64,000 nt of DNA. It comes from Chthonomonadales bacterium (GTDB lineage Bacteria > Armatimonadota > Chthonomonadetes > Chthonomonadales > CAJBBX01). How positions within the stretch are numbered: position 1 is the stretch's first letter; every line of letters starts with the position of its first letter. Positions 1-64,000 of this stretch are shown here, one piece after another. The stretch covers positions 62,001-126,000 of the forward strand of contig JADLGO010000001.1 in assembly GCA_020849275.1 (NCBI GenBank), read 5' to 3'. The notes below the pieces were generated by a model, which saw only the letters and a program-made list of their open reading frames with translations, searched no databases and was not told where the DNA came from. The position numbers were made by a program, and so were the translations under genes.

Positions 1-632
1 GTGTGCTGGACGGTGAGCTCCTTGAAGCCCGGCGCGGGCTCGTCGTCCATCACCAGCACGCCGCCGCGCTCCCCCTGGATCAGCACGAATCCGGCCTCCC
101 AGCCCAGCGGGTAGTCGAAGGCGCGAGACCCGCGCGGCGCGTCGGCGCCAAAGCGCTGGCCGCTGTTGCCTGGCACGAGCACCGTCAGGCGGTCGGGCAC
201 GTTGGCGATGGCCCAGGCGACGCCGGCCACCGAGCGGCTGGAGGCGCGGCCCTGCTGGCGGACCACCAGGTCGGCCCCGTCCGGCGCCGCGTCGGTGCTC
301 ACGGCGGCGGCGCCGGACGTCGAGCTCGCCGGCCAGGCGCTGCGCTGCCGCACGCCGCGTCCCAGTGGCCGCGATTCGCGCTCCGGCGCCTCCGAACAGC
401 GCAACTGGGGCAGCCCGGCGCGCCGCAGGCCCGCGAGGGCGGCGGGCGCCGCGGGCAGCACGAGGCGCTCGCCCGTCAGGCGGTTGGTGAGCGAGATGAC
501 CTCACCGTCGCGAAACTCGGCCCGCAGCGCGGGAGTGTGCAGCACGGCCGGCTTCGGGGCGGCGGCGGCCGCCGCGCCGAAGCACACGAGGGCGACGAGG
601 ACGAGCGGGCGGGCCCGCGTGATCGGGCGCAT
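1..632 (-). CDS. Secreted protein, N-terminal part (runs off the left edge)
   Basis: The reading frame starts with ATG at 632-630 and stays open to base 1, so about 210 residues of the N-terminus are present and the C-terminus is missing. A GGAGGTG ribosome binding site lies about 6 bases before the start. Residues 1-25 form a signal peptide: basic start, hydrophobic VLVALVCFGAAAAAA, then KPAVLH. The following stretch (EVISLTNRLTGERLVL) resembles the beta-sandwich that opens many bacterial glycoside-hydrolase-like secreted proteins of the DUF6259 type. That family link is an inference from a short similarity, and no catalytic residue can be judged from the fragment. It is divergent from the pilin gene at 832. 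Confidence 0.72.
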   Translation of the reverse strand, partial: MRPITRARPLVLVALVCFGAAAAAAPKPAVLHTPALRAEFRDGEVISLTNRLTGERLVLPAAPAALAGLRRAGLPQLRCSEAPERESRPLGRGVRQRSAWPASSTSGAAAVSTDAAPDGADLVVRQQGRASSRSVAGVAWAIANVPDRLTVLVPGNSGQRFGADAPRGSRAFDYPLGWEAGFVLIQGERGGVLVMDDEPAPGFKELTVQH

Positions 633-711
633 CGGCGGCACCTCCGGCAGACGGGGTTTGGCCCCTCTTCGCGGCGCGCCGCGTCCACCCCTTTCGCGGC
701 GGCCACGGCCG

Positions 712-720
712 TGATATAAT
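712..720 (+). promoter_or_regulatory. Extended -10 promoter of the first pilin gene
   Basis: TGATATAAT is a perfect extended -10 element (TGn followed by TATAAT at 715-720). It lies 112 bases before the pilin start at 832. No good -35 hexamer is visible 17 bases upstream, which is normal for extended -10 promoters. Confidence 0.6.
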
Positions 721-831
721 GGCCCGACGCTCCCGCGCGCGAATGCCACGGCGGCGCGTGCCGGGCCGCGCGGAGGGCAGACCGCGGGCAGCACTGCGTC
801 GCTGCCCCGGCGCGCAGGAGGACACCGCGTC

Positions 832-1596
832 ATGGCTCCATCCGATCGTCGTGCCGCCTTCACGCTCATCGAGCTGCTCGTGGTGATCGCCATCCTCGCC
901 ATCCTCGCCGCCATCCTCTTCCCCGTCTTCGCCCAGGCCCGCGAGAGGGCCCGTCAGGTCGCCTGCATGTCGAACGCGCGGCAGCTCGCCACCGCCAACT
1001 ACATGTACACGCAGGACTACGACGAGACCATCCTGCCGTCGACCAACTACGCGGTCCCGTCGAGCGACCCCCTGCGGATCTGGCCCGCGATGGTGCAGCC
1101 CTACGTTCGAAACCACGGCGTCTTCCTCTGTCCGAGCGCCTCCGGCGCGCGTTTCGCCGAGAACTGGTCGATGCGCGGCTACGCCCCCATCGGCTACAAC
1201 GCCCTCTCCGGCTACGACCCGGCCGGCATCGAGGCGCCCACGAGCGTGGCGGCGCTCGCGACCCTGGACGAGGCGGCGCGGACCGTGCTGCTCGGCGATA
1301 CGCCCAACGGACCCACGAGCGCCAAGTACCGCGGCTACGTGTTCGATCCGGTCAACGGCCTCCAGAACGCCGTGGATCCGCGCCTCTCGACGCCTCTGAC
1401 GGCCGACCGCGACCTGGTGGCGGAGAGTCCGCTCGCGCCCGCGCAGCTCAAGCCGCTCTACTGCCGCCACTTCGCGGACGGTCAGAACCACGGCACCGCC
1501 AGTCTGGTGCTGGCGGACGGCCACGCCCGGTCCTACTCGGCCGCCGCCATCCTGGCTCAGGGCGGCGGCGCGGCGCTTATCTGGAGGTTCCGCTAA
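832..1596 (+). CDS. DUF1559-type pilin-like protein (prepilin)
   Basis: This 254-residue protein has a type IV prepilin N-terminus: a short basic leader, then [20 protein letters not shown] as the methylated hydrophobic helix (about residues 9-28), followed by [12 protein letters not shown]. The C-terminal part holds the DGHA motif (LADGHARSY) typical of DUF1559 / type II secretion G-like proteins. The residue before the cleavage site is Ala (RRAAF) rather than the usual Gly. A GGAGGA ribosome binding site sits about 9 bases before ATG 832. It is followed after 3 bases by the TIM-barrel gene at 1600, so the two are probably cotranscribed from the promoter at 712. It is the most divergent of four such pilins in the window. 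The ligand or structure it serves is unknown. Confidence 0.88.
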   Translation: MAPSDRRAAFTLIELLVVIAILAILAAILFPVFAQARERARQVACMSNARQLATANYMYTQDYDETILPSTNYAVPSSDPLRIWPAMVQPYVRNHGVFLCPSASGARFAENWSMRGYAPIGYNALSGYDPAGIEAPTSVAALATLDEAARTVLLGDTPNGPTSAKYRGYVFDPVNGLQNAVDPRLSTPLTADRDLVAESPLAPAQLKPLYCRHFADGQNHGTASLVLADGHARSYSAAAILAQGGGAALIWRFR

Positions 1597-1599
1597 CCC

Positions 1600-2778
1600 A
1601 TGTATGGCGCGGTCTGGGCCTACCCCTGGGATCTGCTCGACGAGGGGGTGGACGCGTCCCTCGCCCGGATGGCCGACGCCGGCCTCGCCGCCGTCAGCCT
1701 GGCCGCGGTCTACCATCACGTGCGCGCACTCTGTCCGCACAATCCGCGCCACGCGTTCGTGCACGGGGAGGGCGGCGTGGTCTACTTCCAGCCGGACGAC
1801 TCGCTCTTCCTCGCCGCCTCGCTGCGTCCGGCCGTCTCGGCGCTCGTGCGCGAGGGCGATCCACTGCGAGCCGCCTGCCAGTCCGCCGCACGCCACGGCC
1901 TGCGCGTGCACGCGTGGACGGTTCTGCACCACAACAGCCGCCTTGGCCAGGAGCGCCCGGACTGCGCCATCGAGAACGCCTTCGGCGATCGCTACCCGTT
2001 CGCCCTCTGCCCGGCGAACCCGGCCGTTCGCGCCTACTCGCACGGTCTGGTCGCCTCGATGGCCGCCATCGAGGGGCTCGATACCATCGAGATCGAGGCG
2101 CTTGGCTACATGGGCATCGACCACTCCGGCCATCACGCCAAGCACGGAGTCGCGCTCGATCCCCTCCACACGTTCCTGCTCTCCGTGTGTTTCTGCCCCC
2201 ACTGCGCAGCCCGGATGGTGGCCAACGGTGTTGACGTGGAGCGCGCCCGCGAGGACACGCGGCAGGAGGTCCGCGGGTTCCTCGCTGGCCGCCATCGCGC
2301 CGAGGACGACGACGTGCTCGGGGCGCTGGCCGTGGTGCTCGGGGAAGAGCAGTCCGACGGCCTGCTCGCCGCGCGCGACGAGGCAGTCCTCGCGCTCCTT
2401 GAGGAGCTGTACTGGACTGTGCGCGACCGCCAGCGCCTGTGCGTGATGGTGACCGGCTCGCCTCTGGCCACGGGCGCTCAGGCGGGTCTCACGCTCCCGA
2501 AGGCGCGCGAGTGGACCGACCGGCTGCTCACGCAGGCGTTCGAGCGCGACCCGGAGGCGGTCCGCGAGCGCGTGGCGGGCATCGCCGCGCGCCGGGGTAG
2601 CACGCCCGTGTTCGCCGGTCTCCAGACGCTTCCGCCCTTCGTGGACTCGCCGGACGAGCTGGCGGCGCAGATTCGCGCCGCCGCGGACGCTGGCGCCGAT
2701 GGGCTCCAGTTCTACCACTACGGCCTGATGCCCCTGGAGCGTCTCGTTTGGGTGCGCGACGCCCTCGCCTCGCTCTAG
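1600..2778 (+). CDS. Putative TIM-barrel, glycosyl-hydrolase-like protein
   Basis: A 392-residue protein without a signal peptide or membrane segment. It opens with MYGAVWAYPWDLLDEGVD. A run of strand-helix repeats (LRVHAWTVLHHNS; DTIEIEALGYMG; TPVFAGLQTLPPF; DGLQFYHYGLMP) suggests a (beta/alpha)8 barrel of the family-10-like or DUF4015-like glycosyl hydrolase group. EIEALGYMG ends a strand and could carry an acidic catalytic residue, but I cannot assign the pair. A CFCPHC motif near residue 203 could bind metal. It begins 3 bases after the pilin stop, implying cotranscription. The substrate is unknown and the family assignment is tentative. Confidence 0.72.
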   Translation: MYGAVWAYPWDLLDEGVDASLARMADAGLAAVSLAAVYHHVRALCPHNPRHAFVHGEGGVVYFQPDDSLFLAASLRPAVSALVREGDPLRAACQSAARHGLRVHAWTVLHHNSRLGQERPDCAIENAFGDRYPFALCPANPAVRAYSHGLVASMAAIEGLDTIEIEALGYMGIDHSGHHAKHGVALDPLHTFLLSVCFCPHCAARMVANGVDVERAREDTRQEVRGFLAGRHRAEDDDVLGALAVVLGEEQSDGLLAARDEAVLALLEELYWTVRDRQRLCVMVTGSPLATGAQAGLTLPKAREWTDRLLTQAFERDPEAVRERVAGIAARRGSTPVFAGLQTLPPFVDSPDELAAQIRAAADAGADGLQFYHYGLMPLERLVWVRDALASL

Positions 2779-2802
2779 CCCCACATCGCGCCTCTACGCG
2801 TG

Positions 2803-2811
2803 TGGTATAAT
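2803..2811 (+). promoter_or_regulatory. Extended -10 promoter of the DUF1592-DUF1552 operon
   Basis: TGGTATAAT (TATAAT at 2806-2811) is a perfect extended -10 element 25 bases after the preceding stop codon and 48 bases before the ATG at 2860. Its position rules out translation starts upstream of about 2818. Confidence 0.65.
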
Positions 2812-2859
2812 GTAGCCCATCTAAACGGTCCGAGGGTCGGTCGGAACGCGAGGCAAGCC

Positions 2860-5208
2860 ATGCCAGGACGCGGGCGCCTCCTGCTCACAAGCTCAGCCCT
2901 ACTGCCCGCCGCGCTGCTGTGCGTGGCCGCTGCCAATCCTGCCCCACGCAAGCCCGCCCCGAAGCCGAGCGCGGCCGTCGAGGCCGCCTTCCGCCGCGAC
3001 GTTGCCCCGATCGTGCGCAAGCTCTGCGCGCCCTGCCATTCGGGCAAGACGCCGGCGGCCGGCCTGGACCTTGCCGCCTACCCGAGCGCGGCCGCCGTGC
3101 TGCGCGCGCGCGACGTGTGGGACCGCGTCGCCGCCAACGTCGCCTCCGCCCACATGCCACCCGCCGGCATGCCCCAGCCCTCCGTCGAGCAGCGCAGAGC
3201 CTTCGTCGCCTGGGTCCAGTCCGCACTCTCCAGCGTCGACTGCGATGTTCGCGACCCGGGGCACGTCACTCTCCGGCGCCTCAACCGCGCCGAGTACAAC
3301 AACACGGTGCGCGACCTGCTGGGCGTCTCGATCCGCCCGGCCGACAGCTTCCCGTCCGACGACGTGGGCTACGGTTTCGACAACATCGGCGACGTGCTCT
3401 CCATCTCGCCGCTGCTGCTGGAGAAGCACCTGGCCGCGGCCGGGCAGGCGGCCCGCGCCGCGGTGGTGGCGCCGGAGGACTGCGTGGTCTCCCTTCGGCT
3501 CGAGGCGGAGAAGCTCCCGCAGGCGCCCGGCGCCAGCTCGCCAGGGGAGATCGGGCAGGTCCTCTACACGCAGGGGGAGATCGGTGGCGACGTGGACCTG
3601 CCGGTCGGCGGGCCTTACCGCGTGCGGGTGCGGGCCTACGGCCAGCAGGCCGGCCCGGACCCGGCGCGCATGGCGGTGAAGGTCGACGGCAAGCCGGCGG
3701 GCGCCTTCGACGTGAAGGCGACCGAATCCGGCCCCGCGATTTACGAGGCGCGCGTGCGGCTGGCGCCCGGCCGCCACCGGCTCTCCGCCTCGTTCCTCAA
3801 CGACTTCTACAACCCGTCCGCCGCCCCGAACTCCCGCGACCGCAACCTGGCCATCGACTACCTGGAGGCCGTCGGCCCCGAAGGCGGCGCGCCCGGCGCG
3901 GTGCCGGAGTCCCAGAAGCGCATCCTTCGCGGCGAGCCGCGCGGCGCCGACGTGGCGGCTGCCGCGCGGCGCGTGCTGGCTCCGCTGGCGGCCCGCGCCT
4001 ATCGGCGGCCAGCCACGCGGGAGGAGGTGACCGGCCTGGCGCGGCTCGTGGCGCTCGCGCGCAAGCAGGGCGACAGCTTTGAGCGGGGCATCCAGGTCGC
4101 CATTCAGGCCATGCTCGTCTCGCCCGGCTTCCTGTTTCACGTGGAGGCCGACCCGAGGCCGACATCGGCCACCGCGCGCCCACTGGACGCCTGGGAGCTG
4201 GCCTCCCGTCTCTCCTATTTCCTCTGGAGCAGCATGCCCGACGAGCGCCTGTTCCGCCTTGCAGCCGATGGCACGCTGCGCAAGCCGGCCGTCCTGGCCG
4301 CGGAGGCGCGCCGCATGTTGGGGGACCCCAGGGCGCGCGCCCTCTCGGACAACTTCGCGGCTCAGTGGCTCGAGCTGCGCAACCTGGAGACCGCCGCGCC
4401 CGACCCCGTGCGCTTCCCGGCATTCACCGACGCGCTTCGCCGCGCAATGCGCGAGGAAACCGAGCGCTACTTCATGGGGGTTGTGGCGAACGATCGCAGC
4501 GTGCTCGAGTTCCTGGACTCCCGCTACACCTACCTCAACGAGCCGCTCGCCCGCCACTACGGCATCGCCGGCGTCAAGGGAACGCGGTTCCGCAAGGTGG
4601 CGCTGTCCAGCGGACGCCGCGGCGGCGTCATCACGCAGGCCAGCGTGCTCACGGTTACGTCGAACCCCACGCGCACCTCTCCCGTGAAGCGCGGCAAGTG
4701 GATCCTCGAGGAGATCCTGGGCACGCCGCCGCCGCCCCAGCCGGCCAACGTGGGCCAGCTCCCCGACGATCGCCAGGGCCCGCTCGTGGGCACGCTGCGC
4801 CAGCGCATGGAGCAGCACCGCAAGGATCCGGCCTGCGCGGGATGCCACGCCCGCATGGACCCGCTCGGCTTCGGCCTGGAGAACTTCGACGCCGTGGGCG
4901 CCTGGCGCGCGCGCGACGGCGGGCAGCCGATCGACTCCAGCGGCGTGTTGCCCGATGGGCGCCGGTTCCGCGGCCCTGCCGAGCTCCGCCAGATCCTGAT
5001 GGGCCGCAAGGACCAGTTCGTGAAGACCCTCGTCGAGAAGCTGCTGACCTACGGCCTCGGCCGCGGCCTGGAGTCCTACGACCGCTGCGCGGTGGACGAC
5101 ATCGTCCGGACCGCCCGGCGCGGCGGCTACCGCTTCTCGGCCCTCGTGGCCGGCATCGTGCGGAGCGACCCCTTCACCCGAAAGAGAGGGGACGGAGGAA
5201 CGTCATGA
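2860..5208 (+). CDS. DUF1592-type exported cytochrome-like protein
   Basis: This 782-residue protein has a signal peptide (about residues 1-25) and a c-type haem motif CAPCH at residues 56-60. It then shows the planctomycete-type domain series DUF1587 (LRRLNRAEYNNTVRDLLG), DUF1595, DUF1592, DUF1588 (MDPLGFGLENFDAVGAW) and DUF1585 at the end. A second CxxCH (CAGCH, residues 659-663) lies in the DUF1588 part. The start at 2860 was chosen because the promoter at 2803 overlaps earlier in-frame ATGs. The stop codon overlaps the start of the DUF1552 gene (ATGA), so the two are translationally coupled. In Planctomycetota and Armatimonadota these two families nearly always occur together. Their exact biochemical role is not established. 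Confidence 0.9.
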   Translation: MPGRGRLLLTSSALLPAALLCVAAANPAPRKPAPKPSAAVEAAFRRDVAPIVRKLCAPCHSGKTPAAGLDLAAYPSAAAVLRARDVWDRVAANVASAHMPPAGMPQPSVEQRRAFVAWVQSALSSVDCDVRDPGHVTLRRLNRAEYNNTVRDLLGVSIRPADSFPSDDVGYGFDNIGDVLSISPLLLEKHLAAAGQAARAAVVAPEDCVVSLRLEAEKLPQAPGASSPGEIGQVLYTQGEIGGDVDLPVGGPYRVRVRAYGQQAGPDPARMAVKVDGKPAGAFDVKATESGPAIYEARVRLAPGRHRLSASFLNDFYNPSAAPNSRDRNLAIDYLEAVGPEGGAPGAVPESQKRILRGEPRGADVAAAARRVLAPLAARAYRRPATREEVTGLARLVALARKQGDSFERGIQVAIQAMLVSPGFLFHVEADPRPTSATARPLDAWELASRLSYFLWSSMPDERLFRLAADGTLRKPAVLAAEARRMLGDPRARALSDNFAAQWLELRNLETAAPDPVRFPAFTDALRRAMREETERYFMGVVANDRSVLEFLDSRYTYLNEPLARHYGIAGVKGTRFRKVALSSGRRGGVITQASVLTVTSNPTRTSPVKRGKWILEEILGTPPPPQPANVGQLPDDRQGPLVGTLRQRMEQHRKDPACAGCHARMDPLGFGLENFDAVGAWRARDGGQPIDSSGVLPDGRRFRGPAELRQILMGRKDQFVKTLVEKLLTYGLGRGLESYDRCAVDDIVRTARRGGYRFSALVAGIVRSDPFTRKRGDGGTS

Positions 5209-6551
5209 GCACCACCCGCATCCCACGCCGCACGTTTCTGCGGGGCGTTGGCACCGCGATGGCCCTGCCGTTGCTGGAGGCCATGGCGCCCCTCCCTGCG
5301 CTGGCGGCGCCCTCGCGCGCACGCCGCGCGACCCGGATGGCCTTCCTCTTCGTGCCCAACGGCATCCACATGCCCGCGTGGCGACCGGGCAAGCCCGGGC
5401 GCCTGGACGCGCTGCCGCCGACGCTCAAGCCGCTGGAGAAGGTGAAGGGCAAGGTCACCGTGCTCTCCGGCCTTGCGCAGCACAACGCCTTCGCACTGGG
5501 CGACGGGGCCGGCGACCACGCGCGTTCCGCCGCCGCGTGGCTCACCGGCTGCCATCCGCGCAAGACCTCCGGGGCGGACATCAAGAACGGAATCTCGGTG
5601 GACCAGTTGGCGGCCGCGCGCATCGGCCGGCTCACGCGCTTCCCGTCGCTGGAGATCGGCTGCGAGCGCGGCGCCCAGGCCGGCAATTGCGACTCCGGCT
5701 ATAGCTGCGCCTACTCCTCCAGCATCTCCTGGCGCACGGAGGCCACGCCCGTCGCCAAGGAGGTCGATCCGCGCCTGGTGTTCGAGCGGCTCTTCGGCAA
5801 CGAGGACGCGGCCGAGACCGAGGAGAGCCGCGTCCGGCGCGACCTCTACCGCAGGAGCATCCTCGATCTCGTCTCCGAGGACGCCAAGCGTCTGCGGGCC
5901 CGGCTCGGCCCCCGCGACCGCGCCAAACTCGAGGAGTACTTCGTGGGCGTCCGGGAGATAGAGCACCGGCTGGCGCGGGCGCAGGAGACCGGCCGCGAGG
6001 TGGCGCTGGGCGCTCCCGACCGTCCCAAGGGCATCCCCGCCGACTATGGTGAGCACATCCGCCTGATGGCCGACATGATGGTGCTGGCCTTTCAGGCCGA
6101 CCTCACGCGCGTCGCCACGTTCATGCTCGCCAACGATGGCAGCAACCGCAGCTACCGCGCCGCCGGCGTGCCCGAGGGCCACCACGACATGTCGCACCAC
6201 GGCGGCGACCCGGAGAAGCAGGCCAAGGTCCAGCGCATCAACACCTTCCACCTGACGCACCTTGCCTACATGCTGGAGCGCATGGACTCAGTCCCGGAGG
6301 GCGACGGAACGCTCCTGGACAACGCCATGGTCGTCTACGGCGCGGGCATCAGCGATGGCAACCGCCACAACCACGACGACCTGCCGATCCTTCTCGCCGG
6401 CCGGGGCGGCGGCACCATCCCGGGCGGGCGCCACGTGGTGCTGCCCGACAACACGCCGATGGCGAACCTGTTCCTATCCATGCTGGACCGCGTGGGCGTG
6501 CCGGCGGAGTCGATCGGCGACAGCACGGGTCGCCTTCAGGGGGCCATCTAG
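5205..6551 (+). CDS. DUF1552 family exported protein (Tat signal)
   Basis: A 448-residue protein starting at ATG 5205, which overlaps the preceding TGA by four bases. Residues 7-15 are a twin-arginine motif (PRRTFLRGV) followed by a hydrophobic stretch ending near ALAAPS, so it is probably exported folded by the Tat system. The body carries the DUF1552 signatures RMAFLFVPNGIHMPAW near the start and YGAGISDGNRHNHDDLPILL near residue 385. A GGAGGA ribosome binding site precedes the start. It is the standard partner of the DUF1592 protein upstream. The fold resembles sulfatase-like DUF1501 proteins, but function is unproven. Confidence 0.9.
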   Translation: MSTTRIPRRTFLRGVGTAMALPLLEAMAPLPALAAPSRARRATRMAFLFVPNGIHMPAWRPGKPGRLDALPPTLKPLEKVKGKVTVLSGLAQHNAFALGDGAGDHARSAAAWLTGCHPRKTSGADIKNGISVDQLAAARIGRLTRFPSLEIGCERGAQAGNCDSGYSCAYSSSISWRTEATPVAKEVDPRLVFERLFGNEDAAETEESRVRRDLYRRSILDLVSEDAKRLRARLGPRDRAKLEEYFVGVREIEHRLARAQETGREVALGAPDRPKGIPADYGEHIRLMADMMVLAFQADLTRVATFMLANDGSNRSYRAAGVPEGHHDMSHHGGDPEKQAKVQRINTFHLTHLAYMLERMDSVPEGDGTLLDNAMVVYGAGISDGNRHNHDDLPILLAGRGGGTIPGGRHVVLPDNTPMANLFLSMLDRVGVPAESIGDSTGRLQGAI

Positions 6552-6596
6552 CGCGCCGGGAGGGGTCGACCGAGCGGTGGGCGGCCGGGTCCGGCG

Positions 6597-6626
6597 TTGA
6601 CTCGGCTCGCGGCCCCGGAGTATTAT
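6597..6626 (+). promoter_or_regulatory. Promoter of the pan genes
   Basis: A sigma-70-type promoter: TTGACT at 6597-6602, an 18-base spacer, and TATTAT at 6621-6626. The expected start of transcription is near 6633. The short leader contains complementary segments (6638-6640 with 6656-6658; 6644-6647 with 6652-6655; 6630-6635 with 6659-6664) that can form a hairpin just ahead of the panB ribosome binding site, although its 5' arm lies at or before the predicted start of the RNA. Confidence 0.6.
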
Positions 6627-6673
6627 GAAGAGGCTTTGACACTTGCCCGCCGGCAGTCAGCCTCCTGGAGCCC

Positions 6674-7474
6674 ATGAAAGACCGAGTCACGATCCCGCAG
6701 CTTCGCCAGATGAAGACCCGCGGCCAGAAGATCGTGATGCTCACCTGCTACGACTACCCGTCGGCGCTGCTGCTTGACGAGGCGGGCGTCGACGTGCTCC
6801 TGGTGGGCGACTCCCTGGGCGACAACGTGCTCGGCCACCCCGACACCCTCCCCGTAACCCTCGACGACATGTGCCACCACGCGCGGGCCGTGCGGCGTGG
6901 GACGCGCCGAGCGATGGTGGTGGTTGACATGCCGTTCCTCTCCTATCAGGTGTCGGTGGAGCAGGCGATGCTCAACGCCGGGCGACTCCTGCGCGAGGCC
7001 GGCGTGGACGCGGTGAAGCTGGAAGGCGGCCGCCGCTCGGCGCCGACGATCGCCCGGCTCGTGGAGGCCGGTATCCCGGTGATGGGCCACATCGGCCTCA
7101 CCCCCCAGTCGGTGCGCTCGCTCGGCGGCTACCGGGTACAGGGCCGTACGGACGGAGCCGTGCAGGCGCTGCTGGAGGACGCGAGCGCCCTGGTGGATGC
7201 CGGCGCCTTCGCCATCGTGCTGGAGCTTGTGGCCTCCGGGGCGGCCGAGCGCCTCACGCGCGAGGTGACGGTGCCCACGATCGGCATCGGCTCCGGCCCA
7301 CACTGCGACGGGCAGGTGCAGGTGCTTCACGACCTGGCCGGCCTCTTCCCCGAGCGCGCGTTCAAACATGCGCGCCGTTACGCGGAGATCGGCGCGGCAT
7401 TGCGCGAGGCGGCCGAGCGCTATGCCACCGATGTGCGCGGAGGCGGCTTTCCCGGCGATGAGAACAGCTACTGA
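6674..7474 (+). CDS. panB: 3-methyl-2-oxobutanoate hydroxymethyltransferase
   Basis: PanB (266 residues, the usual length) transfers a hydroxymethyl group from 5,10-methylene-tetrahydrofolate to 2-oxoisovalerate to give ketopantoate, the first committed step of pantothenate synthesis in the cytoplasm. The barrel signatures are clear: MLTCYDYPSA, VLLVGDSLGDNVLGHPDT (metal-binding Asp), VDMPFLSY, VKLEGG and MGHIGLTPQS. The ATG at 6674 follows a GGAG site. It opens a panB-panC-panD cluster with coaBC facing it, so most of the route from ketovalerate to phosphopantetheine is local. panE, the ketopantoate reductase gene, is not in the window. Confidence 0.97.
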   Translation: MKDRVTIPQLRQMKTRGQKIVMLTCYDYPSALLLDEAGVDVLLVGDSLGDNVLGHPDTLPVTLDDMCHHARAVRRGTRRAMVVVDMPFLSYQVSVEQAMLNAGRLLREAGVDAVKLEGGRRSAPTIARLVEAGIPVMGHIGLTPQSVRSLGGYRVQGRTDGAVQALLEDASALVDAGAFAIVLELVASGAAERLTREVTVPTIGIGSGPHCDGQVQVLHDLAGLFPERAFKHARRYAEIGAALREAAERYATDVRGGGFPGDENSY

Positions 7475-7510
7475 CCCTCGGCGCGGCGCGCGCCGGCGAA
7501 GAAGGAACGA

Positions 7511-8389
7511 TTGCGCGTTTTCGTGAGTGTTGCCGAGCTGAGGCCCTTCGTGCGCGCCGCGCATGAGGGCGGCCGCTCGATCGGTCTCGTGCCCACCATG
7601 GGCGCCCTGCACGACGGGCATCTCGCGCTGATGCGGCGCGCGCGCGCCGAGTGCGATGTGGTGCTCGTGTCGGTGTTCGTCAACCCCGCGCAGTTCGGGC
7701 CGGGGGAGGACTTCGAGCGTTACCCGCGCGACCTGCAGCGCGACTCGCGCATGGCGCAGCAGGCCGGGGTCGACGCCCTCTTCACGCCGAGCGTTGGCCA
7801 GATGTATCCGGAGGGCGCGCAGACCGTGGTGGAGGTGCCCGGCCTCGCCTCGCGGTGGGAGGGCGCTCGGCGCCCCGGCCACTTCGGCGGCGTCGCGACC
7901 GTCTGCACGAAGCTCTTTCATGCCGCCCAGCCGCATCGCGCCTACTTCGGGCAGAAGGACTACCAGCAGCTCAAAGTGGTCGAGCGGCTGGTGAGCGATC
8001 TGCTGATGCCCCTGAGTATCGTGCCGGTGCCGACCGTTCGCGATGGCGACGGGCTGGCGATGTCGTCCCGCAACGCCTACCTCAACGGAGCTGAACGGGC
8101 CGCCGCGGCGGTGCTATACCGCTCATTGGAGGCGGTCCGTGTCGCCCATGAGGAGGGAGAGAGCGCGGCGTCTGCGCTCGCTGCCGCGATGGACGCCATG
8201 CTGGCCGCCGAGCCGCTGGCGTCGCGCGAGTACGCCGCCGTCGTGGACCCCGAGACGCTGGAGCCGCTCGTCACCGTGGGCGAGGCGGCGGTGGCGCTCA
8301 TCGCGGCGCGCATTGGGAACACCCGGCTGATCGACAACGCCTTCATCGGGACGCCCCCGCGGTGGGCGGCCAACCGGGCGAAGGGATAG
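7511..8389 (+). CDS. panC: Pantoate-beta-alanine ligase
   Basis: PanC (292 residues) joins pantoate and beta-alanine using ATP, through a pantoyl-adenylate intermediate. Visible signatures: VPTMGALHDGHLAL (the HIGH-like nucleotide-binding motif), SVFVNPAQFGPGEDF, FGQKDYQQL, and DGLAMSSRN (KMSKS-like loop). Translation starts at TTG 7511: a GAAGGA site lies 5 bases upstream and the first residues (MRVFVSVAELR) match the family. It lies 36 bases after panB and 37 before panD in one operon. Confidence 0.96.
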   Translation: MRVFVSVAELRPFVRAAHEGGRSIGLVPTMGALHDGHLALMRRARAECDVVLVSVFVNPAQFGPGEDFERYPRDLQRDSRMAQQAGVDALFTPSVGQMYPEGAQTVVEVPGLASRWEGARRPGHFGGVATVCTKLFHAAQPHRAYFGQKDYQQLKVVERLVSDLLMPLSIVPVPTVRDGDGLAMSSRNAYLNGAERAAAAVLYRSLEAVRVAHEEGESAASALAAAMDAMLAAEPLASREYAAVVDPETLEPLVTVGEAAVALIAARIGNTRLIDNAFIGTPPRWAANRAKG

Positions 8390-8426
8390 GGCGGCCGGGC
8401 TGGCGACGCTCGGCGCGAGGTTCGAG

Positions 8427-8795
8427 ATGCGTCTGCTGACGCTGCTGAAGAGCAAGATCCATGCGGCCACGGTCACCGAGGCGAACGTCGACTACATCGG
8501 CAGCATCGCGATCGACCGCGACCTGATCGACCGCGCCGGCCTGTTGCCGGGCGAGCTCGTCCACGTGTGGGTGATCGACAACGGCCACCGGTTCGAGACC
8601 TACGTGCTGGAGGCCGCGCGCGGGTCGGGAGTCATCAGCGTCAACGGAGCGGCCGCGCGGCGCGTGGAGGTCGGCAACCGGCTCATCATCGCGGCCTTCG
8701 CCCTGACCGACGAGCCGATCGAGCCGCGCATCGTGCTCGTGGACTCGCGCAATGGCTTCGACCGCTACCTGACGGGAGGGGACGGCGGGGGATAG
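8427..8795 (+). CDS. panD: Aspartate 1-decarboxylase precursor
   Basis: PanD (122 residues) makes beta-alanine from aspartate, the second substrate of PanC. It is a pyruvoyl enzyme made as a proenzyme that cleaves itself. The cleavage site is visible as Gly25-Ser26 in NVDYIGSIAID, and Ser26 becomes the pyruvoyl group. LLKSKIHAATVTEA at the N-terminus and VISVNGAAARR in the middle are family signatures. It is the third gene of the pan operon and ends 9 bases from the stop of the convergent coaBC gene, with no terminator hairpin visible between them. Confidence 0.96.
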   Translation: MRLLTLLKSKIHAATVTEANVDYIGSIAIDRDLIDRAGLLPGELVHVWVIDNGHRFETYVLEAARGSGVISVNGAAARRVEVGNRLIIAAFALTDEPIEPRIVLVDSRNGFDRYLTGGDGGG

Positions 8796-8804
8796 GCGCG
8801 GAGC

Positions 8805-10025
8805 CTAAGCCGGCCGCGCGGCAACCAGAGCCCGGACCGCGTCCAGCAGTCGCTCGGCGACATCCCTCTTGGGAAGCAGCGGAAGCGCCTCGGAGCGCCC
8901 GTCCGGCCACAGCAGCGTCACCCGGTTCGTGTCGACCTCGAAGCCCGCCCCCTCCTCGGTCACGTCGTTGGCCGCCACCAGGTCCAGCCCCTTGCGGACC
9001 AGCTTCTCCGCCGCGTTGGCCAGCAGGTTCTCCGTCTCCGCCGCGAACCCCACCACCACCTGCGCCCGCTTCCGGGCGGCGAGCGTCGCCAGGATGTCGG
9101 GAGTTGGCACGAGCCGCAGCGCGAGCGGCTCCTGCCCGCGCTTCTTGATCTTGCGCGGCTCGACGGCCTCGGGAGTGTAGTCGGCCGGCGCGGCGGCGGC
9201 CACGAACGCGGCACAGCCGGCGAAGGGCGCGCGGCAGGCCTCCAGCATCTCCGCGGCGGTGTCCACGCGCACCAGATCCACTCCGGCGGGCGGCTCGAGC
9301 GCCGCCGGCCCGCTCACGAGCGTGACTTCCGCGCCGCGCTGCGCCGCGGCGGCGGCCACGGCGTAGCCCATCTTGCCGGAGGAGCGGTTCGTCAGGTAGC
9401 GCACCGGGTCGAGGGGCTCGCGCGTGGCGCCGGCCGTCACAAGGAGGCGCAGCCCGCGCAAGTCGCGCTGGCGCAGCAGCAGGTCCGTGGCGAGGCCAAC
9501 GATCGTGTCGACCTCGGCGAGGCGTCCGATTCCCTCGGCGCCGCAGGCGAGCCGGCCCTGACCGGGCTGCACAAAGCGCACGCCGCGCTCACGCAGCAGG
9601 CCGATGTTGGCCCGCGTGGCGGGGTGGCCGAGCATCACCGTGTTCATGGCCGGCGCCGCCAGCACGGGGGCCGTCGCGGCGAGGAGGAGCGTGGTGAGCA
9701 TGTCGTCGGCGATGCCGTGGGCCATCTTCGCGAGGAGGTTCGCCGTGGCAGGCGCCACCAGGATCAGGTCCACGCTCTGCGCAAGATGGACGTGCGCGAT
9801 GTGGCGGTCATAGGGCTCGTCGAAGACGCCGGACAGCACGGGGTTTGCGGTGAGCGCCCGGAAGGTGGGCGGCCCCACGAACGCGGCGGCATGGCGCGTG
9901 AGCACCACGTGCACGTCGGCGCCGCGCCTCGTCAGCGCGCTGGCGATGTCCGCCGCGCGGTAGGCCGCGATGCTCCCCGCCACGCCCAGCAGGACCCTTT
10001 TTCCGCCGAGGTCTCCTTCCACCAT
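8805..10025 (-). CDS. coaBC: Bifunctional phosphopantothenoylcysteine decarboxylase / phosphopantothenate-cysteine ligase
   Basis: CoaBC (406 residues) couples 4'-phosphopantothenate to cysteine and then decarboxylates the product to 4'-phosphopantetheine. The N-terminal flavoprotein half (CoaC, about 1-185) shows VLLGVAGSIAAYRAAD, APAMNTVM and the active-site Cys segment RLACGAEGIGRLAE. The C-terminal half (CoaB) has LLVTAGATREPLDPVRYLTN, KMGYAVA and the substrate-binding KIKKR. The start at 10025 follows an AAGGAG site and gives the normal family length, whereas longer in-frame starts add about 96 atypical residues. It converges on panD, so all the local CoA genes lie together on opposite strands. 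Confidence 0.95.
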   Translation of the reverse strand: MVEGDLGGKRVLLGVAGSIAAYRAADIASALTRRGADVHVVLTRHAAAFVGPPTFRALTANPVLSGVFDEPYDRHIAHVHLAQSVDLILVAPATANLLAKMAHGIADDMLTTLLLAATAPVLAAPAMNTVMLGHPATRANIGLLRERGVRFVQPGQGRLACGAEGIGRLAEVDTIVGLATDLLLRQRDLRGLRLLVTAGATREPLDPVRYLTNRSSGKMGYAVAAAAAQRGAEVTLVSGPAALEPPAGVDLVRVDTAAEMLEACRAPFAGCAAFVAAAAPADYTPEAVEPRKIKKRGQEPLALRLVPTPDILATLAARKRAQVVVGFAAETENLLANAAEKLVRKGLDLVAANDVTEEGAGFEVDTNRVTLLWPDGRSEALPLLPKRDVAERLLDAVRALVAARPA

Positions 10026-10062
10026 CGAGGGGTCTCCTTGCGCGCCAGATGGTGCTCCACTT

Positions 10063-10151
10063 ACTATACCCTCCGCGCCGGGCGCGCCCGCGTGGTGACC
10101 CGCCGGCGCGTCCGGCGCCCGGTTGAAGGGGCGGGAGGGATCGTCTATAAT
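10063..10151. promoter_or_regulatory. Divergent promoter region between coaBC and hisG
   Basis: TATAGT on the minus strand (10063-10068) is a candidate -10 for coaBC, and TATAAT on the plus strand (10146-10151) a candidate -10 for hisG. Neither has a convincing -35. The plus-strand element lies 77 bases before the hisG GTG. Confidence 0.4.
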
Positions 10152-10227
10152 GACTCCGCGCGTCGGCGGGGCCTCCCTTGCCGCGCGGACCGCCCGCGCC
10201 CGGCGGGCGTCTGGAGAGACCCGGCCC

Positions 10228-11100
10228 GTGAGACTGAAGATTGGCATCCCCAAGGGGAGCCTGCAAGAAGCCACTTTCGCCCTTTTCCGCAGGGCGGGGT
10301 TCGAGTTTCGCATGAGCAGCGGACGCTCGTATCATCCCGCCGTCGACGATCCCGAGGTGGAACCGCTCCTCATCCGGCCGCAGGAGATCCCTCGCTACGT
10401 GGAGGAGCGCATCCTGGACGTCGGGCTGACCGGCAAGGATTGGATCGAGGACAACGGCTCCGACGTGGTGGAGGTCGCCGAGCTCGCCTACTCCAAGGCC
10501 ACGCTCAACCCGATCCGCGTGGTGCTCGCCGTGCCGGAGGACGCGTCGATCCGCACGCTCGCCGACCTGGCCGGCAAACGGATCGCCACGGAGTACGTGC
10601 GCCTGACCGAGCGCTACCTGCGGGGCCGGGGCGTCGAGGCCCGGGTCGAGTTCTCGTGGGGCGCCTGCGAGGTCAAGGCGCCCCACCTGGTCGATGCCAT
10701 CGTCGTCAACACCGAGACCGGCAGCTCGCTGCGCGCCCACAACCTGCGCATCGTCGACACGCTGCTCGTCTCCACCACGCGCCTGATCGCCAATCGCTCC
10801 GCCTGGGAGGACCCCTGGAAGCGCGCCAAGACGGAGAACATGGCCATGCTTCTTCGCGGCGCGCTGAACGCCGAGCAGCTTGTGGGGCTGAAGATGAACG
10901 TGCCCCGCCAGCGCCTCGCCGCCGTCAACGACCTGCTGCCGGCCCTCAAGCGCCCCACCGTCTCGCCGCTCTCGGACGACGGCTGGGTGGCGCTGGAGAT
11001 CGTGGTGGAGCAGCCCGTGGTGCGCGATCTCATTCCGGCGCTGAAGAGGGCAGGCGCCGAGGGAATCGTGGAATACCCCCTGAACAAGGTCGTCTACTGA
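10228..11100 (+). CDS. hisG: ATP phosphoribosyltransferase, long form
   Basis: HisG (290 residues) condenses ATP with phosphoribosyl pyrophosphate in the first step of histidine synthesis. [14 protein letters not shown] opens the protein. [17 protein letters not shown] and [18 protein letters not shown] are catalytic-domain signatures. The last 75 or so residues ([22 protein letters not shown] to the end) form the ACT-like regulatory domain of the long, HisZ-independent form, which binds histidine. I chose GTG 10228 because the TATAAT at 10146 excludes earlier starts and the protein begins like other HisG proteins. No other his genes are present, so it lies outside a his operon. Confidence 0.93.
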
Positions 11101-11149
11101 GGCCGCCGGCACGTTCCCGGCGGCCGCGCCGCCGCCGGGGAGCCGCGGC

Positions 11150-11773
11150 GTGATCGCGCACCTCCGAGGGTCGGTGGCGCGGGTGGAGGCCAACAGCGTC
11201 GTGCTCGACGTGAACGGCGTGGGCTACCGCGTGTGGGTGCCGCTGAGCGTCCTTCAGGCGCTGCCGGAAGCCGGTGGCCCGGTGACGCTGCACACGGCGA
11301 TGACCGTGCGCGAGGACGACATCTCTCTCTTCGGCTTCCTCGGCCCCGAGGAGTTGCAGGTGTTCCAACTCGTCACGGGCGTTCCGGGGGTGGGGCCGAA
11401 GGTGGGGCTTTCCATGCTCAGCGTGATGGACGCGGGCGAGTTGGCCCGCGCCATCGCTGGCAGCGACGCGCGCGCCCTCACGCGCATTCCGGGCGTCGGG
11501 CCCAAGCTGGCGCAGCGGGTGATCCTGGAGCTCGGCGAGCGTATCGGCGAGTTGGCCTTCGAGCAGCGCGTGGAGGCGCTCAGCGCCCGGCAGGAGCCCG
11601 GCGCCAACGAGGCGTTCGAGGACGCGGTGGAGGCGCTGGTGAACCTGGGCTACAGCCGGCCGGACTCGCGCCGCGCGGCCGAGCGCGCCATGAGTGCCGT
11701 GCCGGACCGCGCCAGCGCCGCCTCCGTCATCCGGGAAGCCCTCAACCTGCTGACCCGCGCCGGCCGGCGCTAA
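11150..11773 (+). CDS. ruvA: Holliday junction branch-migration protein RuvA
   Basis: RuvA (207 residues) binds four-way DNA junctions as a tetramer and loads the RuvB motor. The N-terminal OB-fold (MIAHLRGSVARVEANSVVLDVNGVGYRVWVP region), the two helix-hairpin-helix motifs (VPGVGPKVGLSML and IPGVGPKLAQRVI), and the C-terminal RuvB-contact domain (FEDAVEALVNLGYSRPDSRRA) are all visible. Start is GTG 11150. Neither ruvB nor ruvC is adjacent, while ruvX lies far away at 63481. It follows hisG by 49 bases and may share its promoter. Confidence 0.95.
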   Translation: MIAHLRGSVARVEANSVVLDVNGVGYRVWVPLSVLQALPEAGGPVTLHTAMTVREDDISLFGFLGPEELQVFQLVTGVPGVGPKVGLSMLSVMDAGELARAIAGSDARALTRIPGVGPKLAQRVILELGERIGELAFEQRVEALSARQEPGANEAFEDAVEALVNLGYSRPDSRRAAERAMSAVPDRASAASVIREALNLLTRAGRR

Positions 11774-11834
11774 GGCGCCCGGCGCCCATCGCCGAATCGG
11801 CGCGGCCCGCTCGCGCCGGCAAGGAGCGTGCGTC

Positions 11835-12407
11835 GTGCTCGTCCCATCCAGCCGTCACCCATCGCTTCTGCGGTCCGAGGACGCGCTTCTCCTCGTCATC
11901 GACACGCAAAAGCCGCTCCTTGATGTGATCTGGGAGCCAGAGCGCTTGCTGGTCGGTGTCGGCCTCCTGATGGACGCCGCGCGCATCCTGCGCGTGCCCG
12001 TGGTGCCGACCGTGCAGAACTCCCGGCGCCTGGGCCCGCCCGTGGAGGCGGTGACCAAGAGGCTCCCGTCGCTCGCGGTGCCCTTCGACAAGATGCAGTT
12101 CAGCTGCCTGGGGAGCGACGCCATCGGCTCCGAGGTGCACCGTTCCGGGCGGCGCCAGATCCTGCTGTGCGGCATGGAGACGCACGTGTGCGTCAGCCAG
12201 ACAGCGCACGATCTGTTGGCGCATGGCTACGAGGTGCACGTGGCGGCGGATGCGGTCTCCTCGCGAACAGAGCGCAACTGGGAGATCGGCCTGCGGAGGA
12301 TGGAGCGAGCGGGAGCGGTGATCACCTCGGCGGAGACGGCGATCTACGAGATGCTCTACGAGGCCGGCACGCCGGAGTTCCGTGAGGTTCTCGAGCTTGT
12401 AAAGTAA
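11835..12407 (+). CDS. Isochorismatase-family cysteine hydrolase
   Basis: This 190-residue cytoplasmic protein has the isochorismatase-like fold. The catalytic triad can be placed: Asp in LLLVIDTQKPLL, Lys in PFDKMQFSCL, and Cys in LLCGMETHVCVSQT, with the usual cis-peptide region before the Cys. It is closest in layout to the YcaC/nicotinamidase-like hydrolases, which act on amides or related small metabolites. The real substrate cannot be told from sequence. GTG 11835 follows an AAGGAG site by 9 bases. It stands 61 bases after ruvA. Confidence 0.88.
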   Translation: MLVPSSRHPSLLRSEDALLLVIDTQKPLLDVIWEPERLLVGVGLLMDAARILRVPVVPTVQNSRRLGPPVEAVTKRLPSLAVPFDKMQFSCLGSDAIGSEVHRSGRRQILLCGMETHVCVSQTAHDLLAHGYEVHVAADAVSSRTERNWEIGLRRMERAGAVITSAETAIYEMLYEAGTPEFREVLELVK

Positions 12408-12444
12408 GCCGGAGCGCCCGCGGCCCCGGCGTTGCGCGACGCCC

Positions 12445-12474
12445 TTGACAGGGTGCCGGGCATGATGTTATAGT
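12445..12474 (+). promoter_or_regulatory. Promoter with operator-like half-site, first GntR/LacI gene
   Basis: TTGACA at 12445-12450 is a consensus -35, and TATAGT at 12469-12474 is the -10 (18-base spacer). The -10 overlaps TGTTATAGTACGGTC, which shares the half-site TGTTATA with the repeated operator-like sequence at 45248 and 46598. Overlap with the -10 fits autorepression by the regulator encoded downstream. That is inference. Confidence 0.65.
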
Positions 12475-12516
12475 ACGGTCAGAGTTCCAGCGAAGAGGTC
12501 CTCGCGAGGTCAAAGG

Positions 12517-13629
12517 ATGGCCGCACCGCTTCCCTATCCCCGCTATCAGCGCATCCGCAGGCACATCGAGACGCAGATCCGGCAGGGCGACATCGCCGTC
12601 GGCGAGCGCATCCCGGGCGAGCGCGAGCTGGCGCGGGAGTACGGCGTGAGCCAGATGACGGTCAACCGCGCCATCCAGGACCTGGTCCGCGCCGGGCTGC
12701 TGTTTCGCCGCGTGGGGGCCGGCACCTTCGTGCGCTCCAACGGCGAGGACGGCGGGCTGACCGCGGCCTTTCCGTTCGTGCTCGTCGTGCCCTTCACCGA
12801 CCATCCCGAGGAGGACATGTACCTGAGCGTGCCCTTCCGGGCCATCTGCCAGGCCGCGTCGGAGGCGGAGCGGCCGCTGATGGTGGTGCAGGCGCCGGAA
12901 AGAGACTTCGCCCGGGTGGTGGCCGAGCGGCCCGAGCACGGTTTCATCTTCGTGGCGCCCTGCTCCCGCAGCCTCGACACGCTGGTGACCCTCTCCGTTT
13001 CCCGTGTGCCCTTCGTCGTGCTCGGCGCCTCGTGGCAGGAGGCGCCCTTCGCGTGCGTCGACAGCGACAACGCGGGCGGCGCCCGGGACGCCGCCGACTA
13101 CCTGGTCTCCCTCGGCCATGAGCGGATCGCCTTCCTGAACGCGCCCGACGTCTCCGCCAACTGCCGCGACCGGCTGACCGGCTACCGGCAGGCGCTCGCG
13201 GCCCGCGGGCTCGAGTTGGACCCGGACCTGGTCGTGGAGGCCGCCACCGACCGCGATCTCGGGGAGGCCGCCCGCCAGCGGCTGATCCGCCTGCTGACGC
13301 GCGCGGAGCCCGCCACCGCCGTGCTCTGCGCCGGCTATCTGCTCACGCTCGAGTTGTGGAGCCTGCTGTGGCTGCTGCGCCTGCGCGTGCCCGCCGACGT
13401 AAGCGTGATCGGGTTCGACGACCCGCCCTCCGCGCAGCACCTGACGCCGCCGCTCACCGTGGTGCGCCAGCCGCTCTGGGCCATGGGCGAGCGGGCCGTC
13501 GAGCGACTTCGGGCCATCACCCCGGCCGCGTGCAGACCGCCGTCGGCGCGCGGACCCGAGCACCTGCCAACGGAACTGGTGCTGCGCGGCTCGTGCGAGC
13601 GCCGCAGCCGCACGACGGCCGCCGAGTAG
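12517..13629 (+). CDS. GntR-type regulator with LacI-like sugar-sensing domain
   Basis: A 370-residue transcription factor. Residues 1-75 are a GntR winged helix (PRYQRIRRHIETQIRQGDI; GERIPGERELAREYGVSQMT; RRVGAGTFVR). Residues about 85-350 form a periplasmic-binding-protein-like sensor as in LacI/GalR proteins (SFVVLGASW-type core; CVDSDNAGGARDAADYL; SVIGFDDPPSAQHLTPPLT). This GntR-head, LacI-body layout is known from AraR-like sugar regulators and is frequent in Armatimonadota. The effector is unknown. It heads a likely operon with the tiny membrane protein at 13725 and the pilin at 14054, so those are its likely targets. A second regulator of the same build lies at 46644, also beside pilin genes. 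Confidence 0.92.
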   Translation: MAAPLPYPRYQRIRRHIETQIRQGDIAVGERIPGERELAREYGVSQMTVNRAIQDLVRAGLLFRRVGAGTFVRSNGEDGGLTAAFPFVLVVPFTDHPEEDMYLSVPFRAICQAASEAERPLMVVQAPERDFARVVAERPEHGFIFVAPCSRSLDTLVTLSVSRVPFVVLGASWQEAPFACVDSDNAGGARDAADYLVSLGHERIAFLNAPDVSANCRDRLTGYRQALAARGLELDPDLVVEAATDRDLGEAARQRLIRLLTRAEPATAVLCAGYLLTLELWSLLWLLRLRVPADVSVIGFDDPPSAQHLTPPLTVVRQPLWAMGERAVERLRAITPAACRPPSARGPEHLPTELVLRGSCERRSRTTAAE

Positions 13630-13650
13630 GCGCCTCGACGGCGCCCACAG

Positions 13651-13662
13651 TGTTACATAACA
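13651..13662. promoter_or_regulatory. Perfect palindrome TGTTACATAACA, operator candidate
   Basis: The half-sites TGTTA (13651-13655) and TAACA (13658-13662) are exact inverted repeats with a 2-base centre. They lie 21 bases after the regulator's stop and about 60 bases before the tiny membrane protein gene. The TGTTA half-site also occurs in the operators at 12467, 45248 and 46598, which suggests one recognition family. Confidence 0.5.
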
Positions 13663-13724
13663 AGCCCGCCGCGCGGAGCGCCGCAGCGGCGCCGGCCGTT
13701 CACGAGAGGAGGTGCCCAGGCACC

Positions 13725-13961
13725 TTGAAGCGCGAGATACCCGTTCCCGCCGCCATCGCGGTCATCGCCCTTGTGCTCGTGCTCGTCGTAGCATTCGTCG
13801 CGACGCGTCAGTCGTCGGCCGGGCCCGCTGAGAAGAAGCTCGACTCGTGGGTCCAGAAGATGCGCGGCGCGACGCCGCGGCCCGGCACGCGCCCCGCCGA
13901 GAACCCCTACGCGGCCCGCGGGGGCGCCGTGGCGCCCGCCCCCGCTCGGGACCGCCGGTAG
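13725..13961 (+). CDS. Tiny single-helix membrane protein of the pilin module
   Basis: A 78-residue protein: basic start [10 protein letters not shown], one transmembrane helix ([18 protein letters not shown], about residues 10-28), then a polar tail rich in Pro, Ala and Arg. I chose TTG 13725 because the resulting N-terminus matches two other tiny proteins in this window (48606 and 55847: basic residue-x-x-(I/L)-(P/S)-P-A, then helix). GGAGGT at 13707-13712 is the likely ribosome binding site, with a slightly long spacing. It lies between the GntR/LacI regulator and a pilin. I recognise no named family. A role in assembling or anchoring the pilin is a guess. Confidence 0.72.
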
Positions 13962-14053
13962 CGGCCATGCCGCTCTCGGGCGCCCGGCGCACCGCGCCTC
14001 GCCCCACACGGCCGGGGCGAGCGCATACGCCATCCGATCAGGAGGAGTCATCC

Positions 14054-14773
14054 ATGAAGCGTCGTGGTTTCACCCTCATCGAACTGCTCGTGGTGATCGC
14101 TATCATCGCGATCCTCGCGGCGATCCTGTTCCCCGTCTTTGCCCAGGCGCGCGAGCGCGCACGCGCCACGTCCTGCCTCTCCAACCTCAAGCAGATCGGC
14201 ATCGCCCTGATGATGTACTCGGGCGACTACGACGACACCTACCTCTGGAACCCGTGGCCAGGCGGCCTGAGCCTCGACTACTACGAGCCGTTCGCGCAGC
14301 CAACGGTCGGCTGGTACGACATGCTGCAGCCGTACGTGAAGAACACGGGTATCTTCGCCTGCCCGAGCTACCGCGGCGAGTTCTACACCGGCAACTATCC
14401 GGCATCGTACAAGCTCGGGGTGGGCCTCAACGAGTTGTGCCTCGCGATGCGCGTGGTGCCGGCCGCCAAGGTCTCCACTCCCGCCGAGATCGCGCTCGTG
14501 GGCGACGGGATCAGCGTCTGGTCGACCTTCGTGGGCTATGGTGTGCAGGACGCCGACGGCGTCACCCGCGCGTACTGGCTCCGCAGCGGCATGGTGGACT
14601 GGTTCTACGGCTCGCCCCGTCACTTTGACGGGATCAACGCCGTGTTCGCGGATGGTCACGCCAAGTTCAGCGGCAAGCCATCCCTTACGCACAGCAGCGA
14701 CCTGTACGACGGTTACTATCGGAACCTGAAGCTCAGCAACGTCTACTGGAACTTCACCGACCCCTGCCAGTAG
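14054..14773 (+). CDS. DUF1559-type pilin-like protein (prepilin)
   Basis: A 239-residue prepilin: leader MKRRG, cleavage before [20 protein letters not shown], then [19 protein letters not shown]. Gly precedes the cleavage site, as in classical type IV prepilins. The C-terminal head has the conserved [19 protein letters not shown] (H-x9-DG type motif). AGGAGGAG lies about 7 bases before the ATG. It follows the tiny membrane gene by 92 bases and ends just before a strong hairpin at 14801, so regulator, tiny protein and pilin probably form one unit. Assembly genes (pilB, pilC, pilD) are not in the window. Confidence 0.9.
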
Positions 14774-14800
14774 ACCGCGGGGCATGATTCAGACAAGGCT

Positions 14801-14841
14801 GAGCGCTCCGGAGCCGGCCGCGCGCCGGCTCCGGAGCGCTC
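14801..14841 (+). terminator. Perfect 18-bp hairpin after the pilin gene
   Basis: Arms 14801-14818 and 14824-14841 are exact inverted repeats around a 5-base loop (CGCGC). There is no T run after it, so it may act as an RNA-stabilising hairpin or a U-less terminator. It lies 27 bases after the pilin stop. Confidence 0.7.
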
Positions 14842-14898
14842 GCACACCGTGCCCGGGGGCCCGCTCGCGGGCGTTTCGCGCGCACCGGAAGGCACGTC

Positions 14899-15939
14899 AT
14901 GCTTCTCTACCTCGCGCTCGGCGTCGCCGCCGTCGGCGCGCTTCCGCCATCCGAACCCTCGGCCCCCGCCATCGCTCGCGCGGCCGGGCTGATCCGCGAG
15001 CGGCAGCTCGAGGACGGCGCTATCGTGATGGGCCCGCCCGGCCAGGGCGCTCCGTACCGGCTGGTGCCCTACTTCTCGAACATCGCCGCCATCGGCCTCG
15101 TCGACGCCGGTCGCGTTACCCGCGACCCGGCTCTGTTCGCCGCGGCGCGCCGCTGGGCCGTCTGGTACGAGCGACACATGAACCCGGACGGCACGGTGAA
15201 CGACTATTCCGGCGCTCCAGGAGCCTGGAAGTCCACCGGCGACTACGACTCCACCGACTCGTACGCCGGCACCTACCTGGAGCTGCTGGATGCGCTGCGG
15301 TCCGCCGCGCCCGAGCGCGACTGGCTGCGCGCTCGCGCGGCCTCCATCCGGCAGGCCGTCGCCGCCATCCATCTGACGCTCCAGCCGAACGGCCTGACGC
15401 TGGCCAAGCCGACCTATCCAGTGATGTACACGATGGACAACAGCGAGACGGCGCGCGGCCTGCGCGCCGGCGCGCGCGTCGCCCGCGCCTCGGGCCAGGC
15501 CGCGCTCGCGCGCGAGTGCGACGCGCTCGCCGCGCGCATGGAGCAGGCCGTGGCGACGGAGCTGTGGGACGCCGAGAGCCGCTGCTACCTGGTGGGCCTG
15601 CAGCCGGACGGCTACCGGCATCGCGGCTTCACAAAGTGGTACCCCGACGTGATGGCGAGCCTGATGGCGGTGGCCTGGCTGCCGCGCTCCGAGCGCAACG
15701 TGGAGCTTCTCGCGCGCATGCTCGCCAAGTGGGGCGGCGGCCTCCCGCGCGAGGTCAAGGCCGAGGCTGATGTGGGCGTGCTCGTGTGGTGGGGCGTGGC
15801 CGCGCGGGGCGCCGGTGATCGCGCGCTGCTGCGGCGAGTGCGGGCGGCTCTAGAGGGCTTCGACGCCCACGTGGCCGCGTTCGGCAACCCGGCCGACCTG
15901 GGCATGGTCGCGAGCGTTCTGGCGCCCGTCCGCCGCTGA
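14899..15939 (+). CDS. Exported (alpha/alpha)6-barrel, six-hairpin-glycosidase-like protein
   Basis: A 346-residue protein with a short signal peptide (MLLYLALGVAAVGALPP). The body is a series of paired helices with motifs such as GGDYDSTDSYAGTYLELLDAL-like segment at about residues 113-134, NGLTLAKPTYPVMYTMDN and RHRGFTKWYPDVMASLMAVAW. That pattern is typical of six-hairpin glycosidases (GH8, GH88, GH105 and related). DSTDSYAGTY may supply an acidic catalytic residue. The substrate is unknown. GAAGG precedes ATG 14899. It lies downstream of the hairpin ending the pilin module and just ahead of an STN-like protein. Confidence 0.75.
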   Translation: MLLYLALGVAAVGALPPSEPSAPAIARAAGLIRERQLEDGAIVMGPPGQGAPYRLVPYFSNIAAIGLVDAGRVTRDPALFAAARRWAVWYERHMNPDGTVNDYSGAPGAWKSTGDYDSTDSYAGTYLELLDALRSAAPERDWLRARAASIRQAVAAIHLTLQPNGLTLAKPTYPVMYTMDNSETARGLRAGARVARASGQAALARECDALAARMEQAVATELWDAESRCYLVGLQPDGYRHRGFTKWYPDVMASLMAVAWLPRSERNVELLARMLAKWGGGLPREVKAEADVGVLVWWGVAARGAGDRALLRRVRAALEGFDAHVAAFGNPADLGMVASVLAPVRR

Positions 15940-15965
15940 CCTGGGTCGCGTTCGGCCTGGCAGGC

Positions 15966-16646
15966 GTGTCCGGAACCCCCGATGCTGGCACGGCACGGAC
16001 CCTGGCCGCGGGCGGCCTGCGGCTGGAGGCGTCGCCGGAGCTGGAGGACCACGCCCTGACGGTGGAGGTCGCGGGCCTGCGCGCGGACACCCTGATGCAG
16101 GTGCTGGCCCTGGTGGGCAACTGGGAATGGGCGAGGCGGGAGGATGGCTCGCGGGTGCTGCGGGTGGTCGAGCCCAGGTCTCCGGGCTCGCTGAGCCCGG
16201 ACGTGGCGGTGGAGCGCAGCCTCCCTCGCGACCTGTGGAGCTACCTGACCGCGAGCGACCGCGGGCGGGCCGGCCGCTCGCCCAACGCATCCCAGATCCG
16301 GAGCCGCGCCGACCGGTGCGCGGACAACGCGATCGCCGAGCTTCTCGAGGTGTGCCGGCGCAAGCTGCGGCCGGGTGAGCGTTACGCCTGGGCCAGGCTC
16401 CGCCCGGCGGACCGCGAGAACGTGTTGGCGGTGCTGGTCGGGCGGATGCTGGGGGAGGCGGTGAGCGACGCGGCGCGGATGCGCTGGGAGTCCGTCGCGG
16501 ATGCCTCTCGCATCCAGATCCGTCTGGAGAACGAGGGGCTGACGGTCTACCTGCCGCAGAAGGGCGGCGGCTTCATGGGCTTCGGCCAGAACGTGCTGCG
16601 AGACGAGATGACGGGACAGCCTGTGCGCCCGGGCCCGGGCTGGTAG
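15966..16646 (+). CDS. Unrecognised protein with an STN-like segment
   Basis: A 226-residue frame beginning at GTG 15966. Residues 17-67 (LRLEASPELEDHALTVEVAG, LRADTLMQVLALVGNW, then VLRVVEP) resemble the secretin/TonB short N-terminal (STN) fold that measures a ligand or contacts inner-membrane partners. The rest is helical and charged, and I do not recognise it. The frame is open upstream of the GTG and encodes LTWVAFGLAGVSG from a CTG at 15936, which would be a short signal peptide overlapping the previous stop. The true start may therefore be non-standard. It lies 26 bases after the (a/a)6-barrel gene, so cotranscription is likely. Confidence 0.62.
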   Translation: MSGTPDAGTARTLAAGGLRLEASPELEDHALTVEVAGLRADTLMQVLALVGNWEWARREDGSRVLRVVEPRSPGSLSPDVAVERSLPRDLWSYLTASDRGRAGRSPNASQIRSRADRCADNAIAELLEVCRRKLRPGERYAWARLRPADRENVLAVLVGRMLGEAVSDAARMRWESVADASRIQIRLENEGLTVYLPQKGGGFMGFGQNVLRDEMTGQPVRPGPGW

Positions 16647-16688
16647 CCACCGAGCCTCGCCCGCGCCATCGGCCGGTTCGCGCACGGC

Positions 16689-16717
16689 TTGCCAGAAGCC
16701 GGAGTTCGGGCTATCAT
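16689..16717 (+). promoter_or_regulatory. Promoter of the sugar ABC importer
   Basis: TTGCCA at 16689-16694, a 17-base spacer, and TATCAT at 16712-16717 form a sigma-70-type promoter 68 bases before the binding-protein start. Confidence 0.6.
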
Positions 16718-16784
16718 GGTTGCGGTGCGCGGGAGCTGGTTTCGCGCGCCCGATCTCACGCCTGCTCGAAAGGACCGCCCCGAC

Positions 16785-17777
16785 ATGCGCGCGCACACTC
16801 GTCGAATACCTCTGGCCCTGCTTGCCCCGGCTGCGGCCGCACTGGCCGGCTGTGGCCCGAGGGCTGCGGCCCCCGGCGCGCCGGGGGCCGCCGGCAAGGC
16901 TCTCACCGTGGGCTTCTCGCAGATCGGCGCCGAGAGCTCATGGCGAACCGCGGAGACCGAGTCGATCCGCTCGGAGGCCGCCAGACGCCGCGTCGACCTG
17001 AAGTTCTCCGACGCGCAGCAGAAGCAGGAGAACCAGATCAGGGCGGTGCGCGCCTTTATCGCGCAGAGCGTCGACGCGATCATCCTGGCGCCGGTCGTGG
17101 AGAGCGGCTGGGAGCCGGTTTTGCGGGAGGCAAAGCGCGCCGGCATCCCCGTCATCCTGGTTGACCGCGGCGTGCGCGTGACGGACGAGTCGCTCTACAC
17201 GACGCTCATCGCCTCCGACTTCGTGGCCGAGGGCCGCATGGCCGGCGAATGGCTCGCGAAGAAGCTGGGCGGCAAGGGCGCGGTGGTCGAGTTGCAGGGC
17301 ACACCGGGCGCCGCGCCGGCCATCGACCGCAAGAAGGGCTTCGAGGAGGCGCTTGCCGCCAGCCCGGGGATTCGGATCACGCGATCGCAGTCGGGCGACT
17401 TTACGCGAGCGAAGGGCAAGGAGGTGATGGAGGCCTTCCTGAAGGCGGCCCAGGGCGAGGGTACGAAGATCGACGCCGTCTACGCCCACAACGACGACAT
17501 GGCGCTTGGCGCGATCCAGGCCATCGAGGAGGCCGGGCTGAGGCCCGGCCACGACATCGTGCTCGTCTCCATCGATGGGGTGAGGCCCGCCTTCGAGGCG
17601 ATGGTTGCGGGCAAGCTGAGCTGCACGGTCGAGTGCAACCCGCTGCTCGGCCCGGCGGCCTTCGATGCCGTCGAACAGGCCGTCGCGGGCAAGTCGGCGC
17701 CGAAGAAGACCGTCGTCAAGGACGCCCTGTTCGACCAGTCGGTCGCCAGCGACGTCATCGCGTCGCGCAAGTATTGA
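16785..17777 (+). CDS. Sugar ABC transporter substrate-binding lipoprotein, YtfQ-like
   Basis: A 330-residue lipoprotein: basic start, hydrophobic stretch and lipobox LAGC with Cys23. The mature part is a type I periplasmic binding protein (KALTVGFSQIGAESSWRTAE; IRAVRAFIAQSVDAIILAPV; GIPVILVDRGV; VYAHNDDMALGAIQAIEEAG; LVSIDGV). GFSQIGAESSWR and QSVDAIILAPVVESGWEPVL match the galactofuranose-binding YtfQ group more than ribose-binding RbsB. It opens an operon with an ATPase and two permeases, and a GH127 arabinofuranosidase follows. The ligand is therefore probably a furanose sugar such as L-arabinofuranose or galactofuranose. Upstream in-frame starts are excluded by the promoter at 16689. Confidence 0.92.
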   Translation: MRAHTRRIPLALLAPAAAALAGCGPRAAAPGAPGAAGKALTVGFSQIGAESSWRTAETESIRSEAARRRVDLKFSDAQQKQENQIRAVRAFIAQSVDAIILAPVVESGWEPVLREAKRAGIPVILVDRGVRVTDESLYTTLIASDFVAEGRMAGEWLAKKLGGKGAVVELQGTPGAAPAIDRKKGFEEALAASPGIRITRSQSGDFTRAKGKEVMEAFLKAAQGEGTKIDAVYAHNDDMALGAIQAIEEAGLRPGHDIVLVSIDGVRPAFEAMVAGKLSCTVECNPLLGPAAFDAVEQAVAGKSAPKKTVVKDALFDQSVASDVIASRKY

Positions 17778-17791
17778 CGCGGAGTTGCCGC

Positions 17792-17821
17792 ATGACTCCC
17801 CGCAGGCGCGTCGCCCCGTGA
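17792..17821 (+). CDS. Possible 9-codon leader peptide overlapping the ATPase start
   Basis: ATG 17792 opens a minimal frame (MTPRRRVAP) whose TGA at 17819-17821 overlaps the ATPase GTG (17818-17820). It could couple translation from the binding-protein gene to the ATPase. The sequence alone cannot prove it is translated. Confidence 0.3.
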   Translation: MTPRRRVAP

Positions 17822-19341
17822 GCGCACCGTCCTCGCCCGTTCTCGAGGCCCGGCGCATCTCGAAGTCCTTCCCCGGCGTACGCGCGCTCGACGGAGTCGA
17901 CTTCGCGCTGCTTCCCGGCGAGATCCACGCCCTCATGGGCGAGAACGGCGCCGGCAAGTCCACGCTGATCAAGGTGCTCACGGGCGTGTGTCGGGCCGAC
18001 GCCGGCGCGATGCGCCTGGACGGCCGGGCCTACGCCCCCCGATCGCCCCTGCACGCGTGTTCGCTCGGGATCCGCACGGTCTACCAGGAAGTCAACCTGG
18101 TTCCGCACCTGTCCGTCGCGGAAAACCTCCGGCTAGGCGACCTGCCGGTGCGCCGGGGCTTGCTCGACTGGCGGCGCATCCACCGGGAGGCGGCGGAGGC
18201 GCTCGAGCGGCTCGAGGTGCGTGTTGACGTAACGCGTCCGCTCAGCAGCTATCCGCTCGCCATCCAGCAGATGGTGGCGATCGCCCGCGCGCTCGCCGTG
18301 CCGGCCCGCGCCCTGATCCTGGACGAGCCCACCTCCAGTCTGGACGAGCGCGAGGCGAGCCGGCTGTTCGGCGTGCTGCGGCGGCTCAGAGCCGATGGCC
18401 TGGGTATCGTGTTCGTCAGCCACTTTCTTGGCCAGGTCTACGCCATCGCCGACCGCTGCACGGTGCTGCGCAACGGCCGGCTCGTTGGCGCGCACGCACT
18501 GGCCGACCTGCCCCGTGTCCGCCTGATCGGGCAGATGGTCGGGCGCGAAGAGAGTGAGGTCGAGGCGATGGAGCGCCGGCCAGAGCGGGCGGCCTCGCCG
18601 GCTCCAGCGGAGGCGGTCCTGCGAGCGCGCGGCGTGGGCAAGCGGCGGCGCATCGCCAGGTTCGATCTGGACCTGCGCCCGGGCGAGATCCTGGGCCTGG
18701 CCGGCCTGCTCGGCTCCGGCCGCACGGAGATGGCGCGCCTGCTCTTCGGTCTGGACCGCCCGGATACCGGCACGGTGAGTGTGCGGGGTCGGCGCCTGAA
18801 GCCGGGCTCCCCGCGCGACGCCATCGCCACGGGCCTGGGCTATCTGCCCGAGGACCGGAAGACCGAGGGCATCATCCCCTCGCTCTCCGTGCGCGAGAAC
18901 ATCGTGCTGGCGCTGCAGGCCCGGCGCGGATGGCTTCGACGCCTGCCCGCGGCCGCGCAGCGAGCGCTGGCCGAACGCTACATTCGCGCCCTGGGCATCA
19001 ACACACCCGGGCCGCGGACGCCCGCGGCGGCGCTGAGCGGCGGCAACCAGCAGAAGGTGATGCTGGCCCGCTGGCTCGCCGCCGAGCCGCGCGTGCTGCT
19101 GCTAGACGAGCCAACGCGGGGCATCGACGTGGGCGCGCGCGCCGAGATTCTGCGGCTCATCGACGAGTTGTGCGCCGACGGCCTGGCCATCCTCTACATC
19201 TCCTCGGAACTGGAGGAGGTGGCGGGCGTGGCCCATCGGGTCGCCGTGCTGCGCGACCGACGGAAGATCGGCGAGCTCGCGGGGGCGGAGGCCGATCTCG
19301 AGACCATCGTGCGCGCGATCGCCCGCCATGACAACGACTGA
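17818..19341 (+). CDS. Sugar ABC transporter ATPase with two nucleotide-binding domains, YtfR-like
   Basis: A 507-residue cytoplasmic ATPase with two domains, as usual for the CUT2 (ribose/galactose) importers. Domain 1 has Walker A GENGAGKST, Walker B LILDEPTSSLD and a degenerate signature LSSYPLAIQQ. Domain 2 has a degenerate Walker A GLLGSGRTE, an intact signature LSGGNQQKV and Walker B LLLDEPTRGID. This complementary decay is typical of the family. GTG 17818 is chosen from the N-terminus (SSPVLEARRISKSFPGVRAL). It overlaps the first permease gene by 14 bases, so the two are translationally coupled. Confidence 0.93.
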   Translation: MSAPSSPVLEARRISKSFPGVRALDGVDFALLPGEIHALMGENGAGKSTLIKVLTGVCRADAGAMRLDGRAYAPRSPLHACSLGIRTVYQEVNLVPHLSVAENLRLGDLPVRRGLLDWRRIHREAAEALERLEVRVDVTRPLSSYPLAIQQMVAIARALAVPARALILDEPTSSLDEREASRLFGVLRRLRADGLGIVFVSHFLGQVYAIADRCTVLRNGRLVGAHALADLPRVRLIGQMVGREESEVEAMERRPERAASPAPAEAVLRARGVGKRRRIARFDLDLRPGEILGLAGLLGSGRTEMARLLFGLDRPDTGTVSVRGRRLKPGSPRDAIATGLGYLPEDRKTEGIIPSLSVRENIVLALQARRGWLRRLPAAAQRALAERYIRALGINTPGPRTPAAALSGGNQQKVMLARWLAAEPRVLLLDEPTRGIDVGARAEILRLIDELCADGLAILYISSELEEVAGVAHRVAVLRDRRKIGELAGAEADLETIVRAIARHDND

Positions 19342-20341
19342 GGGCCGCGCGCCGCGCGAGGCGCGCGCGGTCCCACGCATCGTCTGGCCGCTTGCGGCCC
19401 TCGCCGCGCTGCTCCTCTACAACCTGGCCACGACCCCCGGGTTCTGGCGCCTCGAGGTGAAGCAGGGGCACCTCTACGGCAGCCTGGTGGACGTAGTGAA
19501 CCAGGCGGCCCCGGTGATGCTCGTGACGCTCGGCATGACCTTCGTGCTGGCGACGGGCGGCGTCGACCTCTCCGTCGGGGCCGTGATGGCCATCTCCGGC
19601 GCGGTCGCTGCGCTGCTGCTGACGCGCTGGCACGCGAGCCTGTCACTCGCGGCGCTGGCCGCGGTCGCGGTGAGTGGGCTTCTGGGCTGCTGGAACGGGC
19701 TGCTCGTGGCCGGCCTCCGCATGCAGCCGATCATCGCCACGCTCGTGCTGATGGTGGCCGGGCGCGGCGTCGCGCAACTCTTGACGGAGGGGCAGATCAT
19801 TACGGTGGATGACCCCGCCTTCGGCTTCCTGGGCGGGGGGTACGTGCTCGGGCTGCCGTTCACCCTCTTCGTGGCGGCGGCCGTCTTCGCCGCGGCGGGT
19901 GTGCTGGCGCGCGGCACGGCGATCGGCCTCTTCGTGGAAGCGGTGGGCGAGAACGAGGTCGCGAGCCGGGGGGCCGGCGTGCCCGTGCGGGCGGTGAAGC
20001 TGGCAGTCTACGCCTTCGCGGGCCTCTGCGCCGGGGTGGCCGGCCTGCTCGACGCCGCCGACATCCGGGCGGCCGACGCCAACAACGCCGGGCTCTACAT
20101 CGAGCTCGACGCCATCCTGGCCGCCGTGATCGGCGGCACCTCGCTGAGCGGGGGGCGCTATAACCTGGGGGGCGCGGTCATCGGGGCGCTGCTCATACAG
20201 GCGCTGACCACCACGATCCTTACGAAGGGCGTACCCGTAGAGTACACGCTCGTGGTGAAGGCGCCGGTGGTGCTCGCGGTATGTCTGTTCCAGTCGGAGA
20301 GCCTGCGCGCGATGGTCTGGCGGCGAAGGGCGCGCCGATGA
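19328..20341 (+). CDS. Sugar ABC transporter permease, YtfT-like
   Basis: A 337-residue inner-membrane permease with about eight to ten hydrophobic helices. The CUT2 permease signatures are present: VMLVTLGMTFVLATGGVDLS, VGAVMAISG, FFVEAVGENE-type loop (FVEAVGENEVASRGAG) and LDAILAAVIGGTSLSGG. It starts inside the ATPase gene and its stop overlaps the next permease start (ATGA). The presence of two distinct permease genes matches the YtfT/YjfF galactofuranose system, which uses a heterodimer, rather than the one-permease ribose system. Confidence 0.93.
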   Translation: MTTTEGRAPREARAVPRIVWPLAALAALLLYNLATTPGFWRLEVKQGHLYGSLVDVVNQAAPVMLVTLGMTFVLATGGVDLSVGAVMAISGAVAALLLTRWHASLSLAALAAVAVSGLLGCWNGLLVAGLRMQPIIATLVLMVAGRGVAQLLTEGQIITVDDPAFGFLGGGYVLGLPFTLFVAAAVFAAAGVLARGTAIGLFVEAVGENEVASRGAGVPVRAVKLAVYAFAGLCAGVAGLLDAADIRAADANNAGLYIELDAILAAVIGGTSLSGGRYNLGGAVIGALLIQALTTTILTKGVPVEYTLVVKAPVVLAVCLFQSESLRAMVWRRRARR

Positions 20342-21297
20342 GGCCGTCGCGCACGCAGCTGCCACTGCTGACCACGGCGGCGGTCCTGGCGCTTCTCTAC
20401 GCGGCCGGCGCCGCGCGCTACCCTGCGTTCCTCTCGTGGGGTGTCGCGGTGAACCTGTTGCGCGACAACGCGTTCCTGGGCCTCGCCTCTATTGGGATGA
20501 CCTTCGTCATTCTGACGGGCGGCATCGACCTTTCCGTCGGGGCGATGGTGGGGTTCTCGAGTATCCTGGTGGCGGTGCTTGTGCAGCGGCACCACGTCCA
20601 CCCGCTGCCGGCATTCGCGGTGGCCGGGGCGGCGGGCACGGCCCTTGGCGCGGGCATGGGCGCCCTCATTCGCTGGTTTGCGCTGCCGCCGTTCCTGGTG
20701 ACGCTCGCCGGCATGTTCCTGGCGCGCGGCCTGGGCTTCGTGGTCAGCATGGAGTCCATCTCCATCGAGCATCCCTTTCACAGCGTCCTGACCGGACTGG
20801 GCGCCACCACGCTCCCCCTCCCGGCGGCGGCGCTGCTGGTCGGATTCGCCGCCGCCATCTACCTGGCGCACTGGACGCGGTTCGGGCGCAACGTCTACGC
20901 CGTCGGCGGCAGCGAGCCGTCGGCGATCCTGATGGGCCTGCCGGTGGGCGCGACGAAGGTTCTGGTCTACGCGCTCAGCGGGCTCTGCGCCGCCCTGGCC
21001 GGCGTGGTCTACACGATCTACACCTCGTCCGGCAGCGCCACGGCGGGCACGACGCTGGAGTTGGACGCCATTGCGTCGGTCGCCATCGGCGGCACGCTGC
21101 TCACGGGAGGCGTTGGCTACCCGCTTGGCACGCTGCTGGGCGTGCTCATCCTGGGCATCATCCAGACGTTGATCGCATTCGAGGGGACGCTCAGCTCCTG
21201 GTGGACCCGCATCGCCGTGGGCGGCCTGGTGCTCGTATTCGTGCTGCTGCAACGGTTACTGCACAGCCGCGCCAGCCGGGGCGAGATCGCCGCGTGA
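20338..21297 (+). CDS. Sugar ABC transporter permease, YjfF-like
   Basis: A 319-residue permease starting at ATG 20338 inside an ATGA overlap. It has about eight membrane helices with LGLASIGMTFVILTGGIDLSVGAM-type core at residues 46-68, RFGRNVYAVGGSEPSA and LDAIASVAIGGTLLTGGVGY. It pairs with the YtfT-like permease to form the channel. It is followed after 47 bases by the GH127 gene, and no terminator is visible between them, so enzyme and importer are probably coexpressed. Confidence 0.93.
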   Translation: MRPSRTQLPLLTTAAVLALLYAAGAARYPAFLSWGVAVNLLRDNAFLGLASIGMTFVILTGGIDLSVGAMVGFSSILVAVLVQRHHVHPLPAFAVAGAAGTALGAGMGALIRWFALPPFLVTLAGMFLARGLGFVVSMESISIEHPFHSVLTGLGATTLPLPAAALLVGFAAAIYLAHWTRFGRNVYAVGGSEPSAILMGLPVGATKVLVYALSGLCAALAGVVYTIYTSSGSATAGTTLELDAIASVAIGGTLLTGGVGYPLGTLLGVLILGIIQTLIAFEGTLSSWWTRIAVGGLVLVFVLLQRLLHSRASRGEIAA

Positions 21298-21344
21298 CAT
21301 CGCGCCCCCGGGGGCGCCGGGGGCATGGGGAACGGAGACGCACG

Positions 21345-23873
21345 ATGCATCATCACGTATGCGCGCGAGCCTGGCTCCTCGCGGCCGCCATAGCCGCCGT
21401 GCTGGCGCCGGCCGGGGCGCTGGCGGCGCCACAATTGTCCGGGAGGGTCACCTTTCGCATCCTGCCCACCGCCCCAACCTCGGGGCACAACCGCCACTAC
21501 CGCGGCAACCGGTCGCCACTCGCCCCGAGCCCGCTCGTCAAGCTGCCGGTAGGCGCGGTCAAGCCCCGCGGATGGGTGCTGCGGCAACTCCAGCTTGAGG
21601 CCGACGGGATGGTGGGCCGGCTCGCGGAGATCAGCCCGTGGCTTAAGTTCGAGGGCAGCGCCTGGGCGAGCCCCACCGGCGAGGGCGCCAACGGTTGGGA
21701 GGAGCTTCCCTACTGGCTGAGGGGCTTCGTCGACCTCGGTGGGGTCCTCGACGATCCGAGCATTCAGAAGGAGGGCCGCCGCTGGGTCGACGCCATCCTG
21801 GCCTCGCAGCGCCCCGACGGCTATTTCGGGCCGGAGAGCAACCGCGCGTGGCCGGACCTCTGGCCGAACATGCTGGCGCTCTACGCCCTGCGCAGCCACC
21901 ACGAGGTGACCCGCGATCCGCGCGTGATTCCGTTCATGCTTCGCTATTACAGGTGGCAGACCACTCTGCCGTTCGAGCGCCTCCTCCCCGACAGTTGGCA
22001 GAAGTGGCGCGGCGGCGACAGCCTGGATATCCTGCACTGGCTCTACAACGAGACCGGCCAGAAGTGGCTACTGGAGCAGGCGCGCGTCAACCATGAGCGC
22101 ACCGCCGACTGGACGGGCGGCATTCCTACCTGGCACGGTGTGAACGTGGCGCAAGGCTTCCGCGAGCCCGCCCAGTTCTGGCAGCAGGCGCGCGACCCGC
22201 GCTATCTGAGCGCCACCTACCGCAACTATGACACCGTGCGCGCCCAGTACGGCGAGGTGCCGGGGGGGCTGTTCGGGGCCGACGAGGTCGCCCGGCCGGG
22301 ATACACGGGGCCCCGCCAGGGCGCCGAGACCTGCACGATGGTCGAGATGATGTTTAGCCACGAGATCCTCACGGCCATCACCGGCGACCCTCTCTGGGCC
22401 GACCGCTGCGAGGAGATCGCCTTCAACTCCCTCCCCGCCGCGATGACCGCCGACCTGCGCGGCCTGCACTACCTGACGGCGCCGAACCAGGTGCGGCTCG
22501 ACCGGGCGAGCAAGGCACCCATGATCATGAACGGCGGCGACATGTTCTCGTACTCGCCGTTTGAGCAGTATCGCTGCTGCCAGCACAACGTGGCCTTCGG
22601 ATGGCCCTACTACGCCGAGTACCAGTGGATGGCCACGCCCGGGGACGGTCTGGCGGCTGTGCTCTACGGCCCCAGCGAGGTGACCGCCAGGGTCGCCGAC
22701 GGGACGTCGGTCACGATCCGCGAGGAGACGGAGTACCCGTTCGACGACACGATCGTGCTTACCGTGCGGCCGGACGCGCCGGCGCGCTTCCCGCTCACAC
22801 TGCGAATTCCGGCCTGGTGCGACTCGCCGCGGCTCGAGGTAAACGGCGAGGGGTACGCGCTTACTCGCTCGCGCGACGCGGCCGCCGACGCGCGCGCTGC
22901 CCTCTTCACGCCGGACCGGGGCGCCGGTGGCTGGGTGGTGGTGAAGCGCGCCTGGGGCCACGGCGATACCGTCCGCCTGACCCTGCCGATGCGTGTACGC
23001 GTGAAGGAGTGGGCCCGCAACCGTGGCGCCGTCTCCGTGCACCGGGGGCCGCTCACCTACGCGCTTCGCATCGGCGAGCGGTGGGCGCCCTACGGCGCAA
23101 ACGAGCGCTGGCCCGGATTCGAGGTCTTCGCGACCACGCCCTGGAACTATGGCCTGGAGGTTGACCCCAGGAGCGCGGAGCCGGCCGTGCAGGTCGTCCG
23201 CAAGCCGGGGGCGCTGGCTGCCCAGCCGTTCACCCTCGCCGACGCGCCCATCGAGCTGCGCGTGGCGGCCCGGCGCATCCCGGACTGGACGCTGGAGCCC
23301 AACGGCCTGGTGGGCGAAGTGCAGCCAGGACCCATCCGCTCCGCGGCGTCCGTGGAGCAGGTGACGCTCGTGCCGATGGGATGCGCCCGGCTGCGCGTCT
23401 CGGCCTTCCCCCGCGTAAGCGATGGGCCGGAAGCGCGCGACTGGGGTCCGCAGGTGCGGGCGACGGCATCGCAGACCTGGATCAGCGACACGCTGGCCGC
23501 GCTGTGCGACGGCACGCTGCCGCGCAACTCCGCCGACGCGAGCGTGCCGCGATTCACCTGGTACGATCACCTGGGCACGGCGGAGTGGGTCGAGTACGCC
23601 TGGGCCACGCCACGGAAGCTCGCCTGGAGCGAGGTCTTCTGGTTCGACGACCGCCCGAGCGGCGGGCAGTGCCGCGCGCCGGCCTCCTGGAAGCTCTCCT
23701 GGTGGGACGGGCAGGCGTGGCGGCCGGTGCCGGGCGCCTCGTCCTACGGCGTGGAGCGCGATGGTATGAATCGCGTCACGTTTGGCGAGGTGGAGACGGC
23801 GCGGCTGCGGCTGGAGGCGCAACTGCGGCCAGGCTTCTCTGGCGGCATCCTGGAGTGGCGCGTGGGCCCATAG
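21345..23873 (+). CDS. GH127 family beta-L-arabinofuranosidase-like enzyme, exported
   Basis: An 842-residue protein with a signal peptide ending near ALAAPQ (about residue 28). The (alpha/alpha)6 catalytic domain carries the GH127 zinc-thiolate site: Glu328 and Cys330 in GAETCTMVE, and Cys411-Cys412 in YRCCQHN. These correspond to Glu338, Cys340, Cys417 and Cys418 of the founding enzyme HypBA1, in which Cys417 is the nucleophile. The beta-sandwich domains and an extra C-terminal galactose-binding-like domain (about residues 690-842) follow. It would remove L-arabinofuranose from plant glycans or glycoproteins outside the cytoplasm and feed the ABC importer encoded just upstream. The start at 21345 has a CGGAGA site 8 bases before it. 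Confidence 0.9.
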   Translation: MHHHVCARAWLLAAAIAAVLAPAGALAAPQLSGRVTFRILPTAPTSGHNRHYRGNRSPLAPSPLVKLPVGAVKPRGWVLRQLQLEADGMVGRLAEISPWLKFEGSAWASPTGEGANGWEELPYWLRGFVDLGGVLDDPSIQKEGRRWVDAILASQRPDGYFGPESNRAWPDLWPNMLALYALRSHHEVTRDPRVIPFMLRYYRWQTTLPFERLLPDSWQKWRGGDSLDILHWLYNETGQKWLLEQARVNHERTADWTGGIPTWHGVNVAQGFREPAQFWQQARDPRYLSATYRNYDTVRAQYGEVPGGLFGADEVARPGYTGPRQGAETCTMVEMMFSHEILTAITGDPLWADRCEEIAFNSLPAAMTADLRGLHYLTAPNQVRLDRASKAPMIMNGGDMFSYSPFEQYRCCQHNVAFGWPYYAEYQWMATPGDGLAAVLYGPSEVTARVADGTSVTIREETEYPFDDTIVLTVRPDAPARFPLTLRIPAWCDSPRLEVNGEGYALTRSRDAAADARAALFTPDRGAGGWVVVKRAWGHGDTVRLTLPMRVRVKEWARNRGAVSVHRGPLTYALRIGERWAPYGANERWPGFEVFATTPWNYGLEVDPRSAEPAVQVVRKPGALAAQPFTLADAPIELRVAARRIPDWTLEPNGLVGEVQPGPIRSAASVEQVTLVPMGCARLRVSAFPRVSDGPEARDWGPQVRATASQTWISDTLAALCDGTLPRNSADASVPRFTWYDHLGTAEWVEYAWATPRKLAWSEVFWFDDRPSGGQCRAPASWKLSWWDGQAWRPVPGASSYGVERDGMNRVTFGEVETARLRLEAQLRPGFSGGILEWRVGP

Positions 23874-23881
23874 CGAGCGCG

Positions 23882-23912
23882 GCGCGGTCCTCGGCACACA
23901 CGGGGGCCGCGC
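23882..23912. terminator. Hairpin between convergent GH127 gene and cupin remnant
   Basis: Arms 23882-23892 and 23902-23912 pair over 11 bases (two G-U pairs) around a 9-base loop. It starts 9 bases after the GH127 stop and ends at the stop of the minus-strand cupin remnant, so it could serve both strands. Confidence 0.5.
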
Positions 23913-24306
23913 TCACGCGTCCGAGGCGGGGTCCACGGAGGCGAAAGACGCGGAAGGCTGTGTCAGATCGGTGTCTGTCCGTTTCCCCAAACGCACGTCG
24001 CGGTCGATGAACAGGAACTCGCCCGCCTCGCTCACGATCGACCTGCGCAGCCCGCGACCGTACAGCGTCTCCACGCGCCCCTGGAGCACGCAGAGCGCCG
24101 TCTCGTAGCCACGATGGCGGTGCGGCTCGGCGCGGCCGCCCGGCGGGATGACGGACCAGGTTCCTCGGGAGGCCCGCCGCGCCGGCCGTTGCGCCGGAGA
24201 TGCCCACGAAGTAGGGCAGCCTCTGGCGTGAGAGGACCCCGCGGTCTGGTCGCACGGTCACGACGCCCTCGCGGCCTGCGGCAGGCGGATCGGTGGGAGC
24301 GCTCAT
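23913..24306 (-). pseudogene. Cupin-domain protein, frameshifted and with altered C-terminus
   Basis: The frame from ATG 24306 reads PYFVGISGATAGAAGLPRNL, typical of a small cupin family, then loses the pattern. Removing one G at 24153-24154 restores the family sequence: LVVIPPGGRAEPHRHRGYET, VLQGRVETLYGRGLRRSI and SEAGEFLFI, ending at TGA 23915-23913. The metal-binding first cupin motif (PHRH...E) is therefore in the second frame. The second motif, normally FIPPGVPH-P-N, is replaced by DRDVRLGKRTDT, so the last metal-binding His is absent. This is either a decaying gene or a single-base sequence error in an already unusual gene. It is convergent to GH127 and lies next to the CBS gene. Confidence 0.7.
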
Positions 24307-24347
24307 CGTCTCGGCAGCTTCGGGCGGCGCCGCGGCCGGTTCGTGCG

Positions 24348-24836
24348 TCAGCCGCGGGTGCGCGAGCGCGAGCGGGCACCCTTGAGCTGGAGGCCGCCCA
24401 TGGCACGCAGCACGTCCTCGGTGGTCACGATTCCCACGGGCTTGCGGCCGTGGAGGATCGGAACGCGGTTGACGTGGTGCTCCAGGATCAGATCGATCAG
24501 GTCGGAGATCGACGCCTCCTCGTCGGCCGCCACCAGCTCGGTGCTCATCACCTCGCCGACCGGTCGGTTCAGGGCGCTCTCCATCGCAGCCTGCTCCGCC
24601 TCGTGCACCACATAGAGGCCGTCGAACGGCCCCGGCTGGAGGCTCGCCGCGCGCGCGATGGCGTCGACGATGTCGGACCCGCTCACGACGCCGACGACGT
24701 TGCCCGTGGCGTCGACGACCGGTGCGCCGCTGATGCGCCCGGCAGCGAGGATGGAGGCGACCTCGCGCAGAGGCGCGTCCACGGCGACCACTTCCACGCT
24801 CTCCGTCATTATGTCGTGCGCGCAGATCGTGAGCAT
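24348..24836 (-). CDS. Tandem CBS-domain protein
   Basis: A 162-residue cytoplasmic protein made of two CBS domains and a short basic tail (RSRSRTRG). Domain 1 spans about residues 8-75 (IMTESVEVVAVDAPLREVAS; GAPVVDATGNVVGVVSGSDI). Domain 2 spans about 90-150 (VMSTELVAADEEASISDLID; RVPILHGRKPVGIVTTEDVL). Such stand-alone CBS pairs bind adenine nucleotides and act as energy sensors for partner proteins, but no partner gene is obvious here. A GGAAGGAG site precedes the ATG at 24836. The gap to the cupin remnant is 41 bases. Confidence 0.92.
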   Translation of the reverse strand: MLTICAHDIMTESVEVVAVDAPLREVASILAAGRISGAPVVDATGNVVGVVSGSDIVDAIARAASLQPGPFDGLYVVHEAEQAAMESALNRPVGEVMSTELVAADEEASISDLIDLILEHHVNRVPILHGRKPVGIVTTEDVLRAMGGLQLKGARSRSRTRG

Positions 24837-25067
24837 GACGCTCTCCTTCCGGGGTGCTCGCTGAGCGGCGGAGTTCGCGCACTCGTCCGTACGGGCGCGG
24901 CGATCGGCGGGTCAGGCCGAAGTAGTCTCGACACTATATGGTACGGGCGTGCCGGCCGAGGGAGTCACGCGGCGGAGCGGCGCGCCATCGTGCAGGGGCG
25001 GCAGGGACCAACGCGGCCGCTCGCGAATGATACCTCATTCCGGCGTGCCGCGCCGGCGGCGTGGCGC
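24837..25067. other. Divergent intergenic region, CBS gene and beta-lactamase-like gene
   Basis: About 230 bases. The clearest element is ACACTATATGGTAC at 24931-24944, AT-rich against a GC-rich background. Read on the minus strand it contains TATAGT, a -10 candidate for the CBS gene. It shares ACACTATA and TATATGGT with the operator-like repeat at 45248/46598, which may be chance. Nothing else is recognisable. Confidence 0.4.
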
Positions 25068-26027
25068 GTGACCGGCAAGGAGGCGGACCTGGAGGCCCTG
25101 CGGCGGACGATCGGCGGCATCGCCGGGCACGTGCCGGGGCGGCTCGGCGTGTGCGTGCGCGACCTGGTGACCGGGAGCGAGATCGGCGTGCGGGCCGACG
25201 AGCCGCTGCCGATGGCAAGCGTCTGCAAGCTCCCGGTGCTGGTCAGCGCCTACCGCGCCCACGAGGCCGGCCGGCTGAACCTGGGAGAGCGCGTGGAGCT
25301 CGACGAGTCCTGTCGGTGCGACGGCAGCGGGCTCTTCAACGCCTTCGACCTCGGGCTCCGCCCCACCGTGCACGATCTTCTGCTGATGATGATCGTGGTG
25401 TCGGACAACGCGGCAACCGACCTGGTCGTGGAACGCCTGACGCCGGCGGCGGTCACGTCCGACATGCGCGCGCTCGGCCTTTCCTCGATCCGCGTCGACC
25501 GGCTTGTGCGCGACATCCTGCGCGATCTTCGCGTCTACGTCGACCCGCGCTACGCGGAGCTCGTGCCCGGCAAGGGCGAGGAGTTGCTTCGTCGCTACCC
25601 GGACCTGAAGGCGAAGGAGGAGGATCCTGGCGCGTGGCGCAACGCGGCGAACGCGACGATCGCGCAGGCCGATACGGCCACGCCGCGCGACATCGCGCGT
25701 CTCTGCGCGCAGATCGCTGGCGCCACGTGTGCCTCGGCGGCCTCGTGCGAGGCGATGCTGGCGATCCTGGGCGAGCAACAGCTCAACGGGCGCTTGCCGC
25801 GCGACCTGCCGCAGGGGACCTCGTACCGCCACAAAACGGGCACGATCGGGGGCGGGTCCGTCGTGAACGATGCGGGCCTGCTGTACCTGGATGACGTGCC
25901 GGTCGCCGCCGTGGCGGTCCTGTCACGCGATGTGCGCGGCCCGATATACCGCACCAACGCCGCGATCGCCCGCATCGGCCGCGCCGTGTGCGACCACTAC
26001 CGGATGGCTCACGGCGGACGCGCCTGA
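25068..26027 (+). CDS. Class A beta-lactamase-like serine hydrolase
   Basis: A 319-residue protein of the penicillin-binding/beta-lactamase fold. The three active-site motifs are complete: SxxK as Ser51-Val-Cys-Lys54 (MASVCKLP), SDN in VVSDNAATD, and KTG in YRHKTGTIGGG. The usual class A omega-loop Glu cannot be assigned confidently. No signal peptide is found before the catalytic domain from GTG 25068, and no other ATG or GTG lies in frame nearby, so this version looks cytoplasmic. It may be a peptidase or esterase relative rather than an antibiotic-destroying enzyme. It is convergent with the gene at 26125. Confidence 0.85.
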   Translation: MTGKEADLEALRRTIGGIAGHVPGRLGVCVRDLVTGSEIGVRADEPLPMASVCKLPVLVSAYRAHEAGRLNLGERVELDESCRCDGSGLFNAFDLGLRPTVHDLLLMMIVVSDNAATDLVVERLTPAAVTSDMRALGLSSIRVDRLVRDILRDLRVYVDPRYAELVPGKGEELLRRYPDLKAKEEDPGAWRNAANATIAQADTATPRDIARLCAQIAGATCASAASCEAMLAILGEQQLNGRLPRDLPQGTSYRHKTGTIGGGSVVNDAGLLYLDDVPVAAVAVLSRDVRGPIYRTNAAIARIGRAVCDHYRMAHGGRA

Positions 26028-26124
26028 CAGGCCTCCACGGCGCGCGGGCCGGGGCGGCTCAGGGCGGCGCGGCCGGGACGCGCGATGCCACGGCGCGCGC
26101 GCGAGGAAGGCGCCCACGGGAGGC

Positions 26125-26766
26125 TCAGTCGCCTGCCCGCTCGCGGTGCGCCCTCTCCACCACGGGATAGGGCTTGAGGATGGGCTCGAGCAGGTGTCGG
26201 ATGCCGTTAGCAACGGCCAGCACGATCCGGCGGCTGCCCTTCTCCAGCTCGCCGAAGTGGCCGCCGGTGGAGCTGCCCTCCAGCACGACGCCGTTGAGCA
26301 GCGGCGCCCCGCGCGCGACGTCCAGGATCCACATCCGGATCTTCGCCTTGCCCTCGCGCGTCTTGGAGAAGAGGTTCTGGTTGAGTTGCTGGCTGACGTC
26401 GGTGATCTCCACGTAGACCGCCAGGTCGGCCTCAAGCGCGCGCCCCACGCGCTCCAACTCCTCCCGCCGCAGTCGCTCCTCGCCACTCAGGTCCGCGTGC
26501 AGGTCGTCGAGCGCGCGGCGAATCGTACGCGGCTCGGCAAGCCTGAACCCGCGCTCCGCGAAGCGCTTCACCAACTCGCGCTTGCCGTTCTCGGCCTGCA
26601 GACTGCGCTGCTTGGCGTCCTTCTCGCCGCTCACGTTGGCTACTGGAAGCAGGACCACCCGCGTCTCGTCCGGAACGTAGCGCGGGTTGTGCTCCTCCTG
26701 ACCCGCGGCAGCGCCGCACACGGCGACGACGAGCGCCGCCGCCATCCACGCGGATCCTGGTCGCAT
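26125..26766 (-). CDS. Exported protein of unknown function, TolB-N/CsgG-like fold suspected
   Basis: A 213-residue protein with a signal peptide (MRPGSAWMAAALVVAVCGAA, then AGQEE). The mature part begins with a strand (TRVVLLPVANVSGEKD) and a helix-rich region (RELVKRFAERGFRLAEPRTI) ending in a strand-rich part (DLAVYVEITDVSQQ; KIRMWILDVARGAPLLNGVV). That order resembles periplasmic nucleotide-free CsgG/TolB-N-like domains, which is only a structural guess. GGAGGTG precedes ATG 26766. It is monocistronic by appearance, and the preceding plus-strand gene converges on it. Confidence 0.7.
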   Translation of the reverse strand: MRPGSAWMAAALVVAVCGAAAGQEEHNPRYVPDETRVVLLPVANVSGEKDAKQRSLQAENGKRELVKRFAERGFRLAEPRTIRRALDDLHADLSGEERLRREELERVGRALEADLAVYVEITDVSQQLNQNLFSKTREGKAKIRMWILDVARGAPLLNGVVLEGSSTGGHFGELEKGSRRIVLAVANGIRHLLEPILKPYPVVERAHRERAGD

Positions 26767-26961
26767 GGCGCACCTCCACCCTACCGCAACGCGCGCCGGG
26801 CCCGCGCGTGACGCGCCGGCGCCTGACCGATTCGCTTCGGGCCCGTACGGCGATCTGTTATGCCGTGCCCCAACGGCCATGATCATGGTCGGGGCGGGAA
26901 CGGCGGCCCGCGCGGCGTTCGCCGCCACGTCACCGATCTCTGGACACAGGAGAGGACCCGC

Positions 26962-27207
26962 ATGGACCCACCATCCAACCTGCGCATCGCGATCATCGCC
27001 TGCTTCGTGTCCGGCGTTGTGGCGCTGGGCGTGGCGGCGGTGCTGGCCGCCGCCATCTCCGGCGCGCCCCGGCAGACGACGACGCGGCACGGCGGCGCCG
27101 TGGCGCCCATGCCGCGGATCGTTCCGCGGTTGATCGCCATCGCGGGAGGGATGGACCTGGCGGCGGGCATCGGTCTGTTCGCTTACTCGCGTCTGCGGCG
27201 TAGGTAG
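26962..27207 (+). CDS. Small two-helix membrane protein
   Basis: An 81-residue protein with two hydrophobic helices (IAIIACFVSGVVALGVAAVLAAA-type, about residues 8-30; LIAIAGGMDLAAGIGLFAYS, about 57-76) and a basic end (RLRRR). AGGAGAGG lies about 8 bases before ATG 26962. I recognise no family. It stands alone between a minus-strand gene and msrA. Confidence 0.7.
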   Translation: MDPPSNLRIAIIACFVSGVVALGVAAVLAAAISGAPRQTTTRHGGAVAPMPRIVPRLIAIAGGMDLAAGIGLFAYSRLRRR

Positions 27208-27361
27208 GCGCGCGGCGCGCGGCGGCCATCACCGGGCGCTCGGCGCCGCCGCGCCGTGGCACGCAGGCGCCCGGCCGGCCGTATAGACAGGTGCGACGCC
27301 CAGGGCGCACGCCACGCTCGGAAGCGGCCGACGCGGCGCGCCCGGCGGCGCGAGGTGCTGC

Positions 27362-28063
27362 ATGACCCGATGGAGGCATCTGCTGGCGGTCACGTTGGGC
27401 GGCGGCGTGATGGCTCTCGCAGGGTGCGTGCCGCAAGCCGCCATCGTGGCGAGCGGGCCGCGCGCCAGAGGGGCCAGGGAGGCGAAGCACGTGGAGCAGG
27501 ACAGGCCGGCCGCCGGCGCGGCGCACGATGGCAGGCAGGTGGCGACCCTCGCGGGCGGCTGCTTCTGGTGTACCGAGGCCCTCTTCGAGGAGTTGCGCGG
27601 CGTGGAGAAGGTGGAGCCGGGCTACTCCGGCGGCGCCGTGGCCAGGCCCACCTACGAGCAGGTCTGCGCCGGGCGCACCGGCCACGCGGAGGCGATCCAG
27701 ATCACCTTCGACCCGAAGGCCATCTCCTTCGCCGACCTGCTGCACATCTTCTTCACGACACACGATCCGACGACGAGGGACCGCCAGGGGGCCGACGTGG
27801 GCACGCAGTACCGGTCCGCGGTCTTCTACCACTCCGAGGAGCAGAAGCGCGAGGCTCAGCGCGTGATCAAGGAGATCGACGCACAGCGCATCTGGCCAGC
27901 GCCGATCGTGACGGAGGTCACCGCGTTCACCACCTTCTACCCCGCCGAGGAGTACCACAGGAACTACTTCGCGCGCAACCCCAACCAGGGCTACTGCCGG
28001 GTGGTCATCGCGCCGAAGGTTGCGAAGCTCCGCGAGAAGTACCGCGACAGACTCAAACGCTGA
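27362..28063 (+). CDS. msrA: Peptide methionine sulfoxide reductase A, lipoprotein form
   Basis: MsrA reduces methionine-S-sulfoxide in proteins. This 233-residue version begins with a lipoprotein signal (MTRWRHLLAVTLGGGVMALAGC, lipid-bearing Cys22), so it acts outside the cytoplasmic membrane, whereas many MsrA proteins are cytoplasmic. A linker of about 40 residues leads to the catalytic motif GGCFWC (Cys67 nucleophile, Cys70). GYSGG, DVGTQYRS and EEYHRNYF are further family signatures. The cell envelope needs repair of oxidised exported proteins, such as the many exported enzymes encoded here. A hairpin at 28096 follows. Confidence 0.95.
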   Translation: MTRWRHLLAVTLGGGVMALAGCVPQAAIVASGPRARGAREAKHVEQDRPAAGAAHDGRQVATLAGGCFWCTEALFEELRGVEKVEPGYSGGAVARPTYEQVCAGRTGHAEAIQITFDPKAISFADLLHIFFTTHDPTTRDRQGADVGTQYRSAVFYHSEEQKREAQRVIKEIDAQRIWPAPIVTEVTAFTTFYPAEEYHRNYFARNPNQGYCRVVIAPKVAKLREKYRDRLKR

Positions 28064-28095
28064 GGACGGGCCGTTGCCCGGTGCCTTCCGGTCGG

Positions 28096-28123
28096 GAGGG
28101 GCGCCCGTGCATGGGCGCCCCTC
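28096..28123 (+). terminator. Hairpin after msrA
   Basis: Arms 28096-28106 and 28113-28123 form a perfect 11-bp stem with a 6-base loop, 32 bases after the msrA stop. No T run follows. Confidence 0.6.
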
Positions 28124-28160
28124 GCGCGCGTCGGCGCGGGCACCTTGCGGCACGTGGGAG

Positions 28161-28225
28161 CGTCCTGTACCAGGTGGGCCCGCCCGCTGCGCGGGCCGCG
28201 GAGGTGATCGCGATGGTACAGGACG
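28161..28225 (+). promoter_or_regulatory. Inverted repeat enclosing a ribosome binding site and start codon
   Basis: CGTCCTGTACCA (28161-28172) is the exact reverse complement of TGGTACAGGACG (28214-28225). The downstream arm begins at the second base of the ATG of the next gene. Between the arms lie an inner 7-bp hairpin (28177-28183 with 28191-28197) and the GGAGGTGAT ribosome binding site (28200-28208). If folded, the RNA would bury the start codon and possibly the binding site. Confidence 0.6.
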
Positions 28226-28410
28226 GGGAACCGCGGGTCGAGATCGAGGGCAACGATGACGGCGATCAGGCGCCGGTCGCCGACCTGCACCCGCGCCACG
28301 AGTCGTGGGCGCGGCTGAGCGTCAACCGCTCGCTTCTGGGGCTGATCATCTTCCTCGTGCTCGCGGGGCTGTTCTACCTGTGGGTCCAGACGAGTTACGG
28401 GCGGCTGTGA
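28213..28410 (+). CDS. Small single-helix membrane protein under possible RNA control
   Basis: A 65-residue protein with an acidic N-terminal half (EGNDDGDQAPVAD) and one C-terminal transmembrane helix (LLGLIIFLVLAGLFYLWV, about residues 42-59). The start is ATG 28213 with GGAGGTGAT 4 bases upstream. The start lies inside the inverted repeat described at 28161. It is followed 17 bases later by another tiny membrane protein with its own strong ribosome binding site. No family recognised. Confidence 0.68.
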   Translation: MVQDGEPRVEIEGNDDGDQAPVADLHPRHESWARLSVNRSLLGLIIFLVLAGLFYLWVQTSYGRL

Positions 28411-28427
28411 AGCCCGAGGAGGCGACG

Positions 28428-28595
28428 ATGACCAGGCTCCTCTACGTGCTTGCGGCGATGTTCGTCGCGCTGTGGCTGTTGGGGTTCGCCCTGAAGTTCT
28501 TCCTGAGCCCGCTGTTTCACGGGCTGCTCGTGGCGGCCGCCGTGGTTGCAGTGCTCGCCTACCTGAGCACGCAAGGGCGGCCGAGCGTTCGGTGA
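28428..28595 (+). CDS. Tiny hydrophobic membrane protein
   Basis: A 55-residue protein that is almost wholly membrane-embedded: helix 1 LLYVLAAMFVALWLLGFAL and helix 2 GLLVAAAVVAVLAYL. The layout resembles the Lmo0937-type tiny membrane proteins, which is a weak similarity. GAGGAGG precedes ATG 28428. It is probably cotranscribed with the gene ending at 28410. Confidence 0.62.
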   Translation: MTRLLYVLAAMFVALWLLGFALKFFLSPLFHGLLVAAAVVAVLAYLSTQGRPSVR

Positions 28596-28716
28596 GCGCC
28601 GTCGGATTCGCCAACCCGCCGCGCGGGCCGGCGGATCGCGACCTGATCGCTCGCTGAACGCGGGCCGCCCGAGGTTGCGGACGCGGCTGCACGTGGGAGC
28701 GCGGCGCGCCGCGCCG

Positions 28717-29037
28717 TCAGGCGCCGTCGGCCTCCACGCGGATCGTCGCGTCGCGCGGGAGCGCGAGCCCCGCCGCCACCTCCATGGCCTTCAGGATGCC
28801 GGCGGGCACCGGGCAGGCGGTGTGCCGGCAGTGCTTCACCGCCATGGCAAGGACCTGGGGCCCCTCGCCGCGGAAACTGATCTCGCGGAACGGGTCCACC
28901 CGCTTCACGTGCTCTGCGAGCTTCTGGATGGCCTCGCAGTCGCTCTCAATGCTCAGAACACACTCCTCGCCGTTCATCTGGGCGTTTACGGTGGTGTGGA
29001 ACCCGCAGATGCCAGCGTCGATCTTCGCACGTGCCAC
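28717..29037 (-). CDS. Small cysteine-containing conserved protein
   Basis: A 106-residue cytoplasmic protein starting at GTG 29037, with AGGAGG 7 bases upstream. It contains the pattern KIDAGICGFHTTVNA, then C-x6-DCEAI, and VKHCRHTACPVPAGILKAME near the C-terminus: six cysteines, two of them close together near residues 72-77. This resembles a small family of uncharacterised proteins (possibly DUF6951) found in anaerobes and in methanogens. Metal or cluster binding is plausible but unproven. It stands alone upstream of the GH95 operon's end. Confidence 0.75.
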   Translation of the reverse strand: MARAKIDAGICGFHTTVNAQMNGEECVLSIESDCEAIQKLAEHVKRVDPFREISFRGEGPQVLAMAVKHCRHTACPVPAGILKAMEVAAGLALPRDATIRVEADGA

Positions 29038-29167
29038 TGTTCCCTCCTCCTCCCCCCGTGGGCGGATGGTCGTCGTAGGTCTCCGTTCAAGCCGCGAGGA
29101 CAAGCACGGTCTACTCGCCGCGCGGTGCTCCACCTGCCCCGGCTACCCTTGCCGCGGGGCGTGTGCG

Positions 29168-31564
29168 TCACTCCAGGCGCAGCGTCACGGCGGCGCCCAC
29201 CGGGCAGACGAGCGCTACCTCTCCGAGCGGCCCCGGCGGCGAGAGCCGCACCGCGCGGCGCCCCGCCGACGCGGACACCACGCGCTGGCCGGCCGGAGGG
29301 CGGACGCGGCAGGGGCCGCCCCGCGCGCTCCGAAGCGTGGCCCGTTGCGCTCGCCCGCCGCTCCAGGCGACGCCCACCTCCAGGCCGCCCCGCGCGCGCA
29401 GGCCCGACACCTCGCCCGACGGCCAGGCGTCTGGCAGCGCCGGCAGAAGGCGGACCACGCCGCCGTGGCTCTGCAGCAGCATCTCCGCGATGCCCGCCGC
29501 GCCGCCGAAGTTGCCGTCGATCTGAAAGACGCGCGGCGGGTGCAGGTCGAGCATGCTCGCGGTGGCGAAGTCGCCCATCAGATGGCGCAGGTGCTCGGCC
29601 GCGGCGTCGCCGTCGCGCAGGCGGGCGAAGAGGCAGACGAGCCAGGCGCGGCTCCAGCCCGAGGGTCCGCCGTTGTGCGCCAGGCGCCGCTCGATGGAAG
29701 CCCGCGCCGCCGCCGCGAGCGCGGGCGTCTCCTCAACCGTGACCTGGTCGCCGGGGTAGAGCGCGTAGAGGTGCGAGAAGTGGCGGTGCCCCGGCTCCAC
29801 CTCCTCGTAGTCCTCCAGCCACTCCTGCAACTGGCCGTGCCGGCCAATCTGAAGCGGCGGGATCCGCTCCAGGATGCCTCGCCAGCGCGCCCGCAGGTCC
29901 GCATCCATCCCCAGGACTTCGGAGCCGGCGATCAGGTGCGTAAAGACCTCGTGGATCAGTTCCAGGTCCATCGTCGCGCCAACACAGAGGGAGACAGGGT
30001 CGATGCCGCCCACGAAGCGGTTCTCGGGCGACTGCGAGGGAACCGGCACGAGCCGGCCGCGCCACGGGCTTGCCGGGCGTGGATCTGCCACCAGGTAGTC
30101 CTGGTAGAAGTCACCCACCTGCTTGAGGAGCGGGTAGGCGCGCTCGCGCAGGAACGCGCGGTCACCCGAGTACTCCCAGCGCGTCCAGAAGTGCCGCGCC
30201 AACCAGGCCGCGGCGCCGGTCCACTCGCTCCAGCCGCCCTGTGTCTTGTTGCAGAGGGCCCAGCGATCGGAGACGAGGGGAATGTAGGTGCCGCCGCAGC
30301 CGTAGAGGTCGCGCGCGGCGGCCGCGCCGTTGCGAGCCAACCGCTCGACGTGGTCGAAGAGCGGCTCGGCGCACTCGGGCAGATTGGTGACCTCCGCGGG
30401 CCAGTAGTTCATCTGGAGGTTCACGTCGTGATGGAAATCGGCGTCCCAGGGCGGCTTGATGTCCTCGTTCCAGAGCCCCTGGAGGTTGGCGGGCAGGCCG
30501 CCCGGCGCGCTGCTGGCCATCAGCAGATACCGTCCGTACTGAAGGTAGAGCGCGGCGAGGGCGGGGTCGCTTGCCCCGGCGCGCGCCTCCGCGAGGCGGC
30601 GCGGCGTGGGGAGCGCGGCGCGATCTGGCCCGCCGAGCCGCAGGCGCACGCGGTCGAACAACCGCCGGTGCGCGGCGACGTGGCGCGTGCGGAACTTCCC
30701 GAAGTCGCCGCCGCACCTCCGCGCCGCCCGGCTCAGGATCTCCTCGGCCGGCCGCTCGGCGTCGGCGCCCACGCCGGGCGTCACGGAGATGGCCAGCGCC
30801 GCCACCACGTGGCGCGCGCCGACGATCCGGATCGCCGCCGTGGCGGACGCCGCGTCGGCCTCCGCCACGCAGGAGCCCGCGCGATCGCCCCACGCGCGGC
30901 AGGCCGCCTCGAACGCGATGCCCTCCGGGAAGGCGCCCGCCAGGACGATGCTCCCTGCCGCGGCGCGCGGCGTGAGCTTGCAGTCCGGGTCGGCAATCCG
31001 CGAGAGTATGAGGCGGCCGGAGATGCCCGCGGGGTCGCTGGTGGAGAGGCGCAGCACGAGCACGCCGTCGGCGCGCGAGACGAGCACCTCGCTCCGGTGG
31101 GCATGGCCGCCAGCCCTCCAGGCCGTCGTCACGACGCCGGTCGCCAGGTCCAGCTCGCGGCGGAAGCCGGTGAAGGAGCCGCTGCCGGCGATCTCCACGC
31201 GCAGGTCACCAACGGGCTGGTAGGGGTCGACTCCGGTCTCGGGCCGGGTGCCCAACTCGGCGTTCGCGCGCCGGCTGGCCTCGGCGATCTGGCCCTCGAA
31301 GAAGAGCGCGCGGATCGGGGCCAGGCTCTGAGCGGTAGCCGGGTTCGTCCGGCCGCGGGTGCGCCCGCGCCATAGCGCCTGGTGATTCAGCGCGACGCGT
31401 ACCGCGTTCGGCGGGCCGAGGACCATGGCGCCGATGCGGCCGTTGCCGAGCGGGAAGCCGCTTATGTACTCGGCGGCCGGCGCGTCCTGCCAGAGGACGG
31501 CCGAGGGTCCGGGAGCCGCGGGCGCTGGCAGGACGGCCAGGCCGCAGAGGAGGGAGGGGATCAT
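29168..31564 (-). CDS. GH95 family alpha-L-fucosidase-like enzyme, exported
   Basis: A 798-residue protein with a short signal peptide ([18 protein letters not shown]). The N-terminal beta-sandwich has the family signature [19 protein letters not shown] and [11 protein letters not shown]. The (alpha/alpha)6 catalytic barrel shows [40 protein letters not shown] and ILRWEYSGD-type segments. The C-terminal beta domain ends near residue 798. GH95 enzymes remove alpha-1,2-L-fucose or L-galactose by inversion. The exact sugar cannot be told. It is the last gene of a three-gene operon: MBL hydrolase, GlcG-like protein, GH95, with gaps of 11 and 37 bases. Confidence 0.92.
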
Positions 31565-31601
31565 CGGTCTCCTCGGGGAGGGCGCATGCGCCGACCCGGG
31601 C

Positions 31602-32048
31602 TCAGGACTCGCGAGCGACGGCGGCCAGCAGCGCGTCGATGCCGGCCTGGGCCACGTCGCGGTCCTGGTCGGGCGTGCCGCTGCTGCAGCCGATCGCTCC
31701 GACGCACTGGCCGTCGATGCGGACGGGCAGGCCCCCGCCGAAGATGGTGAAGCGGCCGCCGTGGCTGGCGTGGATGCCGAAGGCCGGGCCGCCAGCGCCC
31801 GCTGGCTCGGCGTACTCGTGGGTGCCCTTGCGGGTGCCGGCGGAGGTGAAGGCCTTGTTGATGGCCACCTCGACGCTGGTGACCTTGGCGCCGTCCATGC
31901 GATGGAAGGCGATCAGGACGCCCGCGGCGTCCACGACGGCGATGTCCATCGGGACGCCGATCTCGGTGGCCCGGGTCACGGCGCCGTCGAGGGCGATCCA
32001 GGCCGCCTCGAGAGTGAGCTGTATCGCATCGCGCTTCAGGATGGGCAT
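31602..32048 (-). CDS. GlcG/HbpS-like protein (DUF336)
   Basis: A 148-residue cytoplasmic protein of the GlcG/HbpS family: [40 protein letters not shown] and [20 protein letters not shown] are its signatures. Family members bind haem or act as accessory proteins of 2-hydroxy-acid or diol metabolism, and the function of this one is open. ATG 32048 was preferred to an in-frame GTG at 32057 because AGGAG lies 8 bases before the ATG but runs into the GTG. It follows the MBL gene by 11 bases. Confidence 0.88.
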
Positions 32049-32059
32049 GACGGGCACTC

Positions 32060-32677
32060 CTACAGGAACGGGTTCGTGCGTCGCTCGCGGCCGATGGTGG
32101 TGCTGTCGCCGTGTCCGGGATAGACGACGGTGTCGTCGGGCAGCGTGAGCAGGCGAGTACGGATCGACTCGATGAGCACGTCCATGTCGCCGCCGGGCAG
32201 GTCGGTGCGGCCGATGCTGCCGGCAAAGAGCACGTCACCGACGATGGCGAAGCCCGGCCCCAGGAAGCAGGTGCCGCCCTGGGAGTGGCCGGGTGTGTGG
32301 ACGACGGCCAGACGACTCTGGCCGAGCTCCACGGCGTCGCCGTCCGTCAGGAGGCGGCCCGGGGCCGCCATGGGCGGCGGGTCCAGGCCGAACCAGGCGG
32401 CCTGCTGGGGCATCGCCTCAAGCATCCCTACCTCGTCGCCGTGCAGGGCGAGGGGTGCGCCGGACCGCTCGACGAACCAGGCGTTGAGAACCGCGTGGTC
32501 CAGATGGGCGTGCGTGTTCAGCACCCAAGCGATCGTCCATCCGGCCCGCATTGCGGCCTCCCAGACGGTCTCGCTCTCGAATGAGGGATCGACGACGGCG
32601 GCCCGGCCACTGTCCTCGTCGGCCACGAGATACGTGTTGTTGTCGAGCGGGCCGACCCGGAAGGGGAGCACCTGCAT
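32060..32677 (-). CDS. MBL-fold hydrolase, glyoxalase II-like
   Basis: A 205-residue metallo-beta-lactamase-fold enzyme. The dinuclear metal site THAHLDH lies near residue 57, with further ligands in HTPGHSQGG, VGDVLFAGSIGRTDLPGG and YPGHGDSTTIG. This matches the YcbL-type glyoxalase II-like hydrolases, which cleave thioesters of glutathione-like thiols, but the natural substrate is unknown. GGAGG precedes ATG 32677, which I preferred to an upstream in-frame ATG without a binding site. It is the first gene of the operon running to GH95. Confidence 0.92.
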   Translation of the reverse strand: MQVLPFRVGPLDNNTYLVADEDSGRAAVVDPSFESETVWEAAMRAGWTIAWVLNTHAHLDHAVLNAWFVERSGAPLALHGDEVGMLEAMPQQAAWFGLDPPPMAAPGRLLTDGDAVELGQSRLAVVHTPGHSQGGTCFLGPGFAIVGDVLFAGSIGRTDLPGGDMDVLIESIRTRLLTLPDDTVVYPGHGDSTTIGRERRTNPFL

Positions 32678-32877
32678 GGAGAGCCTCCGCGGCGTGTGGC
32701 GATAGGTTCGCCCGTTAGCGCGGCGAGACCTTCCGGCACATGACTTCACGCGACGGGCCGCTCCCGTGCTCCCGCCGGCAGGCCCGCCGGCAGCCGCTGT
32801 CGGCGGCTCGGGGATTCCGCCGGCCCGAACGCGCGCGTCCGCCGCGGCGGCTCCGACCGGCCCCCTTCGGCCCCGGA

Positions 32878-32906
32878 GGCAGGGCAGCCGGACGGGCTGC
32901 CCTGCC
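32878..32906 (-). terminator. Hairpin downstream of the 32960 gene
   Basis: Arms 32878-32889 and 32895-32906 are a perfect 12-bp inverted repeat with a 5-base loop. It lies 54 bases beyond the stop of the minus-strand gene at 32960. No T run. Confidence 0.55.
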
Positions 32907-32959
32907 GAGGACGCACGGCGTCCGGGCGGGCCTGCGCCGGCGCGCGGGTCCCCAGGGGG

Positions 32960-33394
32960 CTACGGGTACATGGTGCCGTCGAAGCGGTACTCCACGCGGT
33001 CGCCGTTGCTCTCGTCGAACGAAAGCTTGGCGATGATGCGGAACTTGCCGTTCCAGTAGGTCGTGGTGACGGCGATCCGGGCGTTCTTCTTCTCCTGGCC
33101 CTTGTCGGCCGGGTCATGCTCGCCTTGCCGGACGTAGACGCGCGCGTGTTTGGCGGCGTCGAGCTCGCCGCGGACGGTCCTGGGTTGCCCGGCCTCCAGG
33201 AAGGTGAAGTAGGCCCAGACCACGGGCAGGTTCGCGCCGACATCGTGCGCGGTCACCCGGTTGTCCGGGTCCTTGGTGGAGGTCCGTTTCCCCTCCTTGG
33301 GGCGGAGGTTGATGGTGACGGGGTCCCAGCGGTGCGGCGGAAGGGAGTGCGTGGCGTGCTCCACGGTCTCCTTGATCCAGCGGTAGACATCCAT
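32960..33394 (-). CDS. Unrecognised 144-residue protein
   Basis: A cytoplasmic, strand-rich protein with no signal peptide. It opens with MDVYRWIKETVEHATHSLPP, then a strongly charged middle (RPKEGKRTSTKDPDNRVT) and a pattern of alternating strands (ANLPVVWAYFTFLEAG; ARIAVTTTYWNGKFRIIAKL; EYRFDGTMYP). I recognise no family. It is divergent from the sugar isomerase at 33725 across a 330-base region that holds a palindrome. Confidence 0.65.
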   Translation of the reverse strand: MDVYRWIKETVEHATHSLPPHRWDPVTINLRPKEGKRTSTKDPDNRVTAHDVGANLPVVWAYFTFLEAGQPRTVRGELDAAKHARVYVRQGEHDPADKGQEKKNARIAVTTTYWNGKFRIIAKLSFDESNGDRVEYRFDGTMYP

Positions 33395-33724
33395 GTTCGA
33401 ACCCCCGCCGGCTCTCGCGGGCCGGCCCTGTGTGGCCGAAGCCAGGCCGCGCGAGCCGCGGTTCGGCGGCGCGGGCGGTGACTCCAGGCTTGCCGTCGTG
33501 GGTAGCTCTCCGCCCGCCGGCCGCGCTGGCGCGGACTCGGACCGGGCGGGCTGGAGCCATTGTAGCGATTGCTACCCGACGTGTCAAGCGGCGGCGCCCC
33601 GCTGGGTGCGCGTCCTGTTCGGCGGCGCCGAGAGGAGTTGCGCCCCTCGGCCGGTGAACAAGCCTCTCGTACCACGCCCCGCCGGCGCGGCCGCGCGGGG
33701 CACTTCGACGACAAGGAGAGCGAT
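33395..33724. other. 330-base divergent region with a GTAGC-N4-GCTAC palindrome
   Basis: GTAGC (33562-33566), four bases GATT, and GCTAC (33571-33575) form a perfect operator-like palindrome. The same stretch read on the minus strand gives TACAAT (33559-33564), a -10 candidate for the gene at 32960. No gene is evident in the rest of the region. Confidence 0.45.
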
Positions 33725-34498
33725 ATGGCGAAAGTGCCCATCGCGCTGGAGCTCTACTCGGTCCGCGAGGACCTGACCCGCGACCCGCGCGGCACCCTGA
33801 AGGCCGTGGCCGAGATGGGCTACGACGGCGCCGAGTTCGCGGGCTTCCCGCTGCCGGCCGCCGAGCTTCGCGCGGTGCTGGACGACGTGGGCCTGCCCTG
33901 CTGCAGCTCCCACACGCCGCTCGACCACCTGATCGGCGATCGGCTCCAGGAGACGATCGAGTTCAACCAGGTGCTCGGCAACAAGAACCTGATCTGCCCC
34001 TGGATCGGCGGCGACTACGCCGGGTCGCGCGCCGGTTGGCTGCGCGCCGCGGAGCTGTTTAACGGGATCGCGGACAAGCTAGCGCCGCACGGCATGGTCA
34101 CCGGCTACCACAACCACCACACCGAGTTCACGCCGGTCGACGGCGAGACGCCCTGGGACACCTTCTTCGGCAACACGAAGAAGGAGGTCGTGATGCAGTT
34201 GGACCTGGGCAACGCGCTGATGGGCGGCGCTGACCTTCTCGGCATCCTCGGCCGCTTCCCCGGCCGCGGCCGATCGATCCACCTGAAGCCCTACTCGAAG
34301 AAGGCAGGCGCTGGGAACCCCGAGGCCGGCTTCAGGCCGCTCATCGGCGATGACGACGTGCCGTGGGCCGAGGTGTTCCGGCTGTGCGAGGAGACGCAGG
34401 GCACCCGGTGCTACATCGTGGAGTACGAGAGCGATGCGTTCGCGCCGCTCGACGCGGTGGATCGCTGCCTGAAGGCCCTTCGGGCCATGGGCAAGTAG
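33725..34498 (+). CDS. Sugar phosphate isomerase/epimerase (xylose isomerase-like barrel)
   Basis: A 257-residue TIM-barrel protein of the AP endonuclease family 2 / xylose-isomerase-like superfamily. It has IALELYSVREDLTRDPRGTL at strand 1, MGYDGAEFAGF, GYHNHHTEFTPVDG (metal-binding His and Glu region), QLDLGNALMGG, and IVEYES at the end. Such proteins interconvert keto and aldo sugars, inosose or related polyols with a divalent metal. AAGGAGA precedes ATG 33725. It precedes a UROD-like gene by 266 bases that contain a hairpin, so they are probably separate units. Confidence 0.9.
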   Translation: MAKVPIALELYSVREDLTRDPRGTLKAVAEMGYDGAEFAGFPLPAAELRAVLDDVGLPCCSSHTPLDHLIGDRLQETIEFNQVLGNKNLICPWIGGDYAGSRAGWLRAAELFNGIADKLAPHGMVTGYHNHHTEFTPVDGETPWDTFFGNTKKEVVMQLDLGNALMGGADLLGILGRFPGRGRSIHLKPYSKKAGAGNPEAGFRPLIGDDDVPWAEVFRLCEETQGTRCYIVEYESDAFAPLDAVDRCLKALRAMGK

Positions 34499-34525
34499 GC
34501 TCCCTCTCGGCGCGCTCACGCGGGC

Positions 34526-34568
34526 GGCGCCGCCGGCTCGGCGCGTGGGGCGCGCGGCCGGCGGCGCC
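34526..34568 (+). terminator. GC-rich hairpin after the sugar isomerase gene
   Basis: Arms 34526-34537 and 34557-34568 are exact 12-base inverted repeats with a 19-base loop, 28 bases after the stop. Moderate support because of the long loop and high local GC. Confidence 0.4.
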
Positions 34569-34764
34569 CCTCGCGCCGATCGATCCCTCCAACGAACCCA
34601 AGCCGGGCCAGACTCCTCGCGCGCGGGAGGAGGCGACGCGCGCGCCGTCGTACCGGTCATCCGGCGCGCTCGTCCGCGCGCCCGGCCCGTCGCGACGTGG
34701 GGAACCACCTGTGTGGCACTCGCGGCGGTCAGCAGCCCCGATAACTTGAGGAGAGCGGCGCCCC

Positions 34765-35931
34765 ATGACCCACCGAGAGCGTTTCCGGAGAACGATGCAC
34801 TACCAGTCCGTGGATCGCGGCATCCACTGGGACTTCGGCTATCTGGACGAGGCGATGGACCGCTGGACGGCCGAGGGCATGCCGGCCGAGGTTGCGGGAG
34901 CGGGCGTGCGGGGAGACCGCATGGACCGCGTCAGCACCTACTTCGGCCGCGATCCGCTGGCCTGGGTGCCCGTGCACCTCGCCCTGCACCCCGGCTTCCC
35001 CTACGAGGTGATCGAGGTGCGCGAACGCACCGTGGTGCACCGGGACGGCGAGGGCAACATCGTCGAGGAGATCCTGGAGGGCGAGCGCACCATCCCGCAT
35101 GTGATCGAGAACGGCCTGAAGGGACGCGCCGACTGGGAGCGCTACAAGGAGATGCTCGACGCTGACGAGCCCGCGCGGCGCCAGTGGGACTACCGGGCGC
35201 TGGCGGAGCAGTACCGCCAGTCCGATGCGCCCGTCGCCATCTCCTGCGGCTCGTTCGTCGGCTGGATCCGTAACTGGGTGGGCGCCGCTAACCTGGCCTA
35301 CCTCTGCTACGACGACCCCGACCTGATGGCGGAGATGGTGAATCACCTCTGCGATCTGTTCGTGACGATGCTGGAGCCCGCGCTGAGCGAGATCGAGGTC
35401 GACCTCGCCTGGGGATGGGAGGACATCTGCTTCAACAACGGGCCGCTGGTCGGGCCCAACCTCTGGCGTCAGCTGGTTTCCGAGCCGATGGCGCGCGTCA
35501 CGGGCTGCCTGCGTCGCCACGGGGTCGATGTCATCCTGACGGACTGCGACGGCAACGTGCAGGCGCTCGCGCCGGTCTGGATGGAGGCCGGCCTGAACGG
35601 GATGTTCCCGTGCGAGGTGGCCGGCGGCTCGGACCCCGTGTTGCTGCGCGAGCAACTCGGGCGCGACGTGCTCCTCTTCGGCGGCGTGAACAAGCGGATG
35701 CTGACGAGCAAGGCCGACGTGCTGACGGAGCTGCGCCGGCTGGCCCCGCTCGTGGAGGACGGCGCCTACATCCCCTTCGTCGACCACCGGGTGCCCGGGT
35801 ACGTCTCCTATGACCTGTTCCGCTACTACGAGCGCGAGAAGCTGGCGATGCTGGGCTTCTCGAGCGCCGAGGTGGAGGCGATCGAGCCGCTCCGCTGCCG
35901 GCCGGCCCCTGAGCTCACCTCCCTCTACTGA
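34765..35931 (+). CDS. Uroporphyrinogen decarboxylase-like (UROD/MtaA superfamily) protein
   Basis: A 388-residue cytoplasmic barrel protein. [20 protein letters not shown] is the typical opening of UROD-like proteins (ERF..T), and [20 protein letters not shown] with [16 protein letters not shown] are the barrel-end signatures. It lacks the residues of true HemE in the first strand, so it is more likely one of the many corrinoid or sugar-associated UROD-like methyltransferases than a haem enzyme. No corrinoid protein gene lies next to it. GAGGAGAG lies about 12 bases before ATG 34765. Confidence 0.88.
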
Positions 35932-36074
35932 CCGCTCGCCGGTCTGCCTTGCGGCTGGGCGCTCACCCTGTGCCCGGCGAACCGCGCCGCGCGAGCGAGC
36001 GTATGGTCAGGTGCCGGCGCCCGCGCGCGGCGAGCAGCGGCCACGGGCATGCGCCCGCCCACGGAGGTGCTCCC

Positions 36075-38192
36075 ATGACGGTCGACGCGCACACCAATCG
36101 GCTCGCTGACGAGACGAGCCCCTACCTGCTTCAGCACGCGCACAACCCGGTGGACTGGTACCCGTGGGGCGAGGAGGCCCTTGCCCGCGCACGCGCCGAA
36201 GACCGGCCGATCCTGCTCTCTGTCGGCTACTCGGCCTGTCACTGGTGCCACGTGATGGAGCGTGAGAGCTTCGAGGACGAGCGCATCGCCGCCCTGATGA
36301 ACGCGCACTTCGTGTGCGTGAAGGTCGACCGCGAGGAGCGCCCGGACATCGACCAGATCTACATGAATGCCCTGCAGATGATGACCGGCCAGGGCGGCTG
36401 GCCGATGACGGTGTTCCTTACGCCCGAGGGCAAGCCCTTCTACGGTGGCACCTACTACCCACCGGAGGAGCGCCTCGGGCGCCCGGGCTTCCCGCGCATC
36501 CTGGAGGCCGTGGCGGAGGCATGGGCCACGCGGCGCGGCGAGATCGAGGAGCAGGGCAGCGCGCTGGTCGTCGAGATCGGCCGCGCCGGCGCGCTCGGCG
36601 GCCCGCCCGCGCCGGTGACCGCCGATCTGCTCGCCCGCGCCTTCCAGGGGCTGACCGCGAGCTTCGATCGCCGGATGGGAGGCTTCGGCGGCGCGCCGAA
36701 GTTCCCTCAGCCCATGATCCTGGAGTTCCTGCTGCGCCACGCGCGTCGAACCCACCGCGACTCCCCGCGCGAGATGGCGACGCTCACGCTGGACCGGATG
36801 TCGTTCGGAGGCGTCTACGACCACCTGGGAGGCGGCTTCCATCGCTACGCCACGGACGCCTTCTGGCTCGTGCCGCACTTCGAGAAGATGCTCTACGACA
36901 ACGCTCTGCTCGCGCGCGTCTATCTGCACGCATGGCAGGCTACCGGCGATGCCCACTACCGGAGCGTGGCCGAAGAGACGCTGAACTACGTGCTGCGGGA
37001 GATGACCGACCCGGCCGGCGGCTTCTACTCCTCGCAGGACGCGGACAGCGAGGGCGAGGAGGGCAGGTACTTCGTGTGGAGCGCCGAGGAGGTGCGCGAG
37101 GTGCTCGGCGAGGAGGACGCCGCGTTGTTTGCGCGCTGCTACGACGTAACGCCCCGCGGCAACTGGGAGGGCAAGACGATCCTGAACCTCACCGCGCCGC
37201 CGGACGCCTTCGCCCGCGCGGAGGGCATCGCGCCGGAGGAACTGGGGGAGCGGCTGGAGGCGATGCGCGCGCGCCTGCTGGAGCGGCGCAAGCGGCGAGT
37301 TAAGCCGGGCCGCGACGAGAAGGTGCTCGTCTCGTGGAACGGCCTGATGCTCGCCGCCCTCGCGGAGGCGGCGACGGCCCTCGGGCGCGCCGATTACGTG
37401 GCGGCGGCGACGACCAACGCGGAGTTCGTGTTGGGCGAGATGGCCGCCGAGCGGCCAGGCCCGGGCGGCCAGATTCTTCTGCGCCTGCGGCACAGCGGAC
37501 GCGCCGCGGACGGGAAGGACGCCTCGCGGGCGTTTCGCGTCGCGCCGGCGGAGGGCTACGCCGAGGACTACGCCGCCTACGCCCTGGGCCTGCTCGCCCT
37601 TCACGAGGCGAGCGGCGAGGTGCGATGGCTGGCCGACGCCGTCCGCCTGGCCGATGCGCTGCTGGCGCTGTTCGCCGACCCGGAGGGCGGCTTCTTCCAG
37701 ACCGCCGTCGACGCGGAGAAGCTCGTGCAGCGCCCGAAGGAGAGCACCGACAACGCGGCGCCGTCGGGCACCTCGCTGGCCGTGGAGGCGCTGCTGACGC
37801 TGAGCGCCATCACCGGCGAGCGCGAGCGGTACGAGCCGGCCGCCGCGGAGACCCTCCGCCGCATGGCGGCCGCGATGGAACGGCACCCGGCGGCGTTCGG
37901 ACGGCTGCTCTGCGCGGCCGACTTGTTCGTTGGGCCGGTGCAGGAGCTCGCCGTCGTCGGTCCACCGGAGGCGGCGGGCACAGCGGCGCTGTTGCGCGAG
38001 GCTCGATCCGGGTATCGGCCGAACCTGGTGGTGGCTCGCGCGGCCGCCGAGCCGCCCGCGGAGGGAGCCCCGGCCCTGCTGGCCGGGCGCGGCATGGTGG
38101 GCGGCGTGCCGACCGCATATGTGTGCGAGGGGTACGTCTGCCGGCGACCGGTGACCGAACCCGCCGCGCTCGCGGAGCAGCTCGGCGGCTGA
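36075..38192 (+). CDS. SSP411/YyaL-like protein: thioredoxin-like plus (a/a)6-barrel domain
   Basis: A 705-residue protein. Residues 1-165 are a thioredoxin-like DUF255 domain with [20 protein letters not shown] and the redox motif CHWC (Cys55, Cys58). Residues 200-650 are an alpha/alpha barrel of the N-acylglucosamine 2-epimerase type ([54 protein letters not shown]). The family is conserved from bacteria to man (spermatogenesis-associated SSP411), but its reaction is unknown. GGAGGTG precedes ATG 36075. It has no signal peptide, so it acts in the cytoplasm. Confidence 0.94.
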
Positions 38193-38278
38193 GCGCGGCG
38201 GCGCGCGGGCGCGAAAAGAGGGCGAGGGCTCGGCCGGCCAATCGCCGGGACTGGCGAGAGTGACGCGGAGGGAGAGCC

Positions 38279-40765
38279 ATGCGCGTGTGGTGGCTGGCGG
38301 CGGGGGTGGCGCTCCTCTCGGGAGGAACGAGCATGGCGCTGGCGGAGCGCGCGGGGCGCATGGAGATGCGGGAGGCGCAGCGGTGGGCCGCGGCCAAACT
38401 CGACGGCGAACCGGAGACGGCCGAGCCCGCCGTCGGCCTCGAGGTGCTGGCCAACAACGACCCGGTGCAATGCAACGCGCGCGCCGGCAAGCCGATGAGC
38501 ATCGCCGGCAGGCGCTTCATGCGCGGCCTCTACTGCCACGCGGTGAGCCGCGTGCTCGTGCGGCTCCCGGCGCCGGCCGCGCGCTTCACCGCGCTTGTCG
38601 GCATCGATAGCAACGAGCAGACGAGCGGCGGCCGCGGCAGCGTCGTCTTCCGCGTGCAGGCCGGCGGGCGCGAGCTCTTTCGGTCGGCGCTCCTGCGCGA
38701 GGGCATGCCCGCTGTGCCGCTCAGCGTGGACCTCGGCGGGGCAAACGAGCTCGAGCTGCTCGTGGACGACGGCGGCGATGGCATCGCGTGCGACCAGGCG
38801 GACTGGGCCGACGCACGCGTGGAGTTGGCCGATGGCGGCACGGTGTGGCTGGGCGACATGCCCATCGGCGGCGCGCGGCCTCCCTATTCGGCCGACCTGC
38901 CTTTCTCCTTCGTCTATGGCGGGCGCTCGTCGGCCGATCTGCTCCCTGGATGGCGCCGGGAGCGCGCCTCGCGCGCTCTGGACGCCGCCCGAACGGAGCA
39001 GACCACCACGTGGACCGACCCGCGTACGGGACTCGAGGTTCGCTGGGCGGCGGTGCGCTACGCGGATTTCCCGACGGTGGAGTGGACTCTCCACTTCCGA
39101 AACGGCGGCTCGGCCGACCTGCCGCTCCTGTCGGAGGTGCGGGCGCTGGACACGCGATTCGCGCGCGCCGCGGACGGCGAGTTCGTGCTGAACCACAGCC
39201 GGGGCACCCGCGTTGCCGCCGACGACTTCGAGCCGCTGCGCACGGTGATGGAGCCAGGCAGGAGCCTCCGCTTCGCGCCGCCCGGAGGCCGTCCGCTCGG
39301 AACGGTCTTCCCCTACTTCAACCTCGAGTGGCCTGGTGAGGGCGTGATCGTCGTGGTGGGATGGCCGGGCCAGTGGGAGGGGGAGTTCGCGCGCGATGAT
39401 GGCGCGGGCATACGCGTGACGGCGGGGCAGGAGAAGGTGAGCCTGCGCCTGAGCCCCGGCGAGGAGATCCGGACGCCGCTCATCGTGCTGCAGTTCTGGA
39501 AGGGCGAGCGGCTGCACGCCCAGAACGTCTGGAGGCAGTGGATGCTCGCCCACAACGTGCCGCGGCCCGGCGGCATGCTCCCGCCGCCGCACCATGCCGC
39601 CTGCAGCTCCCACCAGTTCGCGGAGATGATCGACGCGAACGAAGAGAACCAGATACAGTTCGTGGATCGCTATCTGGAGGAGAGGCTCAAGCTCGACTAC
39701 TGGTGGATGGACGCCGGCTGGTACGTCAACAAGAGCGGCTGGCCGAACACCGGCACCTGGGAGGTGGACACACGGCGGTTCCCGCGCGGCCTGCGCGCCA
39801 TCACGGACCATGCGCGCATGCGGGGCGTTCGCAGTATCGTCTGGTTCGAGCCAGAGCGCGTGACTCCGGGCACATGGCTCTACGAGCAGCGCCCGGAGTG
39901 GCTGCTGGGCCGCGACGGTGAGCAGAAGCTGCTGAACCTGGGCGACGAGCGGGCGCGCCGTTGGCTCGTCGAGCACGTAGACCGGTTGATAGTGGAGCAG
40001 GGCATCGATCTCTACCGCCAGGACTACAACGTGGACCCGCTGGGCTACTGGCGCGCGGCCGACGCGCCCGACCGGCAGGGCGCCACCGAGAACCACTACG
40101 TCAGTGGCTATCTGCGCTACTGGGACGAGCTCTTGCGCCGCCACCCCGCCATGCTGATCGACACCTGCGCCTCCGGCGGCCATCGCAACGACCTGGAGAC
40201 GCTGCGCCGCAGCGTGCCGCTCCTGCGCAGCGACTACATCCTGGAGCCTGTCGGCCAACAGGCCCACACCTACGGGCTTTCGTTCTGGATCCCGCTCTGC
40301 GGAACGGGCCAGAACGCCTTCGACGCCTACACCTTCCGCAGCCAGATGGGCTTCTTCCTAAACACCTGCCACGACCTGCGGCGCCGCGACGCCGACTGGA
40401 AGGCGCTACGCAAACTGGTGGCCGAGTGGCGCCGCACCGCTGACAGCCACTACGGCGACTACTATCCGCTCACGCCCTACTCGCTGGACGACGGTGCGTG
40501 GATGGCCTGGCAGCTCCATCGCCCGGACGAGGGGCGCGGCCTGGTGCAGGCGTTCCGCCGCGGGGCGAGCATCTACGAGTCGGCGCGGATGCGACTGCAC
40601 GGGCTGGATGAGCGCGCGCGCTACGAGGTGATCGACCTGGATCGGCCGCGCGCGAGGCGGACGCTGACCGGCGGCGAGCTCATGTCGAACGGGCTGCCGG
40701 TGGCGATCCCGTCGCAGCCGGGCGCCGCGATGCTCGTCTATCGGCGCGTGTCCGGAGGGCGGTGA
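38279..40765 (+). CDS. Exported GH36-like alpha-galactosidase with N-terminal NPCBM domain
   Basis: An 828-residue protein with a signal peptide ending near SMALAE (residue 23). Residues about 50-190 form an NPCBM-type carbohydrate-binding domain (GRRFMRGLYCHAVSRVLVRL; FTALVGIDSNEQ). The GH36 catalytic barrel follows: LDYWWMDAGWYVN, SIVWFEPERV, nucleophile Asp in LYRQDYNVDP, IDTCASGGHRND and acid/base Asp in LLRSDY. It would release alpha-galactose from galactomannans or raffinose-type sugars outside the cell. It is followed by an acetyl xylan esterase gene, so side-chain removal enzymes are grouped. GGAGGGAGAG precedes ATG 38279. Confidence 0.92.
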   Translation: MRVWWLAAGVALLSGGTSMALAERAGRMEMREAQRWAAAKLDGEPETAEPAVGLEVLANNDPVQCNARAGKPMSIAGRRFMRGLYCHAVSRVLVRLPAPAARFTALVGIDSNEQTSGGRGSVVFRVQAGGRELFRSALLREGMPAVPLSVDLGGANELELLVDDGGDGIACDQADWADARVELADGGTVWLGDMPIGGARPPYSADLPFSFVYGGRSSADLLPGWRRERASRALDAARTEQTTTWTDPRTGLEVRWAAVRYADFPTVEWTLHFRNGGSADLPLLSEVRALDTRFARAADGEFVLNHSRGTRVAADDFEPLRTVMEPGRSLRFAPPGGRPLGTVFPYFNLEWPGEGVIVVVGWPGQWEGEFARDDGAGIRVTAGQEKVSLRLSPGEEIRTPLIVLQFWKGERLHAQNVWRQWMLAHNVPRPGGMLPPPHHAACSSHQFAEMIDANEENQIQFVDRYLEERLKLDYWWMDAGWYVNKSGWPNTGTWEVDTRRFPRGLRAITDHARMRGVRSIVWFEPERVTPGTWLYEQRPEWLLGRDGEQKLLNLGDERARRWLVEHVDRLIVEQGIDLYRQDYNVDPLGYWRAADAPDRQGATENHYVSGYLRYWDELLRRHPAMLIDTCASGGHRNDLETLRRSVPLLRSDYILEPVGQQAHTYGLSFWIPLCGTGQNAFDAYTFRSQMGFFLNTCHDLRRRDADWKALRKLVAEWRRTADSHYGDYYPLTPYSLDDGAWMAWQLHRPDEGRGLVQAFRRGASIYESARMRLHGLDERARYEVIDLDRPRARRTLTGGELMSNGLPVAIPSQPGAAMLVYRRVSGGR

Positions 40766-40882
40766 GCGCTACGCCGAGCCCGGCGCACGAGCGGCAGGAG
40801 CGTGCTCGGGCGCGGCGAAAAGGCTGGAGATCCGCACGAACCGCCCGACGGGAGTGACCCGCCGGGCCAGGGAGGCCCCGAT

Positions 40883-41842
40883 TTGCCCGTTTTCGAGATG
40901 CCGCTCACCCAGTTGCGCGCCTATGGCGGCACCAATCCGCGCCCCGACGACTTCGACGCGTACTGGGACGCCGCGCTCGCCGAGATGCGCGCCGTCGACG
41001 CCGATGTGGAACTCGTCCCCTACCCCTTGCACGCCCCGTTCGCCGAGTGCTTCGACCTCTACTTCACCGGCGTGCGCGGGGCGCGCGTGCACGCCAAGTA
41101 CCTGCGTCCGCGCCACGCCGGAGGGTCGCACCCGGCCGTGCTCCAATTCCATGGCTACTCGGGCAGCTCTGGCGACTGGGCCGACAAGCTCAACTACGTG
41201 GCGCTGGGGTATTCGGTGGCCGCGCTGGACTGCCGCGGGCAGGGCGGGCAGTCCGAGGACGTGGGGGGCGTGCGCGGGAACACGCTGCGCGGTCATGTGA
41301 TCCGCGGCCTCGACGACGCGCCGGAGCGGCTGCTGTTTCGCGACATCTTCCTAGACTGCGCCCAACTCGCGCGCATCGTGATGGCCTTGCCGGAGGTAGA
41401 CGCGGCGCGCGTCGGCGCGATGGGCGGCTCGCAGGGCGGCGGCCTGACGCTGGCGTGCGCGGCGCTGGAGCCCGGCGTGCGCCGGGCGGCGGCGGTCTAC
41501 CCATTCCTGTGCGACTATCAGCGCGTGTGGGAGATGGATCTTGCCGCGGCCGCTTACGAGGAGATCCGCACCTTCTTCCGCATGTTCGATCCGCTCCACG
41601 AGCGGGAGGGCGAGATCTGGCGTCGCCTGGGCTACGTGGACTGCCAGCACCTGGCTCCGCGCATTCGCGGCGAGGTGCTGATGATCACGGGGCTCATGGA
41701 CACGGTGTGCCCACCCTCGACGCAGTTCGCCGCCTACAACAAGATCGAATCGCCGAAGCGGATGCTGCTCTACCCCGACTACGGGCACGAGGGCATTCCC
41801 GGCTCCGGCGACCGAATCTACGAGTTCCTTGCGGGTCTGTGA
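40883..41842 (+). CDS. Acetyl xylan esterase / cephalosporin-C deacetylase family (AXE1)
   Basis: A 319-residue alpha/beta hydrolase. The triad is visible: Ser183 in MGGSQGGG, Asp273 in LMDTVCPP and His302 in YGHEG. The opening LPVFEMPLTQLRAY and RPDDFDAYWDAALAE match the AXE1 family closely, and this is why I place the start at TTG 40883, with GGGAGG 7 bases upstream. Earlier in-frame starts add unrelated residues. RGQGGQSED is another family signature. Members remove acetyl groups from short xylo-oligosaccharides in the cytoplasm, and no signal peptide is present here. Confidence 0.93.
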   Translation: MPVFEMPLTQLRAYGGTNPRPDDFDAYWDAALAEMRAVDADVELVPYPLHAPFAECFDLYFTGVRGARVHAKYLRPRHAGGSHPAVLQFHGYSGSSGDWADKLNYVALGYSVAALDCRGQGGQSEDVGGVRGNTLRGHVIRGLDDAPERLLFRDIFLDCAQLARIVMALPEVDAARVGAMGGSQGGGLTLACAALEPGVRRAAAVYPFLCDYQRVWEMDLAAAAYEEIRTFFRMFDPLHEREGEIWRRLGYVDCQHLAPRIRGEVLMITGLMDTVCPPSTQFAAYNKIESPKRMLLYPDYGHEGIPGSGDRIYEFLAGL

Positions 41843-41892
41843 GGCGCGGGGGCTCGTGGCGGCGCGGCGCGGAAGGGCAGACCGGGGCCTCT

Positions 41893-42570
41893 TTAGCCCT
41901 CGTCAGCCAGGGGCTCGATGCAGGAGGCGTCGTTGACGGTGGGCGCGTTGACGCGCCGTGACACGGGGTAGGCCTCCATGCCCCGGTCGTCGTAGGGCGC
42001 GAGGAGCGAGAGCAGGTCCTCCACCCGCTTGCCCGCGCCTCCCAGCCAGCTTGCCTCGTCGTCGGGAGCCAGTATCGCGGGCATGCGGTTGTGGATCTCG
42101 GCCATCAGGGCGTTCGGCGGCACGGTGATGACGGCGCACGTTCGCAGCGGCGAGCCGTCCGGCGAGAGCCACTCCTCCCAGAGGCCGGCGAAGGCGAAGA
42201 GCTCACCGTCACGCATGTGCACGTACATCGGCTGGCGCTTCCCGCCCTCCTGGCGCCACTCGTAGAAGCCGTCGGCCGGGACGAGACAGCGCCTGCGCGT
42301 CAGTGCGTTGCGGAACGCGGGCTTCTCCGCCAGCGTCTCGGCGCGGGCGTTGATCAGCCGGTTGCCGATGGCCGGTTCCTTCGCCCAGAAGGGGACGAGA
42401 CCCCATCGCAGGGGCTCCAGCACTCTGCGCCCGCCCCAGTCCGTGATGGCGGCGACCGCCTGGCCGGGCGCCACGTTGTAGCTGGGCGCGATCGGCAGCA
42501 CGAGCTGCTCGGCGGCGAAGCGCCGCGCCACCTGGTCGGTGGCTCGGGTGAGCGTGAACCTTCCGCACAT
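41893..42570 (-). CDS. yedK: SRAP-domain protein (YedK/HMCES)
   Basis: A 225-residue protein of the SRAP family, which protects abasic sites in single-stranded DNA by forming a covalent DNA-protein crosslink through Cys2. Met1-Cys2-Gly-Arg opens the protein (the Met must be removed). The other active-site segments are NARAET, DGFYEW and HNRMP. All four are present, so it should be active. It lies convergent to the esterase gene and divergent to an alpha/beta hydrolase whose 5' end overlaps its promoter (42689-42717). Confidence 0.95.
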   Translation of the reverse strand: MCGRFTLTRATDQVARRFAAEQLVLPIAPSYNVAPGQAVAAITDWGGRRVLEPLRWGLVPFWAKEPAIGNRLINARAETLAEKPAFRNALTRRRCLVPADGFYEWRQEGGKRQPMYVHMRDGELFAFAGLWEEWLSPDGSPLRTCAVITVPPNALMAEIHNRMPAILAPDDEASWLGGAGKRVEDLLSLLAPYDDRGMEAYPVSRRVNAPTVNDASCIEPLADEG

Positions 42571-42681
42571 GTTCGCGTCCTCTGCGCGAGCCGCCCGGGG
42601 TCCGGCCCGCGCAGACGCGCGAAACGGGCTTCGTCGCGCGCGCGTCCTACCCATTGGGCCGCGCGAGAGCGAGCGGGGCGC

Positions 42682-43647
42682 ATGGCAGAGTATAAGCGAA
42701 ACGCAGACAGATGTCAAGTCGAACGGCCGCGTCGCGGGCGCGTCCACCGCGTCGCCCGCTCGGCCGCACTGGCGGGCGCCGCCGCCGGGGCGCTCCTGGC
42801 CGCGGGCTCCTTCGCCCTGGCCTACTTCGGCACGCACCCGGTCCGCCTGCCGCTCTGGCGCTCGCCGGCTGGCGAGGGAATGCCCAGCGAGGACGTGGAG
42901 TTCGCCAGTCGCGACGGGCTGCGTCTCTCCGGCTGGTTCGTGCCGGCGCGGGGCGCCCGCGCCGTCGTTGTGCTGTGCCACGGACACCCGTTCAACCGCT
43001 GCGAGATGTTGTTCTGGGCGAGGATGCTCTGGCCGCGCTACCACCTGCTCCTGTTTGACTTCCGCGCGATGGGCCGCAGCGGCGGGAACACCTGCACGAT
43101 CGGCCACGAGGAGACGCGGGACCTCATCGGCGCCGTCGACTACCTGGCGCGGCGCCCCGAGACTCGCGGCCTGCCGGTCGGCGTTGTGGGGCTCTCGATG
43201 GGCGGCGCCGCCGCCCTGATGGCGGCCGCCGAGGACCCGCGGATCCGCGCAGTGGCCACGCACGGCGCCTACGCCCGCCTGGATCGGGCCATCGCGCAGC
43301 GGGGCCGCGTCGTTCTAGGCCCACTGGGGCCGGCGCTCTCGCGGCCGGCGACGCTCGTCGGGCGCCGCTGGCTGGGCGTTGACCCCTGCGACGTGGCGCC
43401 GGTGAAAGCTATCGAGCGCATCGCCCCGCGCCCGGTGCTGCTGATGCACGGCGAGCGTGACCGGATCATCTCGCCCGAGGACGGCCGCCTGCTGGCGCGC
43501 GCGGGCGGGCCCACGGCCGAACTCTGGGAGGTGCCCGGCTCCGGTCACCAGCGCGTGGCGCCCGGGGCCCGCGCCGAGTACTCCCGCCGCCTCAACGCCT
43601 TCCTGGTCCGGGCGCTTGGCGAGCCCGCTGCCAACCGTTCGCCATAG
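42682..43647 (+). CDS. Membrane-anchored alpha/beta hydrolase
   Basis: A 321-residue protein: basic N-terminus, one helix (AALAGAAAGALLAAGSFALA, about residues 27-46), then an alpha/beta hydrolase domain. The oxyanion segment is LCHGHPFNRCEM, the nucleophile elbow GLSMGG, the acid in LLMHGERDRII, and the His in GSGHQR. It resembles the YqkD/BEM46-type esterases. The active site probably lies outside the cytoplasmic membrane. The N-terminal codons overlap the divergent SRAP promoter, and no other ATG or GTG start is available before the helix. Confidence 0.85.
   Translation: MAEYKRNADRCQVERPRRGRVHRVARSAALAGAAAGALLAAGSFALAYFGTHPVRLPLWRSPAGEGMPSEDVEFASRDGLRLSGWFVPARGARAVVVLCHGHPFNRCEMLFWARMLWPRYHLLLFDFRAMGRSGGNTCTIGHEETRDLIGAVDYLARRPETRGLPVGVVGLSMGGAAALMAAAEDPRIRAVATHGAYARLDRAIAQRGRVVLGPLGPALSRPATLVGRRWLGVDPCDVAPVKAIERIAPRPVLLMHGERDRIISPEDGRLLARAGGPTAELWEVPGSGHQRVAPGARAEYSRRLNAFLVRALGEPAANRSP
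42689..42717 (-). promoter_or_regulatory. Consensus promoter of the SRAP gene, inside the neighbour's 5' coding end
   Basis: On the minus strand: TTGACA at 42717-42712, a 17-base spacer, and TATACT at 42694-42689. It is the best sigma-70 match on the minus strand that I found. It overlaps codons 3-12 of the divergent hydrolase gene starting at 42682. Confidence 0.75.
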
Positions 43648-43691
43648 CCGGGCTGCCCGCGGGCGGGTTCGCCGCACGGTTGCCCAGCGTG

Positions 43692-43697
43692 TATACT
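43692..43697 (+). promoter_or_regulatory. Candidate -10 of the 43755 gene
   Basis: TATACT, 58 bases before the ATG at 43755. TTCGCC at 43668-43673 would be a weak -35 with an 18-base spacer. Confidence 0.4.
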
Positions 43698-43754
43698 GGA
43701 GGTGCCGGCCCGCGCGGACGGGACCCCTTGCCCGTGCCGGAGAAAGGACCCGCC

Positions 43755-44156
43755 ATGCCCCGCACGCCCGAGCAGCGCGGCGCGTGCATCCACGCCATTG
43801 AGCAGGCGCTGGAGGCGCGCGGCATCGACTACACGATCCATGGAATGCCCGGCGCCGCGGACCTCGTGCTGTTCGAGGAGTACTGGCTCACGAACCTGGT
43901 CGGGGCGGCCTTCCTGCTGCCCGTGCTTCAAGATCACGACGAGACACCGTCCGGCGAGCTGGCCGTGATGGTGGCCGGCGCCCTGCGCGAGCACGCCGGT
44001 CAGGGCGACGCGCCGAGCTACTACGTGGTGCTGTGCGGCGAGGAGTGGACGCCGGAGCGAGCCGCGTCGCTGCGCGAGGCTGCGCTAGCCGCCGCGCCCG
44101 CCGGGGCGCGCCTTGAGGTGGGCAGCCTGGATCGCTTCATCCGTGGTGATCTGTGA
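43755..44156 (+). CDS. Unrecognised 133-residue protein
   Basis: A small acidic cytoplasmic protein with alpha/beta character: RGACIHAIEQALEARGIDYTIHG, ADLVLFEEYW, SGELAVMVAGALREH, YYVVLCGEEWTPERAAS. I recognise no family. An AAAGGA site precedes ATG 43755. Its stop codon overlaps a GTG (44153) that could start an extended form of the next gene, so they may be translationally linked. Confidence 0.68.
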   Translation: MPRTPEQRGACIHAIEQALEARGIDYTIHGMPGAADLVLFEEYWLTNLVGAAFLLPVLQDHDETPSGELAVMVAGALREHAGQGDAPSYYVVLCGEEWTPERAASLREAALAAAPAGARLEVGSLDRFIRGDL

Positions 44157-44266
44157 GAGCGCGATGCACCCGCCGCGCGCTGCTGGTGGGCGCGCTCGGC
44201 GCCGCGGCGGGCGGCACGACCCGTCGTGCGCGCGCGCGGATGCTCGATGCCGAAAGGAGACGCCCG

Positions 44267-45103
44267 ATGGTGGAGACGGCGAAGCAGGGCCGGGAGTTGC
44301 TTGGCGACATCGCGGCGGCGCATCCGGAGAGCGGCTCGCTGGCCTTCTGGTGGCTCGGCCAGAACGGCTTCATCGTCAAGGGCGCCGGGCGGATCATCTA
44401 CATCGACCCTTACCTGGCGAACCCGCCAGGCGGCGGGCGGCAGACGCCGCCGCCGCTACGCCCGGACGAGGTGACCAACGCCGACCTGATCCTGGGCACG
44501 CACGACCACGCCGACCACGTGGACCGCGACTCGCTGCCGGCGATGCTGGCCGCCTCCCCGCGCGCGCGGCTCGTGGTCAGCCGCGTGGTCGCGCGGCGGC
44601 TCGAGAAGGACGGCTACCCGGCCGACCGCCTGGTGGGCCTTGACGACGGCGAGACCAGGGAGGTCGCCGGTGTGCGCGTGAGCGGCATTCGCGCGGCGCA
44701 CGAGTTCTTTGACCGCGACGTGGAGCTCGGCTATCCGCACCTGGGGTTCGTGGTGACCCTCAACGGCGTCACCCTCTTCCACGCGGGCGACGGCGTGCCG
44801 TGGGAGGGCCTGCGGGCCGCCGTGTCGGCGTACCGGCCGGACGCGGTCTTCGTGCCGATCAACGGCCGCGACGGGCCGCGCTACCGGGCCAACTGCATCG
44901 GCAACTTCACCTTCCAGGAGGCGGTGGACCTGGTGGGGGCGGTGCGCCCGGCTCTCTGCGTGCCGATGCACTACGACATGTTCGAGGGGAACCAGGAGCG
45001 CGTGGAGCGCTTCGTGGACTACCTGGGGGCCAAGTACCCCGGGCTCGCGCACTGGGTAGGCGCGGTGGGCGAGCGCGCCCTTGTGCGTGCCGCCGCGAGG
45101 TAG
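44267..45103 (+). CDS. MBL-fold hydrolase, UlaG-like (L-ascorbate 6-phosphate lactonase type)
   Basis: A 278-residue metallo-beta-lactamase-fold protein. LAFWWLGQNGFIVKGAG opens the domain, the metal site is GTHDHADHVDRDSLPA, and VPINGRDGPRYRANCIGNF with PMHYDMF are the typical later segments of UlaG-like lactonases. Its substrate is probably a phosphorylated sugar lactone. ATG 44267 has a strong AAGGAGA site 7 bases upstream. An alternative GTG at 44153, overlapping the previous stop, would add 38 residues that look like a twin-arginine signal (RRALLVGALGAAAGG), so export cannot be excluded. Confidence 0.85.
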   Translation: MVETAKQGRELLGDIAAAHPESGSLAFWWLGQNGFIVKGAGRIIYIDPYLANPPGGGRQTPPPLRPDEVTNADLILGTHDHADHVDRDSLPAMLAASPRARLVVSRVVARRLEKDGYPADRLVGLDDGETREVAGVRVSGIRAAHEFFDRDVELGYPHLGFVVTLNGVTLFHAGDGVPWEGLRAAVSAYRPDAVFVPINGRDGPRYRANCIGNFTFQEAVDLVGAVRPALCVPMHYDMFEGNQERVERFVDYLGAKYPGLAHWVGAVGERALVRAAAR

Positions 45104-45218
45104 GCGGTCTTGCCCACCACATCCCTCCGGTTCGCCCGAGGCCCGGCGGACGCCAGGCGATCGCTTGCCCTCCCCCTGCCGCGTCCCCGTGAGCGGTGAC
45201 GGTGCGTGGGTGCTCGTC
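45104..45218. other. Non-coding stretch before the pilin promoter
   Basis: With the leader at 45268-45418 this makes 315 gene-free bases between the lactonase and the pilin. I see no terminator or gene in this first part. Confidence 0.4.
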
Positions 45219-45267
45219 TTGACAACTCCGCTCGGCCGGTGTATATGGTCTATAGTGTTATATGGTT
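45219..45267 (+). promoter_or_regulatory. Promoter with 20-bp operator-like sequence, copy 1
   Basis: TTGACA (45219-45224), 17-base spacer, TATATG (45242-45247), followed at once by GTCTATAGTGTTATATGGTT (45248-45267). The 20-mer is repeated exactly at 46598-46617 in the same position relative to the -10. It covers the expected transcription start, a classic repressor position, and contains two TATA arms separated by four bases. Confidence 0.78.
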
Positions 45268-45418
45268 TCATGTAGTGTGCCATGGCTTCATAGCCATCGG
45301 CGCTCGAGCGCACATGGTTGGTGCTGATGAAGACAGCCCTTCGGTGCGCTCCACAGGATCAACGGACAGTCTGAGGCTTCGAGCCCGCCCGGCGGGCTCG
45401 GGAAGGAGCCAGAGTCGG
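45268..45418 (+). promoter_or_regulatory. Long 5' leader of the pilin mRNA with two hairpins
   Basis: About 160 bases separate the predicted RNA start from the pilin ATG. Inverted repeats ATGGCT/AGCCAT (45282-45287, 45292-45297) and GAGCCCG/CGGGCTC (45381-45387, 45393-45399) could fold. The second ends 3 bases before the AAGGAG site at 45403. A 21-codon frame from ATG 45262 to TGA 45327 lacks a binding site and is probably not translated. Confidence 0.4.
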
Positions 45419-46165
45419 ATGAACCGACGTGCCTTCACGCTGATCGAGCTGCTCGTCGTAATCGCGATCATCGCCATTCTCGCGGCGATCCTGTTCCCGG
45501 TCTTCGCGCAGGCCCGGGAGCGAGCCCGTGCCATCTCGTGCCTGTCGAACACCAAGCAGATCGGCACCGGGACGTACATGTACGTGCAGGACTACGACGA
45601 GACGTATTTCAACTGCCCCTGGGACCGCCCCGGCGGCTACAACGGCCAGGCCAAGGGCATCAGCCTCTGGTGGACCGAGGTCGTCATGCCGTACGTTAAG
45701 AACACGCAGGTCTTCTCGTGCCCGTCGAACAGCGGCACGGTCGGGACGGCCAACTACCCGCCGGTGAACTACAAGGTCCAGTACGGCCTCAACGAGATCC
45801 TGCTGGGCCGACAGGACTGGCAGGGCGCCCCGGCCACGCTGGGCGACCTGAAGGCGCCCACGGAGATCGGCGTGATTGCCGACACGTACAGCGGCGGCGG
45901 CTCCGATCCCACGGTCTTCCCCTGGGGGTCGTTCTGGTGCAATACCGACCTCGACGGTAACGGCCGTCTGGAGCACTACTGGTGCTCGAGCGACACCAGC
46001 ACGGGCTGGCACTACGGCGAGGCGAAGCACTTCAACGGCATGAACGTGATCTACGCCGACGGCCATGCCAAGTTCACGGGGCCCAGGCAGACGAACCCGA
46101 GCGCCAGCGGAGTCGGCTACGACTCGTTCCTGTATCGCAACGTCAAAGTCTGGAACGATGACTAA
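45419..46165 (+). CDS. DUF1559-type pilin-like protein (prepilin)
   Basis: A 248-residue prepilin with leader MNRRA and [20 protein letters not shown], then [19 protein letters not shown]. The head has [20 protein letters not shown], the DUF1559 C-terminal motif. AAGGAG lies about 10 bases before ATG 45419. Longer in-frame starts exist but a short leader is the family norm. Bases 45431-45528 are nearly identical to 47841-47938 of the next pilin. It overlaps the tiny gene at 46158 by 8 bases, so the two are coupled. It is transcribed from the operator-bearing promoter at 45219. Confidence 0.9.
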
Positions 46166-46445
46166 CGATCGGCGCGCGGTGCTGGCGCTTGTCGCCGTCC
46201 TGGCGGGCAGCGCGGCACCGTTCGGCTGCGGTCAGAAGAAGCGCGCGCCGCTTCCCGGCTCGCAGGTGGTTCGCGGCCAGCCGTTGCAGCCGGCGTCTCC
46301 GCTGCTGCAGCAGCGTATGCGGCAAGGTCCGGGGGCGATGGCCGGGGGCGGTCCACAGGCGCCGGCCTCCCCGATGATCCAGCAGCGCATGCAACCCGAC
46401 GCCAGCCTGATCCCGCCCAGCCAGCGAGGGCGCCTGGGGCGCTGA
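46158..46445 (+). CDS. Tiny exported Pro/Gln-rich protein of the pilin module
   Basis: A 95-residue protein with an N-terminal hydrophobic segment ([18 protein letters not shown]) whose Cys might be lipid-modified, although PFGC is a poor lipobox. The rest is low-complexity, with the repeat PASP-(L/M)-(L/I)-QQRM twice (about residues 46-54 and 68-76). It ends in [13 protein letters not shown]. The same tail ([13 protein letters not shown]) ends the tiny protein at 48606. The start overlaps the pilin stop. No named family. Confidence 0.72.
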
Positions 46446-46468
46446 CGGCGCGGGGCACGCGGCATATT

Positions 46469-46500
46469 GGGGCGCCGGAGGCGGTCTCCTCTGGCGCCCC
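46469..46500 (+). terminator. Hairpin after the first pilin-module gene pair
   Basis: Arms 46469-46481 and 46488-46500 form a 13-bp stem (one G-U pair) with a 6-base loop, 23 bases after the tiny gene. Its outer arm sequence GGGGCGCCGGAG recurs in the terminator at 48917. Confidence 0.6.
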
Positions 46501-46568
46501 TGCGCGCGTCTGGCCGTCCCCCGGTCTCGGACCCAATCGGGCTCTGCCATTGCCGCCCACATTTCCCC

Positions 46569-46617
46569 TTGACAACCGGGTTCGGCAGGTGTATAAGGTC
46601 TATAGTGTTATATGGTT
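46569..46617 (+). promoter_or_regulatory. Promoter with 20-bp operator-like sequence, copy 2
   Basis: TTGACA (46569-46574), 17-base spacer, TATAAG (46592-46597), then GTCTATAGTGTTATATGGTT (46598-46617), the exact copy of 45248-45267. It drives the GntR/LacI regulator at 46644, 26 bases downstream, which points to autoregulation and joint control of the pilin at 45419. Confidence 0.8.
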
Positions 46618-46643
46618 GCAGGACAATCGGCGAGCGAGTAGCC

Positions 46644-47747
46644 ATGCCCGGCGTTGACAAGACCAGCCCGCTGCCGCGCTATCTGCAGGCCAAGCGCATC
46701 CTCCAGGACCGCATCACGCGGGGCCAGTACCGGCCCGGCGGGCGGCTACCGGGCGAGCGCGATCTGGCCGAGGATCTGCGCGTTAGCCAGATGACCGTCA
46801 ACAAGGCGGTCCTCGCCCTGGTGGACGACGGGTGGCTCTACCGCGAGCGCGGCCGGGGTACCTTTGTGCGGGAGGGGTTCCGCCCTCCGCTGCCCGCCGT
46901 GCTGAGCCTGGGCGCCGTCGTGCACGTCGGCGGCGAGCGGCCGCTCGAGGACTTCTACCTCGGCTCCCTGTTTCGCGGCATGCAGCACGCGGCGATGGAC
47001 GAGCCCGTGAGCCTCTCGCTGCTGCACCTGCCGGCAGAGGGCCTGGCGGAACGCCTGCTCGAGGCGAACCACGACGCGCTTCTGGTGGTCGGCCCGAGCG
47101 ACTCGGACCTTCCGGCCCTGCGCCACGTGCGCCGCGAGGGCCGGCGCGTCGCGATGCTAGGGGCCTCCTGGACAGACGCCTGCCTTCCGTTCGTGGACAG
47201 CGATAACCGGGGGGGCGCCGAGGCCGCGATGGAGCACCTGGTATCGCTCCGCCACCGCCTCATCGCGGGAGTGTTCTCGCTGCTGGATACGTGCAACACT
47301 CAGGACCGCATGCTCGCCTTTCGCCGCGTGCTCGATCACCACGGGCTGCGCATTCCGAGCGCCTGCGTGGTCACCAGTGGCAGCGAGTTCCCGCTGTCCG
47401 AGGAGGCGCGCCGCCAGGTGCGCGCAACCCTTCGCCTGAAGCCGCGGCCGACCGCGTACTTCTGCGGGGGTTACTTCATAGCGTTGGAGGTGATGCGCGC
47501 GATCCGCGAGGATGGCCTGGACGTTCCGGGCGACGTGTCGGTGGTCGGCTTCGACGACCCCGTCTCGGCGTCCCATCTGAATCCGCCGCTCACCACGGTT
47601 CGGCAGCCTCTGGACCAGATGGGCGAGCGGACGGTCCACATGCTGCTGCAGTGGACCAGGACCGGTGAGGAGCCGGCCCACGGGGTGGTCCTGCCGACCC
47701 ACCTCCTGGTGCGCGGGTCCAGCGGCCCCGCGCCTCCATCGGACTGA
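46644..47747 (+). CDS. GntR-type regulator with LacI-like sugar-sensing domain
   Basis: A 367-residue transcription factor of the same build as the one at 12517. The GntR winged helix is in residues 8-78 (LPRYLQAKRILQDRITRGQY; GRLPGERDLAEDLRVSQMTV; RERGRGTFVR). The LacI/GalR-like sensor domain covers about 85-350 (MLGASWTDACLPFVDSDNRG; LISGVFSLLDT-like segment; VSVVGFDDPVSASHLNPPLT; TVRQPLDQMGERTVHMLL). It heads an operon with the pilin at 47817 and the tiny membrane protein at 48606. Its promoter carries the duplicated operator, so it probably represses itself and the pilin module upstream until a sugar binds. Confidence 0.92.
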   Translation: MPGVDKTSPLPRYLQAKRILQDRITRGQYRPGGRLPGERDLAEDLRVSQMTVNKAVLALVDDGWLYRERGRGTFVREGFRPPLPAVLSLGAVVHVGGERPLEDFYLGSLFRGMQHAAMDEPVSLSLLHLPAEGLAERLLEANHDALLVVGPSDSDLPALRHVRREGRRVAMLGASWTDACLPFVDSDNRGGAEAAMEHLVSLRHRLIAGVFSLLDTCNTQDRMLAFRRVLDHHGLRIPSACVVTSGSEFPLSEEARRQVRATLRLKPRPTAYFCGGYFIALEVMRAIREDGLDVPGDVSVVGFDDPVSASHLNPPLTTVRQPLDQMGERTVHMLLQWTRTGEEPAHGVVLPTHLLVRGSSGPAPPSD

Positions 47748-47816
47748 TCCGTCTGGCGAGTCGCCATGCGCCTGGCCGCCCTCGATGCCGCCGGCGCCCG
47801 CAAAGGAGAGAACCAT

Positions 47817-48581
47817 ATGCGACCCATGCCGAAGCGGTCAGCCTTCACGCTGATCGAGCTGCTCGTCGTTATCGCGATCATCGCCATTCTCGCGGCGATC
47901 CTGTTCCCGGTCTTCGCGCAGGCTCGGGAGCGCGCCCGATCCGTGACGTGCCTGTCGAACCAGAAACAGATCGGGCTCGGCACCGCGATGTACGCGCAAG
48001 ACTATGACGAGACGCTGCTGTTCCAGCCCTTCCCCGGCTGCATCGACAGCGATCCCAACAAGGCCGTGCTCTACTACCCCGACATGCTCTACCCCTACGT
48101 GAAGAGCGCGCAGCTCTTCAAGGAGCCCGACTACGCCGGCTATCCCTGGTGGATCTACACCTGCTTCATCGGCGCGCCGGGCGCGGCGCCGGGCCTGCAG
48201 CAGTCGCCCAACGTCAAGAGCCTCGACGACTACCACCTGGGGTTCGGCATCAACGAGATGGTGATGTCCGGCTATCTGCGCACCGGCCCGTACTCGCTCG
48301 GTGAGCTCGCGACTCCCGCCGAGCTCGGGCTCTACTCGGACGCGGTCGGCCTCTGGAACAGCTACATCGGCTACTACCTGGATGCTGGCGACGGAGTTCA
48401 GAAGACGTACTGGCTGAGCAGCGACCAGATCTCCTGGTTCTACGGTCCCCCTCGCCACTTCGACGGGGCGAACTTCGTGTACGCGGATGGGCACGCCAAG
48501 TTCAACCGGGTGACCCTGACCCGCGAGAGCCCGGTTTTCTGGGGCTACTACAAGGTGAAGATCCACCCGTCCGAGCAGTAG
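47817..48581 (+). CDS. DUF1559-type pilin-like protein (prepilin)
   Basis: A 254-residue prepilin: MRPMPKRSA, then [20 protein letters not shown] and [19 protein letters not shown]. The C-terminal head carries [28 protein letters not shown] precedes ATG 47817. It lies 69 bases after the regulator and 24 before the tiny membrane gene. Its first 98 bases after the leader codons (47841-47938) differ at only three positions from the pilin at 45419, while the heads differ widely. Confidence 0.9.
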
Positions 48582-48605
48582 CCCGCGGCCAAAGGAGCCC
48601 TCGGA

Positions 48606-48887
48606 GTGAAGAAGCAGATATCCCCTGCCGTGGCGATCGTTGTGGTGGTGATCGTGGTGGCCGTGGCGGCGGCTCTCGTGTGGCGGGGCACTCAGAAGTC
48701 CATCGCGGTGCCCGACAAGCCGCCGTCGGGTGAGATCGTGCTGCCGCCGAGCCAGCAGGGGCGACCGATGCCCGGCGGACGGCTCTCGGCGCCCACCTCC
48801 GGGCCGACCGGTTCGCCGGTGCAGCGCGCGCCGGGCATCGGCAGGCCCGACGCCAGCCTGATCCCGCCCAGCCAGCAGGGGCGCTGA
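48606..48887 (+). CDS. Tiny single-helix membrane protein of the pilin module
   Basis: A 93-residue protein from GTG 48606: MKKQISPAVA, one transmembrane helix (IVVVVIVVAVAAALVW, about residues 11-26), then a Pro/Gly/Gln-rich tail with PPSQQGR twice (about residues 46-52 and at the very end). The N-terminus matches the tiny proteins at 13725 and 55847, and the last 13 residues match that at 46158. Bases 48846-48875 are identical to 46395-46424. The tail is likely outside the membrane. Function unknown. Confidence 0.75.
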   Translation: MKKQISPAVAIVVVVIVVAVAAALVWRGTQKSIAVPDKPPSGEIVLPPSQQGRPMPGGRLSAPTSGPTGSPVQRAPGIGRPDASLIPPSQQGR

Positions 48888-48916
48888 GGGCGCGAGCGGC
48901 GCCGGAACGCGGCTCA

Positions 48917-48954
48917 CCGGGGCGCCGGAGGAGTAACCTCCTCCGGCGCCCCGG
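48917..48954. terminator. Perfect 17-bp hairpin between convergent genes
   Basis: Arms 48917-48933 and 48938-48954 with a 4-base loop (TAAC). It lies between the tiny gene (plus) and the radical SAM gene (minus) and can end both transcripts. No T run on either strand. Confidence 0.7.
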
Positions 48955-48960
48955 CGCGCG

Positions 48961-49992
48961 CTATCCGTCGTCGCGCTCGTAGATCTCCGCCGGGCCGAGC
49001 GTGCCGGGGAAGTGCGGGCGCAGGAACCGGCGCAGCTCCCAGCACATGCCGCACTTCTGCGGGTAGCCGGGCCTGGGGTGGTAGCCACGGTCCACGGCGA
49101 GCTTCAGGAGCTCTACCGGCCCGCCGGCGTGCAGCGCGTCGACCACCGGGCTGCGGCCGAGGAAGCCGCCGGCCATCAATCGGGGTAGGGGCGTCTCGCG
49201 CACGTTGCCCAGCACGATCCCGCAGCAGGTCTGCACGTTGCCGGCGGGGTCAATGTGGATCTCCCACATCGTCGCAGGGTCGAGCTCCCGTGCGCAGTCT
49301 CGGCGGCCGGCGCCGCCGTGCCATGCGGCGTCGAGCAGGTCGGCCACCGGCCGATCCGGGAAGTGCCGCGCCAGCTCGTCGCCCGCGCGCCCCACGAGCA
49401 TCGGCGGGTGTCGGCGGGCGTACTCGGCCAGCCGCTCCGGGTCGCGCCCGATGGCGCGGAGTTCTTCCAGCGCCTCGATCCGCGCCTCTGTGGCCACCAC
49501 GTTCCTTTCGCCGAACACCTCCCGCGCAACCCGGATGCAGCGCGCCGTGCGCTCCGGGGGGCAGTGGCGCTGGTGGTAGGGATCGCTGCTGACCAGCAGG
49601 CCGGCTACCCCGGCGTCGCGAAGCGCGGCGAGGCGGTCGCGCGCCACGTCGTCGCGAACGGCGAAGGTGGCGTTGGTCTCGACGAAATGCGGCGCGACGC
49701 CCGCGCGCCCCGCGGCGCGGCAGATGGCGAGGAGCTCGTCCCAGAAGATCATGGCCTCGCCGCCGGCGACGTGCACGATGCGGTCGGTGGCGTGGAGTTG
49801 GCGAAGCCAGGGAACAGCGTCGCGGGTGTGCGTGCGCACGGGCGGCCAGCGGGGGCTGCAGTCGAAGAGGCAGTGGGCGCACGCCAGCGTGCAGCGGTAG
49901 GTGAACAGGAGGCTGGCGACGTGCTTGCGCTCGATCGCCGCGCAGACCCCATCCTCCGCCACTACAACGGAGGCGGGACGCGGGTCACGCAT
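48961..49992 (-). CDS. Radical SAM protein with C-terminal cysteine-rich (SPASM-like) region
   Basis: A 343-residue iron-sulfur enzyme. The radical SAM cluster motif CxxxCxxC is Cys34, Cys38, Cys41 in YRCTLACAHC, with HVAGGEAMIF (GGE SAM-binding segment) and FVETNATFAV following. Further cysteines occur in IDPAGNVQTCCGIVLGN and KCGMCWELRRF, as in SPASM/twitch domains that carry extra clusters. Substrate unknown. It begins 10 bases after the stop of the DprE1-like gene, with AGGAG before the ATG, so it is the third gene of a DprE2-like / DprE1-like / radical SAM operon. Confidence 0.88.
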   Translation of the reverse strand: MRDPRPASVVVAEDGVCAAIERKHVASLLFTYRCTLACAHCLFDCSPRWPPVRTHTRDAVPWLRQLHATDRIVHVAGGEAMIFWDELLAICRAAGRAGVAPHFVETNATFAVRDDVARDRLAALRDAGVAGLLVSSDPYHQRHCPPERTARCIRVAREVFGERNVVATEARIEALEELRAIGRDPERLAEYARRHPPMLVGRAGDELARHFPDRPVADLLDAAWHGGAGRRDCARELDPATMWEIHIDPAGNVQTCCGIVLGNVRETPLPRLMAGGFLGRSPVVDALHAGGPVELLKLAVDRGYHPRPGYPQKCGMCWELRRFLRPHFPGTLGPAEIYERDDG

Positions 49993-50002
49993 GGGCGGGC
50001 TC

Positions 50003-51472
50003 CTATCTGCGCAGCAGGCGGCGATAGAGCTCCGTCTGCAGCGTCTCGTCCGGGTCGCAGGTGCGCTTGAGCGCCAGGAAGGAACGCACGCGCTCCTCGT
50101 CCAGGAATGCGGCCAGGCTCTCGCGCGTGAGCGTGCTGTCCTTGGCGAAGTAGAAGCGCCCGCCGGCCTCCACCACGAGGCGGTCCAACTCGGAGGCGAG
50201 CGCCTGTATGCGCGCCCGGTTCGTGCGGGTGACGCGGAAATCGAGCGCGAGCGAGTAGCCGTCGAGCGAGTGGGTCATCAGGAACGGGTCGGGCCGATGC
50301 CGCTTGAGCACTCCGAGGTAGGGCGGAAGCCGGTGGCGCTGAGCGATCCGGATCTGCTCGGCGAACACCGGCTCGGCGCGCGCGGCCGGAATGAAGCTCT
50401 GATACTGGATCAGGCCGACGGGCCGGTAGGCCCGGTGCCAATCTGGCACGTAATCCAGCAGGAAGGCGAAGCCGGCGTGCGACTCGCGGTGTACGTGGCC
50501 GTGGTGGCGCCAGCCCGAGAGATACCTGGCCGCGTTAACGAGCCGCACGCCGCGGTCGTTGACCAGCGGGCGCATGAAGCGCCACATCAGCGACCTGGGG
50601 AGCACGCCAAGGAAGGTGTCGGGAAGCTCCTGAGAGGCGACGCGCAGCGTCTGCGCGGGCGCCGGGTCGCTTCCCGGGGGCAGGTACCTCGCTTCGTGGA
50701 CGAGCCCGCGCCCCAGGGCCGCGCCTCGCGCGAAGCAGTCAACCCAGCCGACCAGGTAATCGGCCGTCGGCGCGCGCTCCCGGAAGACGCCCAACATGTC
50801 GCCGAGGCCGTGGACCGCGATCGGCTCGACGCTCAGGAGGCCGGAGTGCACGCGGTGCAGCGCCAGGGTGAGGCTGGTGAAGCAACCCAGCATGCCGAGC
50901 CCACCGATGGCGGCGTGGAAGAGGTCGGCGTTCTGGGTCCGGCTGCACCGGCGGATGGCGCCGCTCGGCAGCATGAGGTCGAACTCGAGGATGTGGTCGC
51001 CGATGGCGCCGACGCGGAAGTTGTTCTTGCCGTGCACGTTCATTGCGGCGCAGCCGCCGATGGTGGGGTGCATGGTGCCGGGCACCACGCGCGGCCACCA
51101 GCCGTCGCCGATCGTGTGCTGCCAGAGGTCGCCGATGGTGACTCCCGGCTCGACGCGGGCCACGCCGGTCTGCGGGTTCCACTCGAGGATGCGGTCCATC
51201 CGCGTGAGGTCCAGGCATATGTGCTCGGCGCAGAGGGCGGCGTCTCCATAGCTGCGCCCGGATCCGCGCAGTCCCACTCGCAGCCCGCGCGAGCGCGCCA
51301 GGGCGAGCGCCTCCGCCACGCCCTCGGGCGTGGAAGGGCGGTAGACGTGGGACATGACGCTGTCGGCCATGCCCCATGCCCACACGCGCTCCAGGCGGTC
51401 CGAGGGCAGGGGAGGCGCGGCCGCCGCGCGGTCGGCCAGCGCGCTTCGACGGCGCGCGGCGGAGGCGGTCAT
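50003..51472 (-). CDS. FAD-linked oxidase, DprE1-like
   Basis: A 489-residue FAD-binding (PCMH/VAO type) oxidoreductase. The FAD segments are RGSGRSYGDAALCAEH, VVPGTMHPTIGGCAAMNVHG (with HGKN) and AIGDHILEFDLMLPSG. PVGLIQYQSFIP and GGRFYFAKDSTLTRESL match the C-terminal substrate domain of DprE1, the decaprenylphosphoryl-beta-D-ribose 2'-oxidase. In actinobacteria DprE1 and DprE2 together epimerise polyprenyl-phospho-ribose to arabinose for cell-wall arabinans. The DprE2-like SDR lies directly upstream with an ATGA overlap. Whether a polyprenyl sugar is the substrate here is inference. Confidence 0.85.
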   Translation of the reverse strand: MTASAARRRSALADRAAAAPPLPSDRLERVWAWGMADSVMSHVYRPSTPEGVAEALALARSRGLRVGLRGSGRSYGDAALCAEHICLDLTRMDRILEWNPQTGVARVEPGVTIGDLWQHTIGDGWWPRVVPGTMHPTIGGCAAMNVHGKNNFRVGAIGDHILEFDLMLPSGAIRRCSRTQNADLFHAAIGGLGMLGCFTSLTLALHRVHSGLLSVEPIAVHGLGDMLGVFRERAPTADYLVGWVDCFARGAALGRGLVHEARYLPPGSDPAPAQTLRVASQELPDTFLGVLPRSLMWRFMRPLVNDRGVRLVNAARYLSGWRHHGHVHRESHAGFAFLLDYVPDWHRAYRPVGLIQYQSFIPAARAEPVFAEQIRIAQRHRLPPYLGVLKRHRPDPFLMTHSLDGYSLALDFRVTRTNRARIQALASELDRLVVEAGGRFYFAKDSTLTRESLAAFLDEERVRSFLALKRTCDPDETLQTELYRRLLRR

Positions 51473-52218
51473 ATGTTCAGCTTCTGGAAGAGGGCGGAGG
51501 GGACGTGGCGCAGGACGAACATGATGGGGCGCCACTTGCCCGGCACGTAGGCCGTGCCGGTGCGACGCGAGGCCGCGCGCAGGATGCCCTCGGCTGCGCG
51601 TTCCGGGCTGATCAGCAGCGGCTTGCGGTCGACCTGGCGCGTCATCGGCGTGTCGACGGGGCCGGCCTTCACGGTGACGACGGTGACCCCGCGCCGCCCG
51701 ACGCGGTTGCGCAGAGCCTCCAGATAGGTGTCCAGGAAGGCCTTGGAGGCGCAGTAGACCGGCATGCCGCGGCGGCCCCGGTCGCCGGCCACCGAGGAGA
51801 GGCCGACGATCGTGCCGGCCCCGCCGCGCCCGAAGCGCAGCGCGGCCTCGTTGAGCCAGGCTACCGCGCCGAGCGCGTTCACCTCCACGGTGCGTCGGTC
51901 CTTCTCGAAGCTGTACTCGTCCTCGGAGAGGAGGGGCATCACGCCGGCCGCGTAGACCACCAGGTCCAGGCCGCCCAGGTCGCGCGCGATCTGCTGGAAG
52001 AGACCGGGCACGGCCTCGGCGCAGGTGACGTCGTGGGAGTAGGTGAGGGCACGCGGCTCCCTGGCGGCGTTGATCGCGCTTGCCACCGCGCCGAGCTCGG
52101 CCTCGCGCCGGGCGACCAGGGCGACGCGGCAGCCGCCCTCGGCAAGCCGCCGGGCGATGGCCGCGCCCATGCCGGAGGAGGCGCCGACGACGAGGGCGTA
52201 CTTCCAGGGAAAGGTCAT
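51469..52218 (-). CDS. Short-chain dehydrogenase, DprE2-like
   Basis: A 249-residue NAD(P)-dependent reductase. The cofactor motif GASSGMGAAIA is near residue 12, DLVVYAAGV replaces the usual NNAG, and the catalytic residues are Ser in GLSSVAG and Tyr-x3-Lys in YCASK. The long C-terminal part (RHVPSALFQKLNI) could sit at the membrane, as in DprE2. Its stop codon overlaps the DprE1-like start, so the pair is made together. It would reduce the 2'-keto intermediate made by the oxidase. Confidence 0.85.
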   Translation of the reverse strand: MTFPWKYALVVGASSGMGAAIARRLAEGGCRVALVARREAELGAVASAINAAREPRALTYSHDVTCAEAVPGLFQQIARDLGGLDLVVYAAGVMPLLSEDEYSFEKDRRTVEVNALGAVAWLNEAALRFGRGGAGTIVGLSSVAGDRGRRGMPVYCASKAFLDTYLEALRNRVGRRGVTVVTVKAGPVDTPMTRQVDRKPLLISPERAAEGILRAASRRTGTAYVPGKWRPIMFVLRHVPSALFQKLNI

Positions 52219-52275
52219 CAGAGTCGCTGCACGGCCGTCGGCGGGGAGTGTCTGCCGGGGGCCGCTCCCGGTCTG

Positions 52276-52284
52276 ATTGTACCA
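52276..52284 (-). promoter_or_regulatory. Extended -10 promoter of the DprE-like operon
   Basis: On the minus strand the sequence reads TGGTACAAT (TACAAT at 52281-52276). The predicted RNA starts about 50 bases before the SDR start at 52218. Confidence 0.55.
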
Positions 52285-52356
52285 TGCCGCCGGCCCGATG
52301 TGAAGGATGAGCCGGCCGGGCCCGGCGCGCCGGGCAGCCCCGCGAGGAGAGTGGCC

Positions 52357-53226
52357 ATGCGGCTCGCCGCGTTCCCCAAGTGCTACCTGGACGCCCTCTG
52401 CGTCGAGCGCACGATGAGCGTGTTCGATTGGATCGAGCTCGCCCGGGCGCACCTCAAGCCGCTCGGGGTCACCGGCCTGGAGATGTACACGGGTTTCCTG
52501 CCCTCGCTGGACCCGGCGCGCCTCGGCCCGGTGCGAGACGCGCTCGCGGCCGCGGGCTTCGCGATGCCGATGCTTTGCGCCTCGCCGGACTTCACCTGGC
52601 CGGACCCGCGGCGCCGCCGCGCGGCGGTGGAGGAGCACCGGCGGGCCATCGATGCCGCCGCCGCGCTCGGCGCGGTCACCTGCCGCGTGCTCTCGGGCCA
52701 GCGCCGCCCGGAGGTGGGCGAGGCCGAGGGGATCGGCTGGGTGGTGGAGTGCATCGAGGCGCTGCTGCCGCACGCGGCGCGGCGCGGCGTCGTGCTCGCC
52801 CTCGAGAACCACTTCCGCGATAACTACTGGACCTACCCCGAGTTCGCGCAGCGCGCGGACCGCTTCCGCGCCATCGTGGAGCGCATCGACAGCCCCTGGT
52901 TCGGCGTCAACTTCGACCCCTCCAACACGCTGCTGGCCGGCGAGGACCCGATCGCGTTGCTGCGCCGCGTGGCTCCCCGTGTGGTGAGCATGCACGCTTC
53001 CGACCGGCGCCCCCGCGAGGGCGTGCGCACCAGCACCGAGAACCTCACCGCCTACGACCAGCTCGTTCACGGCGAGGTCGGCACGGGCCTGATCGACTAC
53101 GACGCGGTGTTCGGCATCCTGCGGGAAGCGGGATTCGATGGCTGGGTATCGATCGAGGACGGCGTGGATGGGATCGAGGAGCTGAAGCGCTCCGCCCGGT
53201 TCCTCGTCGCCAGGATGGGTATCTGA
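52357..53226 (+). CDS. Sugar phosphate isomerase/epimerase (xylose isomerase-like barrel)
   Basis: A 289-residue TIM-barrel protein. Metal-site strands are visible: GLEMYTGFLPSLD, TCRVLSGQRRP, VLALENHFRDNYWTYP (Glu), WFGVNFDPSNTLL (Asp), VVSMHASDRR (His) and SIEDGVDG (Glu). These four metal ligands are those of the family, so it is likely an active sugar or polyol isomerase/epimerase. GAGGAGAG precedes ATG 52357. It is divergent to the DprE-like operon and convergent to the phosphoesterase, whose stop is 9 bases away. Confidence 0.9.
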   Translation: MRLAAFPKCYLDALCVERTMSVFDWIELARAHLKPLGVTGLEMYTGFLPSLDPARLGPVRDALAAAGFAMPMLCASPDFTWPDPRRRRAAVEEHRRAIDAAAALGAVTCRVLSGQRRPEVGEAEGIGWVVECIEALLPHAARRGVVLALENHFRDNYWTYPEFAQRADRFRAIVERIDSPWFGVNFDPSNTLLAGEDPIALLRRVAPRVVSMHASDRRPREGVRTSTENLTAYDQLVHGEVGTGLIDYDAVFGILREAGFDGWVSIEDGVDGIEELKRSARFLVARMGI

Positions 53227-53235
53227 GCGCGGCCC

Positions 53236-55827
53236 TCAGTCGGCAAGGCGCAGGCCCCGCGCGCGCAGACCGCGCCCGTGCGCGCCGGCGAGGTGGGCAG
53301 GGTAGGGCGCGTCCACTCCGCGTGCCAGATGCCACAGGATGCGGTTGAGCTCGTCCTCGTCAGCCTCGTCTGGCCGCTCGAGAGGCAGGCGCGCGCTCCG
53401 GAGGGCCAGGCGGCGCCGCTCGCCGCGCAGGGCGCTGGCCGGCGGGTTCAGCTCGTCGAGCGGGACGCGGGCAGGGAGCGCGCGGTACGGGCGCAGGTCG
53501 CGTCGGGCGGTGAAGCACTCCGTCATCAGGGGCGAGCCGGCGTCCATCTGGTTCATGGGGGGCAGGCCCAGGATGCGCTCGATGGTGTGGATGACGGAGG
53601 TCTGGTTGTAGAAGAGGCTGACGACGACTCCGCGGCGCGTGTAGGGGCTCACGACGAAGCAGAGCGAGCGATGCCCGTCCACGTGGTCGAACCCGTCCTG
53701 CGGATCATCCTCGATCACGAAGATGCAGGTTCGGGGCCAGAAGCGGCTGCGCGACACGCCCTCCACAACGCGGCCGAGGGCGAGGTCGTTGTCGGCCAGG
53801 TGCGCCCGCGGCGTGGGAGCGCCGGGCGAGGCGCCGGAGGTATGGTCCTGCGGCAGGTAGACGATGCTCAGTGCCGGCCATTCGCCGCCGCGCTCGGCTC
53901 GTCGCAGCTCGGCCAGGAAGCGCTCGGCGCGCAGCACGTCCGGGATCCGCATGCTCCAGCCGGGGTAGTCGCGGCTGCTGTAGCGGCGCAGGTTCTCCAC
54001 GCCGATGCTCTGTCGAAACCGGACGCGCCCGGCGCGGCCGCGATGGTCGCGCAGTATGTCCACGAACGAGGCGCCGGCGGGCACCGGCTCGGCGTAGTCC
54101 ATCTCGCCGAAGTTGCGAAACGTCAGGCCGGCCAGGAGCGCGTTGTCCCACAGGAACCCGGTCGACGAATAGGAGAGTGGGTCGTCGCCGAAAGGGTAGC
54201 TCCGCGTGAAGCCGCCGAACGCCTTCTCCAGGTAGCCGGTCGCGTTGCCTTCGGTGGCCCAGGCGTGCCCGTCGGCGGAGTTCACTCCGTTGCAGTAGAA
54301 GTTGTCGAGGAGCACGAACTGTTCGGCCAGCGCGTGGTGGTTCGGGGTGATGGCGCGGCCGTAGATGCAAAGCGATGGGTCGCTGTCGCCCTTGCCGATG
54401 TCGCCCAGCACCTGGTCGTAGGTGCGGTTCTCCTTGATGACGTAGATGACATGCTCGAACACCGACCTGCCACCCGGCCGCGACGGCACGGGAACGGGCG
54501 TTCCGGCGCGCGCGCGGCGCTCCCAGGCGCGCAGGGCCTGCGGCACGCGAGCATCGGCGCGCACCTGGCGCGTCCACGCCGCGAGCCGCCCGTCCGCCGG
54601 GAGCGGCACGCGGTTGAGCGTGCCGAGGAACCAGGCCACGCGGCGGCCATGCGCCTTCGGGTCGCCACCGCGGGAGCCGATCCCCTTCACGTTCGCAACG
54701 AAGAGCCGCTGCCCGTCGCTGGCGAGAGCGCCCGGGTACCAGCCGGCGGGGATGAAGCCGCGCAGGGCGCCGCCTCCACGCGGCCCGCCGCGCGGCGCGA
54801 TCACGGCGACGGCATTGTTGCCGCCGCACGCCGCGAAGAGCGTCCGGCCGTCGGGCGAGAGGGCGAGCGCGTTCGGCTGGCTGCCGAAGCGCAGTGCGGG
54901 GTCCGGTCGCACGAGGATCGTCTCGATGCGCCGGCGCGCCGCCGTGTCGATCACGCTCACCGAGTCCGAGTTGGCGGCCGCGCAGTAGAGGCGCGCGCCG
55001 TCCGGCGAGAGCGCCAGGGCGCAGGGCTGAAGGCCGGCGGCGACCTCGACAAGCGGGCGGCCGCGCGCCAGGTCCACGAGCGATACGGTGCCGCTCGACG
55101 CGACACCCCGCGCGTCGACCAGGGCGGGCGTGCCCGAGGAGGGCGCGGTGCGCTCGCCTGTCCGCGCGCGCCGGCCGCCCCAGTTCGACACCCAGGCGGC
55201 GCGCCCGTCGCGAGAGAGGCAGACCGCGTATGGCGCGACCCCGACGGGGATCTGCCGGCGGGGCGCGCCGGCCCCCAGGTCGACCTCGGCGATCGCGTTG
55301 TTGCGGGAGAGGGCTACCCAGGCGGTGCGGCCGTCGGTGGTGAGGGCGAGCCCGCAGGGGTACGACTCGCCCTTGCCGCCGGGTCCTGGCAGCGCGATGG
55401 AGCGCGCCCACTCCAGCCGGCCGTCCGGCACCGCGCGCGCCTCCCACAGCAGGCTGCCCGCGCCCGTCGTCCAGACATGCGCGCCGTCCGGCGAGACGGC
55501 CAGGCCGTGCATCGAGCTCCCGCCGGAGGGGAACGGCAGCTCCTGGCGAATCGTCCACGCGTCGGCGTCGACCACCACCAGGCCGCGGTTGTCCTTCACG
55601 TACAGCGTGCGGCGGTCGGCAGAGAGCGCGAGGTCGACCGGCCGGCCGCCGAAGGCGAGGGCATCGCCGGCCGGGCGCAGCATCTGGCCGGTGGCGACGC
55701 GTACACCGCCAGGAACCGGGCCGACCCGGGCGACCGCGACCGGCGGGGGCCGCGTGAGCGCGGCTGCGGCCACCGCTGCAGCCGCCACGCCGGCGAGGGC
55801 AAGCGAGGCGAGGGGCTTCGCGCTCAT
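53236..55827 (-). CDS. Exported beta-propeller plus phosphoesterase-type (alkaline phosphatase fold) protein
   Basis: An 863-residue protein with an N-terminal signal or anchor (LASLALAGVAAAAVAAAALT). Residues about 60-400 are YVTN/YncE-type beta-propeller repeats (VDLALSADRRTLYVKDN; HGLAVSPDGAHVWTTG; PCALALSPDGARLYCAAAN; PNALALSPDGRTLFAACGGN). Residues about 430-800 form an alkaline-phosphatase-fold phosphoesterase domain of the phospholipase C/acid phosphatase type (HVIYVIKENRTYDQVLGDIG, NSADGHAWATEGNATGYLEK, FVIEDDPQDGFDHVDGHRS). ENRTYD holds the family's conserved metal-site Glu. It hydrolyses a phosphoester outside the membrane, with the substrate unknown. A 53-residue membrane protein gene lies 19 bases upstream. 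Confidence 0.88.
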   Translation of the reverse strand: MSAKPLASLALAGVAAAAVAAAALTRPPPVAVARVGPVPGGVRVATGQMLRPAGDALAFGGRPVDLALSADRRTLYVKDNRGLVVVDADAWTIRQELPFPSGGSSMHGLAVSPDGAHVWTTGAGSLLWEARAVPDGRLEWARSIALPGPGGKGESYPCGLALTTDGRTAWVALSRNNAIAEVDLGAGAPRRQIPVGVAPYAVCLSRDGRAAWVSNWGGRRARTGERTAPSSGTPALVDARGVASSGTVSLVDLARGRPLVEVAAGLQPCALALSPDGARLYCAAANSDSVSVIDTAARRRIETILVRPDPALRFGSQPNALALSPDGRTLFAACGGNNAVAVIAPRGGPRGGGALRGFIPAGWYPGALASDGQRLFVANVKGIGSRGGDPKAHGRRVAWFLGTLNRVPLPADGRLAAWTRQVRADARVPQALRAWERRARAGTPVPVPSRPGGRSVFEHVIYVIKENRTYDQVLGDIGKGDSDPSLCIYGRAITPNHHALAEQFVLLDNFYCNGVNSADGHAWATEGNATGYLEKAFGGFTRSYPFGDDPLSYSSTGFLWDNALLAGLTFRNFGEMDYAEPVPAGASFVDILRDHRGRAGRVRFRQSIGVENLRRYSSRDYPGWSMRIPDVLRAERFLAELRRAERGGEWPALSIVYLPQDHTSGASPGAPTPRAHLADNDLALGRVVEGVSRSRFWPRTCIFVIEDDPQDGFDHVDGHRSLCFVVSPYTRRGVVVSLFYNQTSVIHTIERILGLPPMNQMDAGSPLMTECFTARRDLRPYRALPARVPLDELNPPASALRGERRRLALRSARLPLERPDEADEDELNRILWHLARGVDAPYPAHLAGAHGRGLRARGLRLAD

Positions 55828-55846
55828 CGGCGGCGCCTTGCCGGGC

Positions 55847-56008
55847 TCAACGCGCGCCCGGCCCGCGGGCGCTGCCTCTGGCGCTGGCGCCCTTCTGCTG
55901 GGCGAGTTGCGGCGGCGGGTTCAGGGCACGGTAGGCGGCCAGGCCGATCAACACGAGGACGACGGCGATGATGGCGCCCGCCACCGCCGGACTCAGCTCC
56001 TTGCGCAT
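55847..56008 (-). CDS. 53-residue single-helix membrane protein, same family as the pilin-module tiny proteins
   Basis: A short frame from ATG 56008 to TGA 55849-55847 encodes MRKELSPAVA, then the helix GAIIAVVLVLIGLAAYRAL (about residues 11-29) and a polar tail with NPPPQLAQQKG. The first ten residues align with MKKQISPAVA at 48606, and the basic-helix-polar layout matches 13725 too. GGAG lies 8 bases before the ATG. It is the first gene of a probable operon with the beta-propeller phosphoesterase. No named family. Confidence 0.72.
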   Translation of the reverse strand: MRKELSPAVAGAIIAVVLVLIGLAAYRALNPPPQLAQQKGASARGSARGPGAR

Positions 56009-56393
56009 CTCCTCCGCTCCGGTGGGTTAACTGCCCTCCGGTCGCGCTCGGCGAGATGGCCGCGGCGACCGGATCGTTTCGCTGTCGTAGCCGCGGGCCA
56101 TTCGGATCCCACGGCCCGAGCCACTTCCCGCAGCTCCGGCGACCGTGGCGCGCCAGCAGCAACGGCGCCTCGCGCAACGCCGTCGACGAGGTCGATGAGT
56201 GGGGATTCGCCCAGGGCGAGCCCTCCGCGCCGAAAGGGGTCGGCGCGCCTCTCGCGGCGGTCCACGTAGCCATGCGGTTCGTGGCTCGGACGGGGAGCTC
56301 CGCGGGCCCGGCCACACGCCGTCATTGTACCCGCCGCTTGCCGCCAGGATTCGGTCGCATCCGCTCCGATCGCTCGCGAACGGTGGGCCAATG

Positions 56394-56409
56394 TGGCACG
56401 CATTATGCA
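56394..56409 (+). promoter_or_regulatory. Sigma-54-type -24/-12 element, distal
   Basis: TGGCACG (56394-56400), four bases, ATGCA (56405-56409). The invariant GG (56395-56396) and GC (56407-56408) are 10 bases apart, exactly as RpoN promoters require. Only one base differs from the consensus TGGCACG-N4-TTGCA. It faces the signal-peptide-like remnant and, further on, the PEP-CTERM gene. Confidence 0.6.
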
Positions 56410-56697
56410 ATGTCGCAAGCTAGCCCGTACCCATCTGACCCATTCGGGAGTCACCCGGCCGGGCATGGCGCACCTTCATCACCATGGTAGCAAAGGAGAC
56501 CTGCCTGTAGTCGCCAGCCCGTGCCGCGCTCCTTGTCGTCGTGCTGGTCGGCGCCCCTGGGCTGGCCGCGCCTTCCGAGGCGCAGCGACTCGGCAGGACG
56601 CGCAGACCCTCCCGAGCGCGCACGGCCGGAGCGCCGTCCTCGCGATCACGCCGGTATATGACCTGTGTAAGCAGGTGGGCGGCGGGCCACCGCGATG

Positions 56698-56713
56698 TGG
56701 CACGGAACATGCA
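56698..56713 (+). promoter_or_regulatory. Sigma-54-type -24/-12 element of the PEP-CTERM gene
   Basis: TGGCACG (56698-56704), four bases, ATGCA (56709-56713), with GG-N10-GC spacing. It lies 77 bases before the PEP-CTERM start at 56791. It is nearly the same sequence as the distal element, including the TG just before it. Confidence 0.7.
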
Positions 56714-56790
56714 GCGGTGGAGTACGATCGCGCCTGGCATAGGCTACGCCCCGGGGCGTGCAGTGAGGCGCTTCAGAAGGAGGTTCGGTA

Positions 56791-57444
56791 ATGCGTGGTA
56801 AGGGGATCGCGATCGTCCTTGCGATCATGGTGCTCGGCGTCCTCGCCGTGCGAGCGCCCGCGGACGACTTCGACTTCAGCGGGAACTTTACGTATGACAA
56901 CGACGTGCTGCAGTTCAACTTCACGGTCGGCGCGCCAAGCTCGGTGACCGTGTTCTCGTCCTCATGGCTCCAGGGAGACCCGCCCGCCGGCTTCGACCCG
57001 ATGCTTGGAATCTGGGACGCGGCGGGCAACCTGATCGCTTTTCAGGACGACGGCGCCGTCGTTGGAACGACCCTGTCGAACGGGGTTCCCTACAGCCATG
57101 GCACCTGGGACAGCTACTACACCGTGGCCCTGGGCGCCGGCGACTACATCGCCACGGTGACCCAGTTCGACAATTTCAACGTCGGGAGCCTGCTGTCCAG
57201 TGGCTTCGTGCGTGACGGCGTCGCGAACCGGAGTTTCACGAGCGCGTTGGGCTATGGCGGCGCCACCCAGACCTACTTCAACGGCGTGTGGGACGGCCTC
57301 GACCCGCGTACCTCGGCCTGGGAGTTCCATCTGCTGAACGTGGCGGGCGCCACCGTCCAGCCGGCGGTTCCGGAGCCCTCGTCGGCCGTCGCGCTGGCGC
57401 TTGGCGGCCTCGCGCTGCTCGCCCTGCGACGGCGGCGCGCATAG
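56791..57444 (+). CDS. PEP-CTERM protein with DVUA0089-like domain
   Basis: A 217-residue exported protein: signal peptide (KGIAIVLAIMVLGVLAVRAPA), a beta-sandwich of the DVUA0089 type (DFDFSGNFTYDNDVLQFNFT; GFDPMLGIWDAAGNLIAFQD; YTVALGAGDYIATVTQF), and the PEP-CTERM sorting signal at the end: VPEPSS, hydrophobic AVALALGGLALLAL, RRRRA. Such proteins are cut and anchored or released by an exosortase, and usually belong to an exopolysaccharide-linked surface system. GGAGG-type AGAAGGAGG lies before ATG 56791. Its promoter appears to be sigma-54-type. Confidence 0.92.
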   Translation: MRGKGIAIVLAIMVLGVLAVRAPADDFDFSGNFTYDNDVLQFNFTVGAPSSVTVFSSSWLQGDPPAGFDPMLGIWDAAGNLIAFQDDGAVVGTTLSNGVPYSHGTWDSYYTVALGAGDYIATVTQFDNFNVGSLLSSGFVRDGVANRSFTSALGYGGATQTYFNGVWDGLDPRTSAWEFHLLNVAGATVQPAVPEPSSAVALALGGLALLALRRRRA

Positions 57445-57499
57445 ACGTCGCCGGGGCGTCGCGCAGCGGTTTGCGCCAGGCAGCGACATCGCGCCGATC

Positions 57500-57584
57500 G
57501 GGCGGGCGGAGCGGATACTCCGTCCGCCCGATTCCGACTCGCCCGACCCGGCTGGAGGCGGGCCGGGCGAGTCAGAATCGGGCG
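57500..57584 (+). terminator. Two overlapping, mutually exclusive hairpins after the PEP-CTERM gene
   Basis: Hairpin A: 57500-57511 with 57518-57529 (12 bp, one G-U). Hairpin B: 57525-57550 with 57559-57584 (26 positions, two mismatches, 8-base loop). They share 57525-57529, so only one can form at a time. Either could end transcription of the PEP-CTERM gene. The 438-base gap to the next gene holds only these and the terminator at 57810. Confidence 0.6.
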
Positions 57585-57809
57585 CGCAGTTCCGGGCGAC
57601 GCCACGGCCGACGCCTTTCGTCCCGTGCGGCTAGCCACGTCGTCCTGCATCGTCGGCTTCCTGCCCCTCGATCGGCCTTCCTCAACCCCATCGGAGAACC
57701 CTCGCGCCGGCCGGTGTGCGACCCCGCCGCGTCGGCCTTCGTTTCCCGATGCCCGCGTTCCCCATGGGGGCCGTCACCGCGGCGCGACCCGTTCGGGGTG
57801 GCACAAGAA

Positions 57810-57840
57810 AGAGCCCCCTGGCGCGGGGCGAGGGGGCTCT
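57810..57840 (-). terminator. Rho-independent terminator of the second PEP-CTERM gene
   Basis: A perfect 10-bp stem (57831-57840 with 57810-57819, loop 11 bases). On the minus strand it is followed by TTTCTT, a U-rich tail, 43 bases after the stop of the minus-strand PEP-CTERM gene. Confidence 0.8.
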
Positions 57841-57882
57841 GTATGGGCGTCTCCGGGCGTAACGCACCGGGCTGGTGCTCGC

Positions 57883-58617
57883 CTAGGCGCGGCGCATCCG
57901 GCGCAGGGCGAAGACGCCGAACGCCAGGCCGCCGCCGGCCAGCATCGCCAGCGAGCCGGGCTCCGGCACGACCGGGGTGGCAAGGACGGAGACGATCTCG
58001 TTTGTGTAGAGCTGCACGCCTTCTGGACCGTCGAGGAAGGTGTCACTGAGGAACCCGTTGACGATGCTGCGGCCGCCGTTGCCGACCACGATGGCGCCCT
58101 CGGCGCTGGCGAACGTCGCAGCCGTGGTGCCGCTGAGGCCGGTAGAGAAGATGCCCCATCCGGGGTTGAACAGGTCGACCGGGTTGCTGATGCCGGTCGC
58201 GAGCGCCGGGTCGGTTACGGTTACGGTCGTCTCGTTGGTGTTGAGCGTGTACGTGGCGCCGAGCCCGGTGGTGTGGGTGTTGTTCAAGGTCCAGTCGGTG
58301 GCGATCGCCGCGCCGCCGCCGGCCACGAAGGCGTTGAGGGCGGTGAAGGCCGCGTCGTAGGAGAGTCCGCTGGAGTTCTGCTGGAAGAAGATGCCCAGAT
58401 CGAACGTTCCGAGAGCGATCTGCGTGGCGAAGTCCGTCGGGTCGGTGGCCGTGGTCACCGTGTAGCTGCCAGGCAGCGCGGCGAGCGCCGCCGCCATCTG
58501 GTCGGTGCCAAGGGTCAGGTCAACGTAGTACAGGATGCTCTGGGCGCGCGCCGGCCCAAGCCCTACAACTGCCAGGAGCGAAAGGCAGGCTACCGCCCGC
58601 AGAAGCGCTTTGCCCAC
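57883..58617 (-). CDS. PEP-CTERM protein with a GATase/ThuA-like Rossmann region
   Basis: A 244-residue exported protein from GTG 58617 (GAGGAGGGG upstream). The signal peptide is LLRAVACLSLLAVVGLGPARA. The middle (DLGIFFQQNSSGLSYDAAFT; ALNAFVAGGGAAIATDW; PVDLFNPGWGIFSTGLSG) resembles the class I glutamine-amidotransferase-like fold without a catalytic Cys, so it probably binds rather than cuts. The PEP-CTERM sorting signal is VPEPGS, hydrophobic LAMLAGGGLAFGVFAL, RRMRRA. A sigma-54-type promoter lies upstream on the same strand at 58734. The gene is convergent with the other PEP-CTERM gene. Confidence 0.9.
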   Translation of the reverse strand: MGKALLRAVACLSLLAVVGLGPARAQSILYYVDLTLGTDQMAAALAALPGSYTVTTATDPTDFATQIALGTFDLGIFFQQNSSGLSYDAAFTALNAFVAGGGAAIATDWTLNNTHTTGLGATYTLNTNETTVTVTDPALATGISNPVDLFNPGWGIFSTGLSGTTAATFASAEGAIVVGNGGRSIVNGFLSDTFLDGPEGVQLYTNEIVSVLATPVVPEPGSLAMLAGGGLAFGVFALRRMRRA

Positions 58618-58733
58618 TGTCTACCCCTCCTCGCGCGTCAGCGCGAACACGTTTGATATCGGCTTGCTCACCCCGCCAGACCGGTTCCGACCGGGACGCG
58701 CGGAGCGACGGCAGGGCGCCGCACAGCCTTCGC

Positions 58734-58749
58734 TGCAAGATCCATGCCA
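58734..58749 (-). promoter_or_regulatory. Sigma-54-type -24/-12 element of the second PEP-CTERM gene
   Basis: On the minus strand: TGGCATG (58749-58743), GATC, TTGCA (58738-58734), again with GG-N10-GC spacing and one mismatch to consensus. It lies about 117 bases before the GTG at 58617. Confidence 0.72.
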
Positions 58750-58807
58750 TCGTCGCGCATCGATGGGGAATCGGCTCGTCGTGGCCGCTTGCGGACGGGA
58801 GGGGAGA

Positions 58808-59851
58808 TCAGCCTGCCTGGCCCGCGACGAAAGCCTCCAGGGCGGCCGCCCCGATCGCGGAGACGGCCGTGTAGCCGCGGCGGCCGCGAAACCAGGCGAT
58901 CGCCTGCGCGCGGTCGCGGCGGGCGAGGAAGGCGGTGAGGTGGCCGAGGCGCAGCCGGCGCCAGCCTCGGGGCGGGTCGGTCCGCGGGCCGTGCGCCTCG
59001 CGAACGAAGACGCTCAGCGAAGCGAGCCCGTCACTGTATACCACCTGCGTGGCCGGCTTGCCGCCGATCCGGCTGCCGAGGGCCCGCGTCGCGCGGAACC
59101 CCAGCGGGCCCTCGGCGCGCAGCCCCAGCCGGGCGGCGACCGCGCCCGGTTCGTCGGCGCGTTTCGGCCGGGCGGGAGCCGGCGCGGCAACCACGTGGGA
59201 GCGGTCGCCAGGCGGGAGCGTGAACCAGTCGTCTGGCGTCGACCGTGGGAACCGGACCTGCTGGTAGCTCAACAGGCTGACCAGCGCGCCGCTCGCGGCG
59301 CGCGTTTCAACCCGCAGCGTGCGGTAGGTGGCCCGGTCCACCCAGCGCCGCTGGGAGACCTTGCCGGGCCGACGGGGGCGGACCTCCAGGAGGTAGCACG
59401 GCCGCCCGGCGGCCGTGGCCCGCTCGGCGACGAGCGCGATACGGTAGTTGCGCAGGATCAGCGCGTGGGCGGCGGCGACGGCCGGGTCGGGCGGAGGCGA
59501 GTCAGCACGGGTCGCGGTGCGGGCGCGGGGCTCGTACTGCCACCGCGTCCTGCCGTCGAAACAGACGATGCGGCCGCGCGCGGCGCGCGGGGCCTCGTAG
59601 TCCATGCGGTAGCGGCCGCGGGAACCGTAGCGTACCCGCGCCAGGGTCGAGGTGGTGTGACGGGTGCCCCACACCTGGAGCGCCATCGTCGCCTCCATCG
59701 GCGTGTCCGCGCCCCGGGTCAGCGCCAGGCGCCAGATGCGCGACCCGGCGGTCTGCGACCGGGTCTCCGTTGCCGGCGCGGCGGCTACCGTCGCGGCGAG
59801 CGCCAGCGCGGAGGTGATCGCCGCCGCGCGGGGAAGGCGCTCAGAGCGCAT
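58808..59851 (-). CDS. RseB/MucB-like periplasmic regulator of sigma-factor activity
   Basis: A 347-residue exported protein (signal peptide LPRAAAITSALALAATVAAA). The N-terminal part is a LolA-like beta-domain (MEATMALQVWGTRHTTSTLA; RYRMDYEAPRAARGRIVCFD; RPCYLLEVRPRRPGKVSQRR). The C-terminal part (QVVYSDGLASLSVFVREAHG; RLRLGHLTAFLARRDRAQAI) matches the MucB/RseB C-terminal domain. RseB-like proteins bind the anti-sigma factor and sense envelope stress. Its start overlaps the anti-sigma gene by 11 bases, giving the classical order sigma, anti-sigma, RseB. Confidence 0.85.
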   Translation of the reverse strand: MRSERLPRAAAITSALALAATVAAAPATETRSQTAGSRIWRLALTRGADTPMEATMALQVWGTRHTTSTLARVRYGSRGRYRMDYEAPRAARGRIVCFDGRTRWQYEPRARTATRADSPPPDPAVAAAHALILRNYRIALVAERATAAGRPCYLLEVRPRRPGKVSQRRWVDRATYRTLRVETRAASGALVSLLSYQQVRFPRSTPDDWFTLPPGDRSHVVAAPAPARPKRADEPGAVAARLGLRAEGPLGFRATRALGSRIGGKPATQVVYSDGLASLSVFVREAHGPRTDPPRGWRRLRLGHLTAFLARRDRAQAIAWFRGRRGYTAVSAIGAAALEAFVAGQAG

Positions 59852-60371
59852 CGAAGTCCTCGGGCGCCTGGAGTCGGGCCGTCGCCTCGGCGTGCGCGTC
59901 GCGCTGGAACTCGGCGCTCGGGCCGGCCTCGGCCAGGGCCTGAGCCGCGTGGAGCGCCACCATCTCGTCGATCTCGCGAACCGCGGGAAGGCCGCCCGAG
60001 ACGCCGCTCGATCGGCCTGGCGCGAGAAGGCCGGGACCGATGGCGACGGCTCCCCCGAGCACCGCGAGCGCGGCGGCGGTCGCCCACCCGAGGCGGCGGC
60101 GCAGGGCAGGCGGACGGGGCCGCGCGGACCGCGCGCCCGCTTCCGTGCCGGCGCCGGCGCGGAAGCGGGCCAGCACGCGCTCCCGCGACGGGCCCGCCTC
60201 GGGCGCCGGAACGTTGCCCAGGAGGCGGCGCGTTGCCGCGAGGGCCGCGTGCTCCCGCCGGCAGGCGCGGCATTCGCGCAGGTGGTCGGCGACCGCCACG
60301 GCCGTCTCGGCCGGCAGCGCGCCGTCGATGAAGTCATTGATCGCGCGCAGCATATCGCTACAGGTAGTCAT
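59841..60371 (-). CDS. Anti-sigma factor with zinc-binding ZAS domain
   Basis: A 176-residue membrane protein. Residues 1-48 form the zinc-associated anti-sigma domain with the motif H-x3-C-x2-C (HLRECRACRREH), which clamps the sigma factor in the cytoplasm. One transmembrane helix (WATAAALAVLGGAVAIGPGL, about residues 94-113) follows. The rest is periplasmic. It lies 40 bases after the sigma gene and overlaps the RseB-like gene. Release of the sigma factor would follow cleavage of this protein under envelope stress. Confidence 0.88.
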   Translation of the reverse strand: MTTCSDMLRAINDFIDGALPAETAVAVADHLRECRACRREHAALAATRRLLGNVPAPEAGPSRERVLARFRAGAGTEAGARSARPRPPALRRRLGWATAAALAVLGGAVAIGPGLLAPGRSSGVSGGLPAVREIDEMVALHAAQALAEAGPSAEFQRDAHAEATARLQAPEDFDAL

Positions 60372-60411
60372 TGCCCGATGTTCCTAGGAGCCCTCGCGGC
60401 CCGAGCGCGCC

Positions 60412-61002
60412 CTATGGGCGCGTCACGTGTGCCGCGAGGGCTCTCCGCAACTGGTTGCGTCCCCGGTGCAGGCGCGAGCGCACCGTGCCGATCGGGATGC
60501 CGAGCGCCCGGCTCACGTCGGCGTAGTCCATCTGCTCCATGTCGGCCAGCACCACCACGGAGCGGAACTCCTCCGGCAGGGCCATCAGCGCGCCCTGCAC
60601 CTCCTCCGAGAGCGAGTTGTCGACGACCAGGCGCACAGGATCGGCGGACTCGTCCACGATCGCGTCGGCACCGTGGCCATCGCCGTCTTCCAGACTCTCG
60701 GCGGCGTGACGTCTCGCGCGGCGCACCATGTCGATCCGCGTCGTGGTCATCACCCGGTACATCCACCGCATGAAGGTCGTCTCTCCACGGAACTGGTGAA
60801 AGGACCGAAAGCCCTCGATCAGCGCCTCGCTCATCAGGTCCTCGGCGTCGTCGCGGCTGCCGGCCGTGCGGTAGGCGTAGCGCCACAGGGCCTCCCAACA
60901 CTCGTCGATGAGGGCTTCGAAGGCTGCCTGTTGTCCGGCGCCGGTGTGCTGCTCCGCCGCGCGTCGCGGAAGGCCGAGTCTCATGGTGGTGGCGGTCGCC
61001 AT
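60412..61002 (-). CDS. ECF-type RNA polymerase sigma factor
   Basis: A 196-residue sigma factor of the sigma-70 ECF group. Region 2 is AAFEALIDECWEALWRYAYR, DAEDLMSEALIEGFRSFHQF, and FMRWMYRVMTTTRIDMVRR. Region 4 is LPEEFRSVVVLADMEQMDYA, VSRALGIPIGTVRSRLHRGR. There is no strong ribosome binding site. ATG 61002 gives a normal N-terminus, but ATG 60984 is also possible, and a frame to 61116 exists. It heads the operon with the anti-sigma and RseB-like genes and probably controls it. Confidence 0.88.
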   Translation of the reverse strand: MATATTMRLGLPRRAAEQHTGAGQQAAFEALIDECWEALWRYAYRTAGSRDDAEDLMSEALIEGFRSFHQFRGETTFMRWMYRVMTTTRIDMVRRARRHAAESLEDGDGHGADAIVDESADPVRLVVDNSLSEEVQGALMALPEEFRSVVVLADMEQMDYADVSRALGIPIGTVRSRLHRGRNQLRRALAAHVTRP

Positions 61003-61177
61003 AACAACCGCAATGGCGCGCGCGGCGCGCCCAAAGGTTCCGTCGGGGCTCGCCCATCGCGCTGCCGCTTCACGCGCCCCCGCCTGGGTGGCGAACCCTC
61101 GGCGCGCCCGCGGCACTTCCTGCCGTGGCGGCCAGGAGGCTACGTCCGGGACGGGCCTTGCGCGGGCCGCACGACGA

Positions 61178-61211
61178 CCAGGCCCCCCGGCTCGGCGGCC
61201 GGGGGGCCTGG
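61178..61211 (-). terminator. Hairpin after the basic-repeat protein gene
   Basis: Arms 61178-61191 and 61198-61211 form a perfect 14-bp stem with a 6-base loop, 20 bases beyond the stop of the minus-strand gene at 61232. No T run. Confidence 0.65.
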
Positions 61212-61231
61212 CCTCGGCGAGCGGAGCCCTC

Positions 61232-61582
61232 CTACCTGGCGCGAGGCCTGGTCGCCTTTGCGGCCTTGTGCGGAGCCACGTGTCCGGCGGCCACCTTCAC
61301 CGTGCGCCTGGCGGCGCTCCTCGCCGCGCGATGGGCAGCGATCTTCGCGGTGTGCCTGGCGGCGCTCTTCGCGGCGCGACGGGCCGTCTTTGCCGTGTGC
61401 CTGGCGGCGCTCTTCGCCGTGTGCCTGGCGGCGTGCTTCGCCGCGCGCTTCGTGGAAACGACCGGGGCCGCCTTGAGGGCGCCCGGCCTGGGACCGGCGG
61501 TTGCCGAGGCGGCCGGGAACAGCATGAGGCCGGCGAGGGCGGCGGCGAGAGCGGCGGTCAGCAGGGACCTTGCGCTGGACAT
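61232..61582 (-). CDS. Exported histone-H1-like basic repeat protein
   Basis: A 116-residue protein. Residues 1-29 are a convincing signal peptide (SLLTAALAAALAGLMLFPAA, then SATAG). The rest is almost entirely Lys, Arg, Ala and His in repeats of SAARHTAK, like the tails of bacterial histone-H1-like proteins. H1-like proteins bind DNA in the cytoplasm, so the signal peptide is odd: this version would act on DNA, polysaccharide or acidic lipids outside the membrane, or the signal may be a false call. It lies upstream of the ECF sigma operon on the same strand, with a hairpin and about 230 bases between. Confidence 0.75.
   Translation of the reverse strand: MSSARSLLTAALAAALAGLMLFPAASATAGPRPGALKAAPVVSTKRAAKHAARHTAKSAARHTAKTARRAAKSAARHTAKIAAHRAARSAARRTVKVAAGHVAPHKAAKATRPRAR
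61350..61442. repeat. Imperfect tandem DNA repeats within the H1-like gene
   Basis: The sequence GTGTGCCTGGCGGCG recurs at 61350, 61395 and 61419 (spacings of 45 and 24 bases). Each copy encodes the SAARHTAK unit on the minus strand. Such repeats change length easily. Confidence 0.75.
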
Positions 61583-61746
61583 TTCGAGATACGCCTCCTG
61601 GTGCGAGATGGTTGGCGGAACGGAGCTCTCCGGCGCCGGACCCCGGCTCCGTGGCCAGCGCTCCTACCATCCCCAGTGGCGCGCGCCGTCGCGCGATTGG
61701 TTCCCGCTCCCCGGGGGAATCCTCGGGCCGGTCCGTGGTGCCAGCC

Positions 61747-62955
61747 TCAGCCACGCTCCACGCGCGCGATCGCATCGCAGATGTACCCCAGGTTGCCCTC
61801 ATTGATCGCGGCCACGCAGATCCGGCCGCTGTCGACAACGTAGAGGCCGTACTCGGCGCGCAGGCGGCGAACCTCCTCCAGCGGGATGCCAAGGAACGAG
61901 AACATGCCCCGCTGGCGCTCCACGAAGCTGAAGTCCCGGCGCGTCGCCCGCTCGCGCAGCGCAGCGGCGAACGCGACGCGCATGGCGCGGATCCGCGTTC
62001 GCATCGCGGCGAGCTCCTCCTCCCAGCGGGCCCGCAGGCCCGAATCGCCGAGCACCAGCGCGGCGACCTGGCCTCCCCAAGACGGCGGGTTGGAGTAGCT
62101 TGCGCGGATGATGCGCTTGAGCTGGGTGCGCAGGCGCCGCGCCTCATCCTCGCTGGCGGCGACCACGGTGAGGGCGCCCACGCGCTCACGGTACAGCGAG
62201 AGGGACTTGGAGAAGGAGCTGGCCACCAGGAACGGCGCGCCGGCCTCGGCGAGCAGTCGCACCGCCAGCGCGTCGCCCTCGAGCCCCTCCGCGAAGCCCT
62301 GGTACGCCAGGTCGACGAAGGGCACCAGGCCGCCCTCGCGGCAGGCCGCGACGATGGCTTCCCATTGCTCCGGCGTGGGGTCGACCCCGGTCGGGTTGTG
62401 ACAGCAGGCGTGCAGCACGACGACCGCGCCCGCGGGCATCGCGCCGAGCGCCCGCAGCATCGCCGGGAAGCTCAGCGCACGCGTCGCGGCGTCGTAGTAG
62501 GGGTAGGTCTCGACGCGGAGGCCCGCCGCCTCGAGCACGCCGCGATGGTTCTCCCATGTCGGGGAGCTGATGTAGGCGACGGCGGACGGCAGGAAGCGCC
62601 TGAGGAGCTCGGCGCCAACGCGGAGGGCGCCGGTGCCGCCGAGCGTTTCAACCGTCACCGCGCGTCCGGAGCGGCGCGCGGGCGAGCCCGCCCCGAGGAG
62701 CAGGTCCTGCGCGGCGGCGTTGTAGGCCGGCAGTCCGTCGATGGGCAGATAGGCCTTGGTGGGCTCCGCCAACAGCCAGCGCTCGGAGGCCTGACGCACG
62801 CAGTCGAGCAGTGGAACGCGGCCCGACGCGTCCTGATAGACGCCGACCCCCAGGTTCACCTTGCGCGGGTTCACGTCGGCGGCGAAGGCCTCGGTGAGGC
62901 CGAGGATGGGGTCCGGCGGGGCGTCGGGAACGTCGGCGAACGGCGATGGGCGCAT
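61747..62955 (-). CDS. Aromatic/aspartate aminotransferase, class I
   Basis: A 402-residue pyridoxal-phosphate enzyme of the AspC/TyrB group. Clear signatures: DPILGLTEAFAADVNPRKVN, LGVGVYQDASGRVP, TLGGTGALRVGAELL, CCHNPTGVDPTPEQW, DLAYQGFAEGLEGDALAVR, and SFSKSLSLYRERVGAL with the cofactor-binding Lys. It transfers amino groups between aspartate or aromatic amino acids and 2-oxoglutarate. GAAGGAG precedes ATG 62955. An extended -10 (TGCTATACT on the minus strand, 63028-63020) lies upstream. Confidence 0.95.
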   Translation of the reverse strand: MRPSPFADVPDAPPDPILGLTEAFAADVNPRKVNLGVGVYQDASGRVPLLDCVRQASERWLLAEPTKAYLPIDGLPAYNAAAQDLLLGAGSPARRSGRAVTVETLGGTGALRVGAELLRRFLPSAVAYISSPTWENHRGVLEAAGLRVETYPYYDAATRALSFPAMLRALGAMPAGAVVVLHACCHNPTGVDPTPEQWEAIVAACREGGLVPFVDLAYQGFAEGLEGDALAVRLLAEAGAPFLVASSFSKSLSLYRERVGALTVVAASEDEARRLRTQLKRIIRASYSNPPSWGGQVAALVLGDSGLRARWEEELAAMRTRIRAMRVAFAAALRERATRRDFSFVERQRGMFSFLGIPLEEVRRLRAEYGLYVVDSGRICVAAINEGNLGYICDAIARVERG

Positions 62956-63019
62956 GGCGGCTCCTTCGGGCGCGCCGCGCGGCGTCTCTCGCGGCCGCGC
63001 GTGGCGGCGGTCCGTCCGA

Positions 63020-63028
63020 AGTATAGCA
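63020..63028 (-). promoter_or_regulatory. Extended -10 promoter of the aminotransferase gene
   Basis: On the minus strand TGC-TATACT is read from 63028 to 63020, placing the RNA start about 55 bases before the ATG at 62955. Confidence 0.6.
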
Positions 63029-63070
63029 CGCGGTCGGCGGCGGGAGGGCGGCCTGGCGATGTGCAGCATG

Positions 63071-63076
63071 TATAAT
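63071..63076 (+). promoter_or_regulatory. -10 element of the 63083 gene
   Basis: A perfect TATAAT. Its predicted RNA start (about 63083) coincides with the GTG of the next gene. Confidence 0.5.
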
Positions 63077-63082
63077 ACGAGC

Positions 63083-63469
63083 GTGTACGACCTCGATCGA
63101 ACCCAGGAGTGGCTGCGGCGCACGCAGCAGATCGGCCGCCCGCCCCCGGTGCGTGGTGGCGTGGTGCCGGACGTGCGCGCTCGCCGCCAGACGCTGGCCT
63201 GCGTCGGCGCATCAGCCGCCGTGCTGGCGGGCCTAGCGCTGCTGCCCGGGCCGCGGGGACCCGCGCCGGCCGCGCCGCGCGCCGTGGCGCTCGCCCGCGC
63301 GCGCTGGCTGCCTGCACGGGCGATGGACGCGTCGGGCGCCGCGCTCCACGCCGCGCGCGCGACCGGTGCGCCCACCTCGGGGATGCCGGGAATCGCGTCG
63401 CCGCCGCCAGCGGGCTCACACGTTGCGCCGCCGGCGCCGGTCTGGCTCGACGGAGCGGCCCGGTGGTAG
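63083..63469 (+). CDS. Small single-helix membrane protein, possibly leaderless
   Basis: A 128-residue protein: charged N-terminus (YDLDRTQEWLRRTQQIGRPP), one helix (ACVGASAAVLAGLALLPG, about residues 40-57) and an Ala/Pro-rich outer tail. The TATAAT at 63071-63076 ends 7 bases before GTG 63083, so the RNA would begin at the start codon. ATG 63068 in the same frame is an alternative but overlaps the -10. The stop overlaps an upstream in-frame GTG (63463) of ruvX, hinting at coupling. No family recognised. Confidence 0.6.
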   Translation: MYDLDRTQEWLRRTQQIGRPPPVRGGVVPDVRARRQTLACVGASAAVLAGLALLPGPRGPAPAAPRAVALARARWLPARAMDASGAALHAARATGAPTSGMPGIASPPPAGSHVAPPAPVWLDGAARW

Positions 63470-63480
63470 GCGTGGGCGGC

Positions 63481-63921
63481 ATGGGACGTGTGCTCGCCCT
63501 GGACGTGGGCGACAGGACGATCGGGCTCGCCGTCAGCGACGAGGCGGGCGTATTCGCGTTCCCGCTGGAGACTCTCAGCCGCCAACCCGAGGGGCACCGC
63601 CGCGACGTGGCCGCCGTGGCGCGCATCGCCGCCGAGCGCGAGGTCACCGACATCGTGGTAGGCCACCCGATCCGGCTGGACGGCACTGTCGGGCCGCAGG
63701 CGGAGAAGGTGGAGGCGTTCGTCGAGCAGTTGCGCAAGCGCGTCGAGGCGCGAGTGCACCTCCAGGACGAGCGGCTGTCGACAGCCGAGTGCGAGCGCGC
63801 CATGCTGGACGCCGACGTTCGACGCGAGCGTCGCAAGAGGGCGGTGGACTCGATGGCCGCCAGCGTCATTCTACAGTCGTTCCTCGCCCGCGGGGGAAGG
63901 GCGGCCCCGCCCGTCGAATAG
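63481..63921 (+). CDS. ruvX: Putative pre-16S rRNA nuclease / Holliday junction resolvase-like RuvX
   Basis: A 146-residue protein of the YqgF/RuvX family with an RNase H-like fold. VLALDVGDRTIGLAVSDE carries the first catalytic Asp, DIVVGHPIRLDGTVGPQAEK the second-strand motif, and LQDERLSTAECERAM the third. The last acidic site lies in KRAVDSMAASVIL. It matures the 5' end of 16S rRNA in E. coli and is sometimes listed as a resolvase. ATG 63481 has no strong binding site. An in-frame GTG at 63463 would add VVGVGG and overlap the previous gene. Confidence 0.94.
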   Translation: MGRVLALDVGDRTIGLAVSDEAGVFAFPLETLSRQPEGHRRDVAAVARIAAEREVTDIVVGHPIRLDGTVGPQAEKVEAFVEQLRKRVEARVHLQDERLSTAECERAMLDADVRRERRKRAVDSMAASVILQSFLARGGRAAPPVE

Positions 63922-63924
63922 CCT

Positions 63925-63960
63925 CGTGGCGCGTGGCCGGCCGCGCGCCGGGGCGCCACG
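63925..63960 (+). terminator. Hairpin after ruvX
   Basis: CGTGGCGC (63925-63932) pairs with GCGCCACG (63953-63960) around a GC-rich inner segment that can extend the stem. It lies 4 bases after the ruvX stop. The last 40 bases of the window hold no visible feature. Confidence 0.5.
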
Positions 63961-64000
63961 CCGGACATGCAGTCGATGCCCAGAGGTCCGCAGCGCAACC

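Follow-up and report, generated by a model that had tools for sequence, protein, structure and literature searches.

The stretch of 64,000 nucleotides analysed here (the window) comes from the genome of a Chthonomonadales bacterium of the phylum Armatimonadota and carries three sequence elements of the sigma-54 -24/-12 type, two of which each precede a gene encoding a PEP-CTERM protein. It is highly likely, judging by the sequences of this genome and of its relatives, that these elements are genuine sigma-54 promoters of one surface-matrix regulon, and that the activator of this regulon, which has no DNA-binding domain, acts from solution.

Sigma-54-type elements and PEP-CTERM genes of the window

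A preliminary description of the window had reported two sigma-54-type elements on the + strand, at 56394-56409 and 56698-56713, each one mismatch from TGGCACGN4TTGCA and each with GG-N10-GC spacing. Both elements (TGGCACGCATTATGCA and TGGCACGGAACATGCA, respectively) and their spacing were found as described, but the count was too low, since a third strong element, TGGCATGGATCTTGCA, is located at 58734-58749 on the - strand. All of them have GG at -24 and GC at -12 with 10 nucleotides in between, in accordance with the sigma-54 consensus TGGCACG-N4-TTGC. A scoring matrix trained only on genomic sites outside the window ranked the elements at 56698 (26.5 bits), 58734 (26.4 bits) and 56394 (24.7 bits) as the top three in the 64 kb. 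The next best sequence scored 11.6 bits, and the reversed window, used as a control, did not exceed 7.2 bits. Taken alone, the window contains six matches to TGGCACGN4TTGCA at up to two mismatches against 5.7 expected from shuffled sequence; loose matches are thus at the chance level here, and the judgement of the sites rests on the genome.

The 56698 element would serve the PEP-CTERM gene at 56791-57444 (+). The encoded protein of 217 amino acids belongs to the DVUA0089 family and possesses a signal peptide and a VPEPSSA...RRRRA tail, and its assignment is supported by the models NF038127 (140.9 bits, cut-off 29) and TIGR02595 (23.6 bits, cut-off 16). A search using this protein itself as the query found no named relatives. 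There are 77 nt between the site and the start codon, which follows the beginning of the site by 93 nt, and the ribosome-binding site falls into this interval; the transcript would be expected to start near position 56724. The element at 58734 is located upstream of a second PEP-CTERM gene, 57883-58617 (-), which encodes a protein of 244 amino acids with a VPEPGSLAML...RRMRRA tail and whose transcript would be expected to start near position 58723 (-).

The 56394 element lies 304 bp upstream of the 56698 element and 397 bp ahead of the start codon of 56791-57444, and of the two only the 56698 element is at a normal distance from this codon. Behind the distal element, at 56490-56620 (+), an SD-like AAAGGAG is followed by a stretch that resembles a signal peptide but has no intact start codon; this can be read, speculatively, as a possible remnant of a gene for a secreted protein. 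Comparison of this stretch with the other PEP-CTERM genes revealed no significant protein similarity. Given this arrangement, the 56394 element may be the orphan promoter of a lost gene; alternatively, it may be an additional distal promoter. Elsewhere in the genome, the site C36:47143 (-) (L068) stands before the start of a PEP-CTERM-like secreted protein; after about 100 residues the reading frame seems to be degraded, and it is probably a pseudogene. The window also encodes an ECF-type sigma-70 family factor (60412-61116, -), followed by a gene (59841-60371, -) whose small product, Cys-rich at its N-terminus (MTTCSDMLRAINDFIDGALPAETAVAVADHLRECRACRREHAAL), looks like an anti-sigma factor.

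Distribution of the sites in the genome and in related genomes

Statements on the whole genome (4.80 Mb, 73 contigs, 99.9% complete) are based on pattern searches, family searches and the study of individual stretches. The pattern TGGCACGN4TTGCA with at most one mismatch occurs 50 times, compared with 22 occurrences of the reversed pattern. The search with PF07589, in which the motif was not used, gave 25 credible PEP-CTERM genes, and a sigma-54 site was found upstream of 23 of them, compared with 0/25 in the reversed control (Fisher p 3e-12). The sites of 22 of these genes score at least 16 bits when sites of the region under test are withheld from the matrix; that of the 23rd gene, TGGCATGGATCGTGCA, was identified by sequence. 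In the 24th case (C60:39551) an exact site stands at the head of a polysaccharide operon in which the PEP-CTERM gene follows a Wzy gene, and the remaining gene (C27:30054) has a weak match only. One more PEP-CTERM gene, C2:33464-34162, encoding a SVPEPGDLGLL...RRRRM tail with a short extension, was missed by PF07589 (L090); it is preceded by a TGGCATGAATCATGCA site at C2:33386 (+). The median distance between the end of the site and the start codon is 72 nt. At positions 2 and 3 of the spacer, which lie outside the search pattern, 30 of 31 sites have A or T (p 5e-15), against a background of 70% G+C.

Besides single PEP-CTERM genes, strong sites precede exopolysaccharide operons and some other genes. 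The site C54:60150 heads an operon for a sugar transferase, a Wzz-like protein, a glycosyltransferase, an exosortase and EpsI, while C60:45765 heads a Wzz-Wza pair and C60:42157 the operon of the Wzy gene with a PEP-CTERM gene. A second sugar transferase gene is located behind the site C36:17517, a UDP-GlcNAc 2-epimerase gene behind C58:25287, a Gfo/Idh oxidoreductase gene beside an acetyltransferase-like frame behind C49:52872, a gene for a secreted GDSL esterase behind C63:118592 and a MinD/ParA-like gene, divergent from rpoN, behind C2:39070. The expected exosortases are encoded in this genome together with proteins bearing the PEP-CTERM tail, the two components by which such a system is recognised. 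Among the 50 matches, some with a single mismatch fall within coding sequences or ahead of unrelated genes; these are probably due to chance.

In three rpoN-positive relatives representing two families, a site of at least 10 bits was found at 15 of 40 PEP-CTERM genes by a matrix trained on the source genome and not on the relatives, while the reversed control gave 0/40. In the rpoN-negative relative G126, which has 32 PEP-CTERM hits, there was no site at any of 20 PEP-CTERM genes (p 8e-4 versus 15/40). Within the phylum, rpoN and exosortase genes are both widespread with no strict link between them, and several relatives have an exosortase without rpoN. The rpoN-negative genomes G082 and G102, of the same family, and G075, of the same order, have kept an exosortase and gave no PEP-CTERM match with PF07589, so their exosortase may sort another tail. 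The enrichment of the motif upstream of PEP-CTERM genes, anticipated in the preliminary description, thus proved to be massive both in the genome and in its rpoN-positive relatives, and the supposed link between RpoN and PEP-CTERM proteins outside Proteobacteria is strongly supported at the sequence level.

Two explanations that would dispense with sigma-54 can be weighed against these data. Chance matches in G+C-rich DNA would agree with the window count at two mismatches, which equals the shuffled expectation, but the 50 genomic matches would be expected to place 0.05 matches upstream of the 25 PEP-CTERM genes, and 23 of these genes have a site. A chance origin is ruled out by these counts, and its probability is negligible. 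It is also extremely unlikely that the sites are recognised by some regulator other than sigma-54, since the GG-N10-GC spacing, the A/T spacer and the distance to the start codon are at odds with this idea, as is the presence of the sites only together with rpoN, the PEP-CTERM genes of G126 having none.

The activator and the absence of a detectable enhancer motif

As was anticipated, the genome has rpoN, in the form of one complete gene encoding the AID, CBD and DBD regions and the RpoN box ARRTVVKYRE. The search with PF00158 gave five matches, of which only that with 244 bits is a true sigma-54 activator; the other four score 21-32 bits. This sole activator comprises a receiver, an AAA+ domain and a lid, without an HTH or any other DNA-binding domain, which is the composition of group 5 activators (FlgR/CtcC type). 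The gene upstream of it encodes a GAF-GAF-PAS histidine kinase. The stop codon of the activator gene lies 36 bp before an exact sigma-54 site (C52:65354), the own site of the receiver-PilZ gene directly behind the activator (C52:64309-65313; L087:8310-9314, -). A frameshift concealing an HTH of the activator was considered and rejected, because these 36 bp lead straight to the site and to the next gene, leaving no hidden domain, and because the activators of 13 relatives stop at the corresponding position. A sigma-54 site also follows the activator gene in the relatives L099, L100, L101, L103 and L105, in some of them with a receiver-like reading frame after it.

Within the order, each of the 13 rpoN-positive relatives has exactly one activator, all of them ending right after the lid, and the six rpoN-negative relatives tested have none. 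The DNA-binding domain is consequently absent from the sole activator in all 14 genomes of the order, counting the source genome. In 13 of these 14 activators, including that of the source genome, the GAFTGA motif is replaced by NAFTGA. The same change is reported for Paracoccus and Ruegeria, each time in the sole activator (PMC3162934), which marks it as tolerated, though unusual. Of the 21 activators from outside the order with readable ends, 16 lack a DNA-binding domain, one of them belonging to a named Chthonomonas, and five have a longer tail; nine further activators that could not be parsed are excluded from the 21. Among the best 80 named relatives of the activator, which come from many phyla, nearly all readable ones have a C-terminal extension, and the Chthonomonas protein is a clear exception. 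The best-scoring named relative among the matches listed from 84,980 genomes is also from Chthonomonas sp., a relationship that by itself points to Armatimonadota as the likely phylum. Since the nearest named relatives in many phyla mostly have the extension, the loss of the domain looks independent of that in FlgR and CtcC.

The search for enhancers covered 30 upstream regions, from -200 to -5, in which spaced-word motifs were compared with dinucleotide shuffles. No shared motif was detected in these regions, the best score being 4.9 against a mean of 4.8 and a maximum of 6.7 for the shuffles. When motifs of 85% fidelity were planted in 60-80% of the sequences, they scored 9 to 23 and were recovered each time, so a motif 1 of the proteobacterial style and of that strength would show up; the test is limited to motifs of moderate strength, as a motif planted at 75% fidelity was missed.

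The preliminary description had suggested that the PrsK/PrsR logic of Proteobacteria might extend to this genome. In the standard system an enhancer-binding response regulator recognises a motif some 60 nt ahead of every sigma-54 site. The adjacency of the kinase and activator genes would be in line with such a system here, as would a gene divergent from this pair that encodes a TPR protein of 863 amino acids (L087:13747-16335, +, contig C52), for which PrsT (TIGR02917) is the best model. The score of this TPR protein (202.3 bits) is, however, below the cut-off of 312.2, and the activator reaches 380.6 bits with the PrsR model TIGR02915, whose cut-off is 502.6, and lacks the Fis domain. The 25 best-scoring of 92 families for the GAF-GAF-PAS kinase do not include PrsK (TIGR02916), and motif 1, which should lie about 60-63 nt upstream of the sigma-54 site, was not found between -200 and -5 down to 85% fidelity. 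The neighbourhood thus echoes PrsK/PrsR/PrsT without passing the models tested; neither prsR nor the same regulatory logic could be recognised, and the standard system is a very unlikely explanation. Somewhat less improbable, but still unlikely, is the recruitment of the activator by another DNA-binding protein, or its use of weak non-specific DNA contacts, in which case enhancers would be present in degenerate form; in favour of this, the motif test covered -200 to -5 only and loses power at 75% fidelity. A sole activator that has no DNA-binding domain in any of the 14 genomes of the order needs no such targeting. Moreover, FlgR and CtcC also lack this domain (PMC7175178), and FlgR of Helicobacter is enhancer-independent according to the title of a reference (B179) in PMC3162934.

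The absence of a DNA-binding domain and of a detectable enhancer motif makes it most likely that the activator works from solution, and we infer the enhancer independence by analogy with FlgR. RNA polymerase with RpoN would wait as a closed complex at approximately 30 or more -24/-12 promoters, those of the PEP-CTERM genes, of the exopolysaccharide operons (one with exosortase and EpsI) and of the receiver-PilZ gene. The genome's sole sigma-54 activator would be supplied by the kinase and the response regulator that are encoded together. Once phosphorylated by the kinase, the activator would act on all promoter-bound sigma-54 holoenzymes at once, and polysaccharide, exosortase and PEP-CTERM proteins would be switched on together. 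As this only activator has no DNA-binding part, a single signal is probably enough to switch on the entire set with no need of enhancer sites, and the regulon would be defined by the sigma factor itself and not by an enhancer. The receiver-PilZ protein, having its own site, may add a c-di-GMP input, although this is speculation. More tentatively, it is conceivable, if somewhat short of probable, that sigma-54 serves throughout the order as a dedicated enhancer-free matrix switch, with one activator lacking a DNA-binding domain and a receiver-PilZ loop with c-di-GMP input.

Comparison with known sigma-54 systems

Sigma-54 regulation of PEP-CTERM proteins, as proposed, had been described as restricted to Proteobacteria; among the genomes of Haft et al. 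(2006), only those of Proteobacteria share the motifs (PMC1569441). The RpoN dependence of pepA is known for Aquincola (PMC9850573). A literature search, in which subscription journals were mostly outside the coverage, found no paper combining Armatimonadota and PEP-CTERM, nothing on Armatimonadetes and sigma-54 beyond an unrelated metagenome paper, and, in titles and the beginnings of abstracts, no sigma-54 control of exosortase systems outside Proteobacteria.

The set described here resembles the proteobacterial PrsK/PrsR/PrsT system in having -24/-12 sites ahead of single PEP-CTERM genes at a distance of about 70 nt (71 nt to the start in Proteobacteria; PMC1569441), in the link to exopolysaccharide and exosortase genes, and in the adjacency of a kinase and a sigma-54-interacting response regulator. 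It differs in the activator, which lacks a Fis domain and scores below the PrsR cut-off, in the kinase and in the lack of a detectable activator-binding motif. The coverage of PEP-CTERM genes is 23/25, compared with 99/167 in the proteobacterial system (PMC1569441). At the sequence level, the link between RpoN and PEP-CTERM proteins reaches beyond Proteobacteria, probably to Armatimonadota, with different regulators. The same promoter logic in another phylum may have arisen by convergence, or it may go back to an ancient association of sigma-54 with matrix building that outlived a change of the activator.

With the group 5 (type Ic) activators FlgR of Helicobacter and CtcC of Chlamydia, which have no DNA-binding domain (PMC7175178, PMC7482065, PMC3162934), the activator shares the composition of receiver and AAA+ domain only and the position of the sole activator found in the genome, and in both cases the regulon would be defined by the sigma factor. 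Unlike them, it is associated with exopolysaccharide and PEP-CTERM surface proteins and not with flagella or chlamydial late genes, and most activators of the order have the NAFTGA loop. Here a sigma-54 regulon occurs naturally with a single activator and without detectable enhancers, and activators of the same type are present across the whole order. As such a regulon can be read directly from the sequence, dozens of functionally uncharacterised PEP-CTERM surface proteins could be studied as one co-expressed set.

The placing of exopolysaccharide and cell-surface genes under sigma-54 agrees with the survey of the sigma-54 'exterior' by Francke et al. (2011), the text of which mentions neither PEP-CTERM nor exosortase (PMC3162934). 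In distinction from that survey, surface proteins and matrix genes constitute most of the recognisable regulon here.
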